Source: Burkholderiaceae bacterium (GTDB taxonomy: Bacteria; Pseudomonadota; Gammaproteobacteria; Burkholderiales; Burkholderiaceae_C). From it: a stretch of 64,000 bases of DNA. Shown piece after piece: positions 1 through 64,000 of the stretch. A model generated the notes under the pieces. That model saw only the letters and a list, made by a program, of their open reading frames with translations, did not search any database and was not told where the DNA came from. The position numbers and the translations under genes were made by a program. Location: the NCBI GenBank assembly GCA_031253795.1, contig JAIRVR010000003.1, forward strand, positions 1-64,000. The letters run 5' to 3'. The number at the start of each line of letters is the position of its first letter. Within the stretch, counting starts at the first letter, position 1.

Positions 1-260
<260 letters not shown>

Positions 261-371
261 CTAGCTGCTTCGGACCAAAGGCCCTTTGCCGCCGGCCGTC
301 GCGAGGAAACGGCCTCATGGGTTGCAAGCAGGGGCGGCTTCTGGCAGGGGGTCCTGCGCGCCACCCACGCC

Positions 372-1112
372 TTACATGTACATGCCGCCGTTGACGTGCA
401 GCTCCTGGCCCGTGACATAGCCTGCGCCCTTCGAAGCCAGATAGGCCACGGCATGGGCGATGTCGCTGGGCTGCCCCAGGTCGCCCAGGGCGATCTGGGC
501 CTTGAGGGCATTCCTTTGCTCTTCGGGCAGCTCGGCCGTCATGTCGGTGGCGATGAAGCCCGGGGCCACGCAGTTGACCGTGATGCCGCGGCTGCCCAGC
601 TCGCGCGCCAGGGCACGCGTCATGCCGGCCACGCCGGCCTTGGCCGCAGCGTAGTTGGCCTGGCCGGGGTTGCCCGAGGCGCCCACGACACTGGTGATGC
701 TGATGATGCGGCCGAAGCGCTGCTTCATCATGGGCCGAATGGCCGCACGGCTGACTCGGAAAACGGCCTTGAGATTGGTGTCGATGACCGCATCCCAGTC
801 ACCGTCCTTCATGCGCATCGCCAGCGTATCGCGCGTGATGCCTGCGTTGTTGACCAGCACATGCAGGCCGCCGTCATTCTTGACGAGGGAGTCGATCAAC
901 GCCTCCACGGCCGGGCCGTCGGTGACGTCGAGATTGACGCCACGGCAGCCGGCAAAGCCCGACAGGGCCTGGCTGATCTTTTCGGCACCGGCGTCGGTGG
1001 TGGCCGTGCCGACCACACGGTAGCCGCGGGCCGCCAGTTCCTGGGCGATGGCAGCGCCAATGCCACGCGAAGCGCCGGTCACCAGGGCGATCTGGGTCTG
1101 ATTCTCAGTCAT
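372..1112 (-). CDS. fabG: 3-oxoacyl-[ACP] reductase FabG
   Basis: NADPH-dependent reductase of 3-oxoacyl-ACP to 3-hydroxyacyl-ACP in the fatty acid elongation cycle. It is a 246-residue classical short-chain dehydrogenase. The dinucleotide-binding motif TGASRGIG is at residues 12-19, NNAG follows, and the catalytic Tyr-x-x-x-Lys is YAAAK with Tyr154 and Lys158. It ends with the FabG-like LHVNGGMYM. The start codon overlaps the fabD stop by 4 bp, which indicates translational coupling. Position between fabD and acpP separates it from other SDR enzymes. Confidence 0.96.
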   Translation of the reverse strand: MTENQTQIALVTGASRGIGAAIAQELAARGYRVVGTATTDAGAEKISQALSGFAGCRGVNLDVTDGPAVEALIDSLVKNDGGLHVLVNNAGITRDTLAMRMKDGDWDAVIDTNLKAVFRVSRAAIRPMMKQRFGRIISITSVVGASGNPGQANYAAAKAGVAGMTRALARELGSRGITVNCVAPGFIATDMTAELPEEQRNALKAQIALGDLGQPSDIAHAVAYLASKGAGYVTGQELHVNGGMYM

Positions 1113-2053
1113 GCGAGGGATTCTTTCACGTCGGCCAGGGTGGCCGGGTCATACAGGGCAGCGGCCGTCAGGTCGGCGTCAATCCGCTTGGTCAGGCCCA
1201 TCAGCACCTTGCCGGGGCCGCATTCGACCAGATGACCGATGCCGCGGGCCTTCATGGCCTGCACGCATTCCACCCAGCGCACGGGCCCGAAGGCCTGGCG
1301 GTACAGCGCATCGCGAATCGCATCTGCATCCTGCTGCACGGCCACGTCGATGTTGTTGATGACAGGGATGCCGGGAGCGGCCAGCGGGGTGGCAGCCAGC
1401 GCGGCCTTGAGCTTTTCGGCCGCCGGCTTCATCAGGCTGGAGTGGAAAGGCGCGGACACGGGCAGGGGAAGCGCCCGCTTGGCACCGGCCGCCTTGAGGG
1501 CTTCGCAGGCTTTTTCCACAGCGGCCTTGCTGCCGGCAATCACGGTCTGCGACGGATCGTTGAAATTCACGGCCTCGACCACTTCGGCACCGCCGAGGAC
1601 CGCCGTCACTTCAGCGCAGCCGGCACGCACCTTGTCGGCATCCAGCCCCAGGATGGCCGCCATGGCGCCCGTACCCACGGGCACGGCTTCCTGCATCGCC
1701 GCGGCGCGCAGGCGCACCAGGGGTGCAGCCTGGGCCAGGGTCAGCACGCCCGAGGCCACCAGGGCCGAATATTCACCCAGCGAATGGCCGGCCACGGCGT
1801 CAGGCTGCGCACCACCTTCGGCCTGCCACACGCGCCAGGCGGCCACACCGGCCACCAGCATCACGGGCTGGGTGTTGGTGGTCAGCGCCAGGGCTTCCTT
1901 GGGTCCTTGCTGGATCAGGGTGGCGATGTCCTCGCCCAGGGCATCCGAGGCCTCGGCGAGCGTCTGCGCCACCACGGGGTGGCCGCCCCATCCATCGAGC
2001 ATGCCGACGGACTGCGAGCCCTGACCCGGAAAGACAAATGCGAACTTCTTCAT
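1109..2053 (-). CDS. fabD: malonyl-CoA:ACP transacylase FabD
   Basis: Transfers malonyl from CoA to ACP to supply the extender unit for fatty acid synthesis. From the chosen ATG the protein is 314 residues and begins MKKFAFVFPGQGSQ, the family's usual N-terminus. An ATG three codons upstream is possible but less like relatives. The nucleophile elbow GHSLGE has Ser91, and a later PFHSSLM supplies the active-site His. The 3' end overlaps fabG by 4 bp. Confidence 0.95.
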   Translation of the reverse strand: MKKFAFVFPGQGSQSVGMLDGWGGHPVVAQTLAEASDALGEDIATLIQQGPKEALALTTNTQPVMLVAGVAAWRVWQAEGGAQPDAVAGHSLGEYSALVASGVLTLAQAAPLVRLRAAAMQEAVPVGTGAMAAILGLDADKVRAGCAEVTAVLGGAEVVEAVNFNDPSQTVIAGSKAAVEKACEALKAAGAKRALPLPVSAPFHSSLMKPAAEKLKAALAATPLAAPGIPVINNIDVAVQQDADAIRDALYRQAFGPVRWVECVQAMKARGIGHLVECGPGKVLMGLTKRIDADLTAAALYDPATLADVKESLA

Positions 2054-2101
2054 GTTCTTCAAATTGAAAGATTGTCGGGAGACACTGGCAAGATGCCCGG
2101 C

Positions 2102-3079
2102 CTACATCTTCAGCAGCACCGCGCCCCAGGTAAAGCCGCCACCCACGCCTTCGAGCAGCACGGTCTGGCCCGGCAGAACCTGGCCAGAGCGCACGCCATG
2201 GTCCAGCGCCAGCGGGATCGAGGCAGCCGAAGTATTGCCATGCTGATCGACCGTGACCACCACCTTGTCCATGGAAAGACCCAGCTTGCGCGCCGTGCTC
2301 TGCATGATGCGGATGTTGGCCTGGTGAGGAATCAGCCAGTCGATGTCGGCATCGGTCAGGCCGGCCTTGTCCAGCGTGGCACGCGCGGCCTTTTCCAGCA
2401 CGCCCACGGCCAGCTTGAACACGGCCTGGCCATCCATCTTGAGCAGGGGATCGCCCAGCACCTGGCCGCCATAGACATTGCCGGGCACGCAGAGAATGCC
2501 CACATGCTTGCCGTCGGCATGCAGGTCCGAGGCCAGGATGCCCGGCTGCTCCGAGGCCTCCAGCACCACGGCGCCGGCGCCATCACCGAACAGCACGCAG
2601 GTCGTGCGGTCGTTGAAATCCAGGATGCGGCTGAAGACCTCGGCACCCACGACCAGGGCACGGCTGGCCGCACCCGACTGGATCATGGCGTCGGCCACGG
2701 TGAGCGCATAGACGAAGCCGCTGCACACGGCCTGCACGTCGAAGGCCGCGCAGCCATTGGCACCCAGCTTGTTCTGCAGAATGCACGCCGTGGACGGAAA
2801 GACCATGTCGGGCGTGGACGTGGCCACGATGATGAGGTCGATGTCCTGCGCCTGGCGGCCTGCGGCCTCGAGCGCCTTGCGGCAGGCTTCAAGCGCCAGA
2901 TCGCTGCTGGCCACTTCGGGAGCGGCAAAATGGCGCGCATGGATACCGGTGCGCTCGACGATCCACTCGTCCGAGGTCTCGATGCCGCGCTGGGCCAGAT
3001 CGGCAGCCAGGTCTTGATTGGTGAGTCGGCGGGGAGGCAGGTAGCTGCCCGTGCCGGTGATGCGTGCGTAGCGTCTCAT
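2102..3079 (-). CDS. fabH: beta-ketoacyl-ACP synthase III FabH
   Basis: Starts fatty acid synthesis by condensing acetyl-CoA with malonyl-ACP. The 325-residue protein shows the full Cys-His-Asn triad: Cys119 in AVCSGF, His252 in PHQANIR and Asn282 in GNTSAAS. The C-terminal [11 protein letters not shown] is characteristic of FabH. It lies 5 bp downstream of plsX and 48 bp before fabD, inside the operon. Confidence 0.96.
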
Positions 3080-3084
3080 TGGTA

Positions 3085-4125
3085 TCAGGGCGCCGACGTT
3101 CCTTGCTCCGCCTGCGCAGCCATCAACAAAGGCAGGGCTGCGGCGATGCGGGTCCGGACACGGTCAAGCAGGTTGTTGCGGGCCGCATCATACGCGCGGT
3201 TCAGCGCGTGCTCGAAAGCCATGGCATCGGCCGACCCATGGCTTTTGAACACCAGACCCTTGAGCCCCAGCAGGGCAGCGCCGTTGTAGCGCCTGTGATC
3301 CATCCTGCGCATCAAGGCAGATAGAACCGGATAAGCCACGATGGCAGCAATTTTCGTGAAGATGCTGCGCTTGAACTCCTGCCTGAGCGAGCCCGTGATC
3401 ATCGAGGCCACGCCCTCCGAGGACTTGAGAGCCACATTGCCGACGAAGCCGTCACAGACAACAATCTCGGCCGTGCCCTTGAAGATGTCATTGCCCTCGA
3501 CATTGCCGTAGAAGTTCAGATGGCCTGCCTTGCCGGCCGCGCGCAGCAATTCTCCTGCACGCTTGATCACTTCGCTGCCCTTGATCAGCTCCTCGCCGAT
3601 GTTGAGCAGGCCCACCGTGGGCGCATCCTCATTCTTGAGCGCGGATACCAGGGCCGAGCCCAGAACGGCAAACTGCAGCAGATGCTCGGCAGAACAGTCG
3701 ACATTGGCCCCCAGGTCCAGCACCGTGGTGGCTTCGCCCCTGGCGTTGGGCAACTGGGTCGCGATGGCGGGACGGTCTATGCCTTCCAGCGTCTTGAGCA
3801 GGTAGCGCGAGATCGCCATCAGCGCGCCCGTGTTGCCCGCCGACACGGCGGCGACAGCGGCACCGTCCTTGACCTGCTGGACGGCGACGCGCATCGAGGA
3901 GTCTCGCTTTTTGCGCAGGGCCACTTCGACGGGGTCGTCCATGCCCACCACCTCGGTGGCAGGCACCACGCTGGCACGTTCGTGCACCAGGCTGCCAAGC
4001 TCCTCGGGCTTCCCTACCAGCAACAGGCGTGCATCTGCATGGGAATCGAGGAACTTGCGGCACGCCGCAAGCGTGACACGGGGGCCGTGGTCGCCCCCCA
4101 TGCAGTCAACAGCCAAAGTGATCAT
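3085..4125 (-). CDS. plsX: phosphate acyltransferase PlsX
   Basis: Makes acyl-phosphate from acyl-ACP, the donor used by PlsY in phospholipid synthesis. The 346-residue reading begins [15 protein letters not shown], the hallmark PlsX N-terminus, and contains [10 protein letters not shown] and the [14 protein letters not shown] block. It follows rpmF after 115 bp that contain an intrinsic terminator, so its expression is probably only partly linked to rpmF. Confidence 0.96.
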
Positions 4126-4180
4126 GAGCGACTACTGGCAAGCCTGCTGCGTGGCTTGAGAAGAAATAGGCAGCAATCAG

Positions 4181-4220
4181 AAAAACAAAAGCCCGCGCTA
4201 CGAAAACTGTAGCCGCGGGC
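4181..4220 (-). terminator. intrinsic terminator/attenuator between rpmF and plsX
   Basis: On the minus strand a GC-rich stem (GCCCGCG with CTAC, pairing to GTAG and CGCGGGC, one bulged base) closes a 7-nt loop and runs into TTTTGTTTTT. It sits just after the rpmF stop, so it should end most rpmF transcripts while some read through into plsX-fab. Base pairing was checked by eye. Confidence 0.75.
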
Positions 4221-4240
4221 CCTGCGGGAAGTTCCGAAGA

Positions 4241-4423
4241 TCAGGCTTCGGACTTGTTCTTCAGCACTTGACGACCACGGTACACGCCGTTGGGGCTGAT
4301 GTGGTGGCGCAGATGGGTTTCACCGGTGGTGGGTTCCACGGCGATGCCAGGCACATTCAGTGCATTGTGCGAACGGTGCATACCGCGCTTGGAGGGGGAC
4401 TTCTTGTTCTGCTGAACAGCCAT
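4241..4423 (-). CDS. rpmF: 50S ribosomal protein L32
   Basis: Component of the large ribosomal subunit. The 60-residue protein starts [17 protein letters not shown], the typical bacterial L32 N-terminus, and ends with a basic [15 protein letters not shown]. The open frame extends 32 codons upstream, but the internal ATG matches L32. As in E. coli it sits between the DUF177 gene and plsX. Confidence 0.97.
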
Positions 4424-4558
4424 GATGGCTCCTGTGTATCTTGAAAGGGTTGGTAAAAACGCGATCAGCCCATTAAAGACACGAGGGGGTTTCGCGCGAA
4501 GCCGCTGATTATAGCGCAATCGCTTTTCCCGGCCCCGGCCTTTTTTCGGCAGCCGCCA

Positions 4559-5116
4559 TCAGTCGGCCGATTTGCCCACGTCAAGGCCGCGCAGCACCGC
4601 AAAGGGATTGACCTTTTGCTCGCTGGCCTGCACGAAGTCTGCATCGCTGGACTGCATGTTCACGGGCTCGGGGCAGGTCTCGTGGCTCGGCACCACGGGC
4701 AGCTCCATCAGCAGCTCGTCTTCTATCAGCTCCAGCAGATCGAACTCGCGGCTCAAGGCCAGCAGGTCTTCTTCGCTGTCGTCATCTTCGGCCTCGGCCG
4801 CAGCTTCGTCGGCCACGAAGCGAAAAGACCTGTTGACTTCCAGGGGGATAGGGGCCGTGGCCAGGCAGCGCTGGCAGGTCATGGGCACAACGGCATCGGC
4901 ATGCAGGTGCAGCCAGACATCGCCCGTGCCCCCCGCCTGCTCCACCAGCTCACCATCGGCTTGCCAATGGACCAGCGCTTCGGCCTGGCCAGCCTCGGGC
5001 TGCGCGTCCTGCGCCAGACGGCCAAAGGCCGACAGCGGCGCCTCGCCTTGCAAATGCCCCTCGGCCTGCGCGAAAGCGCGCACATCGAGACGGGCTGCAG
5101 AAAATTCCTTGCTCAT
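4559..5116 (-). CDS. yceD: DUF177 / YceD family protein
   Basis: The YceD family is linked to 23S rRNA accumulation and is almost always encoded next to rpmF, as here. The 185-residue protein has the family's conserved cysteine pair in CQRCLA and a later HETCPEP, and an acidic stretch (AAEAEDDDSEED) between them. The start MSKEFSAARLDV was chosen over an upstream in-frame ATG because the upstream extension overlaps maf. Molecular role beyond the family association is not visible here. Confidence 0.88.
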   Translation of the reverse strand: MSKEFSAARLDVRAFAQAEGHLQGEAPLSAFGRLAQDAQPEAGQAEALVHWQADGELVEQAGGTGDVWLHLHADAVVPMTCQRCLATAPIPLEVNRSFRFVADEAAAEAEDDDSEEDLLALSREFDLLELIEDELLMELPVVPSHETCPEPVNMQSSDADFVQASEQKVNPFAVLRGLDVGKSAD

Positions 5117-5141
5117 CCGGGCAGTGTAAGAGAATCCGGGC

Positions 5142-5762
5142 ATGCAAGACTCCCACCCCGCAACGCAACGGGCCGCCGGCCTGGAGCGCACCCTCATTCT
5201 GGGCTCGACATCGCGCTACCGGCGCGAGCTGCTGAGCCGTCTGCAGCTGCCCTTCGACACCATCTCGCCCGAAGTGGACGAAACCCCCGTGGCCGGGGAA
5301 ACCCCGCTGGCCCTGTCCCTGCGCCTGGCCCGCGCCAAGGCCGAAGCCGTGGCTGCCCTGCACCCGCAGGCCATCGTCATCGGCTCGGACCAGGTGCCCG
5401 AGCTCGACGGTCAACCCCTGTCCAAACCCGGCAACCATGAACGCGCAACCGAACAGTTGCGGTTGATGCGCGGGCGCCACATGAATTTCCACACGGCCGT
5501 GAGCGTGGTCTGCCGCGCCAGCGGCTTTGCCCAGACCGATGTGGTCACGGTGCAGGTACGCTTTCGCGATCTCGGGGACGCCGAGATCGAACGCTATCTG
5601 CGCGCCGAGCAACCCTATGACTGCGCAGGCAGCGCCAAGAGCGAGGGCCTGGGCATTGCCCTGCTGGACGCCATCATCAGCGATGACCCCACGGCACTGA
5701 TAGGGCTGCCATTGATACGCACCTGCCAGTTGCTGCGCGCCGCGGGAGCCGTGCTGCCATGA
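5142..5762 (+). CDS. maf: Maf/YceF-type nucleotide pyrophosphatase
   Basis: Maf proteins hydrolyse non-canonical or modified nucleoside triphosphates; the YceF branch prefers 7-methyl-GTP. The 206-residue protein has LGSTSRYRRELL near the N-terminus (residues 19-30), the SPEVDE motif, the IGSDQV motif with the likely catalytic Asp, and LSKPGN. It diverges from yceD with only 25 bp between the starts. It overlaps the next gene by 4 bp (ATGA). Confidence 0.93.
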   Translation: MQDSHPATQRAAGLERTLILGSTSRYRRELLSRLQLPFDTISPEVDETPVAGETPLALSLRLARAKAEAVAALHPQAIVIGSDQVPELDGQPLSKPGNHERATEQLRLMRGRHMNFHTAVSVVCRASGFAQTDVVTVQVRFRDLGDAEIERYLRAEQPYDCAGSAKSEGLGIALLDAIISDDPTALIGLPLIRTCQLLRAAGAVLP

Positions 5763-6550
5763 GCGACACCACGCCCACCGCCACCCACGGCACGCTTTAC
5801 CTGGTACCGGCGGCACTGGACTTCGGCTGCGACACCCAGGTGCCCCTGACCGAAGTACTGCCCCATGGCACGCTGCGCACGGCCGCCCGCCTCACCCATT
5901 GGATCTGCGAAAACGCCAAAAGCACGCGCGCCTATCTCAAGCGCATCGATGCCCTGCACCCCCTGGCCCAGCCCCTCCAGGCCCAGCAGATCACCGAACT
6001 GCCACGCGAAGCCCATAAAAAGGGCGACCATGGCGACAAGGGCAGCGCCGTTTTCGACGCCAGGCCCTTGCTGGCACCGCTGCTCGCGGGCCACGATATG
6101 GGGTTGGTCAGCGAAGCCGGAATGCCCGCCGTGGCCGATCCCGGCAGCTCGGTGGTGCGCGCGGCGCACGACCTGGAGCTGCGCGTACTGCCGCTGGTCG
6201 GCCCCGTGTCCCTGTTGCTGGCCCTGGCCGCCAGCGGCCTCAGCGGCCAGAACTATGCCTTCGTGGGCTATCTGCCCCAGGACAGCGCCGAACGCGTGCA
6301 GCGCATCAAGGAGCTCGAAGCCCTCGCCCTGCGCCAGGGCCAGACCCAGCAGTTCATAGAAACGCCCTACCGCAATGCCGCGCTCTGGCAGGCCCTGCTG
6401 CAGACACTGCAGCCGCATACGCGCCTGGCCCTGGCCTGCGGGCTGACGCTGGAAAGCGCCCGCATCGAAAGCCGCCTGGTGCGCGAATGGCGCCAGCACA
6501 AGCAGCCGCCCGACAACCGCACACCCGTGGTGTTTTCCATCGGCCGCTGA
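5759..6550 (+). CDS. SAM-dependent methyltransferase, RsmI-like tetrapyrrole-methylase fold
   Basis: The 263-residue protein has the RsmI-type order: LYLVPAALDFG at the N-terminus, the ENAKSTRAYL segment, DMGLVSEAGMPAVADPG and the VGPVSLLLALAASG glycine-rich SAM site. RsmI 2'-O-methylates C1402 of 16S rRNA. This shorter, divergent relative is common beside maf in betaproteobacteria and its substrate is not established, so only the family is claimed. Translation is coupled to maf by a 4-bp overlap. Confidence 0.85.
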   Translation: MSDTTPTATHGTLYLVPAALDFGCDTQVPLTEVLPHGTLRTAARLTHWICENAKSTRAYLKRIDALHPLAQPLQAQQITELPREAHKKGDHGDKGSAVFDARPLLAPLLAGHDMGLVSEAGMPAVADPGSSVVRAAHDLELRVLPLVGPVSLLLALAASGLSGQNYAFVGYLPQDSAERVQRIKELEALALRQGQTQQFIETPYRNAALWQALLQTLQPHTRLALACGLTLESARIESRLVREWRQHKQPPDNRTPVVFSIGR

Positions 6551-6553
6551 TGC

Positions 6554-6588
6554 AAAAAAGCCCGCGGACCACGAGGTCGGCGGGCTTT
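6554..6588 (-). terminator. bidirectional intrinsic terminator between convergent genes
   Basis: A 9-bp stem AAAGCCCGC / GCGGGCTTT encloses a further GACC/GGTC pairing with loop ACGA. Read on the minus strand, after sppA, it is followed by six T residues. Read on the plus strand, after the methyltransferase, it has a short TTT tail. Confidence 0.82.
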
Positions 6589-6607
6589 CGCGGGATGGCC
6601 GGGGATT

Positions 6608-7654
6608 TCAGCGCAGGCTCGGCAGGCTGGAGCGCAGCGTCTGCATGGCGCCTCCGCCCACGGCCGCGCCAAAGCGCTTGGCCAGGCGTTCGGCCACGTT
6701 GTCGCGGCGCGTGTAGTCCACCACTTCCTCGGCCTTGACCACCTCGCGGGCCACATAGTCCAGGCTGCCCAGTTTGTCGGCCAGGCCCATTTCCACGGCC
6801 TGCTGACCGGTCCAGAACAGGCCGCTGAAGGTCTCGGGAGTTTCGTGCAGACGGTCGCCGCGCCCGGCCTTGACCACGTTGATGAACTGCGAGTGGATCT
6901 GCCCCAGCATTTGCTGGGCATGGGCACGCTGGCTTTCCGACATGGGGCTGAAGGGGTCCAGAAAGCCCTTGTTCTCGCCGGCCGTCAGCAGGCGGCGTTC
7001 CACGCCGAGCTTGTCCATGGCGCCCGTGAAGCCGAAGCCGTCCATGAGCACGCCGATGCTGCCCACGATGCTGGCCTTGTCCACAAAGATTTCATCGGCA
7101 GCCGCGGCAATGTAGTAGGCGGCCGAGGCACAGGTCTCCTCGACCACGGCATACAGCGGCTTGTCGTACTTGCCCTTGAGGCGCACGATTTCGTCATTGA
7201 TGATGCCGGCCTGCACCGGGCTGCCACCCGGTGAATTGATCAGCAGCACCACGGCGCGCGAGCCCGAATCCTCGAAGGCGCTGCGCATGGCCGCGACCAC
7301 GAATTCCGCGCTGGCGTCGGCGCCCGATGCGATCTCGCCCTTGACCTCGACCACAGCCGTGTGCGGCGAGGAATTGGTCGTGGTCGTCGTGTCCTTGAAG
7401 AACAGCGCCCACAGCACGACCAGAACCAGGGCCGTCCACAGCAGGCGGCCGAACAGGCGCCAGCGTCGGCTGGCGCGCTGCTCGTTGATGGTGGCAAAGA
7501 CCAGTTTTTCCAGCACGTCGCGCTCCCAGCCGCCCGTGGCGGCACCGCGCGCCGGGGACGCCGAGGCTTCGGACGTGGTCCTGGCCCAGAGGTCGGACCC
7601 GGCAGGCGGCTGCGGGGCGGAACCAGGGTTTTCCGGTGGAATGGGGGAAGTCAT
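6608..7654 (-). CDS. sppA: signal peptide peptidase SppA, S49 family
   Basis: Membrane serine protease that degrades signal peptides left after secretion. The 348-residue protein has a cytoplasmic N-terminal tail and one membrane segment (about residues 69-85, LLWTALVLVVLWALFF). The S49 Ser-Lys dyad is visible: Ser177 in ETCASAAYY and Lys229 in GENKGFLDPF, 52 residues apart as in the short B. subtilis-type SppA. The motif VGSIGV follows the Ser. The start is 1 bp from the stop of the upstream Rieske gene, so the two are cotranscribed. Confidence 0.93.
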   Translation of the reverse strand: MTSPIPPENPGSAPQPPAGSDLWARTTSEASASPARGAATGGWERDVLEKLVFATINEQRASRRWRLFGRLLWTALVLVVLWALFFKDTTTTTNSSPHTAVVEVKGEIASGADASAEFVVAAMRSAFEDSGSRAVVLLINSPGGSPVQAGIINDEIVRLKGKYDKPLYAVVEETCASAAYYIAAAADEIFVDKASIVGSIGVLMDGFGFTGAMDKLGVERRLLTAGENKGFLDPFSPMSESQRAHAQQMLGQIHSQFINVVKAGRGDRLHETPETFSGLFWTGQQAVEMGLADKLGSLDYVAREVVKAEEVVDYTRRDNVAERLAKRFGAAVGGGAMQTLRSSLPSLR

Positions 7655-7655
7655 G

Positions 7656-8021
7656 TCAGAACTCGACAGGTTTCAGGTTGTCGGCAGTATGCCAGTGCAC
7701 CAGGCCCTCGCTTTCGCTCAGGGTGATTTTCACAAGGCCGCCACGGCAAGGCCCGCCTGCGCAGGCACCGCTGTCCGGCGCATAGGCCGCGCCATGGGTG
7801 GCGCACAGCAGCCAGCGACCGCTGTCGTCGAAAAAGCGGTTGGCCTGGTAGTCCATCTCCATGGCCACATGGCTGCAGCGGTTCAGATAGGCATGGACCC
7901 GCCCCTCGAAGCGGATGGCGAAGGCGCGGCATACCTGGCCCGCATGGACCACATCGAAAGGCACGGCCACCCCTCCCTCGCACAGGGCCTGGCTTTCACA
8001 CAGGAACTGCCGCTCAGCCAT
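7656..8021 (-). CDS. small Rieske [2Fe-2S] ferredoxin-like protein
   Basis: A 121-residue stand-alone Rieske domain. Both cluster-binding boxes are present: Cys49-x-His51 (CSH) and Cys73-x-x-His76 (CATH). No oxygenase domain is attached, so it is an electron carrier or a subunit whose partner is unknown. The start at MAERQFL avoids overlap with the upstream phosphatase. It lies in a HAD phosphatase-Rieske-sppA string, an arrangement I associate with Burkholderiales. Confidence 0.88.
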   Translation of the reverse strand: MAERQFLCESQALCEGGVAVPFDVVHAGQVCRAFAIRFEGRVHAYLNRCSHVAMEMDYQANRFFDDSGRWLLCATHGAAYAPDSGACAGGPCRGGLVKITLSESEGLVHWHTADNLKPVEF

Positions 8022-8074
8022 GTTCCGGCCCTTGGCGCCAGCATGGCGCAGGCGGCTGACACGCAGATGACGGC

Positions 8075-8761
8075 TCAGCCATGGGCCAGCAGCCACTGAT
8101 GCAAATCCGCAACAGATTCGGCCACATGCAAGGGCCCCAGGGCCGCGAAGCCCTCGGTGGAATGGGCTCCGTAGGACACCCCCACACTGGCACAGCCGGC
8201 ATTGCGGGCCAGTTCCAGGTCATGCGTGGTGTCACCCACCATCAGCACCCGGCCAGGTTCGACACCGAACTCGGCCATCAGCTCCTGCAGCATCAGGGGA
8301 TGGGGCTTGCCCGCGGTTTCGTCGGCAGTTCGCGAAGCATCGAACATGCCGCGCAGTTGCGGGTCCTGCAGCGCATCGTTGAGGCCGCGCCGGCTCTTTC
8401 CCGTGGCCACGCTGAGCCAGTGGCCGCGCGCGCGAAGAGCTTCCAGCATGGGCAGCACGCCCTTGAACAGGCTGATGTCGTCCTGGTGGCGCAGGAAATG
8501 GAAGCGATAGCGGTTGCCCAGTTCGGCGTATTTTTCGGGCGAGACATCGGGCGCGGCGCGTGCCAGGGCCGGCATCAGAGCCATTCCGATCACATAGGAG
8601 GCTGCCTCGTCACTGGGCGGCGTACCGCCCACATCGGCCACGGCCGCCTGTATGCACTTGACGATGACGGCGGTGGAATCCGACAGCGTGCCATCCCAGT
8701 CGAAGGCAATGAGATCGAAGCGGCGTCCGCGCTGTGCACCGGAGGAAACAGAGGTGTTCAT
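8075..8761 (-). CDS. HAD-family phosphatase, Gph-like
   Basis: A 228-residue haloacid dehalogenase-superfamily hydrolase. Motif I is DWDGTLSDS with Asp21 and Asp23, motif II is VATGKSRRG, and the motif III/IV region gives KPHPLMLQE and MVGDTTHDLELA. This pattern resembles phosphoglycolate phosphatases. It is downstream of rluC by 19 bp, an adjacency frequent in proteobacteria, so a housekeeping role is likely. The precise substrate cannot be read from the sequence. Confidence 0.88.
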   Translation of the reverse strand: MNTSVSSGAQRGRRFDLIAFDWDGTLSDSTAVIVKCIQAAVADVGGTPPSDEAASYVIGMALMPALARAAPDVSPEKYAELGNRYRFHFLRHQDDISLFKGVLPMLEALRARGHWLSVATGKSRRGLNDALQDPQLRGMFDASRTADETAGKPHPLMLQELMAEFGVEPGRVLMVGDTTHDLELARNAGCASVGVSYGAHSTEGFAALGPLHVAESVADLHQWLLAHG

Positions 8762-8780
8762 AAAAAACGGGAATCCATTG

Positions 8781-9785
8781 TCAAGCCGCAAAACGGGCCA
8801 GTTCCTCGGGCAGCTCGGCACGCAGCTCCACGCGCTCACCGCTGGCCGGGTGGGTGAACTGCAGGCGCCAGGCATGGAGGAACATGCGCTTGAGGCCTTG
8901 TTTCTGCAGCCTTCGGTTGAGGTCGAAGTCACCGTATTTGTCGTCACCCGCTATGGGGTGGCCCTGGCTGGCCAGGTGCACGCGAATCTGGTGGGTGCGG
9001 CCGGTCTTGATGGTCACTTCCAGCAGGCTCATGGCCGGCAGCCCGAGCAGGGGCCGTGGTTCCAGGGTGCTGCGCACGCGCACCAGGGTGACCGAGCGCA
9101 TGCCGTCGGGGTCGTCGGCCGTGGTCACCCGCACGCGGCGCTCGCCATCGGCCTGAAGGTATTTGAGCAAGGGCAGATCGATGACCTTGCGGTTGGCCGG
9201 CCAGTGGCCCTGCACCAGGGCCAGATAGGTCTTGCCGGTTTCTCGCTCCCGGAACTGGTCCTGCAAATGGGTCAGGGCCGAACGCTTCTTGGCCACCAGG
9301 AGAATGCCCGAGGTTTCGCGGTCCAGCCGGTGCACCAGCTCGAGAAAGCGGCTCTGCGGCCGCGCCTGGCGCAGTTGCTCGATGACACCGAAGCTCACGC
9401 CCGAGCCGCCATGCACGGCCACGCCGGCCGGTTTGTCGATGGCGATCACATGCTCATCCTCGAGCAGGCTGGGGAAATCCCTGGGCGGGGCCGGGCGCTC
9501 CGCCTTTTCGGCCACTTTCTCGGAGATGCGCACGGGCGGCACACGCACCACATCGCCAGCCGCCACCCGGGTCTCGGCGCTCGCCCGCCCCTTGTTGACG
9601 CGCACTTCGCCGCTGCGAATGATGCGGTAGACATGGGTCTTGGGAACGCCTTTGAGATGGCGAATCAGAAAGTTGTCGAGCCGCTGTCCCGCCGAATCGG
9701 CGTCGACTTCGATCAGCCGCACTGCGGCCGTGGCCGCGTTCAAGGAACCGTTGTGCGCCGGTTTGCCCTCTATAATGTGTTTCAC
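8781..9785 (-). CDS. rluC: 23S rRNA pseudouridine synthase RluC
   Basis: Converts uridines 955, 2504 and 2580 (E. coli numbering) of 23S rRNA to pseudouridine. An S4-like RNA-binding domain (residues about 35-85, with RIIRSGEVRVNKGR and VRVPPVR) precedes the RluA-type catalytic domain, with Asp155 in HRLDRETSG and GRTHQIRVH. The start is uncertain. The GTG at 9785 fits the family's length (334 aa) but has a poorly spaced ribosome site, and an ATG at 9842 preceded by GGGGGA would add 19 residues. It diverges from rne, as in E. coli. Confidence 0.9.
   Translation of the reverse strand: MKHIIEGKPAHNGSLNAATAAVRLIEVDADSAGQRLDNFLIRHLKGVPKTHVYRIIRSGEVRVNKGRASAETRVAAGDVVRVPPVRISEKVAEKAERPAPPRDFPSLLEDEHVIAIDKPAGVAVHGGSGVSFGVIEQLRQARPQSRFLELVHRLDRETSGILLVAKKRSALTHLQDQFRERETGKTYLALVQGHWPANRKVIDLPLLKYLQADGERRVRVTTADDPDGMRSVTLVRVRSTLEPRPLLGLPAMSLLEVTIKTGRTHQIRVHLASQGHPIAGDDKYGDFDLNRRLQKQGLKRMFLHAWRLQFTHPASGERVELRAELPEELARFAA
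9771..9776 (+). promoter_or_regulatory. candidate -10 box (TATAAT) for rne
   Basis: A perfect TATAAT on the plus strand, just inside the presumed first codons of rluC. The hexamer 17 bp upstream is CCGTTG, a weak -35. If used, rne transcription would begin about 9783 and leave a leader near 600 nt. This is a candidate only. Confidence 0.4.
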
Positions 9786-10377
9786 CTGTGCCGAGCTATT
9801 TATAAGTGGTTGATTCGCATGGAGTTTAGTCCATACAGCCATTTCCCCCGCACAGGCAGGTCGATGCCATCCGGTGTCATGCACGCGAAACAGCAGGAAA
9901 AGATGGCCTGCGGAATTCGGCGTTGCATCGGTTGTGGCTGACAAATTGAAACACTGATACGGAATCTCAAGCTGGCAGAAGGGATCGGACCCGGCGTCCG
10001 CCGCTGCCAGCGGATCAAAGCGAGCATGTGGATCTTTTGGGCATGGATGGTCACGCTGTGGAGCAGGAAAACGCCTGCGCCCAGGATCATTGCCGCCCCC
10101 AAGCCTCCCGCCTGCCCTGCACGTGCAGCAGCTCCCCGCGGGGCTGGACGGCGTGCCTCTCTCATCGCTCTCGTCCCCCTGCCCTTGCCCCCATTGCTGA
10201 CTTGAGCCAGTTCTCAAGCATCAAGGCATCCGGCGATTTCCGTTCGTTTCAACGCGTCAGTTCGGCATCTCGGCTCCCCGCGAGCCTGTCTTTGATTACC
10301 AGTCAAAGGCGTGTCGGTCTGGCAGCAGTGGCTGCATCCCGGCGCGCCCCAGAGAAAACGAATAAAGGAAACGCATC
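9786..10377 (+). other. rluC-rne intergenic region / probable rne 5' leader
   Basis: Nearly 600 bp without a convincing gene; short frames here have no recognisable product. In E. coli the same divergent arrangement has a long rne leader that RNase E itself uses for autoregulation. The length and position here suggest the same kind of leader, but I could not identify a conserved hp2-like hairpin by eye. The rne ribosome site (AAAGGAA) is at its 3' end. Confidence 0.5.
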
Positions 10378-13335
10378 ATGAAACGGATGCTCATCAACGC
10401 CACGCAGGCCGAAGAACGCCGCCTCGCCATCGTCGACGGCCAAAAGCTGCTCGATTACGAAATCGAAATCGAAGGCCGCGAACAGCGCAAAGGCAATATC
10501 TACAAGGCCGTGGTCACGCGCGTGGAGCCCAGCCTGGAAGCCTGTTTCGTCGATTACGGCGAGGACCGCCACGGCTTCCTGCCGTTCAAGGAAATCTCCA
10601 AGCAGTATTTCGCCGAAGGCGTCTCTCCCAGCCAGGCTCGCATCAATGAAGTGATCCGCGAAGGCCAGGAACTGGTCGTCCAGGTCGAGAAGGAAGAGCG
10701 CGGCAACAAGGGCGCCGCCCTGACCACCTTCATCTCCCTGGCAGGCCGCTACGTGGTGCTGATGCCCAACAACCCGCGCGGCGGTGGCGTTTCGCGCCGC
10801 ATCGAGGGCGAGGACCGGGCCGAGCTCAAGGAGGCCATGGACCAGCTCGAGTACCCCAAGGGCATGTCCATCATCGCGCGCACCGCCGGCATCGGCCGCA
10901 CCGCGCCCGAGCTGCAATGGGATCTGAACTACCTGCTCAAGCTGTGGAACGCCATCGACGGCGCGGCCAGATCGGGCAAGGGCGCCTTCCTGATCTACCA
11001 GGAGTCGAGCCTGGTCATCCGTGCCATCCGCGACTATTTCAACAGCGACATCGGCGACATCCTGATCGACACCGACGACATCTACGAGCAGGCGCAGCAG
11101 TTCATGCAGCACGTCATGCCCGAGCATGCCGCACGCGTCAAGCGTTACCGTGACGACGCACCGCTGTTCAGCCGCTTCCAGATCGAACACCAGATCGAAT
11201 CGGCCTACTCGCGGACCGTCACCCTGCCCTCTGGCGGCGCCATCGTCATCGACCACACCGAAGCCCTGGTGTCCATCGACGTGAACTCGGCCCGCGCCAT
11301 CAAGGGCGGCGACATCGAGGAAACCGCCACCCGCACCAACCTGGAAGCCGCCGACGAAGTGGCGCGCCAGATGCGCCTGCGCGACCTGGGCGGCCTGATC
11401 GTGATCGACTTCATCGACATGGAGGAGAGCAAGAACCGCCGCGAAGTCGAGAACCGCCTGCGCGACGCGCTGCGCCAGGACCGCGCCCGCGTGCAGTTCG
11501 GCACCATCAGCAAGTTCGGTCTCATGGAAATGAGCCGGCAGCGCCTCAAGCCCGCGCTGTCCGAAGGCGCCCACATCAACTGCCCGCGCTGCGGCGGCTC
11601 CGGCCATATCCGCGACACCGAAAGCTCGGCGCTGCAAATCCTGCGCATCATCCAGGAAGAGTCCATGCAGGACAACACGGCCGCCGTGCACTGCCAGGTG
11701 CCCGTGGAAGTGGCCAGCTTCCTGCTCAACGAAAAGCGCGGCGAAATCACCAAGATCGAGCTCAAGCAGCGCGTCAACGTCATCATGGTCCCCAACAAGT
11801 CCATGGACACGCCGCACTACAAGCTGGAGCGGCTCAAGCATGACGATGCCCGCCTGGAAGGCATGGAAGCCAGCTACAAGCTGGCCGAGGACCTGGACAC
11901 CGAAACCACGGTGACCCGTCGCTCGCAGGAGCCGACCAACAAGCAGACGCCCGTGATCAAGGGCGTGCTGCCCGATGCACCCGCACCGGTGGCAGAACCG
12001 CGTCCGGAAGGCAGCCGCAACCGTGCGGCCGCCGCACAACGCGAAGTCACCCGTCCCGCAGCCCCCGTGGCACCGGCCCCGGTGGCGCGCGAGCAGGGCT
12101 TCTTCGCCTGGCTCAAGAGCCTGTTCGGCTTCGGCGCTGCTCCCGCCCCCGTGGCGGCCCCCGCACCGGCTGCGGCCGAGACCCCGGCGCGCGAAGGCCG
12201 CCGCGATGGCCGCAACAGCGATGGCCGTGGCCGCCGCAACGAGCGCGCGGAGCGTGGCGAGCGCAATGAACGTGGTGGCGAGCGCGGTGGCTCCGGCAAT
12301 GCCGAGCGCCAGGCCGGCGCCGAAGGCCGCAACCGCCGCACGCCCAACCGCGATGCGGAACGTGGCGAGCAGCGCGGCGAACGGGGTGAACGCGGCGAGC
12401 GCCGCAGCCGTGGCGAACGTGGCGACAGCCGCCAGCCGCTGGAGGCCGTGGCCGCACTGACGCCCGAAACCGGCAGTACCGAAGTGCGTGAGCGCGCACC
12501 GCGCGGCGAGCGCCAGGAACGCGGCGAAGGCCGCCGTGAACGCGGTGAACGTGGTGAGCGCGTCGAACGTGCCGAGCGCCTGCCCCGCCCGGTCGAGTCC
12601 GTGGCGGAAGCCGATGGCAATGTGGATCAGGCACAGCAGGACGATGCCGCCGGCATCGCCCCCTCCGCCGCCCAGGGAGAAGATCAGCCGGCACGCCAGC
12701 GCCGCTCGCGCGACCGCTACGGCCGTGACCGCCGCGAACGCGGCGATCGCGCACCCCGCGATGCCGACACCGCCCAGTCCTTCGACGCCGTGGATGCCGA
12801 GCAGGGTGGCAGCGAGGAGCCGCAGCCCGCACGCCGTAGCTACTTCAATGCGGCCAGTACCGCGCCCGAGCAGCAGGCCCAGGCCGAGCCCGTGACCGAA
12901 ACGGCCGTGCCGACCATCGCAGCCCAGGCCCCGGTGGCACAGGCCGATACGGCTCCGATCGCCGAGATCCAGCCTGCCGCAGCGCCCGCCCCGCAGGTCG
13001 TGGCCCCCGTGGCACCCGTGGTGGCCCAGCCCCCCGCGCCCCAGGCCACGGGCCGTGCCATGCCCCAGGTCCAGTCCTATGACCTGCCCACGGCCGAGTT
13101 GCAGGCACTGGCCTCCGCCTCGGGCCTGCAATGGGTGGGCTCCGATGCGGACAAGGTTGCTGCCGTCCAGGCCGCCATCGCTGCCGAGCCCCTGCCCGTG
13201 CGCATCCCGCGCGAGCGCCCGGCCCTCATCGTGCTGGACGAAGGCCCGCTCATCCTCGTGGAAACACGCAAGGACCTCAGCGACCTGCAGTTGCCCTTCG
13301 AGCAGCAGCAGCCACAGGGCTCGGCCCATGCCTGA
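10378..13335 (+). CDS. rne: ribonuclease E
   Basis: Main endonuclease of mRNA decay and rRNA/tRNA processing, and scaffold of the degradosome. The 985-residue protein has an S1 RNA-binding domain after residue 35 and a DNase I-like catalytic region with Asp residues in VSIDVNSARA and IVIDFIDMEE. The zinc link CPRC (Cys402, Cys405) joins dimers. Around residues 573-586 (FFAWLKSLFGFG) lies an amphipathic helix where E. coli RNase E has its membrane anchor. The remaining 400 residues are a low-complexity Arg/Gly/Glu-rich tail (RGERGE-type repeats) followed by Ala/Pro-rich sequence, as expected for the disordered scaffold arm. Confidence 0.96.
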   Translation: MKRMLINATQAEERRLAIVDGQKLLDYEIEIEGREQRKGNIYKAVVTRVEPSLEACFVDYGEDRHGFLPFKEISKQYFAEGVSPSQARINEVIREGQELVVQVEKEERGNKGAALTTFISLAGRYVVLMPNNPRGGGVSRRIEGEDRAELKEAMDQLEYPKGMSIIARTAGIGRTAPELQWDLNYLLKLWNAIDGAARSGKGAFLIYQESSLVIRAIRDYFNSDIGDILIDTDDIYEQAQQFMQHVMPEHAARVKRYRDDAPLFSRFQIEHQIESAYSRTVTLPSGGAIVIDHTEALVSIDVNSARAIKGGDIEETATRTNLEAADEVARQMRLRDLGGLIVIDFIDMEESKNRREVENRLRDALRQDRARVQFGTISKFGLMEMSRQRLKPALSEGAHINCPRCGGSGHIRDTESSALQILRIIQEESMQDNTAAVHCQVPVEVASFLLNEKRGEITKIELKQRVNVIMVPNKSMDTPHYKLERLKHDDARLEGMEASYKLAEDLDTETTVTRRSQEPTNKQTPVIKGVLPDAPAPVAEPRPEGSRNRAAAAQREVTRPAAPVAPAPVAREQGFFAWLKSLFGFGAAPAPVAAPAPAAAETPAREGRRDGRNSDGRGRRNERAERGERNERGGERGGSGNAERQAGAEGRNRRTPNRDAERGEQRGERGERGERRSRGERGDSRQPLEAVAALTPETGSTEVRERAPRGERQERGEGRRERGERGERVERAERLPRPVESVAEADGNVDQAQQDDAAGIAPSAAQGEDQPARQRRSRDRYGRDRRERGDRAPRDADTAQSFDAVDAEQGGSEEPQPARRSYFNAASTAPEQQAQAEPVTETAVPTIAAQAPVAQADTAPIAEIQPAAAPAPQVVAPVAPVVAQPPAPQATGRAMPQVQSYDLPTAELQALASASGLQWVGSDADKVAAVQAAIAAEPLPVRIPRERPALIVLDEGPLILVETRKDLSDLQLPFEQQQPQGSAHA

Positions 13336-13352
13336 TTCCAGGCAGTGACCAC

Positions 13353-13380
13353 ACAGGGGCCCTTGCGGCCCCTGTTTGTT
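13353..13380 (+). terminator. intrinsic terminator of rne
   Basis: A perfect 9-bp stem (ACAGGGGCC / GGCCCCTGT) with a 5-nt loop and a TTTGTT tail starts 18 bp after the rne stop codon. Confidence 0.85.
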
Positions 13381-13421
13381 TCCGCTTCCACCGTTTTTGC
13401 CCCCAACGCTTGCGAACCGCC

Positions 13422-14207
13422 ATGCTGCTGCTGCTCTCCCCCGCCAAATCGCTGGACTACGACACACCGTTGCCGCCCGGGCTGCCGCATACGCTGCCCC
13501 ACTTCACCGAACAGCCGCTGGAACTGATCGAGCTGCTGCGCCGGCAGTCGCCCCAGCAGCTGTCCGAGCTCATGGGCATCAGCGACAAGCTGGCCGCGCT
13601 CAACGTGGCGCGTTACGAAGCCTTCAGCCCGCGCTTTACCGCCACCAATTCGCGCCAGGCACTGCTGGCTTTCAACGGCGATGTGTATGAGGGGCTGCAG
13701 GCCCGCAGCCTGGACGAGGAGGATCTGGACTGGGCCCAGGGCCATGTGCTTGTCCTCAGCGGCCTGTATGGCGTGCTGCGGCCGCTGGACCGCATGCAGC
13801 CCTACCGCCTGGAGATGGGCACGCGTCTGGCCACCACCCACGGCAGCAATCTTTACCAGTTCTGGGGCACGCGCATCGCCGAGTACCTGAACCAGCGCAG
13901 CGCCAGGCAGCCGGCCGCCGAGCGCTGCATCATCAACCTGGCCTCGCAGGAATATTTCAAATCGGTAGACTTGAAGCACCTGAAGGCGCCCGTGGTGGAG
14001 TGCGTGTTCGAGGACTTCAAGAACGGCTCCTACAAGATCATCAGCTTCCATGCCAAGCGTGCGCGCGGACTGATGGCACGATTTGCCATACAGCAGCGCG
14101 CATGCAGCGCCCAGGCGCTGAAGGCCTTCGATCTCGATGGCTATGCCCTGGCGCCCGCCGCCTCGGCACCGCAGCGCCTGGTATTTCGCCGCAAGGGCCG
14201 CGACTGA
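13422..14207 (+). CDS. yaaA: peroxide stress protein YaaA (DUF328/UPF0246)
   Basis: YaaA in E. coli lowers intracellular free iron during hydrogen peroxide stress and has a DNA-binding fold. The 261-residue protein starts MLLLLSPAKSLDY, the invariant family opening, and includes YEGLQARSLDEEDL, LSGLYGVLRPLD and the SFHAKRARGLMARF block. The ATG used here gives family length; a longer open frame upstream runs through the rne end and terminator. It is probably transcribed from a promoter after the rne terminator. Confidence 0.93.
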   Translation: MLLLLSPAKSLDYDTPLPPGLPHTLPHFTEQPLELIELLRRQSPQQLSELMGISDKLAALNVARYEAFSPRFTATNSRQALLAFNGDVYEGLQARSLDEEDLDWAQGHVLVLSGLYGVLRPLDRMQPYRLEMGTRLATTHGSNLYQFWGTRIAEYLNQRSARQPAAERCIINLASQEYFKSVDLKHLKAPVVECVFEDFKNGSYKIISFHAKRARGLMARFAIQQRACSAQALKAFDLDGYALAPAASAPQRLVFRRKGRD

Positions 14208-14284
14208 GCCCTCGCCCCACGGCCGGCCTTGCCCGCAAGGCCCTTGGAGTCCATTCAACGCGGCAAGGGCCGCACCTGAACGCC

Positions 14285-15178
14285 ATGAGCCACCAAGCCC
14301 CTACCGACAACTTTCCCCTGCCCCAGGATCTGCCACCCGGCCTGACCCCCGAGCTCATGCAATGGGTCAGGGACCAGGCGGCCTCGGGACTGGCGCCCAC
14401 CGTCCTGCTGCATGCCATGCGCGACGTGGGTTGGGGCGAGGAACCCGCGCGCCAGGCACTGAGCCTGGCCGGCATGACCCTTCCCTCAACGGCGACCCCG
14501 GCGGTGTCCAGGCAGCCCGCCCAGCACCTGCCCGAACCCGATCTCGAACACCAGCCCTGCAGCATCGACGTGGGCGACCGCCAGGTGCAGGTCCTGGTCA
14601 GCATGGACCATCCACGCGTGGTGGTCTTCGCCAACCTGCTCTCGCACGAGGAGTGCGAGGCCCTCATCGCCGACGCGCATCCGCGCATGGCGCGTTCGCT
14701 CACCGTGGCCACGCAAAGCGGGGGCGAGGAGGTCAATGACGACCGCACCAGCCAGGGCATGTTTTTCCAGCGCGGCGAGACCGAGGTCGTGCGCCGCCTG
14801 GAAGAGCGCATAGCGCGCCTGCTGCGCTGGCCCCTGGAAAATGGCGAAGGCCTGCAGGTGCTGCACTACGGCCCGGGCGCCGAATACAAGCCCCACCACG
14901 ATTACTTCGCCCCCCACGAGCCCGGTACACCCACCATCCTGCGGCGCGGCGGCCAGCGCGTTGCCACCCTGGTGATCTACCTGAACGAGCCCGCCCTGGG
15001 CGGTGCCACCACCTTCCCCGAAGCCCAGCTCCAGGTCGTGCCGCGCCGCGGCAATGCCGTGTTCTTCAGCTATGACCGCCCCGATCCCTCCACGCGCACC
15101 CTGCACGGGGGCGCCCCGGTGCGCGAAGGCGAAAAATGGATCGCCACCAAGTGGCTGCGTGAACGCGAATTCCGCTGA
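14285..15178 (+). CDS. prolyl 4-hydroxylase-like 2OG-Fe(II) dioxygenase
   Basis: A 297-residue protein with a poorly conserved N-terminal 90 residues and a C-terminal P4H-type double-stranded beta-helix. Iron ligands are His204 and Asp206 (KPHHDYF) and His274 (TLHGGAP); Lys284 (GEKWIATKW) should bind 2-oxoglutarate. Bacterial relatives hydroxylate proline in proteins such as EF-Tu or act on unknown targets. The substrate here cannot be inferred. No partner gene is obvious between yaaA and queF. Confidence 0.88.
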   Translation: MSHQAPTDNFPLPQDLPPGLTPELMQWVRDQAASGLAPTVLLHAMRDVGWGEEPARQALSLAGMTLPSTATPAVSRQPAQHLPEPDLEHQPCSIDVGDRQVQVLVSMDHPRVVVFANLLSHEECEALIADAHPRMARSLTVATQSGGEEVNDDRTSQGMFFQRGETEVVRRLEERIARLLRWPLENGEGLQVLHYGPGAEYKPHHDYFAPHEPGTPTILRRGGQRVATLVIYLNEPALGGATTFPEAQLQVVPRRGNAVFFSYDRPDPSTRTLHGGAPVREGEKWIATKWLREREFR

Positions 15179-15332
15179 CCACGGCAGTCCGCCATGATTG
15201 CAGCGAAAAATGGCGTGGCAGTCGGAAGGCCGCCAGCACGCCGGGCTGTTCGATTTCAGGTAGCTTCACGGACTGAGGCCGGACCGCTCCACTCCACGGC
15301 GGCAGGCACCCCGACACGACGGCAGAACATTG

Positions 15333-16181
15333 ATGAACACCCCTGAACTATCCCAACTGGGCAAGGCCTCGGCCTATGTGGACCAGTACGACCCCTCCCT
15401 GCTGTTCCCGCTGCCGCGCGCGCCCAAGCGCGAGGAAATCGGCCTGCAGCCGGGCCATCTGCCATTTTTCGGCGCCGACCTGTGGACGGCCTTCGAGCTG
15501 TCCTGGCTGAACCTGCGTGGCAAGCCCCAGGTGGCGCTCGCGCATTTCACCATTCCCTGCGAAACGCCCAACCTCATCGAGAGCAAGTCCTTCAAGCTCT
15601 ACCTGAACAGCTTCAACAACACCCGCCTGGCCGATGCGGCCGAAGTCCAGGCCCGGCTGCGTGCCGACCTGGCCGAGGCCCTGTGGCGCGGCAGCGGACA
15701 AAGCGGCAGCATCGGCGTGAAGATCATCGGCCTGGACCGCTTCGACCAGGAAATGGTGCAGGAACTGGACGGCTTGCTGCTGGACCGGCTGGACGTGGAA
15801 TGCACGCGCTACCAGCCTGCGCCCGAGCTGCTGTGCGCCCAGCACGAGGAAGCGCCCGTCACCGAAACCCTGGTCAGCCACCTGCTCAAGAGCAACTGCC
15901 TGGTCACAGGCCAGCCCGACTGGGGCAGCGTGCAGATCCGCTACAGCGGCGCCCAGATCGACCAGGAAGGCCTGCTGCAGTATCTGGTGAGCTTTCGCAA
16001 CCACAACGAATTCCATGAGCAGTGCGTGGAGCGCATTTTCATGGACATCTGGACGCGCTGCCGCCCCATCAAACTGTCGGTCTACGCACGCTATACGCGC
16101 CGCGGCGGCCTGGACATCAACCCCTTCCGCACCAGCCATCCCGGTGCGCTGCCGGCCAACGTGCGTTCGGCGCGGCAATAG
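15333..16181 (+). CDS. queF: NADPH-dependent 7-cyano-7-deazaguanine reductase QueF
   Basis: Reduces preQ0 to preQ1 in queuosine tRNA modification. The 282-residue length marks the long, two-domain proteobacterial type. The QueF motif lies at [13 protein letters not shown] in the N-terminal half, and the nucleophile is Cys189 in [13 protein letters not shown]. An upstream TTG adjoins the chosen ATG. It converges on the chemoreceptor gene with an 11-bp gap. Confidence 0.95.
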
Positions 16182-16192
16182 GCACGGCCGCG

Positions 16193-17752
16193 CTATCGCA
16201 GCGTGAACACATCCAGCGAACGCTCCAGCGTCTGGGCGCTGGAGCGCAGCGAGCCGGCCGCGCCGGCCGACTGCTCGACCAGGGCTGCGTTCTGCTGGGT
16301 CACGGCGTCGAGCTGGGCCACGGCCTCGTTGACCTGGGCAATCCCTATGGACTGCTCGCGCGTGGCAATGCTGATCTGATGCACCAGGTCGCTGACGCGG
16401 CCCACGGCGTCGACCATGCCGTCGATCGTGCGGCCCGCGGCGTCCATGCGCGCATTGCCATCGTTGATGCCATCCACCGTGCGATTGATCAGCCCGCTGA
16501 TCTCCTTGGCCGCCGAAGCGCTGCGCTGGGCCAGGGCCCGCACCTCGCCGGCCACCACGGCAAAGCCCCGGCCCTGCTCGCCTGCGCGCGCCGCTTCCAC
16601 GGCGGCGTTGAGCGCCAGCAGGTTCGTCTGGAAGGCAATGCTTTCGATCACGCCGATGATCTCGCCCATGCGCCGCGACGAGCCGCGGATGTGCTCCATG
16701 GCCGACCCCACCTCGGCGATGGCCGTTCCGCTGCGGCCCGCCACCTGGCGGCTCTGATCGCTCTCCTGCGCCATGAGCTGGGCCGTATCGGCCGTCTGGG
16801 CCACGGTGCCCGAGATTTCCTCCATGGAAGCCGCCGTCTGCTGCAGGCTGGTGGCCTGGGATTCCGTGCGCGAAGCCAGGTCGAAGCTGCCCTGGGCGAT
16901 CTCGTGGGCCGTGGTCGCAAAACCGCGCATTTCCGTGCGCACGTCGCCCACCACGGCGCGCAGGTTGATCTGGATCTGCTGCAGCCTTTGCATCATGGCA
17001 CCCATGGCGCCGCTGTAGCCATGGGACAGGTCCGTTCCCAGCTGGCAGCTGGCGATGTCGGCAGCAAAGCGGCTGGCCTGCTCCAGGCCCGCCACACAGC
17101 CCTGCTGGAAGCGCCACAGAACAAAGCCCGTACCGGCCGCGAGCACCGCCAGGCGCGCTCCCCAGGCCAGTCCCCCCTGCCAGCCCAGCATATCGGGCAG
17201 CATCGCCGCAAGGCCCAGGGCTCCCAGCATCAGCGCCATGCGCGCCACCAATCCCAGATCGCTGCGACGGTCCCACAGCCCGGCCAGGCCCAGGCGGCGC
17301 AGTTGTCCGCCGCGCAGCCTCAAGGTCACACGGCCCGATTCGGCTTCGACGCGCATCCGTGCATAGAGAGTCTCGGCGGCCTCGATCTCGGCCGCTGCGG
17401 GCTTCGTGCGCACCGACAGATAGCCGCGCGGACGGCCCTCTTCCATGATGGGCGTCACGTTGGCCCGCACCCAGTAGTGGTCACCGTTCTTGCGCCGGTT
17501 CTTGACCAGGGCCGTCCAGGGATAGCCATGGGCAATGGTGCGCCACATGTCCTTGAAGGCCGCAGCCGGCATGTCCGGGTGGCGGATGAGGTTGTGCGGC
17601 TGCTCCATGAGCTCTTCGTAGGAATAGCCGCTGACCCGCACGAAGGCCGGGTTGCAATGGGTGATCTCGCCCTTGGTATTGGTGACCGACACCAGCAGCT
17701 CGTCTCCGGGAAAGTCGTAGTTGCGCTGGCTGACCGGCAAATTCACGCGCAT
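16193..17752 (-). CDS. Aer-like PAS-domain methyl-accepting chemotaxis protein
   Basis: A 519-residue chemoreceptor. The N-terminal PAS domain (residues about 10-120, with [15 protein letters not shown] and [13 protein letters not shown]) closely resembles the FAD-binding sensor of Aer, which reads cell redox state. A hydrophobic hairpin (about 165-215) anchors it in the inner membrane without a periplasmic sensor. The signalling tip [29 protein letters not shown], given here only as a landmark, is fully conserved and should bind CheA/CheW. A strong ribosome site (AGAGGAG) fixes the start. It is remote from any che cluster. Confidence 0.92.
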
Positions 17753-17945
17753 GGGTACCGCTCCTCTTTTGTGATCTTGTTCTTGTGAAATGGCAGCGCT
17801 GAAGCCCACGAAACCCAAGGGAAACCAGGAATCGGATACACAATTTCACACCCCCGAAATCATCGCACAGCACGCATACCGCACTGCCATGCTCAGACCT
17901 GGTGCATGGTTTTTCCAGTGCATACGCCAAATATGTGGTGATGAA

Positions 17946-19232
17946 TCAGAATAGTTGAGGCGTATAGGGATCACTGTCCTGTGCGGGTTGCACAGGGCCA
18001 CGCAGCAGCTGCTCGCGCGCCAGCGGATCGCCGGCCGTGGCCTCCCACTCGGCCGTGCGCACCAGGGAGCCCACGCGCACGCCCAGCAGGCGCAGGCGCC
18101 GCGTCAGCGGCACACGCTTGAGGCACTGGCCTGCGGCGTGGCGCAGGGTTTTGGCGTCGGCCATGGGCAGGTCCAGCGTATGGTCGCGGGTGGCGGTCTT
18201 GAAGTCGTCGTAGCGCAGCTTGATGCCCACCGTGCGTCCCATATAGCCCTTGCGCTGCAGATCCTGCGCCAGGCGTTCGCACAGGTCGGTGAAGATGGCG
18301 CCCAGTTCGGCGCGGTCGCGCACGGCATGCAGGTCGCGCTCGAAGGTGGTCTCGCGGCTCATGGATACGGGCTCGCTGTGCGTGACCACGGGGCGGTCGT
18401 CGCGCCCCCAGGATGCGCCGTGCAGCCACTGTCCATAGGCGAGGCCGAACCACTGCACGAGCTGGGGCAGGCTCTGGGCGGCCAGCTCGCCGATGGTGTG
18501 TATGCCCAGATTCTGCAGCCTGGCATCGGCCTTGGGCCCTATGCCGTTGATCTTGCGGCAAGCCAGCGGCCAGACCACGGTCTGCAGGTCCTCGGGCTGG
18601 ACGATGGAAATGCCATGGGGCTTGTTGAACTCGCTGGCCATCTTGGCCAGCAGCTTGTTGGGTGCCACGCCGATGGAACAGGTCAGGCCCGTGGCGTCGG
18701 AAATCGCCTTCTGGATCAGGCGCGCCAGCACGCGACCGCCCTCGCGCTGGCCGCCGGGCACCTCGGTGAAATCGATATAGACCTCGTCCACGCCGCGGTC
18801 CTCCATCAGCGGCGCGATGGAGACGATGATGTCCTTGAAGCGCCGCGAAAAGCGCCGCACCTCGGCGAAATCCACAGGCAGCAAAATGGCCTGGGGACAC
18901 AGGCGCGCGGCCTTCATCATGCCCATGGCCGAGCCCACGCCGAACTGGCGCGCCGCATAGGTGGCCGTGGTGATCACGCCACGGCCCGTGTAGTCCTTCA
19001 GACGGGCAAACGCATCGACCGGTATCTCGTGCAGCCGGCCCTCGAAGCGCGCGTCCAGCGCTTCGTCGTGGGCGCGGCGCCCCCCGCCGATGACCACCGG
19101 CAGGCCCTTGAGCTGGGGGTAGCGCAGCAGTTCCACCGAGGCATAGAAGGCATCCATGTCGAGGTGGGCGATGCGGCGCGGCAGGACCGCGCCGGCATCG
19201 GCCGAAGGGAGCGTGGCAGGGGTTTCGGACAC
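17946..19232 (-). CDS. dinB: DNA polymerase IV (Y family)
   Basis: Error-prone lesion-bypass polymerase. Catalytic acidic residues are in HLDMDAFYASVE and RGVDEVYIDF; GIGPKADARLQNLGI is the helix-hairpin-helix thumb. The C-terminal PQLF resembles a beta-clamp binding peptide. The 428 residues are longer than E. coli DinB because of an extended little-finger tail. No clear LexA box was noticed upstream, but this was not searched exhaustively. Confidence 0.94.
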   Translation of the reverse strand: MSETPATLPSADAGAVLPRRIAHLDMDAFYASVELLRYPQLKGLPVVIGGGRRAHDEALDARFEGRLHEIPVDAFARLKDYTGRGVITTATYAARQFGVGSAMGMMKAARLCPQAILLPVDFAEVRRFSRRFKDIIVSIAPLMEDRGVDEVYIDFTEVPGGQREGGRVLARLIQKAISDATGLTCSIGVAPNKLLAKMASEFNKPHGISIVQPEDLQTVVWPLACRKINGIGPKADARLQNLGIHTIGELAAQSLPQLVQWFGLAYGQWLHGASWGRDDRPVVTHSEPVSMSRETTFERDLHAVRDRAELGAIFTDLCERLAQDLQRKGYMGRTVGIKLRYDDFKTATRDHTLDLPMADAKTLRHAAGQCLKRVPLTRRLRLLGVRVGSLVRTAEWEATAGDPLAREQLLRGPVQPAQDSDPYTPQLF

Positions 19233-19279
19233 ACTGCCATTATTGCCTCAACTGTGCATCCGTACAGTTCCTCCAGCCT

Positions 19280-20218
19280 TCAGACCTGCAGGCAGATCAG
19301 GACCAGGCCCAGCAGCATCAGGCCCATGCCCATCTTTTCCTGGCGGCTCAGCTGCTCGCTGAGCACGCGGCGCGAGACGATGTAGCTGAACACCACCTCG
19401 ACCATGCCCAGGGTGCGCACAGGCGCGGCACCCTGCATGGCATACGCCGTGAACCAGGCCAGGGACGCCGCCGCGCCCATGCCGCCGGCCAGCAGCGACA
19501 CGCGCCAGGCCCGGAAAATGGGACGCAGCCCCTGGGGATGGTGCCAGGCGATCCAGGCACCCAGGCCCAGGGTCTGCATCAGCTGGGCGATGAGCACGCC
19601 CCAGCCGCCCGACATCCAGGCCGAGGTCTGTCCCAGGCGCGCCAGTTCGACCGCCCCACCCCGGTAGCCCACGGTGGCGATGGCAAAGCAGGCGCCACAG
19701 ACCAGGCCGTAGAGCGCCGAGCGGCTGGCCCAGGCCGACAGCGACAGCATCTGGCCCCGCGGTGGCAGGGACAGGATAAGCACACCCAGCGTGGCCAGCA
19801 GCATGGCCACCAGGGCCAGGGCCGTGGGCAGTTCGTGCAGGAACAGGCCGGCGAACAGCGCCACCTGCAGGACCTCGGTCTTGGACAGGGTCACGGCCAC
19901 GGCGAAATTGCGCTCCTTCATGGCCAGCAGCAGGGCCGCCGTGGCCGCGACCTGGAAGAAGGCGCCCAGCGCGATCCAGCCCAGGTAGGCCCATGAAAAC
20001 CGCGGCAGGCTCCAGGCACCGTCGCCACCGGCATACAGGGCCAGCAGATAGACGCCGGCGAAAGGCAGCCCATAGAGAAAGCGCACCAGGGTGGCCGGCA
20101 GGGTGCCGATCTCGGAAGTCAGCGAGCGCTGGGCGGTGTTGCGCACGGTCTGGGCGGCCGCGGCAAACAGCACCACGGGCACCCAGAGCCAGGTCAGGTC
20201 TTGGAGGGAAACAGGCAT
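19280..20218 (-). CDS. DMT/EamA superfamily membrane transporter
   Basis: A 312-residue protein with about ten hydrophobic segments in two similar halves, the drug/metabolite transporter layout. Landmarks are RFLYGLPFAGVYLL, SKTEVLQVALF in the first EamA repeat, and TLGMVEVVFSYIVSRR in the second. The substrate is unknown. The start at MPVSLQDLTW has a GGAGGG ribosome site; a longer frame upstream is arginine-rich and unlike a membrane protein. It follows the AraC-family gene by 216 bp and may be its target. Confidence 0.85.
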   Translation of the reverse strand: MPVSLQDLTWLWVPVVLFAAAAQTVRNTAQRSLTSEIGTLPATLVRFLYGLPFAGVYLLALYAGGDGAWSLPRFSWAYLGWIALGAFFQVAATAALLLAMKERNFAVAVTLSKTEVLQVALFAGLFLHELPTALALVAMLLATLGVLILSLPPRGQMLSLSAWASRSALYGLVCGACFAIATVGYRGGAVELARLGQTSAWMSGGWGVLIAQLMQTLGLGAWIAWHHPQGLRPIFRAWRVSLLAGGMGAAASLAWFTAYAMQGAAPVRTLGMVEVVFSYIVSRRVLSEQLSRQEKMGMGLMLLGLVLICLQV

Positions 20219-20434
20219 GGACAGAACAACTCGGGCAGGAGGCGCACGAGCATAGCGCCGGCCCTGGCGCTGGGTGCACACGCTTGGCGAAGGCTGCCGA
20301 GCCCGGCAACGAAACAGCCTGCAGCACACCGTCCGCCAGGGCATGCGCGCCTGTGCCGCCGGACCGCAGGCCTGCGTGCCAGGGCAGCAGCCTGCTCGCC
20401 AAATGCGCCGCCTGGCGCGGCCCGGGATGCGGCC

Positions 20435-21256
20435 TCAGGTCCGGCCCTGGGCGCAGAAGGCCGATGGCGAAAGGCCGAAATGGCGCTTGAAGGCCAGCGA
20501 ATAGGCGCTGTGGCTTTCATAGCCCGCGTCCAGCGCCACCTGCAGCAGCGCACGTCCCGCCAGCAAGGCCTGCAGGGAGGCCAGCAGGCGCGCGCGCTGG
20601 CGCCAGCGGCCAAAGCTCATGCCCGTGGCCTGCAGGAAATGCCGGTGGAAGGTCTTTTCCCCCATGGCCAGCCGCTGCGCCCAAACACCTGCCGTGGCCG
20701 CCATATCGCCTGCGTCGCCACATTCGGCCAGCCTTGTGCACACGCCGGCCATGCGTTCGTCCTGCGGCCAGGGCAGGTGGAATGGCACGGCCATGGGCTG
20801 GCGCAACTCCTGCAGCAGCAGTTGCACCACCAGGGCGTCTCGCCCGCTGCGTGGCTGCTCGGCACGCCAGCTCGCGACCTCCCGTATGAGTTCGCGCAAC
20901 AGGGGCGAGACCTCGATGACGCAGTCCGCATCGGGCAGGTCCCGCGCGGCGCCGGCATCCACGAACAGGCTGCGCACCTGGACCACACCGCGCATGCGCA
21001 GGCCGTGGGGCACGCCCGAGCGCAACCAAACGCCGCGCGTGGGCGGGACCACCCAGCGGCCACTGCGCGCGCGCACCTCGAGCACACCCTGTACGGCATA
21101 GAGCAGCTGGCAGCAGGCATGCGAATGCTCCTGAACCTCCGTGCCCGCAGGATAGTCGGCAGCCACGCCCGTCACAGGCAGGGGTGCAGCGGCCTGCAGT
21201 TCGGGCAGGCCCGCATGGGCACAGGGCAGGGCCGGTGAAGCAGGGCGTACAGGCAT
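20435..21256 (-). CDS. AraC-family transcriptional regulator with cupin sensor
   Basis: A 273-residue regulator. The N-terminal half is a cupin-like sensor (EVQEHSHACCQLLYAVQGVLEV). The C-terminal half carries two helix-turn-helix motifs: the first in the LAMGEKTFHRHFLQATGMSF region and the second ending in AYSLAFKRHFGLSPSAF. The arrangement suggests a one-component regulator of an exporter, so the downstream DMT gene is a plausible target. It diverges from leuA, but nothing ties it to leucine. Confidence 0.88.
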   Translation of the reverse strand: MPVRPASPALPCAHAGLPELQAAAPLPVTGVAADYPAGTEVQEHSHACCQLLYAVQGVLEVRARSGRWVVPPTRGVWLRSGVPHGLRMRGVVQVRSLFVDAGAARDLPDADCVIEVSPLLRELIREVASWRAEQPRSGRDALVVQLLLQELRQPMAVPFHLPWPQDERMAGVCTRLAECGDAGDMAATAGVWAQRLAMGEKTFHRHFLQATGMSFGRWRQRARLLASLQALLAGRALLQVALDAGYESHSAYSLAFKRHFGLSPSAFCAQGRT

Positions 21257-21266
21257 CTTGTCCAAA

Positions 21267-21295
21267 TTGGTGGAGTAAATGGCAAATTCTATAAA
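21267..21295 (+). promoter_or_regulatory. candidate sigma-70 promoter of leuA
   Basis: TTGGTG and TATAAA are separated by exactly 17 bp on the plus strand. The predicted start near 21302 gives a leader of about 245 nt before leuA. The local sequence is AT-richer than the genes around it. Confidence 0.6.
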
Positions 21296-21354
21296 GACAG
21301 ACAGATCGACACCTTTTAAGCTGGCCTGACTACCTTGCTTGCCCAACGGACACC

Positions 21355-21480
21355 ATGCAACTCCTGCCCTCGCCCTGCCGACTATCCCTGGCCGCTGGCC
21401 GGGGTCCGGGCGCCTGCGCAGGCGCCGCAATACCGCACCGACTCCCCCTGATCCCGGCCTGGCGCAGCTTCTCTTCGTAG
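21355..21480 (+). CDS. possible leader peptide (41 codons) upstream of leuA
   Basis: A complete small frame starts with ATG after a CGGA ribosome site and ends with TAG 67 nt before leuA. It encodes MQLLPSPCRLSLAAG and so on; six of 41 residues are Leu, including tandem CTC-CTG at positions 3-4 and the rare codon CTA at position 10. A perfect 18-bp palindrome (21409-21426) lies inside it, and a second hairpin follows. This resembles an attenuator leader, but the Leu codons are not as clustered as in E. coli leuL, so it may be chance. Confidence 0.35.
   Translation: MQLLPSPCRLSLAAGRGPGACAGAAIPHRLPLIPAWRSFSS
21409..21426. repeat. 18-bp perfect palindrome in the leuA leader
   Basis: GGCGCCTGCGCAGGCGCC reads identically on both strands. 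In RNA it would form a compact hairpin inside the upstream frame. It could act as a pause hairpin or as a protein site. Confidence 0.7.
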
Positions 21481-21498
21481 GGAAGCCAGGGGAGCGGG

Positions 21499-21520
21499 GC
21501 CGCCGGCAGCCACCGGCGGC
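21499..21520 (+). promoter_or_regulatory. GC hairpin just upstream of leuA
   Basis: An 8-bp perfect stem (GCCGCCGG / CCGGCGGC) with a 6-nt loop sits 27 nt before the leuA ATG. There is no T-run after it, so a Rho-independent terminator is unlikely; it could sequester the ribosome site region or form part of an attenuator. Confidence 0.5.
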
Positions 21521-21547
21521 TGTCCCACGCATTCCCGCAAGACACCC

Positions 21548-23257
21548 ATGCTTCAGAACCCTGCTTCCAAATACCGCCCCCTGCCCGCCATCGAGCTTGC
21601 CGACCGCCAATGGCCGTCACGCAGCCTGGACCGGGCCCCGGTCTGGCTGTCCACCGATTTGCGCGATGGCAACCAGGCCCTGTTCGAGCCCATGAACCGC
21701 GAGCGCAAGCTGCGCCTGTTCCACGAGCTCGTTCGCATAGGCTTCAAGGAGATCGAGGTCGGTTTTCCTTCGGCCTCGCAGACCGACTACGACATCGTGC
21801 GCCATCTGATCGACGGCGGGCTCATACCGCCCGACGTCACGCCCATGGTCATCACCCAGCTGCGCGAGGACCTGATACGCGCCACGGTGGACAGCGTGGC
21901 GGGCGCGCGCCGTGTCATCGTGCACTTCTACAACGCCATCGCGCCGGCCTGGCGCGAGATCGTCTTCGGCATGGAGGTGGCGCAGATCATCGCCATGGTC
22001 GAGCAGCACATCGCCCTGCTGCGCGAGCTCACCGATGCGCGGCCCGAGACCGAATGGGTTCTGCAGTACTCGCCCGAGACCTTTTGCATGGCCGAGCTCG
22101 AGGTGTCCCTGGCCGTCTGCAACGCAGCCATCCGCGCCTGGGATGCCGGGCCGGCGCGGCCCATGGTCATCAACCTGCCGACCACGGTGGAGGTGAGCAC
22201 GGCCAATGTGTTCGCCGACCAGATCGAGTGGATGGATCGCCGCCTGGAGCGGCGCGAACATATCGTGCTGTCCGTGCACCCGCACAATGACCGCGGCACG
22301 GGCGTGGCCTGCGCCGAGCAGGCCCTGCTGGCCGGCGCCCAGCGGGTGGAAGGCTGCCTTTTCGGCAATGGCGAGCGCAGTGGCAACCTGGACCTGGTGA
22401 CCCTGGCCCTGAACTTTTACACCCAGGGCATCCCGCCCGGTCTGGACTTCTCGGACATCGCGGCCGTGGCACGCGTTGCCGAGGAATGCACCGCCCTGCC
22501 CATCCACCCGCGCCACCCCTATGTGGGCGACCTGGTGTTCACGGCGTTCTCGGGCTCGCACCAGGACGCCATCGCCAAGGGTTTTGCGGCCCAGCGGCCG
22601 GGCGCGCCCTGGCGCGTGCCCTACCTGCCCATAGACCCGCAGGACCTGGGCCGCACCTATGACAGCATCGTGCGCGTCAACAGCCAGTCGGGCAAGGGCG
22701 GCATCGCTTTCCTTTTGCAGCGCGACCATGGCATCGTCATGCCGCGCCGCATGCAGGTGGAGTTCAGCGCCATCGTGCAACGGCAGGCCGATGCCAGCGA
22801 AGCCGAACTGGCCAGCGAGGACCTGTGGAAGCTGTTCGAGGCCACCTACCTGGTGCCGAGCGAAGGCGGCTGGCGCTACCATGGCCATCGCCTGTCCGAC
22901 AGCGCCAAGGGCCAGGGCATTGCACTGGAAGTGAGCAACGCCCGGGGCCAGCGGCTGCAGCTGCACGGCGAAGGCAGTGGCCCCATCGAGGCCGTGGCGG
23001 CCGCCCTGGGCCAGAGCCTGGGCCTGGCGCTGCGCATCGACCATTACGAGGAACGCAGCCTGGGCCAGGGTGCCCACGCCATGGCCCTGGCCCTGGTCGA
23101 AGCCGCCCTGCCCGGCGTGGCAGGAACGCGTTTTGGCGCGGGCCGCCATGCCAACATCGTCACGGCATCCATCCTCGCCGTGCTGCATGCAGCCGGGCGG
23201 CTGGCCACGGCGGCGCGGCTGCGGGACGGCCTCCTGGCCGTGCCTGCCGAGGCCTGA
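21548..23257 (+). CDS. leuA: 2-isopropylmalate synthase LeuA, long (type 2) form
   Basis: First committed step of leucine biosynthesis: acetyl-CoA plus 2-oxoisovalerate gives 2-isopropylmalate. The 569-residue protein has the catalytic TIM barrel with STDLRDGNQAL near residue 35 and the metal-binding SVHPHNDRGTG. It also has a C-terminal LeuA allosteric domain (from about residue 440), where leucine feedback is known in the family. The start ATG follows a CCGCAAGACACC stretch with a weak ribosome site. No other leu genes are in the window. Confidence 0.93.
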   Translation: MLQNPASKYRPLPAIELADRQWPSRSLDRAPVWLSTDLRDGNQALFEPMNRERKLRLFHELVRIGFKEIEVGFPSASQTDYDIVRHLIDGGLIPPDVTPMVITQLREDLIRATVDSVAGARRVIVHFYNAIAPAWREIVFGMEVAQIIAMVEQHIALLRELTDARPETEWVLQYSPETFCMAELEVSLAVCNAAIRAWDAGPARPMVINLPTTVEVSTANVFADQIEWMDRRLERREHIVLSVHPHNDRGTGVACAEQALLAGAQRVEGCLFGNGERSGNLDLVTLALNFYTQGIPPGLDFSDIAAVARVAEECTALPIHPRHPYVGDLVFTAFSGSHQDAIAKGFAAQRPGAPWRVPYLPIDPQDLGRTYDSIVRVNSQSGKGGIAFLLQRDHGIVMPRRMQVEFSAIVQRQADASEAELASEDLWKLFEATYLVPSEGGWRYHGHRLSDSAKGQGIALEVSNARGQRLQLHGEGSGPIEAVAAALGQSLGLALRIDHYEERSLGQGAHAMALALVEAALPGVAGTRFGAGRHANIVTASILAVLHAAGRLATAARLRDGLLAVPAEA

Positions 23258-23295
23258 CGGTTCAGGCTGGCCGGCACCCCGCTGCCGGCGTGCAC

Positions 23296-24465
23296 TCAGG
23301 CGCGCGGATAGGTGCCGGGCAGCAGGATGGAGCGGTCCACGGTGTCGATCTGCGTATGTCCGCAGAAGGCCATGGTGGTCTCCAGCTCCTTCTGGATGAT
23401 TTGCAGGGCGCGCGTCACGCCCTGCTCGCCGTGGGCGCCCAGGCCGTAGAGGAAGCTGCGGCCGATCATGGTGCCACGCGCGCCCAGTGCCCGTGCCTTG
23501 AGCACGTCCTGCCCGCTGCGTATGCCGCCGTCCATCCAGACTTCGATGTCACGGCCCGCGGCCTCGGCGATGCCGGGCAGGGCTTCGATGGACGAGGGCG
23601 CACCATCGAGCTGGCGGCCGCCGTGGTTGCTGACGATGAGGGCATCGGCGCCGCTGTCGGCGGCCAGGCGCGCATCCTCGGCATCCATGATGCCCTTGAG
23701 GATGAGCTTGCCACCCCAGAGCTTCTTGATCCGCTCCACATCCTGCCAGTTGAGGCTGGGGTCGAACTGGCTGGCCGTCCACGAGGACAGCGAGCTCATG
23801 TCGGCCACGCCGTCCACATGGCCGACGATGTTGCCGAAGCTGCGCCGCCGCGTGCCCAGCATGCCCAGGCACCAGTGGGGCTTGGTGGCCAGGTTGGCCA
23901 GATTGCGCAGCGTGGGCCGGGGCGGCGTGGACAGGCCGTTCTTGATGTCCTTGTGGCGCTGGCCCAGGATCTGCAGGTCCAGCGTCAGCACCAGGGCCGA
24001 GCAGTTGGCCGCGCGGGCGCGCTCGATCAGGCGCTCCATGAAGCCGCGGTCGCGCATCACATACAGCTGGAACCAGAACGGATGGCGGCCCGTGTGCTCC
24101 GCAATGTCCTCGATGGAACAGATGCTCATGGTCGACAGCGTGAACGGAATGCCGAAGGCCTTGGCCGCACGCGCACCCAGGATCTCGCCGTCGGCATGCT
24201 GCATGCCGGTCAGTCCCGTGGGCGCGATGGCCACGGGCATGGCCACCGGCTCGCCCAGCATGGTGGTGCGCGTGCTGCGCCCCTCCATGTTCACGGCCAC
24301 GCGCTGGCGCAGCTTGATCTTCTGGAAGTCGTCCTCGTTGGCGCGGTAGGTGCCCTGGGTGTAGGAGCCCGAATCGGCGTAGTCATAGAACATGCGCGGC
24401 ACGCGGCGCCGGGCGGCCACGCGCAGGTCTTCGATGCAGGTGATTTTGGAAAGGTCGGTGGACAC
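23296..24465 (-). CDS. lldD: FMN-dependent L-lactate dehydrogenase / alpha-hydroxy-acid oxidase
   Basis: Oxidises L-lactate (or a related 2-hydroxy acid) to the keto acid. The family features are RVPRMFYDYADSGSYTQ at the N-terminus, the IAPTGLTGMQHADGE flavin site, LKGIMDAEDA and SNHGGRQLDG with the catalytic His/Arg. From the GTG used, preceded by AGAGG, the protein is 389 aa; an in-frame ATG 15 codons upstream is possible. Divergence from a lactate permease supports lactate as substrate. Confidence 0.88.
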   Translation of the reverse strand: MSTDLSKITCIEDLRVAARRRVPRMFYDYADSGSYTQGTYRANEDDFQKIKLRQRVAVNMEGRSTRTTMLGEPVAMPVAIAPTGLTGMQHADGEILGARAAKAFGIPFTLSTMSICSIEDIAEHTGRHPFWFQLYVMRDRGFMERLIERARAANCSALVLTLDLQILGQRHKDIKNGLSTPPRPTLRNLANLATKPHWCLGMLGTRRRSFGNIVGHVDGVADMSSLSSWTASQFDPSLNWQDVERIKKLWGGKLILKGIMDAEDARLAADSGADALIVSNHGGRQLDGAPSSIEALPGIAEAAGRDIEVWMDGGIRSGQDVLKARALGARGTMIGRSFLYGLGAHGEQGVTRALQIIQKELETTMAFCGHTQIDTVDRSILLPGTYPRA

Positions 24466-24689
24466 GTATTCAAGCCTCTGGAGCCCGCTGGCCGCGGGAA
24501 TGCCATGCATGGTAGTGCGCGGCGCCCGCCGGCGTCAGTCGCTCGGGTTTGAAGTGATTTGCGCAGGGATTGAAATTTTCTGCAGCGCCGTCCAAACCAA
24601 GGGCTAACGATAGTGTGCCAACCGCCCATGCAGAGCGACGATGCCGCCCGCACAACATCCAAAACACTTGAAACCAAGGAGAAGCACCT

Positions 24690-26348
24690 ATGGTCTGGCA
24701 ACAGGTCTATGACCCCCTGTCGAATATGTGGCTGTCCACCCTGCTGGCGGCCGTTCCGGTCGTGGTGATGCTGGTGGGACTGGGCTTTTTGCACATGAAG
24801 GCCCATCTGGCGGCGGGCGCCGGTCTGGTGGCAGCCCTGGTGATTGCGGTCTTCGTCTACAACATGCCGGCCGACATGGCCGGGCGCGCCGCGCTGTTCG
24901 GTGGCTTCACGGGCCTGCTGCCCATCGGCTGGATCGTGCTGAACATCATCTTCCTGCACCAGCTGACCGAGAAGAACGGCAGCTTCAAGATCCTGCAGGA
25001 CTCCATCGCCGGCATCACCGAGGACCGCCGCATCCAGCTGCTGCTGATCGCCTTTGCCTTCGGTGCCTTCTTCGAGGGCGCGGCCGGCTTCGGCACGCCC
25101 GTGGCCGTGACCGCCGCCATCCTGATCGGCCTGGGCTTTTCGCCGCTGGCCGCCTCGGGGCTGTCCCTGATCGCGAATACGGCCCCCGTGGCCTTCGGCG
25201 CCCTGGGCACGCCCGTCATCACCCTGGCCAAGGTCCACGGCTACGACCTGATGGAGGTCACGGCCATGGTGGGCCGCCAGCTGCCCTTCTTCTCGGTACT
25301 GGTGCCCTTCTGGCTGATCTGGGCCTTTGCGGGACGCAAGGGCATGTGGGAAGTCTGGCCCGTCATCCTCGTTACCGGCCTGTCCTTCGCCATTCCCCAG
25401 TACCTGGTGTCGAACTTCATCGGCCCCGAGCTGGTGGACATCATCGCCGCCATCGTTTCCATGGTCTGCATCGTCTCCTTCCTGCGCGTGTGGCAACCCA
25501 GGAACATCTGGCGCTCGACTTCGCTCAAGGGCCACGAGAACAGCAGCGGCGAGGCCCAGCAGGCCCGGGCCGTGACCCAGCATCCGCGCGCCGACGTGAT
25601 CCGCGCCTGGACGCCCTGGGCCATCCTCACGGTCTTCGTCTTCATCTGGGGACTGCCCTCGGTCAAGGCCGCGCTCAACGGCCTCTTCGCACCGGCCTTT
25701 CCCATGGAAGGCCTGCACAACATGATCGAAAAGGTGCCACCCGTCGTGCGCCAGCCGACCAAGGAAGGCGCCATCTACACGCTGAACCTGCTGTCGGCCA
25801 CCGGCACGGGCATCCTGCTGTCCGCCATCGTCGGCGGCCTGGTCATGAAATACAACCCCGTGCAGCTGGTCGGCCAGTTCATGCGCACGATCTGGCTGGT
25901 GCGCTACTCGCTGCTGACCATCGTGCTGATGCTGGCCCTGGGCACGCTGACGCGCTACTCGGGCACGGACACCACCCTGGGCCTGGCCTTTGCCAACACC
26001 GGCGTGTTCTACCCCTTCTTCGGCACCCTGATGGGCTGGCTGGGCGTGGCGCTCACGGGCTCGGACACGGCCTCGAACGTGCTGTTCGGCGGCATGCAGA
26101 AGGTCGCGGCCGAACAGCTGGGCCTGTCGCCCAACCTCATGGGTGCGGCCAACAGCTCGGGCGGCGTCATGGGCAAGATGATCGATGCCCAGTCCATCGT
26201 CGTCGCCTCCACGGCCACGCGCTGGTTCAACCACGAGGGCGACATCCTGCGCTACGTGTTCTTCCACTCCATCGCCCTGGCCTGCCTGATGGGCATCTTC
26301 GTGACGCTGCAGGCCTATGTGTGGCCGTTCCACCTGATGGTGAACTGA
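24690..26348 (+). CDS. lldP: L-lactate permease (LctP family)
   Basis: Proton-coupled importer of lactate and glycolate. The 552-residue protein is almost entirely hydrophobic, with about 12-14 membrane segments. It has the family signature regions GAFFEGAAGFGTPVAVTAA and GALGTPVITLA, and the late NSSGGVMGKMIDAQSIVVA. A clear ribosome site (AAGGAGAAG) precedes the ATG. It is divergent from lldD across 224 bp in which I found no convincing operator. Confidence 0.93.
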   Translation: MVWQQVYDPLSNMWLSTLLAAVPVVVMLVGLGFLHMKAHLAAGAGLVAALVIAVFVYNMPADMAGRAALFGGFTGLLPIGWIVLNIIFLHQLTEKNGSFKILQDSIAGITEDRRIQLLLIAFAFGAFFEGAAGFGTPVAVTAAILIGLGFSPLAASGLSLIANTAPVAFGALGTPVITLAKVHGYDLMEVTAMVGRQLPFFSVLVPFWLIWAFAGRKGMWEVWPVILVTGLSFAIPQYLVSNFIGPELVDIIAAIVSMVCIVSFLRVWQPRNIWRSTSLKGHENSSGEAQQARAVTQHPRADVIRAWTPWAILTVFVFIWGLPSVKAALNGLFAPAFPMEGLHNMIEKVPPVVRQPTKEGAIYTLNLLSATGTGILLSAIVGGLVMKYNPVQLVGQFMRTIWLVRYSLLTIVLMLALGTLTRYSGTDTTLGLAFANTGVFYPFFGTLMGWLGVALTGSDTASNVLFGGMQKVAAEQLGLSPNLMGAANSSGGVMGKMIDAQSIVVASTATRWFNHEGDILRYVFFHSIALACLMGIFVTLQAYVWPFHLMVN

Positions 26349-26391
26349 GCACGGCGCCCTCCCCTGCCGCCGCCGGCGGGCAGGGGGCGCG

Positions 26392-26420
26392 AAGCCGCCC
26401 TGCCGCAGGGCGGCTTTTTT
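26392..26420 (+). terminator. intrinsic terminator after the lactate permease gene
   Basis: An 11-bp perfect stem (AAGCCGCCCTG / CAGGGCGGCTT) with a CCG loop ends in TTTTTT. It lies between convergent genes and could also act weakly on the cupin transcript. Confidence 0.88.
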
Positions 26421-26429
26421 CGGCCGGGC

Positions 26430-26981
26430 TCAATCCAGCTCGCCCGCGACCAGGACGAAGGCGATGCGGGCCGGGCGGCCCGAGCGGTTGGCCCAGGCAT
26501 GGCGGGTACCGCGCTGGATCAGTACGTCGCCGGCACGCAGCACCGTCTCCTGCCTGTCCAGGATGGCCACGAGCTCGCCTTCCAGCATCAGCGCATAGTC
26601 CACCGAGTCCGTGCTGTGCATGCCCGGATGCTCGCCGGGCTGTACGTGGCGGTGGGCATCGCCGTACATGCGCTGGAACGTGGCCTCCAGCGCACGCCGC
26701 AGTTCCTCGGGATCCTGGGGTTCGGCGGGGATGTCGAGGATGCGCAGCACCGTGCCATAGGGCGGTGGTGCCACACCCTGGTGGAGGGCAATGGTGTCGG
26801 GCGCGTTGATGTGGGCCGGCGAGGCATCGGTGCGCCACAGATTGGTGATGCGGTAGCCGGGGCGCTCCTCGACCAGGCGCACGGCGGGCGAAACGCCGTC
26901 CTGTTCGATGAAGGAACGGCCCTGGTCGTCGTTGGCCGTGACCACACGGCGGATGGGAGGCAGAAGGGATGCAGCGTTCAT
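26430..26981 (-). CDS. cupin-domain protein
   Basis: A 183-residue small cupin. The conserved barrel appears at HPGMHSTDSVDYALMLEGELVAILD and DVLIQRGTRHAWANRSGRPARIAFVLV. Such proteins are often regulators or isomerases linked to aromatic or hydroxy-acid catabolism; no enzyme class can be assigned. It follows the Bug-protein gene by 22 bp, so both belong to the operon under the TetR operator. The start MNAASLLPP was preferred to a longer frame that overlaps the Bug gene. Confidence 0.85.
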   Translation of the reverse strand: MNAASLLPPIRRVVTANDDQGRSFIEQDGVSPAVRLVEERPGYRITNLWRTDASPAHINAPDTIALHQGVAPPPYGTVLRILDIPAEPQDPEELRRALEATFQRMYGDAHRHVQPGEHPGMHSTDSVDYALMLEGELVAILDRQETVLRAGDVLIQRGTRHAWANRSGRPARIAFVLVAGELD

Positions 26982-27003
26982 GGAATCTCGGTGGGAATGG
27001 GGA

Positions 27004-27951
27004 TCAGGGGGTGGGCTGGCGCTCGGCGGCCAGGCCCTGCTTGCGGTATTCGTCATGGATGCGCTGCTCCCACTGGCGGCGGTCCTGGTAGAACACCACC
27101 TGGTCGCCGCGCTGCGCGACCTGGCGCACGGCATCCGAGCGCGACGCGGCCGCGCAGGCCGCATCCAGGCGGGCCAGGATGGCAGCGGGCACGCCGCGCG
27201 GCACGAACAGGCCGGCAAAGGACTCTTCCTGCACGGCCATGCCCAGCTCCTTGAAGGTGGGCACCTCGGGGAAGGCCGGATGGCGGCGCTCCGAGGCCAC
27301 GGCCAGCAGGCGCAGCTTGCCGGCGCGGATCTGGGGCGCGGCCGAGGCCGCGATGCTGCTCACGAAATCCAGCCGCCCGGCCAGCAACTCCTGGATGGAG
27401 CCCGCATCGCCCTTGTAGGGCACATGGACCAGCTTCAGGTGCTGGTCGCGTTCCAACTGGTCCATGGCCAGGAAGGGTGCCGAGTTCGGCCCCGGCGAGC
27501 CATAGCTGAGCGGGGCCTTGCGCGCCGCCTCCACCAGCTCGCCCACGGTCTTGAACGGGCTGTCGGCGCGCACGCTCACGCCCAGGATGTTTTCGGTCAC
27601 GCCGCACAGGGGCTGCACGCTGTCGGGCCTCAGCTTCAGGCCTTTGACATAGTGCGGCTGTACGGTCAGGGGCGTCATGGGCGTGAAGGCCAGCGTCAGG
27701 CCGTCGGCCGGCGCCTGGGCCAGCACGTTCATGCCGATCACGCCCGAGCCGCCTTCGCGCGAAACCACGACCACCCCCTGGCCCAGTTGCTGATGGAATT
27801 CCTCGGCCAGCGTGCGCGCCATGACATCGGTGGAACTGCCGGCGGCCCAGGGGTTGATGAGGGTCAGCGGCCTCGCGGGAAAGGCCGGCTGCGCGGCGGC
27901 CAGGGAACAGGCCAGGGCCATGAGGGCGGCCGGCCACGAACGGGGAATCAT
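27004..27951 (-). CDS. Bug/TctC-family periplasmic solute-binding protein
   Basis: A 315-residue extracytoplasmic receptor with a signal peptide (cleavage near Ala-Gln around residue 20). Family blocks are PLTLINPWAAGSSTDVMAR, VVVSREGGSGVIGMN and YGSPGPNSAPFLAMD. Bug receptors bind carboxylates, usually for tripartite TctAB-type transporters, but no membrane subunits are nearby, as is usual for orphan Bug genes in Bordetella and Comamonadaceae. It is the first gene of the operon with the cupin. Confidence 0.9.
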   Translation of the reverse strand: MIPRSWPAALMALACSLAAAQPAFPARPLTLINPWAAGSSTDVMARTLAEEFHQQLGQGVVVVSREGGSGVIGMNVLAQAPADGLTLAFTPMTPLTVQPHYVKGLKLRPDSVQPLCGVTENILGVSVRADSPFKTVGELVEAARKAPLSYGSPGPNSAPFLAMDQLERDQHLKLVHVPYKGDAGSIQELLAGRLDFVSSIAASAAPQIRAGKLRLLAVASERRHPAFPEVPTFKELGMAVQEESFAGLFVPRGVPAAILARLDAACAAASRSDAVRQVAQRGDQVVFYQDRRQWEQRIHDEYRKQGLAAERQPTP

Positions 27952-27992
27952 GTGTGTCTCCTTGCCTGGAACAGGTTCTTGTAGGAGTTCGG

Positions 27993-28021
27993 ATGTTAAT
28001 TCAGTCAGTCGACTGAATCAA
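27993..28021 (-). promoter_or_regulatory. promoter of the Bug-cupin operon
   Basis: On the minus strand TTGATT (28021-28016) and TAACAT (27998-27993) are separated by exactly 17 bp. The predicted start is about 27986, 35 nt upstream of the Bug ATG. The spacer is filled by the operator palindrome, so bound repressor would exclude RNA polymerase. Confidence 0.7.
27999..28018. promoter_or_regulatory. palindromic operator for the TetR-family repressor
   Basis: Perfect 8-bp inverted arms ATTCAGTC and GACTGAAT flank the 4-bp centre AGTC. The site lies in the divergent region between the TetR and Bug genes, in the spacer of the Bug promoter. Size, symmetry and place are typical of TetR-family autoregulated divergent operators. 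Confidence 0.75.
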
Positions 28022-28087
28022 TACACCGCCGCGTCTTCTCCGGGACTTGGCCGGCGCGGGGCCTGGCACTGTCTATGATGCCCAGCC

Positions 28088-28771
28088 ATGATCGCCAGCA
28101 CCGATGACGCCCCCGCGGGCGGCCCACGCGCCCAGGCCCGGGAACGCCTGCTCCAGGCCGCCGAGCGTCTGTTCGCCCGCCATGGCTACGCGGGCACGTC
28201 GCTGCGCGCCGTGATGGCCCAGGCCGGCGTGGACACGGGCGCCATCCACTACCACTTCCGCAACAAGCTGGGCCTGCTCAAGGCCTTGTTCGAACAGCGC
28301 GTGACCCCGGTCAACGTCCAGCGCCACGCCCTGCTGGAAGCGCTGGAGCAGCAGTCCCCGCCTGCACCGCTGGAAGACATACTGCGCGCCTTCATCGCGC
28401 CCGCGCTGCGCGCCGCATACAGCGAGGGCGAGGCCGACTTCAACCGCGTCACGGCCCTGTGCTCGGTCGATCCCGAGCAGGAAGTCAGGGAGGTGGTCTT
28501 CGCCGCCTACGATGCTGCGGCCAGGCGCTTCGCCGACCTGCTGCGCCAGGCCCTGCCCGGGCTGTCCGCGCACGACTTCCAGTGGCGGCTGGAATGCATG
28601 TACGGCGCCATGATGTACATACGCTCGGACAATGGCCGCGTCAGCCGCATGCTGGGCGGCGGGCACCGCAGCAATCCGGTCGAACATGTCATCGACGAGC
28701 TGGTGGCCTTCACGGCGGCGGGCTTTCGCGCGGCGGGCTACCGTGCGGCGGGCAGCCCCGTCCCGGGCTGA
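28088..28771 (+). CDS. TetR-family transcriptional regulator
   Basis: A 227-residue repressor-type protein. The helix-turn-helix is at about residues 25-62 (AERLFARHGYAGTSLRAVMAQAGVDTGAIHYHF region), followed by an all-helical ligand domain whose tail resembles the TetR_C_17/CecR type (YGAMMYIRSDNGR). It faces the Bug-cupin operon, with a palindromic operator between them, so it most likely represses that operon and responds to its substrate. It converges on pbpC with a 6-bp gap. Confidence 0.9.
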   Translation: MIASTDDAPAGGPRAQARERLLQAAERLFARHGYAGTSLRAVMAQAGVDTGAIHYHFRNKLGLLKALFEQRVTPVNVQRHALLEALEQQSPPAPLEDILRAFIAPALRAAYSEGEADFNRVTALCSVDPEQEVREVVFAAYDAAARRFADLLRQALPGLSAHDFQWRLECMYGAMMYIRSDNGRVSRMLGGGHRSNPVEHVIDELVAFTAAGFRAAGYRAAGSPVPG

Positions 28772-28777
28772 ACCGGG

Positions 28778-31084
28778 TCAGCGCCCTGTCGCGCGCGAGG
28801 CCACCACACCGGCACCGCGCACCTCGACCTGCACGCTGTCCAGCACCTGGCCTGCGGCATCGATGAGTTCGATCCGGTGGCGTCCTGGCCAGGGCATCCA
28901 GGCCGCAGCCGCGCCGCGGCCTATCTCGCGCGGTGCCCCCGGGGCTGTGCCATGGCCTGCCGCGCCGACCAGGCGCCAGCGCAGGGCGCCGTCCTGCCAG
29001 TCCGTGGCGGCGGCCGTGCCTGCAGGGCGCGCCGTCAGCTGCAGGCGCTGGCGATCGGGAGGAATGTCGGGGTCCAAGGCCAGAATGGTGCCGTCGGCCG
29101 GCCGCGCGATCCGCACCGGCGAGGCTGCGGCCGTGCCACGCAGGGAGGCCGCCGCGGCCACGCCCTGGCGACCTTCCATGGCGAACAGGGCCTGCTGCGT
29201 GCCGGCCATGAACCATTCGCTGCGCGCGCTTTCCAGCGGCAGTCCTGTGGCCGCGTCAGGTCCGAAACGCACGGCCTGCTGCACCACACCGGACGGCGGC
29301 CGGGGCGCACGGCTGACCCGGGCCTGGTGCAAATGCCCCATGATCGCCGCCCAGACCGGGGCCGCGCCGCTGGTCCCGCTGACCGAATGCATGGCGTCGC
29401 CACGCGCATTGCCCACCCACACGCCCACCGTGTAGTGCCGGGACCAGCCCAGGGCCCAGTTGTCGCGCATGTCCTTGCTGGTGCCGGTCTTGACCGCCGT
29501 CCAGAAGCGTGTGGCCAGCACACTGTCGGTGCCGAAGGTCGGCGCGCGCGCCATGTTGTCGGACAGCATGTCCCCCACGATGAAGGCGGCCCGCGCATCC
29601 AGGGCCTGCACGGGTGCGGGCTGCGGCTCCGGGGGCCCGGCCGTCCAGCGCGCCGGCGTCATCTGCCCGCCATTGGCCAGGGCGCGATAGGCATTGGTCA
29701 GCTGCAGCAGGGGCACTTCGGCACTGCCCAGCGCCAGGCTGAAGCCGTAATAGCCGCCGCTTTCGCGCAACGGCAGGCCCAGGCGCTGCAGCTGGGCGAA
29801 AAAGGCATCGGGCGTGACCATGACCAGGGTGCGCACGGCCGGCACGTTCAGCGACGAGGCCAGGGCCGTGCGCGCCGACACCCAGCCCTTGAAGCGCCGG
29901 TCGTAGTTCTGCGGAATGTACAGGCCGCCCTGCGTGGGGATGTGGGCCGACGAATCCTCGATCAGCGAGGCCGCCGTCAGCCGCCGCTCGGCCAGGGCCT
30001 GGGCATAGAGAAAGGGCTTGAGCGTGGAGCCGGGCTGGCGCAGCGCCGTCACGCCATCGACCTCGGCAGCCTGGCTGAGCACGCCGGAGGAGCCGACCCA
30101 GGCCAGCACCTCGCCCGTGGCATTGTCCAATACCACCACGGCGCCATCCTCGACATTGCGGCCCTGCAGCTCGCGCAGATGCTGCTGCAGGGTCTGCACG
30201 GCAAAGCGCTGCAGCGGCGCGCTCAGCGTGGAGCGCACCTGGACCTGTCCCCGGAAACCAGGCTGGGCCAGCAGCCGGCGCGCCAGATGGGGCGCAACGC
30301 CCTCGCTGGCCGACCATTGCCGCCGCTGCAGGGCGCTGGCCGTGAACGATTCCATGGCCGCGCAGTCGCGCGCGGCCGCATCCTCGGGCGCCATGGCCTG
30401 CAGCACGCCACAGGCTCGCCGGCCCACGCGCTCGGGCGAGGCATTCGGCGCACGCACCAGGGCGGCGGCGATCGCCGCCTCGCGCGCGTCCAGGCCATGG
30501 GCGGCCTTGCCGAACAGGCTGCGCGACAAGGCGTCTATGCCCACGATCTCGCCACGGAACGGCACCAGGTTCAGGTAGGCCTCCAGGATCTGGTCCTTGC
30601 GCCAGCGCCGGTCCAGCACCTGGGCCGCCACGGTCTGGCCCAGTTTCTGCACCACACTGCGTCCCCCCGGCCCCTGGCGCCAGTCCCCGTCGAGCAGGCC
30701 GGCCAGCTGCATGGTGATGGTGCTGGCGCCGCGCGTGCGCCGGTTCCAGAGGTTGCCCCAGGCCGCGGCCGATACCGCGGTCCAGTCCACGCCGCTGTGT
30801 TCGTAAAAGCGCTTGTCCTCGCTGAGCACCAGGGCCGTGCGCAGCGCGGGCGACACATCGGCCAGGGCCACCCAGTCGCCGCGGCGCACGCTGGCATCGG
30901 TGCGCTGGCGCTGCAGCACCTCGCCCTCGCGCGAGAGCAGTTCGGTTTCGGAGGAGCGATGGGCCTGCTGCACTTCGGCAAAGCCGGGCAGGGCCAGCGC
31001 CGTGCCGGCCGACGCCAGCGCCAGCAGGGCCAGCGCCGTGGTGCGCAACAGGGGTGACAAGGAAAAGGGCCGCAGTTCGGTCAT
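28778..31084 (-). CDS. pbpC: penicillin-binding protein 1C
   Basis: Bifunctional peptidoglycan synthase. From MTELRPF the protein is 768 residues: a membrane anchor (about 12-32), a GT51 glycosyltransferase domain with EDKRFYEHSGVDW and ASTITMQLAG, and a transpeptidase domain with STLK (nucleophile Ser), SSLN and KTGTS. A PBP1C-specific C-terminal domain follows (about the last 110 residues). In many proteobacteria it pairs with the YfhM alpha-2-macroglobulin, which here lies on the same strand about 9 kb upstream. Confidence 0.94.
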   Translation of the reverse strand: MTELRPFSLSPLLRTTALALLALASAGTALALPGFAEVQQAHRSSETELLSREGEVLQRQRTDASVRRGDWVALADVSPALRTALVLSEDKRFYEHSGVDWTAVSAAAWGNLWNRRTRGASTITMQLAGLLDGDWRQGPGGRSVVQKLGQTVAAQVLDRRWRKDQILEAYLNLVPFRGEIVGIDALSRSLFGKAAHGLDAREAAIAAALVRAPNASPERVGRRACGVLQAMAPEDAAARDCAAMESFTASALQRRQWSASEGVAPHLARRLLAQPGFRGQVQVRSTLSAPLQRFAVQTLQQHLRELQGRNVEDGAVVVLDNATGEVLAWVGSSGVLSQAAEVDGVTALRQPGSTLKPFLYAQALAERRLTAASLIEDSSAHIPTQGGLYIPQNYDRRFKGWVSARTALASSLNVPAVRTLVMVTPDAFFAQLQRLGLPLRESGGYYGFSLALGSAEVPLLQLTNAYRALANGGQMTPARWTAGPPEPQPAPVQALDARAAFIVGDMLSDNMARAPTFGTDSVLATRFWTAVKTGTSKDMRDNWALGWSRHYTVGVWVGNARGDAMHSVSGTSGAAPVWAAIMGHLHQARVSRAPRPPSGVVQQAVRFGPDAATGLPLESARSEWFMAGTQQALFAMEGRQGVAAAASLRGTAAASPVRIARPADGTILALDPDIPPDRQRLQLTARPAGTAAATDWQDGALRWRLVGAAGHGTAPGAPREIGRGAAAAWMPWPGRHRIELIDAAGQVLDSVQVEVRGAGVVASRATGR

Positions 31085-31118
31085 GGACCCGGCATTGTCC
31101 GCCTTTGCGGCGCGGGCA

Positions 31119-31682
31119 TCAGGCCGCCGCGCCACGCACCCCTTTTTTGAGCTTGAAGGCCAGCAGCACCATGAGCACGCCGAAGACCACCGCGTAGGCC
31201 GCCAGCACCCAGAGCATGGCCATCATGCCCGCGCCGGGCTGGGCCAGCACGAAGCCGCCGAAGACCACGGACAGCAGGCCCCCCAGCACCAGCAGCCATT
31301 CGCCCTCGATCTCCTTGCGCAGGCGCACGGCGGCCACGATCTGCAGCACGCCCGTGACCAGGGCCCAGGCACCGATGTACAGCGCCATGACCAGGGCCGT
31401 GATGCCGGGCGCCACGGCTGTCAGCACGCCCACGACGACACCGGCCAGGCCCCACAGCAACAGCACCCTCCAATGGCGCATCTGGTCGCGTCCGCGAATG
31501 GCCGAGTACACGCCCAGCAGGCCGTCGACGAAGGTGAAGGCGCCAAAGGTCAGGATCAGCGCCGTCAGCGACACCACAGGCTGGGCCCAGGTCAGCACGC
31601 CGAAGGCAATGGCCACCAGGCCGCGCAGCAGAAGCACCCACCAGGTGCGATGGAGGATGGTGGACAGGGGATTGAGGCGCAT
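31119..31682 (-). CDS. HdeD-like DUF308 membrane protein
   Basis: A 187-residue protein with six hydrophobic helices in three similar pairs, matching HdeD, an inner-membrane protein linked to acid resistance in E. coli. Landmarks are [15 protein letters not shown] and [16 protein letters not shown]. The start [10 protein letters not shown] is about 30 codons inside a longer open frame that has a hydrophilic, unlike extension. It is 34 bp from the pbpC start on the same strand. Function here is unknown. Confidence 0.85.
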
Positions 31683-31790
31683 GGCGGGGCTCCTTCGGAC
31701 GCGACCCCATGACCTTGGACCAGGCCCGGCGCCCTGTCTGTAGGCGAAGTCCAACAGCCCCGCCACGGGGCGCGGTATGCCTGACCTGGA

Positions 31791-32657
31791 TCAATCCAGG
31801 CGCAGCAGCACAGGCTGGTGGTCGGACAGCTGGGTGTCGCTGTCCACGGCCCAGTGGGCGACATGGCTGCGCAGGCTGTCGCTGACCCAGAAGAAGTCGC
31901 AGGCACCGGGCTCGGGGCCCCACTGGCGGTCGAACAGGCGGAAGGTGGGCGGCTGCGGCTGGTCAGGGTGCAGCAGGCGCCAGCCATCGTGCCACTGCCC
32001 TGCGGCCATGGCGCCCTCCTCGCCCATGGACCACGGGGCGGCCAGCCGGGCGTAGTCGGGCTCGTGGGGCTCGAAATTGAAGTCGCCGCACAGCACGGCG
32101 TGCAGCGTATGGGGCTTGGTCTGCTGGGGCGATCCATCGCTGGCCGGCAGGGGCGGCGCCCCGGCCTGGCCCAGGGCCTCGATCTGCAGCGCACGCAGCG
32201 CCAGGGCCTGGGCCATGCGCTGGCGCTGCGAGAAGTATTCGAGATGGGTGCACATGACGCGCACCGGCCCCAGCCGCGCGTCCATCACCGTCACCACGGT
32301 GCAGCAGCGCGGCATGCTGCGCACGCCGCCATCATGCGGATAGGGCAGGCGATGGTGGGCCACTTGCAGAACCGGCAGGCGCGTGGCGACCAGATTGCCG
32401 AAACGTTGCCGGCCCACGGCCGTGAATTCGTCCACGGCCGCGCCGAAGAAGACCTGCCAGCCGGCAGGCAAAGCCTCGCGGATCTGCGCCACCTGGTCGC
32501 CGGGCGCACCTTCCAGGCCTGGATAGTGGATGGCGATTTCCTGCAGGCACAGCACATCGGCATCGGCCAGGGACAGCGCATGGGCGATCACGCGCCGTGG
32601 GTCCACCAGGCCATCCAGGCCCAGGCACCACTGTGTGTTCCAACTGAGCACCTGCAT
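31791..32657 (-). CDS. endonuclease/exonuclease/phosphatase (EEP) family protein
   Basis: A 288-residue DNase I-like metal-dependent hydrolase. Catalytic motifs are SWNTQW, CLQEIA (Glu), GDFNFEP (Asp/Asn) and the terminal SDHQPV (Asp/His). Targets of this family range from nucleic acids to phospholipids and inositol phosphates, and nothing here is decisive. It lies 12 bp downstream of a VOC-domain gene and at the end of the Ugp-like transporter series, so a role in a phosphodiester substrate pathway is possible but speculative. Confidence 0.85.
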   Translation of the reverse strand: MQVLSWNTQWCLGLDGLVDPRRVIAHALSLADADVLCLQEIAIHYPGLEGAPGDQVAQIREALPAGWQVFFGAAVDEFTAVGRQRFGNLVATRLPVLQVAHHRLPYPHDGGVRSMPRCCTVVTVMDARLGPVRVMCTHLEYFSQRQRMAQALALRALQIEALGQAGAPPLPASDGSPQQTKPHTLHAVLCGDFNFEPHEPDYARLAAPWSMGEEGAMAAGQWHDGWRLLHPDQPQPPTFRLFDRQWGPEPGACDFFWVSDSLRSHVAHWAVDSDTQLSDHQPVLLRLD

Positions 32658-32669
32658 GGCTGCGCCACC

Positions 32670-33059
32670 TCAGCCGGCCAGCGGCTCGCGCAGCTGGAAC
32701 AGATTGCCTTCGGGATCCATGGCGTTGCAGACGCGAAAGCCCGACCCCTGCCAGGACTGCTCCCACAGCTGCCCGCCATGGGCGACGATCAGGGGCCTTA
32801 CCTGGTCGAAACGTGCCACCGTGGCAAAGAACTTGATGGCCACGTTCTCGCGCGGCTGGGGCGGCTCGGTGATGGTGATGTGGCGCGCAATGGCCTCGGG
32901 CACGGCATGCAGCACCATCTGCAGGTCGGGCGACTGCAGCACGATGAGCTCGGACGTATGGTGCTGCATGCGCATGCCCAGCACCTCCATGTAGAACAGC
33001 GCCAGCCTGTCGGGCTGCTTGGCGTAGATGAACAGGCCAGCGGATGCAGGACCGGACAT
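32670..33059 (-). CDS. VOC/glyoxalase-fold protein
   Basis: A 129-residue single vicinal-oxygen-chelate domain (LFIYAKQPDRLALFYMEVLGM at the start, VCNAMDPEGNLFQLREP at the end). The ligand pattern is incomplete compared with glyoxalase I, so it may be a binding or resistance-type protein and not an enzyme. It sits between the transporter permease and the EEP hydrolase genes on the same strand. Confidence 0.82.
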   Translation of the reverse strand: MSGPASAGLFIYAKQPDRLALFYMEVLGMRMQHHTSELIVLQSPDLQMVLHAVPEAIARHITITEPPQPRENVAIKFFATVARFDQVRPLIVAHGGQLWEQSWQGSGFRVCNAMDPEGNLFQLREPLAG

Positions 33060-33102
33060 GGTGTTCCTCGTCGTCGGTGGAGCGGCTACTGTAGCACCGC
33101 CC

Positions 33103-33939
33103 TCATTTGATGCCCGCGCGCATGAAGCTCTGCACGAACTGGCGCTGGAACAGCACGAAGGCCAGCAGCAGCGGGCCCGATGTCATCAGCGTGGCGGCCG
33201 TGATGGTGGACCATTCCACCCCCGACTCCACGCTGGAAAAGACCTGCAGGCCCACCGTCAGCGGGCGGGCCTGCACGCTGTTGGTGACGATCAGCGGCCA
33301 CAGGAAGTTGTTCCAGTGAAAGCTGACCGACACCAGGGCAAAGGCCAGGTAGACGGGCCGTGCCAGCGGGACGTAGACGCGCCACAGGATCTGCAGCGTG
33401 CCCGCGCCTTCCACGCGCGCGGCCTCGTCCAGCTCGCGCGGTATGCCCAGAAAGGTCTGGCGCAGCAGGAAGATGGCGAAGGCCGAGGCGAAATACGGCA
33501 GGCCTATGCCCGGCAGGCTGTCCACGGCGCCCAGGCGCGACAGGCTCTGGTAATTGGCCACCAGCAGGATGTCGGGCATGATCATCAGCTGCACCAGCAC
33601 CAGGGCGAAGGCCAGGCCCTGGCCGCGGAAACGGTAGCGCGCAAAGGCAAAGGCGGCCAGCGTGGCCAGCACCAGCTGGACCGCGAGAATCATGGCCACC
33701 AGCAGCGTGGTGTTGAGAAAGTAGCGCGCAAACGGCGCGGCCTGCCAGGCGCGGCGGAAGTTCTCCAGCGTCCACGGCGCGGACCAGTCCAGCCGTGCCG
33801 AGAACTCGGCCGGATGGAAGGCGGTCCAGAAGGCGTAGGCCAGAGGCAGCACCCACAGCAGGGCCAGCAGCCAGGCGGCCAGGGTGTCCAGCCAGCTGGG
33901 GGCGTACAGCGCCGGTCCCTGCGCAGCGACGGTGTTCAT
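33103..33939 (-). CDS. ABC transporter permease, UgpE/MalG type
   Basis: A 278-residue inner-membrane permease with six hydrophobic helices. The EAA loop that contacts the ATPase is visible in REL-DEAARVEGAGTLQILWRVYVPL. It ends in the basic RQFVQSFMRAGIK expected of CUT1 permeases. The start overlaps the stop of the first permease by 4 bp, so the two subunits are translated together. Confidence 0.9.
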   Translation of the reverse strand: MNTVAAQGPALYAPSWLDTLAAWLLALLWVLPLAYAFWTAFHPAEFSARLDWSAPWTLENFRRAWQAAPFARYFLNTTLLVAMILAVQLVLATLAAFAFARYRFRGQGLAFALVLVQLMIMPDILLVANYQSLSRLGAVDSLPGIGLPYFASAFAIFLLRQTFLGIPRELDEAARVEGAGTLQILWRVYVPLARPVYLAFALVSVSFHWNNFLWPLIVTNSVQARPLTVGLQVFSSVESGVEWSTITAATLMTSGPLLLAFVLFQRQFVQSFMRAGIK

Positions 33940-34832
33940 TGGTAGTGCACCCTTTTGTCGAGCACGAAGAACTGCAGCAGGGCCACGGTGGCCAGCACCA
34001 CGACCAGGACCACGGTGATGGCCGCCGCATGGCCCGTGTCCCAGAACTTGAAGCCCACCTCGTACAGGTGGTACAGCAGCAGGGTGGAAGCGTTGTCCGG
34101 CCCGCCGCGCGTAAGAATGAACAGGTGATCGACCAGGCGGAAGGCGTTGACCACGGCATTGACCAGCACGAACAGCGTGGTGGGCATCAGCAGCGGCCAT
34201 TGCACGCGGCGCAGGAACACCCAGCGCGAGGCACCCTCGATGGCCGCGGCCTCCCGCAGGCTGGGGTTGAGCGTCTGCAGGGCAGCCAGGTAGAAGATCA
34301 TGAAAAAGCCCGCTTCCTTCCACACGGCCACCGCCGTCACGCAGGCCAGGGCCGTGGACGGATCGCCGAGCCAGTTGCGCGCCTGCAGGCCCAGGGCCGC
34401 GCGCACCTGCTCCAGCAGGCCGTACTGGGGGGTGTAGAAGAACAGCCAGATGTTGGCCACGGCGATCATTGGCAGCACCGTGGGCGTGAAAAAGGCCATG
34501 CGCAAAAAGCCGCGGCCCGCCAGCCTCTCGTTGACCCACAGCGCCATGGCCAGTGCCAGGCCCATGGACAGCGGAATGGTGGCGCCCGCAAACCACAGGT
34601 TGTTGCGCACGGCCTGCCAGAACACGGGGTCCTCGGCCATGGCCGCGTAGTTGTCCCAGCCCACCCAGGGGCCGGGCCGGCCGCCACGCGGCGTGGCATG
34701 CAGGCTGTCGATCAGGGTGGCCACGGCCGGCCAGTGCGTGAAGGCCACCAGCAGGACCATGGCCGGCAGCAGCATCAGCCAGGCATGGATGCTGGCGCGC
34801 GCGCCGTGGACCCTGTGCATCGTGTCCCTCAC
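33936..34832 (-). CDS. ABC transporter permease, UgpA/MalF type
   Basis: A 298-residue inner-membrane permease and partner of the next one. Features are an N-terminal anchor (about 15-40), six helices in all, and an EAA loop at SLREAAAIEGASRWVFLRRVQWPLL. An internal Met four codons in (MHRVHGARA) is an alternative start. It lies 9 bp after the solute-binding protein gene. Confidence 0.9.
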   Translation of the reverse strand: MRDTMHRVHGARASIHAWLMLLPAMVLLVAFTHWPAVATLIDSLHATPRGGRPGPWVGWDNYAAMAEDPVFWQAVRNNLWFAGATIPLSMGLALAMALWVNERLAGRGFLRMAFFTPTVLPMIAVANIWLFFYTPQYGLLEQVRAALGLQARNWLGDPSTALACVTAVAVWKEAGFFMIFYLAALQTLNPSLREAAAIEGASRWVFLRRVQWPLLMPTTLFVLVNAVVNAFRLVDHLFILTRGGPDNASTLLLYHLYEVGFKFWDTGHAAAITVVLVVVLATVALLQFFVLDKRVHYQ

Positions 34833-34841
34833 CTCAGGTGC

Positions 34842-36140
34842 TCACTGGTAGCGGCGCAGAATGCGGTCCGCTTCCTTTTGCGCATCCTGCAGGGCCTGGG
34901 CCGATGTCTTGCTGCCGTTGAGAGCGGCCTGCACGGCATCGTTGAGCAGCTTGGTCACGCGCTGGTTTTCATGCGTGGAGAACTCGGCCACCGACACCGG
35001 CAACTGGTCGCGCGCCACCAGGGCCTGGGGGAATTCCTGGCCGTACTTGCGCAGCGCCGACGTCTCGTAGGCCGCGGGCGAAACCGCCACATAGCCGCTG
35101 TCCATGCTCCACTGCGCCGCCAGTGCGGGCTGGGTGATCCACTTCATGAACTGGAAGGCCGCTTCCTGCTGTTCGCGGGAGGCCTTCTTGAAAAGGTAGA
35201 AATTGCCACCGCCCGTCGGCGAGCCCTTGCGCACATGGCCTGCGATCTGGCCCACGCCGAAGTCGAACCTGGCGTTGGCGCGGATGTTGGTCAGATTGCC
35301 CGTGGTGGTGACGATGATGGCGGCCTTCTTCTCCATGAAGTCCTTGGGTGTCGTGCCCCACTCCACCACGCCGGGCGGATGTACGCCTTCCTTGACCAGG
35401 CCCACCCAGAAGTCCAGGGCCTCGATCACCTTGGGATGGTCCAGGGTCACGCGCGTGCCGGCCTCGTTGGCCAGCAGCACATCGTTGGGCGTGGTCAGGG
35501 TCTGCAGCATCCAGTAGGCAAAGCCCGTGGAGGGGATCTGTATGCCGTACTGCACGACCTTGCCGCTGGCGTCCTTCCTGGTCAGCTTTCGTGCCGCCTC
35601 CCTCAGTTCCTTCCAGTCCTGGGGCGCCTTCCGGGGATCCAGGCCCGCTTCCTGGAAGGCCTGCTTGTTGTAGTACATGACCACGGTGGAACGCTGGAAG
35701 GGCACACCCCAGGTCTTGCCGCCCGTCTGGCTGTTGGCCATGAAGCCCGGGTAAAAGCTCTTGAGCCAGGCCTTGTCGGCCTCGGTCTTCACGAAGTCGT
35801 CCAGCGGCGCGATGGCGTCCTCATCGATCAGCGTGAACATGTCGGTGGACAGCAGGACCGAGGTGGCCGGTGGCTGGCCGGCCTTGTGGGCCGTCAGCGC
35901 CTTGACGATGGTCTCCTGGTAGGTGCCCGCATAGATGGGCGTGATGCGGTACTGCGGATGGGCCTTGTTGAACTCGGCCGCATAGCCGTCGATGACCTTG
36001 GTGATCGGACCACCCACGGCCACGGGGTAGTAGAAGGGCACGTCGAGCGGAGCCTGGGCCCGGGCCGGGAGCAGCAGCCCCGTGGCGGCCAGGCCGGTGG
36101 CTGCGGCCAGCAGGGATTTGAGGAAGACATGGCGTTGCAT
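34842..36140 (-). CDS. ABC transporter solute-binding protein, UgpB-like
   Basis: A 432-residue periplasmic protein with a signal peptide (cleavage after ARA near residue 28). It has the family-1 binding fold with PVAVGGPITKVIDGYAAEFNKAHP at the mature N-terminus and FMKWITQPALAAQWSMDSGYVAVSP. The sequence trend and operon resemble UgpB, the glycerol-3-phosphate/glycerophosphodiester receptor, but other CUT1 substrates such as sugars are possible. Confidence 0.85.
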   Translation of the reverse strand: MQRHVFLKSLLAAATGLAATGLLLPARAQAPLDVPFYYPVAVGGPITKVIDGYAAEFNKAHPQYRITPIYAGTYQETIVKALTAHKAGQPPATSVLLSTDMFTLIDEDAIAPLDDFVKTEADKAWLKSFYPGFMANSQTGGKTWGVPFQRSTVVMYYNKQAFQEAGLDPRKAPQDWKELREAARKLTRKDASGKVVQYGIQIPSTGFAYWMLQTLTTPNDVLLANEAGTRVTLDHPKVIEALDFWVGLVKEGVHPPGVVEWGTTPKDFMEKKAAIIVTTTGNLTNIRANARFDFGVGQIAGHVRKGSPTGGGNFYLFKKASREQQEAAFQFMKWITQPALAAQWSMDSGYVAVSPAAYETSALRKYGQEFPQALVARDQLPVSVAEFSTHENQRVTKLLNDAVQAALNGSKTSAQALQDAQKEADRILRRYQ

Positions 36141-36232
36141 GGCGGACTCTCCTGAAAGATGCGCGGTCAGAGGTAAAGCGGGTTGGAAGCGGATGAAAGG
36201 GCAGGCACGGCCGGGGCGGTGCAGTAAGGGAC

Positions 36233-37282
36233 TCAGGCCATGCAGCGCCTGCCCTGTGCGTCGAAGAAATGCACGGCCTGGGGCGTCCAGTGCAGACCCA
36301 GTGCCTGCCCCGGCCTCAGATCGGCCAGGCGGGTGCCCGGTGCGCGCACCATGAGCTGTTCGCTGCCCACGCGGCAGCGCAGCACCAGGTCGGCGCCCAG
36401 GTACTCCAGGCTTTCCACCACGGCCGCCGGGCCGGCGCCGGTGGCCGCCAGGCCCAGGTCCTCAGGGCGCAGGCCCAGCCAGCGCGCACCGGCCGGACAG
36501 TCCTGCTGCGGCGTGGCAGGGGTGGCACTGCCCGCGATGCAGGCGCCTTCCAGCCTGGCAAGGTTCATGGCCGGCGTGCCGATGAAGCGCGCCGCAAAGG
36601 TAGTGGCCGGCCGGGCATAGATCTCATGGGGCGCGGCGCACTGCTCCACGCGCCCCTGGTTGAGCAGCACGACCTGGTCGGCCATGCCCATGGCCTCGGC
36701 CTGGTCGTGCGTGACATAGACCACGGTCAGTCCCAGGCGTTGCTGCAGTTCACGCAGCTCCAGGCGCATTTCCTGGCGCAGTTGGGCATCGAGGTTGGAC
36801 AGGGGCTCGTCCATGAGGCAGACCCGGGCCCGGGCCACCAGGGCGCGGCCCAGGGCCACGCGCTGCTGCTGGCCCCCCGACAGCTGGCCGGGGCGTCGCG
36901 CCAGCAAGGGCTCCAGGCCCAGCATGGCCGCCGTCTGTTGCACGCGCTCGCGCGCTTCGGCCCTGGGCAGCTTGCGCACGGCCAGACCAAAGCCCAGGTT
37001 CTCGGCCACGCTCAGATGGGGGAACAGGGCGTAGTTCTGGAACACCATGGAGATGCCGCGTTCGGAGGGCGGCAGATGGGTGACATCGCGCCCATCGATG
37101 CGCACCCGGCCCGAGGTGGCGGCCTCCAGGCCCGCAATGATGCGCAGCGTGGTGGACTTGCCGCAGCCCGAGGGACCCAGCAGCACGCAAAAAGAACCCG
37201 GCTCAATGCGCAGATCCAGCGCCTGCAGTGCCACGGTGCCGCCCCAGGACTTGGCGACACCCTCCATCTCGATCAAGGACAT
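36233..37282 (-). CDS. ugpC: ABC transporter ATPase, UgpC/MalK type
   Basis: A 349-residue ATPase of a CUT1 importer. Walker A is GPSGCGKST (residues 36-44), the signature is LSGGQQQRVALGRALV, Walker B is CLMDEPLSNLD and the switch His is in VTHDQAEAM. The C-terminal 110 residues form the MalK-type regulatory (TOBE) domain. A GTG lies immediately before the ATG used. It is the first gene of the transporter string; promoter candidates upstream were not convincing. The name is by best resemblance. Confidence 0.88.
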   Translation of the reverse strand: MSLIEMEGVAKSWGGTVALQALDLRIEPGSFCVLLGPSGCGKSTTLRIIAGLEAATSGRVRIDGRDVTHLPPSERGISMVFQNYALFPHLSVAENLGFGLAVRKLPRAEARERVQQTAAMLGLEPLLARRPGQLSGGQQQRVALGRALVARARVCLMDEPLSNLDAQLRQEMRLELRELQQRLGLTVVYVTHDQAEAMGMADQVVLLNQGRVEQCAAPHEIYARPATTFAARFIGTPAMNLARLEGACIAGSATPATPQQDCPAGARWLGLRPEDLGLAATGAGPAAVVESLEYLGADLVLRCRVGSEQLMVRAPGTRLADLRPGQALGLHWTPQAVHFFDAQGRRCMA

Positions 37283-37350
37283 CACGCCAGTCTAGGAAGA
37301 CTGTATGACAGCCCCATGTCGCGGGCCCTGACCCGGCCGCGGGCCGGCCG

Positions 37351-39411
37351 TCAGCTGTGGCCCGGCGCGCGGTTGAGCAGGTGGGTGCGCTGGTCGGCGC
37401 TCAGCGACAGGTAGCGCTCGTAGTGGCGCAGGATATCGGCGATGATTTCCTCGCCGCGCAGGTACTGGATGTCGTGGCCCAGGCGGCCGTCCTCGAAGAA
37501 GGTAATGGGCTCGTGCACATGGCGGTGATCGCCCTCGCTGGCCGCGTCGCGCACCATGAAGGTGGGTACGGCGCGGCGCGTGCTGCGCACGCCGTAGACG
37601 AAATCGCGCAGCGCGGGATCGGGCACGGTCAGGCGCACGGCGCCCTCGCCGTCCAGGTCCTCGCTGACCACGGCCTGCACGCCACGCTTGTGCATCTCGG
37701 CCGCCACCTCGTTCATGGCAGGCAGCACCACACCGGCCAGGAAGCGGCGCACGTCGGCACGCGAAGGCTGGTGCACGATCTGCTCCAGGCGCTTGCGCCA
37801 GTGCTGGCCACTCCAGAAATTCGTGGCCGGCGCCAGCTCGGGCGCGAAGTGGGCGCGATCGGCCTGCAGGCCGCGCCACAGCCCGTAGCACAGGGACAGC
37901 ATGATGACGGCCACCGGCAGGGCCGCCACCAGGGTCATGGCCTGCAACGCCTTGAGGCCACCGGCCAGCATCAGCACCATGGCCGTCAGGCCCAGCACGG
38001 CGGCCCAGAACAGGCGCTGCCAGACCGGCGACTGCGGGTGGCCGCGCGAGGCGGTGTTGTCCACCACGAAGGCCCCCGAATCGGCCGAGGTCACGAAGAA
38101 CACGGCGATCAGCACGATGGTCAGCCAGGCCACGGGCTTGAACCAGGGCAGGTACTCGAAAAAGCGGAACAGCAGCGCATCCACATTGGCGGCCGTCTGA
38201 CCCAGGGCGCCCTGGGCCACATGCGTGTCGATCCAGATGGCGCTGTTGCCGAAGGCCGTCATCCACAGCAGGTTGAAGACCGTGGGCACCAGCAGCACGC
38301 CGGTGACGAATTCGCGGATGGTGCGCCCGCGCGAGATGCGCGCGATGAACATGCCCACGAAAGGCGACCAGGAAATCCACCAGGCCCAGTACAGGATGGT
38401 CCAGTTGCCGAACCAGCCGGCCTCGTTGGAGGGCTCATAGGCAAAGGTGCGGAACGACAGCTGCACCAAACCGGACAGATAGTTGCCGATGTTCTCGCTG
38501 AAGGCCTCGAACAGGAAGACCGTGGGCCCCGCGACGATGACGAAGGCCAGCAGCACGAAGGCCAGGATGAGGTTGAACTCGCTGAGGCGGCGCACCCCCT
38601 TGTCCAGCCCCGAGACGGCCGACAGGCCGGCCAGGCCGACGACGATGACGATGACCGAGATGCGGAACAGGGCCGTGCCCGTGTCCCAGCCTGTCAGCGT
38701 GTGCAGGCCCGCGGCCAGCTGCAGTGCGCCATAGCCCAGGGTGGTGGCGATGCCGGCGATGGTGCCGACCAGGGCAAACGCGTCCACGCCATGGCCGATG
38801 GGGCCGTCGATGCGCTTGCCCAGCAGCGGGTACAGGCCCGAGCGCATGGTCAGCGGCAGGTTGTAGCGAAAGCCGAAATAGGCCAGGACCAGGCCCATGG
38901 TGCCGTAGACGGCCCAGGCATGGAAGCCCCAGTGGAAGAAGGTGGACTGCAGGGCCTCGCGCGCGGCGGCCGGCGTGGAGGCCATGGCCGTGGGCGGCTT
39001 GAGGAAATGCTGCAGCGGCTCGCCTACGCCGAAATACATCAGGCCGATGCCCATGCCCGCAGCGAACAGCATGGCGGTCCAGGAAACGAAGCTGAATTCG
39101 GGCTTGGCATCGTCGGGACCCAGGCGGATGTCGCCGAAGCGGCTGGATGCGACAAAGACCAGGAAAACCAGGAAGGCCGTCACCGCCACCGCATAGAACC
39201 AGTCGAAGCGGCCCACGACCCAGGCCTGGGCACCCGAGAAAAAGCGGTCGGCCCGGTCGGGAGCCAGGGCGCAGAACAGCAGCAGCAGGCCCAGCACCAG
39301 CAGTGCGGGAACGACGACGGGCGCCGCGAAGGTGATGCGCGGCGGGCGCTGTCCAGGGGGCGCCGCGGACGGCTCGGCCGCAGGGCGGGGATCGGTATTG
39401 GCTTCTGGCAT
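37351..39411 (-). CDS. BCCT-family betaine/choline transporter, BetT-like
   Basis: A 686-residue secondary transporter with twelve membrane segments. The Trp-rich motif of the family is TILYWAWWISWSPFVGMF, and AAGMGIGLMYFGVGEP is the sodium/substrate region seen in the family. A C-terminal hydrophilic domain of about 150 residues resembles the osmosensing tail of BetT/BetP. It probably imports choline or betaine for osmoprotection or catabolism. No bet genes are beside it. Confidence 0.91.
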   Translation of the reverse strand: MPEANTDPRPAAEPSAAPPGQRPPRITFAAPVVVPALLVLGLLLLFCALAPDRADRFFSGAQAWVVGRFDWFYAVAVTAFLVFLVFVASSRFGDIRLGPDDAKPEFSFVSWTAMLFAAGMGIGLMYFGVGEPLQHFLKPPTAMASTPAAAREALQSTFFHWGFHAWAVYGTMGLVLAYFGFRYNLPLTMRSGLYPLLGKRIDGPIGHGVDAFALVGTIAGIATTLGYGALQLAAGLHTLTGWDTGTALFRISVIVIVVGLAGLSAVSGLDKGVRRLSEFNLILAFVLLAFVIVAGPTVFLFEAFSENIGNYLSGLVQLSFRTFAYEPSNEAGWFGNWTILYWAWWISWSPFVGMFIARISRGRTIREFVTGVLLVPTVFNLLWMTAFGNSAIWIDTHVAQGALGQTAANVDALLFRFFEYLPWFKPVAWLTIVLIAVFFVTSADSGAFVVDNTASRGHPQSPVWQRLFWAAVLGLTAMVLMLAGGLKALQAMTLVAALPVAVIMLSLCYGLWRGLQADRAHFAPELAPATNFWSGQHWRKRLEQIVHQPSRADVRRFLAGVVLPAMNEVAAEMHKRGVQAVVSEDLDGEGAVRLTVPDPALRDFVYGVRSTRRAVPTFMVRDAASEGDHRHVHEPITFFEDGRLGHDIQYLRGEEIIADILRHYERYLSLSADQRTHLLNRAPGHS

Positions 39412-39600
39412 GGTCCCTCTCTGTGGTGGTCGATGGCGTGCCCGGGAACCGATTCAAGCGGTGGCCGACCGGCCCTTGTGGGGCTGCCGCCATCCTGCTC
39501 GGGGAAGATGTCCGCCGGGCAGCGGGCCGCAAGTATGCGGCGCCAGTCCTGTCCGCCACGTCGGACGAAGACGCCAAAGCCTGGGGACTGGCTGACGCCT

Positions 39601-40113
39601 TCAGCCGGCCATCTTGGCCGTGACGGACGGCGCGATGATGCGGTGGGCCGGCACCACACCCAGCATGTAGATGCGACCCAGGGCGTTGTGCACATGGACC
39701 ACCGTGGACATGGCCACGGTCAGCCCCCCGGGGCGGGGCAGCTTCATGACCGAAACCTGCACATCGAGGTGCCGGTCGCGGTCGCCCAGCACCACCTCGC
39801 CGTCGCTCAGGGCATCGATGCGGAAGATGCCGGCCCGTTCGCCCACGCGGTAGCTGTGGGCCTGCTTGGCGGGATCCACGCCGCTGAGCGTGCCCAGGTC
39901 CTTGATGCCGAAGGGCGCCACCATGCGGTTGCGCAGGCGCATCAGCTGGTCGATCCAGCCCGGCGTACGCGCCACGCAGCGCAGGTACAGGGCCATGGCG
40001 CTGCTGCCGTCATCAGGCAGCTGCAACTGGTAGCTGTCGTGGAAATAGGAAGTCTTGAGGCGCTCCTGCAGGGCGCTGCCCGCAGGAACCGGAGAGGGGG
40101 TGACAAGAGCCAT
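39601..40113 (-). CDS. DUF2867 family protein
   Basis: A 170-residue protein of unknown function. It matches the DUF2867 pattern with DSYQLQLP, LMRLRNRMVAPFGIK, FRIDALSDGEVVLGDRDRHLD and the late TVVHVHNALGRIYMLGVVPAHR. The sequence upstream of the ATG is CCTCCCTTCC, which has no ribosome site, so translation is weak, leaderless or begins elsewhere. It follows the A2M gene on the same strand after 78 bp. Confidence 0.8.
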   Translation of the reverse strand: MALVTPSPVPAGSALQERLKTSYFHDSYQLQLPDDGSSAMALYLRCVARTPGWIDQLMRLRNRMVAPFGIKDLGTLSGVDPAKQAHSYRVGERAGIFRIDALSDGEVVLGDRDRHLDVQVSVMKLPRPGGLTVAMSTVVHVHNALGRIYMLGVVPAHRIIAPSVTAKMAG

Positions 40114-40191
40114 GGAAGGGAGGGAGAACACGGGGACAGGCCCGCGCAGCCATCATAGGCCGCCGGCCCCGTCCCTGCACCTTCCCGCGCC

Positions 40192-43100
40192 TCACTTGCC
40201 GCCGACCTTGACCCGCGCGTTGGGCACCTCGCCGAACATCTCGGGCGCATACAGCGCCTCCACGCGCGTGGGCGGCAAGGCGAAGTCCCCCGCGTTGTTC
40301 AGGCGCAGCGTGTATTCCACGCGCGTCGTGCCCTTGGGCAGGTACTGGTAGTAGGCGCGGTAGGCCTCGAAGCTGCGTTCCTCGTAGGCCAGCCAGCCCG
40401 CGCCTTCGCGCCGCTCGCCGGCCGACGCGATCTCCGAGTCGCGCCCCAGGCCACCACCCAGGATGGTGGCGCCCGTGGGCACGGGATCGGTGATGGCCAC
40501 CCAGGTCATGTCGGTTCTGGCCTGCACATCCAGGGTCACGCGCAGCACGTCGCCGCGCGAGTACTGGCCGGCGGGCAGCCCCTTGTCGGCCTGCTCCACG
40601 GCCTGGACCGTGCGCGTGACCGTATAGCCCGCACTGAACGGCGCCTTGAGCTGGACGGCGGCCACTGACTGCAGGGTCAGCCAGGGCTTGCCCGTGCCCT
40701 GCTGGGTCACCGACAGTTGGCCCTTGCGCGCATCGCCCAGCGCGCTCCAGGGCAGGAACATGCTGTTGTTGCGCAGGCCGCCCACGGCCGTGCTGGCGCC
40801 GAAGCTCGACGCCTGATGGGCAGCGCCCTCGGCATCGCTGGCGCGCATGCGTGTGACCTGGCTCCAGTCCACGCGCGCCTGGGCCGTGCCCAGCGCGGCC
40901 TGGGTGCTGCCGGTCACGGGCGTGGCCTCGAACTGCTGCGAGAAACGCTGCAGGGCCAGCGCGCCCCAGAGATTGGCCGTGGTCGTGCTCCAGGCACCGC
41001 CGCTCTGGCGCTGGATGAAGCCGTTGGCCATGCGCGGCAGGTCGTCCTTCCAGGCCGCATCCTCCATGTTCACCAGCATCAGGCGCGCCAGGTTGACTTC
41101 GGGGCCCTGCATCAGCCACCACCACTGGTCATCCTGCTCGTTGCTGAAGCCCACGCGCGTGCCCTGGAAACTCAGGCGCGCGCGCAGGATCTGCTGGGCC
41201 TGGGCCAGTTGCTGATCGCGCTGGGGCAGCTCGCGCACATGCTTGAGCAGGGACACCCAGTCGATGACCGCATGCGTGGGCCAGTCATTGGGCGCGATGG
41301 TGATGCTGTCGAGCATGCGCGGGTTGGCTCGGCCCGTCAGCGACAGGGCCTGGATGGCGGCGAGCTTGCGCATTTCCAGGTCCTTGCGCGGGCTCCAGAA
41401 ATTGCGCTGTATGCGGCCCTCGACGAAGGCGATGAGGCCGTTTTCCATGCGCTCGCGCTCGGCGGCCGGCAGCACGAAGCGCTTGTCCACGCCCTGGGCC
41501 AGGGCCGACAGGTTGAGCAGGTGCGCGGTCAGCGTGTCGCTGCCGCGCCCCGCGCGACCTTCGCCCAGCGGGAAGTAGCTGGCCAGGCCGTCCTCGTCCA
41601 AGTAGTTGGGCAGTTGGCCCATCATGGACTGCCACAGCGCGGTGTCGTTCATGCCCACGGCCTTGCCGGTGACCTGCTCCAGGCAGCTGTAGGGGTAGCG
41701 GGCCCACCAGTCACGCACGCCGGGCAGGCCTTCGGCCAGCTTGGGCGCCAGCGACATGCGAAGGCCGCCACGGCCCGCCAGCGCATCGGCCGGCAGCTGC
41801 ACGGGCAGGTTGAGCGTGCCTTCGACCTGCATCAGCGTGCCCTGCTGCACGGTCAGCGGCACGGCCGGGATGATGCGCTGGCTGATCTTGAGCCGGTCGC
41901 TGGCCGGTTTGTCGCCGCCCGAGGTATCGCGGGCCTCGATCTCCCAGATCAGGGACTCGGCGCGCGTCTGGCCCAACTGGGCCGGCGCGGTGACGTTCCA
42001 TGCCACCTCGCGCGCCTCGCCTGCGGGAAGGTCCACGGTCTGCGGGGCCAGCTCCAGCAGGGTGGCGCGCGGCGTCACCTGCACCTTCATGGCCTTGGCC
42101 GAAGTATTGCGCAGCGTGACCTGGGCACGGAACTGGTCGTCCTCGCGCACCAGGGGTGGCAGGCCGCTGATGATCTGCAGGTCCTGGGCCGTGCGTATGG
42201 CGGCCTGGCCGGTGCCGAACAGGGCCAGGCCATGGTCGGCCACGGCCACCACCTGGAAGGTGGTCAACGAATCGTTGAGCGGCACGCTGACCTGGGCCTT
42301 GCCCTGGGCGTCGAGCACCAAGCGCGGGTTCCACAGCAACAGCGTGTCGAACAGCTCGCGCGTGGCGCTGTGGCCGCCGCCACCGCCTGCGGCCACGGCC
42401 TTGCGGCCGTAGTGGCGCCTGCCGATGACTTCCATCTGGGCAGTCGAGGTCTGCACGCCCCAGTCGCGCCGGCGCAGCATGGCATCGGCCAGCTGCCAGC
42501 TGGTGTTGGGCATGAGTTCCAGCAAGGCCTGGTCCACGGCGGCCAGGGCCACCTCGGCGCCGGCCGCGGGCTTGCCGTCGGGCAAGGTGGCCGTGACGGT
42601 GATCCTGGCCGTGCCCCGCACCTGGTAGCTGGCCTGGTCGGCCGTCACCCTGACATCGATGCGGTGGGCCTTGGTGCCCACGCGGATTTCGGCCATGCCC
42701 AGGCGGTAGGCGGGCTTGGAAAGGTCCACCAGGGCCGTGGGCGCAATGTATTCCTTGCCTTCGTACCGGAAGGCCGTCCACCATTCGCGCGGGGCCTTGA
42801 AGCCCCAGGTGAAGAAGCTGTACCAGGGCACTTCGCGCAGGCGCCCGCGCAGGGCAAGCACGCTGACGTAGACATTGGGTCCCCACTCGGGCAGCACCTT
42901 CAGCTCCACCGTGGGATTTTGTCCGTTGAGCTGCACGACCTGGGTGCTGACGATGCCTTCGCGCTCCACGGCAACCAGGGCCGTGGCGTAGCGGAAGGGC
43001 ATGCGCACCTGAAAGCGCGCCGTCTCGCCGGCCTCGTAGCTGCGCTTTTCGGGCAGCACGTCCATGCGGTCATGGTCCTCGCCGCCAAACCACAGTTCGC

Positions 43101-46100
43101 CCTGGCGCGTGACCCAGACGCTGGTGGCGGCCTGGGAGGCGCGGCCGTCCTTGTCGGATGCCGTGACGATCAGCTCGACCTCGCCGGGCTGGGACAGCTG
43201 GGCTTCGCACTGCACCAGGCCCTGGGCGTCGCTGCTGCCCGAGCACACCGTGCCCATGGGCTTGAGCGTGGTCTGGTTGTCGTAGCTGTAAAAGCCTCCG
43301 ACCAGGCGCTTTCGGCTGGTGGTGGTGACGCGCGAGACGGCCTCCACCTTGACCGGCACGCCGGCCTGGGGCTTGCCGTTCACGCCCAGGGCCAGGGCCT
43401 GGAACTGCAGCTTGCGCCCGGTGGTGATCCAGCTTTCGGCACGCACCCCGGCCACCACGGCCGCCGGCCACAGGGTCTGGGTGCTGCGCAGGGTCTGGAC
43501 CTCGCCATTGGGGTCGGCATAGGTGGCCTCGATCAGCAGTTCGCGCGGCTCGCGCAGCTTGGGCAGGTTCTCGATCTTGAGCTTGCCCAGGCCCTGGGCG
43601 TCCAGGGTCACGGGCAGCTTGTCGGCCACCACCTTGCTGTCCTGGGCCGCCGTGGCCTCCTCGTCGTCGCTCTGTCCGTTGTCGTCCGGGCGGCGCGGGG
43701 CCGAAAAGCTGAAGTCCTGCCAGTCGCCACGGTCCACCGCGGCCGAGCGCACCAGGGCCGAAACACGCACCGGCAGGTTGGCCGCCGCGCCGCCGGCCAC
43801 GTAGTTGATCTGGACCTGGACCGGCAGGCTGCTCACACCCACCAGGGATGGCTTGCCCTCGGGTCCCACACGGCCCTCGAGCACGGGCAGGCGGAATTCC
43901 TCGACCCGGAAGCTCCCCGTGCCGAAGCGCCCGGCGCTGCCTTCGCCGCGCAGCTCCACGGCATAGCTGCCGAGCTTGGCGCCCTTGGGCACGGAAAAGC
44001 TGTTTTCGGCACTGAGGCCGCCCGTGCCCGTGGAGCGCCACTGCAGCGGCTGGGTGAACTGCTGGCCACTGCCTTCATGCGTGATCACCAGCTGCGTGGG
44101 CCGCAGCTCGGGCAGGGCAAAGCCGTTCTGGCCCTGGCCCACGCCGGTCTGGGCGCGCAGCAGGTGCTTCATGGACACGGTTTCACCGGCGCGAAGCAGG
44201 GTACGGTCGAAGATGGTGTGTGCCACCTCGTCGAGGCGGGCGCTTCGGCTGGTGGGCACGTTGAAGCGCCAGGACTCGATGCCGCGCTGCCAGTCGCTCC
44301 AGGTGAAGGCCAGTTCCTGCTGGCCATCCCGGCCCTGGGCCCGTGCGCTGACGAAGTAGGCGGGCGAGCGGTAGCCGTTGCCACCCGTGCAGCGTGGCGG
44401 CTCGGGCGACAGTCCTTCCAGCCGCGCCACGCCGCTGGCATCGGTGGTGGCCGAGGTCAGCACATTGCCATTGCAATCCGAGACCTGGACCCGGGCCTGG
44501 CCCACGGGCTGGCCCTTGTCCAGCGTGGTCACCCAGGCGGCGGCATTGTCGCGGCCCAGCTTGAAGTGCACGGACAGATTGGTCACCAGGGCCGTCGTGC
44601 GCACATACATGCGGCGCTGCGAGCCATAGCGTTCATCGAGCAGGGACTGGCCCAGCAGCGGCGAGTCGATTTCCACCACATGGAAGCCCGGCGGCAGCGG
44701 GATGCCCACCACCTCGAAGGGGCGCGGATCGCCCTTGACGGGCTTGGGCAGGTCCAGTGTCCTGACCTCGCCCTGGCCGGCCAGCAGCGACAGCATGCGC
44801 GTCTGCACATAGTTGCGGTTGTCGTTGTCGATCACGGGCGGAAGCGGGCCCTTGATGTCGCGCGCGGCGCGCTTGCGCTCGATGTCCGAGCTTTCATAGT
44901 CGGCCACGCGGCGCATCCAGGCGATGATGTCGGCGTCGCTGCCCGGTTGCTTGCTGCGCACCTGGCTGGCATCCAGGGCCTTGGTGGACAGGTCGGACTC
45001 CACATTGCGCAGCGTCACGGGCAGCAGGGCCGGTCCGTCCGGACCTTCGGCATAGCGCTCGACGATGCCGAAGGGCGAGGCGGCGAACTTGGCCAGCGGC
45101 GGCATGGCACCGGTGCCCACCTGCAGGGGGAACATGTCGGCATTGGCCAGGCTGCGCCCCGCCGCGTCCTTGAACTGGGGCGGCAGCTCGATTTTGTAGC
45201 TGCCCTGGGCCTGCAGCGTGGCGGGGAAGACGACGGTCTGCACCAGCGAGTCATCGCTGAGCTTTTCGCCGTATTCGGACTCGATGGTGGGCGCCACCTT
45301 GGCGGCGCCGCTGCTCAGGCGTATGCCCTCGGCCAGCTTGCGCGGCACGGGTGCGCTGAAGCTCAGGCGCATGGGCCGTATCGGCAGGCAGGCTGCCTGG
45401 GCGTTTTCGCGCTGGCAGCTGAACTCGGCCGTGAAGGGTTCGCGCACGCGGTATTCGAAAACGCGATTCTGGCGGCTGGCCACGCCGCCCGGCGTGGCAA
45501 CGCCCGCGCCGAAGACCAGCTTCATGGTCGTGCCCGCGGTCAGGCGCCGGTTGCAGGCCAGGGTGGCGTATTGCTGGGGGTTCCTGGCGGCGGCCTTGTC
45601 CCAGTGGCGGTGCTTGAGCAGGGCTTCGCGGTCGGTTCCCTCGATCAGGCGCACGGGAATGCGCTCACCCACGCCTTCGCCCGTGCACCACAGGTTCTGC
45701 TGCAGGCTTTGCACCGTGGCCGGTCCCGACAGGCGCAGGGCGAAATATTGCTCTTCGTCGATCTGGTCGTATTCGCCAGGCGCGATGTCGAGCACAGCCG
45801 GGCCGCCTGTCTGGAACTGGTAGCTGGCCGCGCCCGTGACGGCCGCGCCCGAAGGGGACTTGAGGCCGGCCACGAGCTGGGCCGTGCAGCGCACGCCGGG
45901 TGGCAGGGCGTTGGTGAAGTCGAACACCCACTCGCGGTCGCTGTTCCAGCGGCCCGTGCCCTTGGCGGCCTGGGCATCGCTGCAGCCGAGCGTGACCGGT
46001 GCCGCAGCCTTGGGATCGCCGAAGCGCACGGCCGCGCCATCGAACTGGACCACCACCTGGTCGATCTTGGCCACTTCGCCCTGGGGGCTGAACTGGCGCA

Positions 46101-46227
46101 CGCCCACGGCCTGCGCCGCCAGGGCCACCGACCCCAGCAGCAGGCCACATCCCCACCGGGCCCAGGGCAGGCCCGCCGCCCCCCCGTCCCTCATCCATGC
46201 GAACGCTTTCTTGCTCGGCACCCTCAT
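40192..46227 (-). CDS. bacterial alpha-2-macroglobulin, YfhM type
   Basis: A 2011-residue periplasmic protease-trapping protein. A signal peptide (about residues 1-41, hydrophobic core GLLLGSVALAA) has no lipobox, unlike E. coli YfhM. Repeated MG beta domains precede the thioester motif CLEQ with Cys1515, inside YSCLEQVTGK, in the alpha-6-toroid region, and a macroglobulin receptor-like domain ends the protein. In relatives it guards the periplasm together with PBP1C when the outer membrane is breached. The ATG used has a GAAGGGA ribosome site. Confidence 0.95.
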   Translation of the reverse strand: MRVPSKKAFAWMRDGGAAGLPWARWGCGLLLGSVALAAQAVGVRQFSPQGEVAKIDQVVVQFDGAAVRFGDPKAAAPVTLGCSDAQAAKGTGRWNSDREWVFDFTNALPPGVRCTAQLVAGLKSPSGAAVTGAASYQFQTGGPAVLDIAPGEYDQIDEEQYFALRLSGPATVQSLQQNLWCTGEGVGERIPVRLIEGTDREALLKHRHWDKAAARNPQQYATLACNRRLTAGTTMKLVFGAGVATPGGVASRQNRVFEYRVREPFTAEFSCQRENAQAACLPIRPMRLSFSAPVPRKLAEGIRLSSGAAKVAPTIESEYGEKLSDDSLVQTVVFPATLQAQGSYKIELPPQFKDAAGRSLANADMFPLQVGTGAMPPLAKFAASPFGIVERYAEGPDGPALLPVTLRNVESDLSTKALDASQVRSKQPGSDADIIAWMRRVADYESSDIERKRAARDIKGPLPPVIDNDNRNYVQTRMLSLLAGQGEVRTLDLPKPVKGDPRPFEVVGIPLPPGFHVVEIDSPLLGQSLLDERYGSQRRMYVRTTALVTNLSVHFKLGRDNAAAWVTTLDKGQPVGQARVQVSDCNGNVLTSATTDASGVARLEGLSPEPPRCTGGNGYRSPAYFVSARAQGRDGQQELAFTWSDWQRGIESWRFNVPTSRSARLDEVAHTIFDRTLLRAGETVSMKHLLRAQTGVGQGQNGFALPELRPTQLVITHEGSGQQFTQPLQWRSTGTGGLSAENSFSVPKGAKLGSYAVELRGEGSAGRFGTGSFRVEEFRLPVLEGRVGPEGKPSLVGVSSLPVQVQINYVAGGAAANLPVRVSALVRSAAVDRGDWQDFSFSAPRRPDDNGQSDDEEATAAQDSKVVADKLPVTLDAQGLGKLKIENLPKLREPRELLIEATYADPNGEVQTLRSTQTLWPAAVVAGVRAESWITTGRKLQFQALALGVNGKPQAGVPVKVEAVSRVTTTSRKRLVGGFYSYDNQTTLKPMGTVCSGSSDAQGLVQCEAQLSQPGEVELIVTASDKDGRASQAATSVWVTRQGELWFGGEDHDRMDVLPEKRSYEAGETARFQVRMPFRYATALVAVEREGIVSTQVVQLNGQNPTVELKVLPEWGPNVYVSVLALRGRLREVPWYSFFTWGFKAPREWWTAFRYEGKEYIAPTALVDLSKPAYRLGMAEIRVGTKAHRIDVRVTADQASYQVRGTARITVTATLPDGKPAAGAEVALAAVDQALLELMPNTSWQLADAMLRRRDWGVQTSTAQMEVIGRRHYGRKAVAAGGGGGHSATRELFDTLLLWNPRLVLDAQGKAQVSVPLNDSLTTFQVVAVADHGLALFGTGQAAIRTAQDLQIISGLPPLVREDDQFRAQVTLRNTSAKAMKVQVTPRATLLELAPQTVDLPAGEAREVAWNVTAPAQLGQTRAESLIWEIEARDTSGGDKPASDRLKISQRIIPAVPLTVQQGTLMQVEGTLNLPVQLPADALAGRGGLRMSLAPKLAEGLPGVRDWWARYPYSCLEQVTGKAVGMNDTALWQSMMGQLPNYLDEDGLASYFPLGEGRAGRGSDTLTAHLLNLSALAQGVDKRFVLPAAERERMENGLIAFVEGRIQRNFWSPRKDLEMRKLAAIQALSLTGRANPRMLDSITIAPNDWPTHAVIDWVSLLKHVRELPQRDQQLAQAQQILRARLSFQGTRVGFSNEQDDQWWWLMQGPEVNLARLMLVNMEDAAWKDDLPRMANGFIQRQSGGAWSTTTANLWGALALQRFSQQFEATPVTGSTQAALGTAQARVDWSQVTRMRASDAEGAAHQASSFGASTAVGGLRNNSMFLPWSALGDARKGQLSVTQQGTGKPWLTLQSVAAVQLKAPFSAGYTVTRTVQAVEQADKGLPAGQYSRGDVLRVTLDVQARTDMTWVAITDPVPTGATILGGGLGRDSEIASAGERREGAGWLAYEERSFEAYRAYYQYLPKGTTRVEYTLRLNNAGDFALPPTRVEALYAPEMFGEVPNARVKVGGK

Positions 46228-46401
46228 AGCGACAATCCCTTCTGGCGAAAGCACGCTTTCGCTGTATTTTTCTGGAAGTGAGATGGCTTCAGCGCTGCGG
46301 CCGTCGGCGCAAAAAGAAAAGCCCTGCACTGGCAGGGCTGGACGGCGCAGGCAGGGCGCCCGGACCACCGGCGCTGGCATGCGCCGGATGAGGAACTGCG
46401 C

Positions 46402-47391
46402 CTACTGCGGCTGAAAGCCACTGCGCCGAATGATACCGGCCCAGACCTGGCTGTAGGCCTGCTCACGGGCCGCCAACTGGGGGGGAGCCATGTAACCCAC
46501 TGTAAGACCAAGCCCCGTCAGCTGGTCGTACACGTCCGACTGCTTGAGGACGGCCGCCACGCCGGCCGAGAAACGGTCGATGAAGGCCTGGGGCGTGCCG
46601 CGCGGCGCATAGATGCCGTAGTAGGGCATGTCCTCGAAGCCCTTGACGCCCTGCTCGGCCAGCGTGGGCACCTCGGGCATGGCGGCCTGGCGCCGTGTGC
46701 CCAGCACGCCGATCACGCGCAGCTTGCCGGCCTTGTGGTTCTCCATGAAGTCCTGCACCGAAGCAATGCCTGCGGGAATCTGGTTGCCCAGCATATCGGC
46801 CAGCATGGGGGCGCTGCCGCGGTAGGGGGCGGCCACCAGGTCCATCCTGTAATGCTCGCCCAGCAGCTTGACCAGGAACTCCGGCGTGGAGGCCGGCGCC
46901 GGAATGCCGATGCTGCCGCGACGCGCGCCCTGGCGCACCCATTGCACATACTCGGCCAGGTTGCGTGCCGGCGTGGCGCTGGAGACGGCCAGCGCGTTGA
47001 CGAAGGTGGCAAAGCCCGCCACGGGCACGAAGTCCTGGACCGGGTCGAAGCCCGGCTTTTTGACCACCTGGGGCAGGATGGAGATGGTGTGGTCGTGCGT
47101 GAGAAACAGGGTGTGGCCGTCGGCCGGTGCGGCCTTGAGCTGCTGGGCCGCGATCTGGCCACCCGCACCCGGTCGGTTGTCCACGATCACCGTCATGCCC
47201 AGCTCGTCCTTGAGGCGGTCGGCCAGCAGGCGGGCGATGGCATCGGTGCCGCCGCCGGGCGGAAAGCCCACCAGAATGCGGATGGGCGTGCCGGACTGGG
47301 CCCAGGCCAGCGGCGCCAAGGCAGCAGAGGCAGCGGCCGCGCCGGTGGCGCGCAGACCCAGGGACAGAAGCTGGCGGCGGGAGGTGGTCAT
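46402..47391 (-). CDS. Bug/TctC-family solute-binding protein (Tat-type signal)
   Basis: A 329-residue orphan receptor. The N-terminus SRRQLLSLGL followed by an Ala-rich core looks like a Tat signal, cleaved after AWA near residue 31. Family blocks are IRILVGFPPGGGTDAIARLLADRL and VIVDNRPGAGGQIAAQ. It begins 17 bp after argH on the same strand and may share its transcript. No transporter membrane subunits are present. The ligand is probably a carboxylate, unidentified. Confidence 0.9.
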   Translation of the reverse strand: MTTSRRQLLSLGLRATGAAAASAALAPLAWAQSGTPIRILVGFPPGGGTDAIARLLADRLKDELGMTVIVDNRPGAGGQIAAQQLKAAPADGHTLFLTHDHTISILPQVVKKPGFDPVQDFVPVAGFATFVNALAVSSATPARNLAEYVQWVRQGARRGSIGIPAPASTPEFLVKLLGEHYRMDLVAAPYRGSAPMLADMLGNQIPAGIASVQDFMENHKAGKLRVIGVLGTRRQAAMPEVPTLAEQGVKGFEDMPYYGIYAPRGTPQAFIDRFSAGVAAVLKQSDVYDQLTGLGLTVGYMAPPQLAAREQAYSQVWAGIIRRSGFQPQ

Positions 47392-47408
47392 GGTGTCGTG
47401 GCCGTCGA

Positions 47409-48878
47409 TCAGCCCAGGCGGGCCTGCAGACGTTCCTGGTGGCGCTGGAGCTGGGCGCGCACCTGGGCCGGCGCCGTGCCGCCCAGGGTGTTGCGGGCAT
47501 TGAGCGAGCCTTCCAGACTCAGCGCCTCGAAGACATCGGCCTCGATGCCGGGGTTGAAGGCTTGCAGCTCGGCCAGCGGCAGCTCGGTCAGGTCCACGCC
47601 CTTTTGCGAGGCAAGCTTGACGGCGTGGGCCACGGTCTCGTGGGCGTCACGGAAGGGCAGGCCCTTCTTGACCAGGTAGTCGGCCAGGTCGGTCGCCGTG
47701 GCATAGCCCTTGAGCGCGGCCGCACGCATGGCCTGCGCATTGACGGTGATGCCGCCCTTCTTGGCGCCCGTGGCAGCGTCGGCCTGGCCGCCGATCATTT
47801 CGGCGAAGATGCGCAGCGTGTCCTTCAAGGTGTCCACCGTGTCGAACAGCGGCTCCTTGTCTTCCTGGTTGTCCTTGTTGTAGGCCAGGGGCTGGCCCTT
47901 CATCAGGGTGATCAGGCCCATCAGATGGCCGACCACGCGGCCCGTCTTGCCGCGCGCCAGTTCGGGCACGTCGGGGTTCTTCTTCTGGGGCATGATGGAC
48001 GAGCCCGTGGTGAACCGGTCCGCGATGCGGATGAAGCCGAAGTTCTGGCTCATCCAGATGATGAGTTCCTCGGACAGGCGGCTCACATGGACCATGCACA
48101 GGCTGGCCGCCGAGGTGAATTCGATGGCGAAGTCACGGTCGCTGACACCGTCCAGCGAGTTCTGGCACACGCCTTCCATGGCCAGGCTGCGCGCCACGCG
48201 CTCGCGGTCCAGCGGATAGGTCGTGCCGGCCAGGGCCGCGCTGCCCAGGGGCAGAACGTTGACACGCTTGCGCACGTCCAGCATGCGCTCGGCGTCGCGC
48301 TTGAACATCTCCACATAGGCCAGCAGATGGTGGGCGAAGCTCACGGGCTGGGCCACCTGCAGGTGGGTGAAGCCCGGCAGGATCACATCCACGTTCTGCG
48401 CGGCCACCTCGACCAGGGACAGCTGCAGCTCGCCCAGCAGGCCTTCGATCAGGTCGATTTCGCCGCGCAGCCACAGGCGCACGTCGGTGGCCACCTGGTC
48501 GTTGCGGCTGCGGCCCGTGTGCAGGCGCTTGCCGGCATCACCGACCAGCTGGGTCAGGCGGGCTTCGATGTTCAGGTGCACGTCCTCGAGGTCCAGCTTC
48601 CACTCGAACTGGCCGGACTCGATTTCCTGGGTGATCTGGGCCATGCCCTTCTGGATGGCCGCATGGTCCGCGGCGGCAATGATGCCCTGCGCCGCCAGCA
48701 TCTCGGCATGGGCCAGGCTGCCCGCGATGTCGGCCTGCCACAGGCGCTTGTCGAAGAACACGCTGGAGGTGTAGCGCTTGACCAGATCGCTCATGGGCTC
48801 TTCGAAAAGGGCGGACCAGGCCTGGGCCTTGGTGTCGAGCTGATTGTGCGAGGCGGACGTTGGTTGATTGGCAGACAT
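47409..48878 (-). CDS. argH: argininosuccinate lyase
   Basis: Final step of arginine synthesis: argininosuccinate to arginine plus fumarate. The superfamily signature [10 protein letters not shown] is at residues 292-301, with [13 protein letters not shown] at 120-132 and the THLQ catalytic His region at 171-174. The protein has 489 residues. The ATG at [10 protein letters not shown] gives a slightly extended N-terminus. It diverges from the LytS-type kinase gene. Confidence 0.95.
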
Positions 48879-49103
48879 GTGAAGGCGATCGTCGAAAAAG
48901 CCGCGGACGCCACAGCGCCCGCGCGGGCAGGAAGCGAAGATTCTATCGATCTGTGCCGCCCGGGGCCCAGGCGGCCGTGCATGACCTGCATCGGGCCCGG
49001 CTGCCGGCCCTGCGCGCAGACCCGGGCGCAGGCTGTCCAGCGCCGCTCGCCATGCCCATAATCCAGGGCGGGCAGCTGCCCCGCCCCACCCTCCACCCTG
49101 TCC

Positions 49104-50171
49104 ATGACCGCCCCTGCCAAAGCCCGCCTGCCCCTGCGCCCCGCGCTGGTCTTTGACGCCTGCAATGCCGGCGTGGTGCTGCGCGCCGTGCTCTTCGTGC
49201 AGGCCGTGGTGGCCACGGCCGCCATGTTCATGGCCGATTCGCCCCTGCACTGGCTGGAAGGCATGGCGGCACTGACGGGCGCCAGCCTGCCAGGCACCCT
49301 GCTCTGGCTGGTGGCGGCCTGCCTGCTCAAGCACCGCCTGCAGCGCCTGCCGGCGCGCGGCCAGTACATGGCAGGCGTGCTGCTGGGCGCCGTGGCCGGC
49401 CTGTACGCCTGCGCCATGCTTCAGCTGTCGGGCAGCGAATCACCGCCCTGGCTGGCCTGCGCCACCACGGGCGCCCTGCTGGCCGCCCTGCTGGTGGCCG
49501 CCCTGGTGCTGCGCGCGCGCGGCCTGGCACCGGCCGATACCCAGGCGCGGCTGGCCGAGCTGCAGTCGCGCATACGCCCGCATTTCCTGTTCAACACACT
49601 CAACAGCGCCATTGCCCTGGTGCGTGCCGAGCCCGCCAAGGCCGAGGCCTTGCTGGAAGACCTCAGCGACCTGTTCCGCTATGCGCTGGCCGAGCCCCAC
49701 AGCACGACCACCCTGGCCGAGGAAATCGAGCTGGCCCAGCGTTATCTGGCCATCGAACAGGTGCGCTTCGGCGACCGGCTGCAGGTGCAGTGGCAGCTGG
49801 ACGCCAGCGTCCACCATGCGCTGCTGCCGCCATTGCTTCTCCAGCCGCTGGTGGAAAATGCCATACGCCATGGCGTGGAACCCAGCGCGCGCGGCGGCAA
49901 GCTCCAGGTGCGCACCCTGCGCCGCGGCCAGCAGGCCGAAGTCCGCATCACGAATACGCTGGCCACGGGAACGGCCGACGCCGGCACGCGCGGCCATGGC
50001 ATGGCCCTGGCCAATGTGCGGGCCCGGCTGTCCCTGCTGCACGACCTGCAGGCCGGGTTCAGCGCCCGCAGTCTGCAGGGCCACTTCGTGGTGCGCGTCA
50101 CCCTGCCGCTGGCACAGCCCGCACGCGCCGCGCCCCCAACGACGAAACACCATGCACATCCTGATCGTTGA
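49104..50171 (+). CDS. LytS/AlgZ-type sensor histidine kinase
   Basis: A 355-residue membrane kinase: four N-terminal membrane helices (about 21-45, 57-75, 87-108, 117-138) and a His_kinase domain with the phosphorylated His160 in [11 protein letters not shown] and the N box [11 protein letters not shown]. The short membrane sensor with no periplasmic domain matches AlgZ/FimS of pseudomonads. It overlaps its regulator gene by 20 bp. The ligand is unknown. Confidence 0.9.
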
Positions 50172-50916
50172 CGACGAAACCCTGGCCCGCGCCCGGCTGC
50201 ACACCCTGCTGGCCGATGTGGCCGCCTGCACGGGAGGCCCGACCCACCTGGTGAGCGAAGCCGCCGACGCGCAGCAGGCCATGGCCCTGCTGCAGGCGCC
50301 GGGCCCGCGCCCCGTGGAGCTGGTGCTGCTGGACATCCACATGCCGGGCCAGGACGGCCTGACCCTGGCCCGTGCCCTGCGCCGCCTGCCCCTGCCACCG
50401 GCCGTGGTCTTTGTCACGGCCCACGCCGGCCATGCGGTCGAGGCCTTCGACCTGGATGCCGCCGACTACCTGACCAAGCCCGTGCGCCGCGAACGCCTGC
50501 AACAGGCCCTGGCCAAGGCCGCGCGCAGCGCCCCCCTGCAACAGGGGGTGGAACGCGAGGCCGGCCCCGTGCTGCTGATACAGGACCGGGGCGCCAGCAT
50601 GCGGCTGCCGCTGTCCGAGGTGCTCTACCTCAAGGCCGAGCAGAAATACGTGACCGTGCGCACCGTCTCGCGCAGCTACATCTTCGATGGTGCACTGGCC
50701 GAACTGGAGGCACGCCACGCCGAGCGGCTGCTGCGCGTGCACCGCAACGCCCTGGTGGCGCGCGATGCCCTGCGCAGCCTGGAGCGCCATGACGACCCGG
50801 CCGAGGGCGAGGGCTGGGCCCTGCGCCTGCACGGCGTGCCCGAGCTGCTGGCCGTCTCGCGCCGCCAGCTGCCCCAGGTGCGTGCGGCCATGCGGGACCA
50901 GGGCCAGCCCCGCTGA
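50152..50916 (+). CDS. LytTR response regulator, AlgR-like
   Basis: A 254-residue regulator with a receiver domain (phosphoacceptor Asp61 in LLDIHMPGQDG, Lys in LTKPV) and a C-terminal LytTR DNA-binding domain (EVLYLKAEQKYVTVRT, LRVHRNALV). Partner of the kinase it overlaps. AlgR relatives control exopolysaccharide and pili in pseudomonads; targets here are unknown. Its stop codon lies inside a 15-bp tandem repeat. Confidence 0.92.
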   Translation: MHILIVDDETLARARLHTLLADVAACTGGPTHLVSEAADAQQAMALLQAPGPRPVELVLLDIHMPGQDGLTLARALRRLPLPPAVVFVTAHAGHAVEAFDLDAADYLTKPVRRERLQQALAKAARSAPLQQGVEREAGPVLLIQDRGASMRLPLSEVLYLKAEQKYVTVRTVSRSYIFDGALAELEARHAERLLRVHRNALVARDALRSLERHDDPAEGEGWALRLHGVPELLAVSRRQLPQVRAAMRDQGQPR

Positions 50917-50965
50917 CGGCAGTCCCGCTGACGGCAGCCCCGCTGACGGCAGCCCCGCCGAGAGC
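50906..50965 (+). repeat. 15-bp tandem repeat across the response-regulator stop codon
   Basis: Three near-identical copies of AGCCCCGCTGACGGC (second copy with AGTCCC) plus a fourth degenerate copy. The TGA stop of the regulator is in the first copy. The last unit also starts a GCCCCGC/GCGGGGC stem (50952-50973) that could be a weak terminator between the convergent genes, but lacks a T-run. Confidence 0.75.
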
Positions 50966-50995
50966 CGCGGGGCATGCCTGCGGTGGCCCGCAAGC

Positions 50996-52471
50996 TCAGG
51001 CCATCTTCCTCGACAGGTCCCACATGGCATCGACCAGCAGGTCCACGTCGCGCGCGTCGTGCCACAGGTGGGTGGAGACCCGCACGCCCCAGTGGTCGGC
51101 CGCCGCGCCGATGACGGCGAAGTTGGAGTTGCGGATGACGAAGCCCTGGGGATAGTCGCTGAGCATGCGCGCCACGAAGGTCGAGGACTTGGTCCCGTCC
51201 ATCACATCGGCCTTGTTCTGGAAGGGGTTGAAGCAGGTCAGCGCCGACAGCAGCTTGGGGTCGTCCTTGGGCGAGTACAGCGAATCCACACCCCAGCGCT
51301 CGACGATCTTTTCCTTGAGATAGGACGACAGCGTCAGGTCGTAGGTCTCGATCTTCTTGCGGCCGATGCCATCCCACTGCGAGCAGGCCTGGGCCAGGGC
51401 CATGAACATGGGTGTGTGCACGCTGCCGCAGGCCGTGACCGACGCCGCGATGTCGTAGGTTTCCTTGGCCGTGGTGGTGCGATCCAGCGCCGGGTAGGTG
51501 CTGGTGTGTACCGGATACCACTTGGGCAGGGGCAGCGGATTGGAGGCGCGGATCTTGTTGCGGATGATCAGGATGCCCGTGGAGCCGGGGCCGCACTGCC
51601 ATTTGTGGCCCGCGCCCGACATGAAGTCCATGCCCAGGTCGGCGTAGTTGTAGGCCATCATGCCCGGCAGGTGGGCGCCGTCCACGATGCTGATCAGGCC
51701 ATGAGCCTTGACCACGCCCATGAGGTCGGCAATGGGCAGCATGGTGCCGGTCTTGTAGGTCGGCGAGGACCACATCATGGCCCGCACGCGCTTGCCCTGG
51801 GCCTTGAGCGCGCGGATGCGCTCATCGAACAGGTTCACATAGGTGGCCGCCGTCTGGTTGTTGCCCACGGGCAGGGCAATGCGCGAGACCTCGATGCCAT
51901 AGCGGTCCTGGGCGATCTTCAACGGCGTATCGCCGCCGCCGTGCTCGTGGTTGGTGGTCACCACCACGTCACCGCGCTGCCAGTCCAGGCCCAGGATGGC
52001 ATGGCACATGCCCGAGGAGGTATTGGCCGAGAAGGCCAGTTCGTCGCCATCCACGCCGAAGCCGGCGGCCACCTGCTTGCGCAGGTCCAGCAGGTTGCTG
52101 TAGCCATTGCCCGAGTCGGCCGCCTTCTTGCGGTTTTCGGCATCGAACACATCGAGCACCAGCTTGGGCATGGAGCCTGCCGTGCCGATGTTCATATAGG
52201 TCTTCTCCGGCTTGAGGATGAACATGTTCTGTACGCTGGTCCAGAAGGCCTCGTCGCGCACCAGTTGCTCGCGCAGCGCCTCGGCCGCGGTCTGTGCATT
52301 GCTGCTTCCGCAGGCTGCGACCAGCGGGCCCAGCGTGGCCGCGCCGGCGCCATAGCCCAGCATGCGCAGGAAATCACGGCGCTTGGAGGTCCAGCGGGGC
52401 GCATCGGCTGCGTCGAGACCGGCGATGGCGCAGCCTTCGCGGGCAGCCAGGGGGGATGGTTGGGTGTTCAT
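50996..52471 (-). CDS. Tat-exported class V aminotransferase-fold PLP enzyme
   Basis: A 491-residue fold-type I PLP enzyme of the class V group (isopenicillin-N epimerase, cysteine desulfurase-like). A twin-arginine signal lies at RRDFLRMLGYG (Arg31-Arg32), with a possible lipobox VAAC at Cys54. The PLP Schiff-base lysine is Lys290 in GHKWQCGPGSTG, and IVDGAHLPG supplies the cofactor Asp. Export of a folded, cofactor-loaded PLP enzyme is uncommon. It is 25 bp downstream of a RidA-family lipoprotein gene, so the two likely work together. The substrate is not known. Confidence 0.88.
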   Translation of the reverse strand: MNTQPSPLAAREGCAIAGLDAADAPRWTSKRRDFLRMLGYGAGAATLGPLVAACGSSNAQTAAEALREQLVRDEAFWTSVQNMFILKPEKTYMNIGTAGSMPKLVLDVFDAENRKKAADSGNGYSNLLDLRKQVAAGFGVDGDELAFSANTSSGMCHAILGLDWQRGDVVVTTNHEHGGGDTPLKIAQDRYGIEVSRIALPVGNNQTAATYVNLFDERIRALKAQGKRVRAMMWSSPTYKTGTMLPIADLMGVVKAHGLISIVDGAHLPGMMAYNYADLGMDFMSGAGHKWQCGPGSTGILIIRNKIRASNPLPLPKWYPVHTSTYPALDRTTTAKETYDIAASVTACGSVHTPMFMALAQACSQWDGIGRKKIETYDLTLSSYLKEKIVERWGVDSLYSPKDDPKLLSALTCFNPFQNKADVMDGTKSSTFVARMLSDYPQGFVIRNSNFAVIGAAADHWGVRVSTHLWHDARDVDLLVDAMWDLSRKMA

Positions 52472-52496
52472 GGGGGGCTCCCTGGGTCTGTGGCGT

Positions 52497-52967
52497 TCAG
52501 CGACGGCCGACGATGGCCGAGATTTCGATCTTCACGTCGCGCGGCAGGCGTGCGACCTCCACCGTGGCGCGCGCCGGCGCCGCGGTCTTGAAGTACTCGC
52601 CATAGACCTTGTTCATGGCGGCGAACTCGTTGAGGTCCTTCATGAAGACCTGGGTGGACAGCACATCCTCATAGGACAAGCCCTGGGATTTGAGCTTGGC
52701 GCCGATGTGGTCGAGCACGGCCCGCGTCTGCTCCTCGATGGTCGTGCCGTTGATGGCATTGCCCGCGGCATTGAGTGGCAGCACCCCCGAGAAGTAGATG
52801 GTGCTGCCATGGGCCACCATCTGCGAATAGGGGCCTATGGCCGGATAGATCTGCGTGGTCGACAGCACCTCGCGCTTGTTCGGCGCCGCGCAGCCCGCCA
52901 GACCCGCGGCCAGCACCGCCGCTGCACCGGCCAGCGCCAGGCGCCCCATGTTCAACCGTGTACCCAT
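52497..52967 (-). CDS. RidA-family lipoprotein
   Basis: A 156-residue RidA/YjgF domain behind a lipoprotein signal peptide (lipobox LAGC, Cys26). RidA removes reactive enamine/imine intermediates released by PLP enzymes. The catalytic elements are kept: GPYSQMV, the PAR arginine in APARATVEVARLP, and DVKIEISAI, almost the same as cytosolic RidA. The ATG has a perfect AAGGAGG ribosome site; an upstream in-frame ATG would bury the signal. It precedes the exported PLP enzyme in an apparent two-gene operon. Confidence 0.9.
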   Translation of the reverse strand: MGTRLNMGRLALAGAAAVLAAGLAGCAAPNKREVLSTTQIYPAIGPYSQMVAHGSTIYFSGVLPLNAAGNAINGTTIEEQTRAVLDHIGAKLKSQGLSYEDVLSTQVFMKDLNEFAAMNKVYGEYFKTAAPARATVEVARLPRDVKIEISAIVGRR

Positions 52968-53730
52968 GACATTCCTCCTTGAGATCAGAAAACCGAAATG
53001 GCCGGCATCCGTGTGATTTCCCACTACCCGGTAAAAACCTGCTGAAGCGGCCCCACAAAATGCGGCAGGATTCTCAAGCCATTGAAACAATTTGATTCAA
53101 AAAGGCTTGCTCCCCGGAGAAATTCTAGGCAGATCTTTTGGTAGCTCGATAATCAATTTTCCCCTACGTAGCAGTACGCAGATTAATCTACGCAATGTTA
53201 CGCAGGCCGCAGAAATGGCTCTGCAGTGGTGCGATGCAGCGCACCGGAATCTGCCCGGACCGGATCTAGGACCGCACCATCCTGGACTTGCGTTCACGCT
53301 CTTTTTCGCCATGTCCTCCAGTGAAAACAGGGGACTCCAGCGGCAGAAGGGGCCTGCCGCACGATGTGGCACGAAACCTGCTTTTCAGCATTTGCATCGG
53401 AAACGAATGCACTACCGTATCGCAGCAGTCACCGAGAAAACATTCCGAGGAAAATCCGCGACAGCAAAATGCATGACGCATGCCTTTATATACGGGATGA
53501 TGTTTCCGTTTCCGGCCAGATCATTATTTTCCTGAGACCATGAGAGCCCTGGAAGAAAACCATTGCAGAAAATATCCCGACCATTATCTCCATGCCGCGC
53601 AACCAATCCGCGGACATGGAATGCCGGCACGCCCTGCGGCCTGTCGCAAACCCTGGGTGCGCGCAAATCCTGTTGACAAGGATCAAGCCCAGGAAGCACA
53701 AAAGCGTCGGTGCACTCCTTGCTGGCTGCC
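52968..53730. other. AT-richer intergenic region between RidA and the Cache kinase
   Basis: About 760 bp with markedly lower GC than the genes on both sides. Several short frames cross it on both strands (for example 53092-53535 plus), but none has a recognisable domain or strong ribosome site. It contains the TACG direct-repeat cluster near 53165-53205, a palindrome AGATTAATCT (53180-53189), and a perfect TTGACA at 53673-53678 with only a weak -10 partner. It is probably a divergent control region, possibly with transferred or degenerate DNA. Confidence 0.55.
53165..53205 (+). repeat. cluster of TACG-type direct repeats around a palindrome
   Basis: TACGTAG, TACGCAG, TACGCAA and TACGCAG begin at 53165, 53175, 53189 and 53199. 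They form two pairs, each 10 bp (about one helix turn) apart, flanking AGATTAATCT. The spacing looks like a regulator binding array; the nearby NarL-type regulator is one candidate. Confidence 0.5.
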
Positions 53731-55158
53731 ATGCAACTCCCACTGAAACTTGCGCTCTGGTCCATCGTCTCCATCCTGGTCGCCCTGGGCCTGGTCGCGG
53801 TGACCGTTCAGCACCAGACCCTGGAGCTGGCGCGCCAGGAACGCAACCTGGTCGAAACCGCCTACCTGCACAGCAAGGAGACCGAGCTGCGCCACTACGT
53901 GCAGCTGGCCAGCACGGCGCTGGCGCGCATCAAGGCCAGCGGCGACAGCCTGGCCGAGCAGCAGCGCCTGGCCCTGGCCACCCTGGCCCAGATGCAGTTC
54001 GGCGAGGATGGCTATTTCTTCGTCTACGACCAGAGCGGCAAGGTGCTGCTGGACGCCCAGCAGATGGGCCTGGCCAATGTGGACCTGTGCGACCCGGCCA
54101 GCCCCGGCGGTGCCGTTCCCGCCAAGCTCATCCTCGATACCGCCGCCACCGGTGGCGGCCTGGTGCGGTACAGCTGGCACAAGCCCTCCTCCCAGCGCAT
54201 GGAGGACAAGCTCGGCTATGTCGCCACCGTGCCCGAATGGGGCTGGTCGCTGGGCACGGGCCTGTACCTCGACGATGTGGCCCAGGCCCTGGGCAAGATC
54301 GATGAAAGCGCCCAGCAGAACATTGCTGCCACACGCTGGCGCATCTTCGGCATCGCCTCGCTGTGCATCGTTCTGATCGGGGTGGCGGGGCTGGTCTTCA
54401 ATGTCAGCGACCACCGCGTGTCCAGCAGCAAGCTGCAACAGCTGGCCCAGCGCGTGGTGCGCTCCCAGGAGGAGGAGCGCACGCGCGTGGCCCGCGAACT
54501 GCACGATGGCGTGGTCCAGGTCCTGGTCTCGTCCAAATTCCTGCTGGAGACGGCCCAGTCCCAATTGCGCCGCATCACGGGCAAGGAGCCACCGCCGGCG
54601 GGCCGCATGGTGGACCAGGGGCTGGAGAGAATCAACCATGCGCTGGTGGAAATACGACGCGTCTCCCATGGCCTGAGGCCGGCCCTGCTGGACGACCTCG
54701 GCCTGGCGCCAGCGCTGGCGCTGATGAGCCAGCAAATGCACACCGAAGACGGCATGCGCCTGCATTTCGGCACACGCGGACAGGCCCTGGGCCTGCCCAC
54801 CGGCCACGGCACGGCGCTGTTTCGCGTGGCCCAGGAAGCCGTGATGAACGCCCAGCTGCACGCCCAGGCCACCCAGCTGGAGATGACCCTGCACTTCTCA
54901 CGCCGCCGCGTCATGCTGGAAGTCAGTGACGATGGCCGCGGCTTTGACATGCGGCGCGTCCAGCGCGACGGCCAGGGCGGCATCGGCCTGCGCAACATGC
55001 GCGAGCGCATCGAGGGCCTGGGCGGACGCCTGAGCATCACCTCGGACCGGCACGGCACGCGCCTGCTGGCCGTGCTGCCGCTGCCGGCCGAGTCCCCGAC
55101 GCCAGCCGGCAAGCCGCCCTCCGTTTCCGAATTCGAACTTCCGCAGGCCGCAGCATGA
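53731..55158 (+). CDS. Cache-domain NarL-type sensor histidine kinase
   Basis: From ATG 53731 (an upstream GTG at 53710 is also open) the protein is 475 residues. A membrane helix (about 7-27), a periplasmic single-Cache sensor (about 30-200, with GEDGYFFVYDQSGKVL), a second helix (205-224), a HisKA_3 domain with His258 in RELHDGVVQVL, and a HATPase domain with DDGRGFD and GIGLRNMRERI follow in order. Single-Cache sensors commonly bind small carboxylates. It overlaps the regulator gene by 4 bp. Confidence 0.9.
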   Translation: MQLPLKLALWSIVSILVALGLVAVTVQHQTLELARQERNLVETAYLHSKETELRHYVQLASTALARIKASGDSLAEQQRLALATLAQMQFGEDGYFFVYDQSGKVLLDAQQMGLANVDLCDPASPGGAVPAKLILDTAATGGGLVRYSWHKPSSQRMEDKLGYVATVPEWGWSLGTGLYLDDVAQALGKIDESAQQNIAATRWRIFGIASLCIVLIGVAGLVFNVSDHRVSSSKLQQLAQRVVRSQEEERTRVARELHDGVVQVLVSSKFLLETAQSQLRRITGKEPPPAGRMVDQGLERINHALVEIRRVSHGLRPALLDDLGLAPALALMSQQMHTEDGMRLHFGTRGQALGLPTGHGTALFRVAQEAVMNAQLHAQATQLEMTLHFSRRRVMLEVSDDGRGFDMRRVQRDGQGGIGLRNMRERIEGLGGRLSITSDRHGTRLLAVLPLPAESPTPAGKPPSVSEFELPQAAA

Positions 55159-55820
55159 TCCGCATCCTCCTGGTCGATGACCATCCCTTCGTACGCGACG
55201 GCGTTTCCATGCGGCTGCAGGCCACGGACCATATCCGCGTGGCGGGCGAGGCCGCCGGGGTGAGCGAGGCCCTGCACCTGGCGCGCGAGCTCTCACCCGA
55301 CATCGTGCTCACCGACATCCGCATGCCCCAGGCCAGCGGCATCGACCTGGCCGCGCTGTTCCGCGAACAATTTCCGCTGGTGCGCGTGCTCGTGCTGTCC
55401 ATGCACGAGGACCCCGAGTACGTGCGCCGGGCTGTGGCCCTGGGCGCGCGCGGCTATGTGCTCAAGGATGCGCCGGCCCAGCAGCTGATCGAGGCCATCG
55501 ACGCCGTCCATGCGGGGGGCCATTACTTCAGCCCCGGGCTGCTGCCCGTCATCGAGGCCACCCCCGCGGCGGACAGCCCCCACCGGGCTCTCACGCCACG
55601 CGAGGCCAGCGTGCTGCAGTGGATTTCGGAGGGCCGCTCCAACAAGGAAATTGCGGCCCTGATGGGCACCTCGGTGCGCACCGTCGAAACCCACCGTCTG
55701 CACCTGCGCCGCAAGCTGCGCATCGACGGCCATGCCGCCTTCATCAAGTACGCGGTGGACTATGCGGACCTGCTGGGCGGGCAGGCGCCGCCGGCATTGC
55801 AGGAAGGCGGCCGCTGCTAG
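55155..55820 (+). CDS. NarL/LuxR-type response regulator
   Basis: A 221-residue partner of the Cache kinase. Receiver domain with Asp54 in VLTDIRMPQASG and Lys in VLKDAPAQQL; LuxR-type helix-turn-helix at about residues 148-205 (LTPREASVLQWISEGRSNKEIA). The ATGA overlap with the kinase stop indicates one operon. Target genes are unknown; the TACG repeat array about 2 kb upstream is worth testing. Confidence 0.92.
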   Translation: MIRILLVDDHPFVRDGVSMRLQATDHIRVAGEAAGVSEALHLARELSPDIVLTDIRMPQASGIDLAALFREQFPLVRVLVLSMHEDPEYVRRAVALGARGYVLKDAPAQQLIEAIDAVHAGGHYFSPGLLPVIEATPAADSPHRALTPREASVLQWISEGRSNKEIAALMGTSVRTVETHRLHLRRKLRIDGHAAFIKYAVDYADLLGGQAPPALQEGGRC

Positions 55821-55847
55821 GTCCTGCGCCGGCTGCGCCGCAGCCGT

Positions 55848-56672
55848 TCAGTGGTGGTGCGCGGCGCCGCTGATCAAGGTGACCATCACGATACCCAGCA
55901 TCAGCCAGCCCACCTGGGCCACGGTCTCGCGGGCGCTCAGGCGCTTTTGCAGCTGGGGGATCAGGTCGGCCAGCGCCACATAGATGAAGCTGCTGGATGC
56001 CACGGCCAGGAAATAGGGCAGCAGCTCCTGCAGCTGGCCCACGAGAAAATAGCCGGCGATGCCGCCCAGCGTGGTCACGGCACCGGCCATGGACACCTTG
56101 ATCAGGGCCACGCGCCGGTTGGAGCTGGACTGGCGCAGCACCACGATATCGCCCATGTGATGGGGCACCTCGTGCGCCAGCACGGACACGGCCGCGATCA
56201 GGCCCAGGCGCATGTCGGCCATGAAGGCCGAGGCGATCAGCACGCCGTCACCAAAGCAGTGCACGCTGTCACCGGTCAACACGGCCCAGCCACCGCCGCG
56301 GCTGCCGTGGGCGTGATCATGGTCATGGTCATGGTCATGGTCGTGGTCGTGGCCGTGCACGTGACCATGGTGGTGTGCTTCGCCATGCTCGTGGCCGTGG
56401 TGCCACAGCTCGGCCTTGGACAGCAGGAAGAAGAACACCAGCCCCACCAGCAGGGTGATGAACAGGTCATGGGCTCCGGCCTCGCTTTCGAAAGCCTCGG
56501 GCAGCAGGTGCATGAAGGCCGTGGCCAGCAGCGCCCCTGCCGCCAGGCTCAGCAGTCGCTGCGGCATCAGCCCCGGCGAACGGTTCCCACCCAGGCCCAT
56601 CAACAAAGCGGCCACCCAGACGCTGCCGATGCCGGCAGCCAGGGTGGCCAGAATGATTGCTATCAATGTCAT
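55848..56672 (-). CDS. ZIP-family divalent metal transporter
   Basis: A 274-residue importer with eight predicted helices. Its cytoplasmic loop after helix III is strongly His/Asp-rich (HHHGHVHGHDHDHDHDH and more), a known zinc-sensing or buffering loop. Metal-site residues are in HCFGDGVLIASAF and LAHEVPHHMGDI. The usual substrate is zinc or iron. The ATG used has no ribosome site, and an in-frame ATG 10 codons upstream has none either. A short inverted repeat GCTAT/ATAGC overlaps the start and might be an operator. Confidence 0.88.
   Translation of the reverse strand: MTLIAIILATLAAGIGSVWVAALLMGLGGNRSPGLMPQRLLSLAAGALLATAFMHLLPEAFESEAGAHDLFITLLVGLVFFFLLSKAELWHHGHEHGEAHHHGHVHGHDHDHDHDHDHDHAHGSRGGGWAVLTGDSVHCFGDGVLIASAFMADMRLGLIAAVSVLAHEVPHHMGDIVVLRQSSSNRRVALIKVSMAGAVTTLGGIAGYFLVGQLQELLPYFLAVASSSFIYVALADLIPQLQKRLSARETVAQVGWLMLGIVMVTLISGAAHHH
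56315..56352 (+). repeat. hexanucleotide tandem repeat coding His-Asp
   Basis: Repeats of GGTCAT drifting to GGTCGT, encoding alternating Asp-His on the minus strand inside the ZIP loop. Such runs are prone to slippage in multiples of six, changing loop length without frameshift. Confidence 0.75.
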
Positions 56673-56903
56673 AGCGTTTTTATGCGTCAACCATATGCCC
56701 ATGCAGGCGAAACCCGCGAATTCTCGCAGAACACGGACACCGACGCCGCCACGGCCCGCTATCCCATGGGGACAGCAGGCCGGACGAAATCCATGCCCTT
56801 GCTTTCAGCCTACAGAAGCTGTCAAGCCCCCCGACCAACCCCTTGTGGCAAGCGCAGCGACAGCCGCCATCGCCACACGGGGCAAAGGCCAGGGGCAGGC
56901 AGG

Positions 56904-57794
56904 TCAGACGCCGTGCCGCTTGAACCAGGCCAGCATGCGCTCCCAGCCGTCCTTTGCAGCCTGCTCGCGGTAGCTGGGCCGGTAGTCGGCATGGAAGGCA
57001 TGGGGCGCTTCGGGGTAGATCACGAACTCCGACGCCTTGGCCGCGGCCGGCCCCTGCTTGAGGGCTTCACGCATGCGTTCCACCGAAGCCAGCGGAATGC
57101 CCGTGTCCTGGCCGCCATACAGGCCGAGCACAGGGGCCTTGAGCTGGTCCACCAGTTCCAGCGGGTGGCGGGGCTGCAGCTCGGTCTTGGCGCCTTCCAG
57201 CCGCCCGTACCAGGCCACGCCGGCCTTGACCGGGCCATGGGCCGCATACAGCCAGGTGATGCGCCCACCCCAGCAAAAGCCCGTGATGGCCACGCGCGAC
57301 AGGTCTCCACCCTGGGTACCGGCCCATTGCACGGCCGCATCCAGGTCGCCCATGACCTGGGCATCGGGCACCTTGGCGATCAGCTCGCTCATGAGCTTGG
57401 CAATCTCGCCGAAGGCCTTGGGATCGCCCTGGCGCGCGAACAGCTCGGGCGCAATGGCCAGGTAGCCCGCCCGGGCCAGGCGCCGGCAGGTGTCGGCGAT
57501 GTATTCATGCACGCCGAAGATCTCGGAGATCACCAGCACCACGGGCAGGTCCTTCTTGCCCGCGGGCGCCGCGCGGTAGGCGGGCACCTTGAAGCCATTG
57601 ACCATGAAGCTCACTTCGCCGGCCGTCAGGCCGTCGGCCGGTGTGGCAATGGCCGTCTGCGCCATCAGCGGCGTCGCCGCCGCCGCATAGCCCAGACCCA
57701 GGGCCGTCTGCAGCGCCAGGCGCCGCGTCGGCCCTTCCTCCGCACTGCGCCCCGGAACCAGGGCCTTCAGGTCTTGCTGCTGATCGTCACGCAT
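56904..57794 (-). CDS. exported dienelactone hydrolase-family protein
   Basis: A 296-residue alpha/beta hydrolase. The triad is Cys174 (GFCWGG), Asp230 (YGGQDTGIP) and His265 (PHAFHAD), the carboxymethylenebutenolidase pattern. The N-terminal RRLALQTALGLGYAAAATPLMAQ looks like a Tat signal, so it acts in the periplasm, unlike catabolic ClcD/TfdE enzymes. A strong ribosome site AAGGAGAG fixes the start. No chlorocatechol genes are nearby; the substrate is unknown. Confidence 0.88.
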   Translation of the reverse strand: MRDDQQQDLKALVPGRSAEEGPTRRLALQTALGLGYAAAATPLMAQTAIATPADGLTAGEVSFMVNGFKVPAYRAAPAGKKDLPVVLVISEIFGVHEYIADTCRRLARAGYLAIAPELFARQGDPKAFGEIAKLMSELIAKVPDAQVMGDLDAAVQWAGTQGGDLSRVAITGFCWGGRITWLYAAHGPVKAGVAWYGRLEGAKTELQPRHPLELVDQLKAPVLGLYGGQDTGIPLASVERMREALKQGPAAAKASEFVIYPEAPHAFHADYRPSYREQAAKDGWERMLAWFKRHGV

Positions 57795-57921
57795 GCATCT
57801 CTCCTTGGTGGTGGTTGAGAACCCGGCAAGTCTACGATGCGCGTGTAAACGCTCAGCGACAGCCGTGCATCGACAACGGCACAGTGCCGGTGTGCAGCAG
57901 TGCCCCAGGCCAGGCCATGCC

Positions 57922-60762
57922 TCAATGCGCCTTGTCCCAGTTGGGCCCCACGCCGACCTCGGCCAGCAACGGCACCTTGAGTTCGGCCACGCCGGCCATG
58001 AGGCGCGGGATCTCGGCACGCAGCCAGTCCACGTCGCCCTCGGGCAGCTCGAACACCAGTTCATCGTGCACCTGCATGATCACGCGTATGCCGGACTGGC
58101 GCGCGTCGAGCTCGGCCTGCACGGCCACCATGGCCTTTTTGATCAGGTCGGCCGCCGTGCCCTGCATCGGCGCGTTGATGGCCTGGCGCTCCGCGGCCTT
58201 TTTGCGCGGGCCGCTGCCGCCATTGATGTCGGGCAGGTACAGGCGCCGGCCGAACACGGTTTCCACATAGCCGTTCTGGTGGGCGAACTCCACCGTCTCT
58301 TCCATATAGCGCTTGACGCCGGGATAGCGCTGGAACTAGCGGTCGATATAGGCGGCCGCGGCCTTGGTCTCTATGGCAAGGTTCTTGGCCAGGCCAAAGC
58401 TGCTCATGCCGTAGATCAGGCCGAAGTTGATGACCTTGGCATAGCGGCGCTGCTCGCTGCTGACCTGCTCCAGCTCCACGCCGAAGACTTCGGCCGCCGT
58501 GGCCCGGTGCACGTCGCGGCCCTCCTGGAAGGCGCGCAGCAGCGACTCGTCGCCCGACAGATGGGCCATGATGCGCAGCTCGATCTGCGAATAGTCGGCG
58601 CTGGCGATCAGGTGGCCGGGCGCGGCAATGAAGGCCTCGCGCACGCGCCGGCCCTCGGGCGTGCGGATGGGAATGTTCTGCAGGTTGGGATCGTTGCTGG
58701 ACAGGCGGCCCGTGACGGCCACGGCCTGGGCGTAATGCGTGTGCACGCGGCCCGTGCGCGGCAGGGCCAGCTGGGCCAGCTTGTCGGTGTAGGTACCCTT
58801 GAGCTTGGACAGGCTGCGGTGCTCCAGCAGCTTGGCCGGCAGCGGATAGTCCTCGGCCAGCTTCTCCAGCACCTCCTCGTCGGTGCTGCGCGCCCCCGTG
58901 GCCGTCTTCTTCACCACGGGCATGCCTAGCTTGTCGAAGAAGATTTCCCCCAGCTGCTTGGGGCTGGCCAGATTGAAGGGCTGGCCCGCGATGTCATAAG
59001 CCTCCTGTTCCAACTGCACGATGCGCTGGCCCAGGTCGTTGCTCTGCCGTGCCAGGGTGGCCGCATCGATGAGCACGCCGTTGCGCTCGATGCGGAACAG
59101 GGCCTCGCTGGTGGCGATCTCCAGCTCGTAGATGCCGCGCATGCCTTCATGGGCCTGCAGCTGGGGCCAGAGCACGCCATGCACGTCCAGCGTCTGGTCC
59201 GCATCCTCGCAGGCATAGGCAGCGGCCTTGTCCACGGGCACCTGGGAGAACGGAATCTGGTGCGCACCCTTGCCACACAGGTCTTCGTAGCTGATGCCCG
59301 TGCGGTTGGTATGGCGCAGCGCCAGGCTGGCCAGTCCGTGCGGACGGTGCACTTCCAGCACATAGCTTTGCAGCATGGTGTCGTGCACATAGCCACGGAC
59401 CTCGATGCCGGCATTGGCGAACACATGGCGGTCGTATTTGACGTGCTGACCCAGCTTGGGCCGCGCACCGTCCTCCAGCCAGGGCCTGAGCCGCTGCAGT
59501 ACCTCGTCCGCCGGCAATTGTTCGGGGGCGTCGGGACCGGCATGGCGCAGCGGAATATAGGCCGCCTCGCCGGGCCTGACGCTCAGCGAAATGCCGACGA
59601 TTTCGGCCCGCATCTCGTCGAGCGAAGTGGTTTCGGTGTCCAGGGCCGTGAGTTCGGCCGCCTCGACCTTGGCCAGCCAGCGGTCCAGGGCCTCCCAGGT
59701 CAGGACCACGTCGTAGTCCAGATCGCGCTGCTGGGCGGCCTCGGCTTCGGTTGTGGCCTGGTCGGACTCGGCCTGCTCCTCGGCGAACATGTCCCCCGTG
59801 GCCTGGTCGGCACGCGGCTTGGCGGTCTTGCGCCCGGCCTGGACGGCCTGCAGCGCATCGGGCTCGGCCACGGCTGCGCCCAGGGCGCGCGCCAGGCCCT
59901 TGAAGCCATAGCGCTCGTAGAACTCGCGCAGGGGCGCGGCATCGGGCTCGCGCGGTGCCAGCGCATCGAGCTGGGGCAAACCTGGCACCTGGGCGGCCAG
60001 GTCGCAGTCGGTTTTCATGGTGACGAGCTGGCGGCTGAGCGCCAGCTGACCCGAGGCGATGGCGTCGCGCAGGTTCTGGCCGGCCACGCCCTTGATGCCT
60101 TCGGCCGCGGCGATCAGGCCGTCGAGCGATCCATGCTCGGCCAACCATTTGGCAGCCGTCTTGGGGCCCACCTTGTTGACACCGGGCACGTTGTCCACGG
60201 CGTCGCCGACCAGGGCCTGGTAATCGACCATCAGCGTGGGCGGCACGCCGAACTCGGCCGTGACCCCGGCCACGTCGCGGCGTTTGCCGCTCATGGTGTC
60301 CATCACCATGATGTGCTCGTCGACCAGTTGGGACAAGTCCTTGTCGCCGCTGGAGATCACGACCTGCACGCCCTGGGCGGATGCCGCCTTGGCCAGGGTG
60401 CCGATCACGTCGTCGGCCTCCACGCCCTCGATGGCCAGCACGGGCCAGCCCAGCAGGCGGACCACGTCGTGGATAGGGTCGATCTGGGCGCGCAGATCGT
60501 CGGGCATGGGCGCGCGGTGGGCCTTGTAATCGGGGTACAGCGCATCGCGGAACGTGGGGCCGCTGGTATCGAAGACGCAGACGGCATAGTCGGCCGGCAC
60601 TTCCTTTTTCAGCGCCTGGAGCATGTTGATCATGCCGCGGATGGCGCCCGTGGCGGGGCTGGCCGGGTTGCCGGGCTCGGCACGCAGGTCCGGCATGGCA
60701 TGGTAGGCGCGGTAAAGGTAGCTGGAGCCGTCGATCAGCACCAGGGTCTTGGAATTGCTCAT
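57922..60762 (-). pseudogene. polA: DNA polymerase I interrupted by in-frame amber codon
   Basis: The full frame is 946 codons and begins MSNSKTLVLIDGSSYLYRAYH. The 5' nuclease domain (about 1-325) and 3'-5' exonuclease domain (LDTETTSL, KYDRHVF, YACEDAD) are intact, as are polymerase motif A (SADYSQIELR) and the O helix (RRYAKVINFGLIYG). Codon 809 (58336-58338) is TAG where relatives have Tyr in the Y-F-x-R-Y-P-G-V segment. The frame continues unbroken after it (FQRYPGVKRYMEE... to the stop) and includes motif C VHDELVF. The 808-residue product would lack motif C, and so polymerase activity. It could be a real nonsense mutation, a sequencing error, or a suppressed codon. Confidence 0.9.
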
Positions 60763-60833
60763 GCAGCGATTGTGCACGCCCCGGCCTGGCGTCAGGATGG
60801 GACAGGGCGGGTCACAAGTTCTACAATAGGGCC

Positions 60834-61199
60834 ATGCGCGCCGCACCACTCCTCATCCTCCTGAGCCTGGCCGCCAGCCCCGTGCTGGCCCAGAACACCA
60901 CGCCCGAACCGGCAGCCGCCGCCGCACCCGCGGCAGGCGATGGCCAGCCCGCGCCGGCCGCGCGCGAAGGCCGCGACCGCACCAACCAGCGCGTGGAGCA
61001 TATCCACGTGGAAGATGCAGGCAGCCGCGTGGACGAGTTGCGCGTGGGAGGCCAGACACGCAACATCACTGTGCAGCCCAAGGTCGGCGACATGCCGGCC
61101 TACGAGGTGCAATCCAACGATGGAGCACGCTCCTCGCGCAACCGCGGCGATGGCGACGGCACCAACGGCACGCGCGTCTGGAACCTCAAGCAGTTCTGA
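60834..61199 (+). CDS. DUF2782-like secreted protein
   Basis: A 121-residue protein with a clear signal peptide (MRAAPLLILLSLAASPVLAQ). An Ala/Pro-rich linker precedes a compact region VEHIHVEDAGSRVDELRVGGQTRNITVQPKVGDMPAYEV that resembles DUF2782. The same gene type stands between polA and thrB in pseudomonads, which supports the call. Function is unknown. It diverges from polA across 71 bp. Confidence 0.75.
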   Translation: MRAAPLLILLSLAASPVLAQNTTPEPAAAAAPAAGDGQPAPAAREGRDRTNQRVEHIHVEDAGSRVDELRVGGQTRNITVQPKVGDMPAYEVQSNDGARSSRNRGDGDGTNGTRVWNLKQF

Positions 61200-61237
61200 T
61201 CCCGCTCCACTGCACGGCGCACGGCCGGGCAGCGGTC

Positions 61238-61268
61238 AAGGGCAGCACCCGCAGGCGCTGCCCTTTTT
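61238..61268 (+). terminator. intrinsic terminator after the DUF2782 gene
   Basis: A 9-bp stem AAGGGCAGC / GCTGCCCTT, a 10-nt loop and a TTTTT tail. It separates this gene from thrB. Confidence 0.8.
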
Positions 61269-61320
61269 CCATATCTGAAGTCAACGTTTTCCGCCGCGCC
61301 CCGAAGGGCGGCACTGCAAC

Positions 61321-62277
61321 ATGGCCGTTTTCACCGAAGTCTCCGAGAAAGATGCGCGCGAACTGCTGCGCCGCATGTCCCTGGGCTCGCTCCAGGAGCT
61401 GCGCGGCATCCAGGGCGGCATAGAAAATACCAACTACTTTCTCACCACCGACCAGGGTGAATGGGTGCTGACCCTGTTCGAGCGCCTGACGGCCGAGCAG
61501 CTGCCTTTCTATCTGTATCTGATGAAGCACCTGGCCCAGGCCGGCATTCCCGTGCCCGACCCCCAGGCCGAAACACGCAGCGGCGATATCCTGCTGCGCG
61601 TGTGCGGCAAGCCGGCGTCCATCGTCAACCGCCTGCCCGGCAAGAGCGAGCTGGCACCCCAGGCCGTGCACTGCGCCGCCGTGGGCGAGATGCTGGCGCG
61701 CATGCACCTGGCGGGGCGCGACTACGAGCGCCGCCAGCCCAATCTGCGCAGCCTGGCCTGGTGGAACGAGACCGTTCCCACGGTCATCCCCCATATCGGG
61801 GCGGAAACGGCCGAACTGCTGCGCTCGGAACTGGCCTTCCAGAACCACGTGGCGGCATCGCCCGCCTGTGCGGCCCTGCCGCGTGGCCCCGTGCATGCCG
61901 ACCTGTTCCGGGACAACGTGATGTTCGAGGGCGAACGCCTGACCGGCTTCTTCGACTTCTACTTCGCAGGCGTGGACAGCTGGCTGTTCGACCTGGCCGT
62001 GTGCCTCAACGACTGGTGCATAGACCATGCCAGCGGTGCCCATGACAGCGCCAAGGCCCGGGCCATGATCGACGCCTACCAGGGTGTGCGCCCACTGACT
62101 GCCGCCGAACGCGAACTCTTCAATCCCATGCTGCGGGCCGGCGCCCTGCGCTTCTGGATTTCGCGCCTGTGGGATTTCCATCTGCCGCGCGAAGCCTCGA
62201 TGCTGACCCCGCACGATCCCACGCATTTCGAGCGCGTGCTGCGCCAGCGCCTGGCCCAACCTGTGGCGCTGGACTGA
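61321..62277 (+). CDS. thrB: homoserine kinase, ThrB type II (APH-like)
   Basis: Phosphorylates homoserine for threonine synthesis. The 318-residue enzyme has the aminoglycoside-phosphotransferase-like fold used by many proteobacteria instead of the GHMP kinase. It has [10 protein letters not shown] in the glycine-rich region, the Brenner-type [12 protein letters not shown] and the metal-binding GFFDFYFAG. An ATG follows a GGCGGCACTGCAAC stretch with a weak ribosome site. Confidence 0.95.
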
Positions 62278-62441
62278 CACCGGCCGGGCGCATCCGCCGG
62301 TAAAGTGGCGCGCAGCGCCGGCCGGGGGCATTTGTGGATGGCACTGACGCATCCTCAGTTACAGTGCCCGCTGAAGGGCGCCAGCACACCGGCCGCGCAT
62401 GCAGGCCCTGCGAACAGGAGCGCCCCGCTTTTTTCCATTCC

Positions 62442-63263
62442 ATGAAACTTCTGATCGTTCCCGCCCGCACCGGCCTGCAATGGGTGCAGCAAGGCATACG
62501 CACCTTTCGCCAGCAGCCGCTGGCGCTGGCCGCGCTGTTCTTCCTGTCCATGGCCGCCATGTCGCTGGTCACCGTGCTGCCCCTGATCGGACCGGCCATC
62601 GCGCTGGCCCTGCTGCCGGCCACCTCGCTGGCCATGATGGTGGCTGCGGCCGAGGCCTCCCATGGCCGGGCACCCACGCCCGCCCTGTTGCTGGTGGCCT
62701 TCCGCACCGGCCGCCAGCGCCTGCAGTCCATGCTGACCCTGGGCGCCATGTATGCCGCAGGCTTTCTGCTCATCATGGGCCTGTCCATGCTGGTGGATGA
62801 CGGACTGTTCGCCAGCGTCTACCTCGGTGGCGAGCCGCTGACGCGCGAGATCGCGGAGTCGCCCGACTTCCAGGCCGCCATGTGGCTGAGCATGGGGCTG
62901 TACCTGCCCCTGTCCCTGCTGTTCTGGCATGCGCCGGGTCTGGTGCACTGGCACAACGTGCCCCCGGTCAAGGCCTTGTTCTTCAGCATCGTTGCCTGCG
63001 TGCGCAACATCGGCGCCCTGGTGGTTTTCGGACTGGGCTGGATGGGTGTCTTCATCGTGGCCGGCATGGTCATGGCCTTGATCACCAGCCTGCTGGCGCA
63101 GTTCATCGGCGGCATTGCCAGCGCCCTGATGGTGGCCACGGCCATGCTGCTGGCCGCCATGTTCTTCACCTCCATCGTCTTCAGTTTCCGCGACTGCTTT
63201 GCCGCGCCCGATGCCAGCGATGGCGACGGCACACTGGGCGCCGAGCCCCCTGCACTGCGCTGA
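62442..63263 (+). CDS. BPSS1780-family membrane protein
   Basis: A 273-residue integral membrane protein with about six or seven hydrophobic helices. The opening MKLLIVPARTGLQWVQQGIRTFRQQPLALAALFF fits the BPSS1780 group of unknown function that commonly follows thrB in Comamonadaceae. The C-terminal tail is short and acidic. No transport or enzyme motif is visible. Confidence 0.82.
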   Translation: MKLLIVPARTGLQWVQQGIRTFRQQPLALAALFFLSMAAMSLVTVLPLIGPAIALALLPATSLAMMVAAAEASHGRAPTPALLLVAFRTGRQRLQSMLTLGAMYAAGFLLIMGLSMLVDDGLFASVYLGGEPLTREIAESPDFQAAMWLSMGLYLPLSLLFWHAPGLVHWHNVPPVKALFFSIVACVRNIGALVVFGLGWMGVFIVAGMVMALITSLLAQFIGGIASALMVATAMLLAAMFFTSIVFSFRDCFAAPDASDGDGTLGAEPPALR

Positions 63264-63282
63264 CGGCGGCGCCCCCACCGAC

Positions 63283-63311
63283 AGGCCCCTTTCCAGGGGC
63301 CTTTTCTTTTT
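63283..63311 (+). terminator. intrinsic terminator after the BPSS1780 gene
   Basis: An 8-bp stem AGGCCCCT / AGGGGCCT with a TTCC loop and a TTTTCTTTT tail. Confidence 0.88.
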
Positions 63312-63359
63312 CCGCGCCGTGGACCGCCCGCATGGCATGGCCATGACAACGCCATATGA

Positions 63360-63393
63360 CTGACATGCAGATGTCACACGGCCTGCCTAGCAT
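63360..63393 (+). promoter_or_regulatory. candidate Pho box and -10 for the PhoX gene
   Basis: CTGACAT and ATGTCAC, two 7-bp repeats 4 bp apart (63360-63377), match the PhoB consensus CTGTCAT-N4-CTGTCAT at about 11 of 14 positions. A TAGCAT -10 lies 10 bp downstream (63388-63393), the spacing expected when PhoB replaces the -35 contact. The predicted start is near 63400. Confidence 0.6.
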
Positions 63394-63486
63394 GCCGAGC
63401 GGGCGTCGAACCATTCCCCCATGGGTTGCGACACCCCGGCCCATTCACGACGAGGGCCGCCCCCGACACCACACAACGGAAGCCCC

Positions 63487-64000
63487 ATGTCCCAATCCAC
63501 GATGCTCTCCCGCCGCAAGGCGCTGCAACTCCTGACCGGCGCCCCCCTGCTGCCGCTCGGCTCCGCCGTGTCCGCCGCCGGCCTGCTGTCCGCCTGCGGC
63601 GGCAGCGACGACCCCGTGAAGAACTACGTGGCGGCCAGCTTCACCTCCATGGCCGCTCCCACGCTGGCCAACGCCCAGGCCATGGCCAAGATGACCGTGA
63701 GCTCCCAGCTCAAGGTCAAGTACAGCGACGACAGCGAACAGAGCTTCGACCTGGGCTACCAGCCCTTCTTCGTGACCGGCGACGAAGTGGCCGACGGCAA
63801 GGGCGGCAAGATCCTGGCCGGCGGCTACTACGACATCAACAACAACAAGATCATCGACCGCACCGTCCCTGGCAGCGAGCGCCACTTCTTCTCCGACTCG
63901 CCCGATGGCACCTCGCTGCTGACCGTTCCCAATGCCAAGGTTGATGGCGTCAAGGGCAAGCCCGTGTTCGCCGTCGTGCAGTTCGAATACACGACCTGGG
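63487..64000 (+). CDS. PhoX-family (DUF839) phosphatase, N-terminal part
   Basis: 171 codons are visible before the window ends. A twin-arginine signal (SRRKALQLLTGAP) runs to a lipobox LSAC, so the product is probably a Tat-exported lipoprotein. The mature start has YQPFFVTGDEVADG, LAGGYYDINN and FFSDSPDGTSLL, a pattern I associate with PhoX-like proteins of Comamonadaceae. PhoX enzymes are Fe/Ca-dependent alkaline phosphatases induced by phosphate starvation, which suits the Pho box upstream. Catalytic residues lie beyond the window. Confidence 0.7.
   Translation, partial: MSQSTMLSRRKALQLLTGAPLLPLGSAVSAAGLLSACGGSDDPVKNYVAASFTSMAAPTLANAQAMAKMTVSSQLKVKYSDDSEQSFDLGYQPFFVTGDEVADGKGGKILAGGYYDINNNKIIDRTVPGSERHFFSDSPDGTSLLTVPNAKVDGVKGKPVFAVVQFEYTTW

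Follow-up and report, generated by a model that had tools for sequence, protein, structure and literature searches.

An in-frame TAG codon in polA of a partial Comamonas draft genome: probably a wrong consensus base, possibly a very recent nonsense mutation

In the 64,000-nucleotide stretch of DNA analysed here (referred to below as the window), the reading frame of polA, the gene of DNA polymerase I, is interrupted by a single TAG at codon 809 of 946. This TAG is probably one wrong consensus base in a partial draft, in which case the living organism would make an ordinary full-length DNA polymerase I. The serious readings are two, a consensus error and a very recent mutation, and under either the event is ordinary in kind; the sequence alone cannot decide between them, as a single clean stop fits both. 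The step that we infer is that the base is wrong, as opposed to being a real and very recent mutation. We regard this as most likely, given that the genome is a partial draft and that a free-living cell should pay a price for losing synthesis by polymerase I. The stop was picked out for study since it is located in a well-known gene. The features of the region, with the evidence for each in brackets, are the following.

57922..60762, minus strand: polA (DNA polymerase I) frame of 946 codons, including one in-frame TAG (sequence, Pfam)
58336..58338, minus strand: the in-frame TAG, codon 809, aligned with Tyr in the relatives (sequence, alignment)
59986..60747, minus strand: 5' nuclease domain (PF02739 and PF01367), residues 6-259, ahead of the stop (Pfam)
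59155..59709, minus strand: 3'-5' exonuclease domain (PF01612), residues 352-536, ahead of the stop (Pfam)
58339..59058, minus strand: first part of the polymerase domain (PF00476 profile positions 3-243), residues 569-808 (Pfam)
57925..58335, minus strand: remainder of the polymerase domain beyond the TAG (PF00476 profile positions 245-380), 137 codons, open and conserved (Pfam, Klenow match, dN/dS)
58057..58071, minus strand: VHDEL, motif C, beyond the stop (sequence, Klenow match)

The polA frame starts at 60762 (MSNSK...), from where the codons are counted, and its terminal stop is at 57922-57924. At 58336-58338 the plus strand reads CTA, which gives CGC TAG TTC on the minus strand, and the TAG is flanked by AAAAYIDR before and FQRYPGVKRYMEE after it. 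All four Pfam families (PF02739, PF01367, PF01612 and PF00476) score above their curated cut-offs in the frame, and the DNA_pol_A match is in two pieces around the TAG. The E. coli Klenow chain 1d9d_A is matched in the same order on both sides, with its positions 7-466 before the stop and 469-605 after it. By register, chain position 468 is opposite the stop; this is residue 791 if Klenow comprises residues 324-928. The interrupted reading frame is no chance frame. It shares its 5' nuclease, 3'-5' exonuclease and polymerase domains with E. coli DNA polymerase I (1d9d), but has an in-frame TAG where that chain has a residue.

No uninterrupted polA frame runs through VHDEL, as the TAG precedes 58057-58071. 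DYSQIELR and the RRYAKVINFGLIYG helix, which we take to be motifs A and B, are both upstream of the TAG, so that what would be lost is motif C together with the last stretch of the polymerase domain. The first-pass annotation had placed the TAG at 58336..58338, as codon 809 of a 946-codon polA, and both its coordinates and its description are right. It had also stated that motif C would be lost if the stop were real and that the 5' nuclease and proofreading domains would be kept; this agrees with the position of VHDEL after the TAG and with the Pfam matches, in which both nuclease domains are complete before the stop. On the plus strand, an imperfect 11-base direct repeat (58306-58316 and 58324-58334) ends one base before the TAG codon. 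The repeat suggests no mechanism, and the repeat scan found no inverted repeat at the TAG site.

The frame was aligned with 111 other rows. The loci of the window itself (L001 and L111) are not among these, nor are L035, L054 and L060, in which the script saw no single frame with both sequence motifs sought. Five genomes are present twice in the alignment (L087/L113, L090/L114, L093/L112, L094/L116 and L096/L115) and three more pairs are DNA-identical across two collections; the 111 rows therefore hold at most 103 different sequences. Tyr stands opposite the TAG in all 111 rows, and the earlier proposal that Tyr is the equivalent residue and that one codon has changed is thereby borne out. The genome collection contains one genome per species, and the closest polA relative has 90% DNA identity. 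The genus of this genome is represented by 53 genomes, itself included. The polA sequences of Comamonas sp. NoAH 3, Comamonas denitrificans and Comamonas sp. MAG (NTP6) are identical to those of genus members (2,634-2,637 bases), which identifies the genus as Comamonas.

The main polymerase match is free of stops in 51 of the 52 relatives from the genus. In the remaining one, G013 (75% complete, 320 contigs), polA (L155, G013:C99:1-3000) carries indels of one base each at codons 793, 918 and 920, and, to judge from these indels, its break is of a different kind from the polA TAG and such as occurs in a noisy draft. The first of these indels lies only 16 codons before the TAG position, which is probably a coincidence in a noisy assembly. 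In a family-wide survey for PF00476, 387 of 399 genomes had a match; among the matches listed, which were the best-scoring ones, none had an internal stop, and two partial matches were seen in several of the drafts.

Selective constraint was found to be alike before and after the stop. In comparisons with the five nearest relatives, codons 1-808 gave a dN/dS of 0.086-0.129 and codons 810-946 one of 0.095-0.133. For the last part of polA, the ratio was 0.10-0.18 between intact relatives (three pairs), and 0.26 and 0.13 for two further relatives (G042 and G008, respectively). At 358 alignment columns, all rows agree or all but one do. The private states of the window there number two, namely the stop and L541M, and those of five other rows three to five, in a count in which genomes present twice in the alignment cannot score. 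Compared with seven near relatives, ten amino-acid changes are private to the window (the stop not counted), two of them beyond the stop. We reject decay of polA in view of the similar dN/dS on both sides and the few private changes at near-invariant columns. Whatever its nature, the TAG has left no trace of relaxed selection that can be seen in these comparisons. Since polA is equally preserved after and before the stop, the TAG is either absent from the cell or very recent.

With each of the five nearest relatives, synonymous divergence in codons 810-946 exceeded that in codons 521-808 (57925-59202 for the two parts together), and it did so clearly in four cases; against G002, the values were 0.253 before the stop and 0.584 after it. 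Between intact relatives, the divergence before and after this position was about equal in two of three pairs. The raised synonymous divergence beyond the TAG complicates an otherwise plain picture. Identity to G001 and G052, taken in 200-base steps, was 93-94% at 58401-58800, 90% at 58201-58400 and 88-90% at 58001-58200. This is a gentle fall with no sharp step, and it does not appear to support a chimeric contig joined near the stop.

The assembly comprises 2,885,822 bases in 77 contigs; its completeness is 59.12% and its contamination 0.07%. The frames of the window were compared with the corresponding regions of G001 and of G052, which left 50 and 48 non-overlapping frames, respectively, to be kept; overlapping frames, many of which also contained stops, were set aside as shadows. 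Three stops in the kept frames were seen against both relatives: polA codon 809, 19248-19250 and 56904-56906. The last of these is two residues before the frame end. At 19248-19250, the window has TGA in place of a Cys codon that both relatives share; the position is residue 4 in a frame of 437 residues, and the true start of the gene probably differs. In sequence, both of these stops look like differing gene ends. Stops seen against one relative only were confined to the first 50 residues, the last few residues or low-identity, shadow-like frames. No frameshifts stood out among the window frames compared with the two relatives, split matches being judged by eye. Elsewhere in the window, 55848-56702 on the minus strand encodes a ZIP-family metal transporter (Pfam) with a long His-Asp repeat.

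A detector of in-frame stops, trained on the window genes, was run over 444,550 bases of the genome, the window included. When 600 stops were spiked into window genes, it found 471 of them, a figure that is somewhat flattering because the same genes had trained it, and it is blind to frameshifts. It replaced an earlier detector that had listed mostly apparent antisense shadow frames in this GC-rich genome. Seven candidates were obtained, with polA ranked first, and five of the seven look like junctions of neighbouring genes, as judged by eye from the translated flanks. The candidate at C8:95029 (L163:14753-15235; C8:94753-95235) is an in-frame TAA in a frame open for 92 codons before it and 68 after it. 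By eye, this locus looks like the remnant of a TonB-type receptor and is probably an ordinary pseudogene. The polA TAG was the sole clean in-frame stop in an intact gene found in these 444,550 bases. Nothing visibly marks the assembly as rich in errors, and odd changes are not overrepresented in polA. Good drafts also contain a few wrong bases, and for this reason a single clean stop cannot separate error from mutation: if, purely as an assumed illustration, one base in 100,000 were wrong, a genome of 2.9 Mb would contain about 29 wrong bases, of which about one would create a stop.

TAG is a normal terminator in this genome: the conserved window genes other than polA number 31, and TGA terminates 26 of them and TAG the other 5. 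The genome has 32 tRNA matches, of which 31 were typed by ARAGORN and the remaining, weakest one was unrecognised; no CTA anticodon, the mark of an amber suppressor, was present among the 31 typed tRNAs of this genome, which is 59% complete. Three tandem tRNA-Lys genes, all with the anticodon CTT, lie about 8 kb beyond the window (C45:71650-71977). A widely recoded TAG finds no support in the tRNAs, the detector results or the gene ends. PF00476 and PF02739 have one match each in the assembly, both in this polA, and neither a second family-A polymerase nor a second such 5' nuclease, either of which could render polA dispensable, was found in the 59%-complete genome. A copy of polA on a plasmid or mobile element was also considered and rejected, the plasmid search having returned 5 records with 60-80% identity, none covering 80% of the query.

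The first-pass annotation had offered three readings of the codon: a mutant, a base-call error, and suppression or read-through. The former two are the serious ones, and the last found no support. That the TAG is real and yet read through or suppressed, with some full-length polymerase being made, is very unlikely: the downstream frame is indeed fully constrained and a suppressor tRNA could sit in the missing part of the genome, but the typed tRNAs contain no suppressor anticodon, TAG terminates conserved genes of the window, and no second clean in-frame stop was found in the bases scanned. As the column is Tyr throughout the alignment, read-through would be no conserved trait. A split polymerase is hardly credible. 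It would consist of the 808-residue part acting together with a C-terminal part of 127 codons, restarted at the in-frame ATG (58303-58305) that lies 11 codons after the stop; however, none was seen among the 52 same-genus relatives or the 111 aligned rows, the cut would presumably fall inside the fold of the polymerase domain, and a simple consensus scan detected no promoter-like site in 57750-58500.

That the sampled strain carries a genuine nonsense mutation of very recent date is possible, although we consider it clearly less probable than a wrong base. The cell would then survive in the manner of E. coli polA1, with defects in repair, and its 808-residue product would retain both nuclease domains; without motif C, this product should not polymerise. 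Such a mutation is consistent with a single, cleanly altered codon amid little other noise and with the 5' nuclease and 3'-5' exonuclease domains being complete before the stop. In E. coli, cells with the polA1 amber mutation are viable, and the N-terminal domain of E. coli polA, the 5'-3' exonuclease, is reported to be sufficient for growth (PMC6379578). In polA1, the amber at Trp342 likewise lies inside polA and leaves the 5' nuclease domain (PMC6379578), and a genuine mutation in the present genome would be already known in kind. The two differ in that the stop here comes much later, past the 3'-5' exonuclease and most of the polymerase profile, and in that the amber here is a candidate present in an assembly. 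On the other hand, the invariant Tyr and the lack of decay after the stop mean that a genuine change would have to be very young, since the 3' part of polA is still constrained. Such a mutant should also be selected against, given that the sensitivity to damage of a B. subtilis polA deletion is ascribed to the loss of the Klenow part (PMC10191290). We find it rather improbable that a natural polA allele without polymerase activity, but with both nuclease activities, is carried by free-living Comamonas and has recently become the main genotype of the sample.

If the TAG is real, it would represent a natural counterpart, outside E. coli, of the laboratory polA1 mutant, and the strain would be one for asking how a cell lives without DNA polymerase I synthesis. 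More probably, the TAG illustrates that a lone stop in a draft genome should be checked against reads before it is treated as biology.
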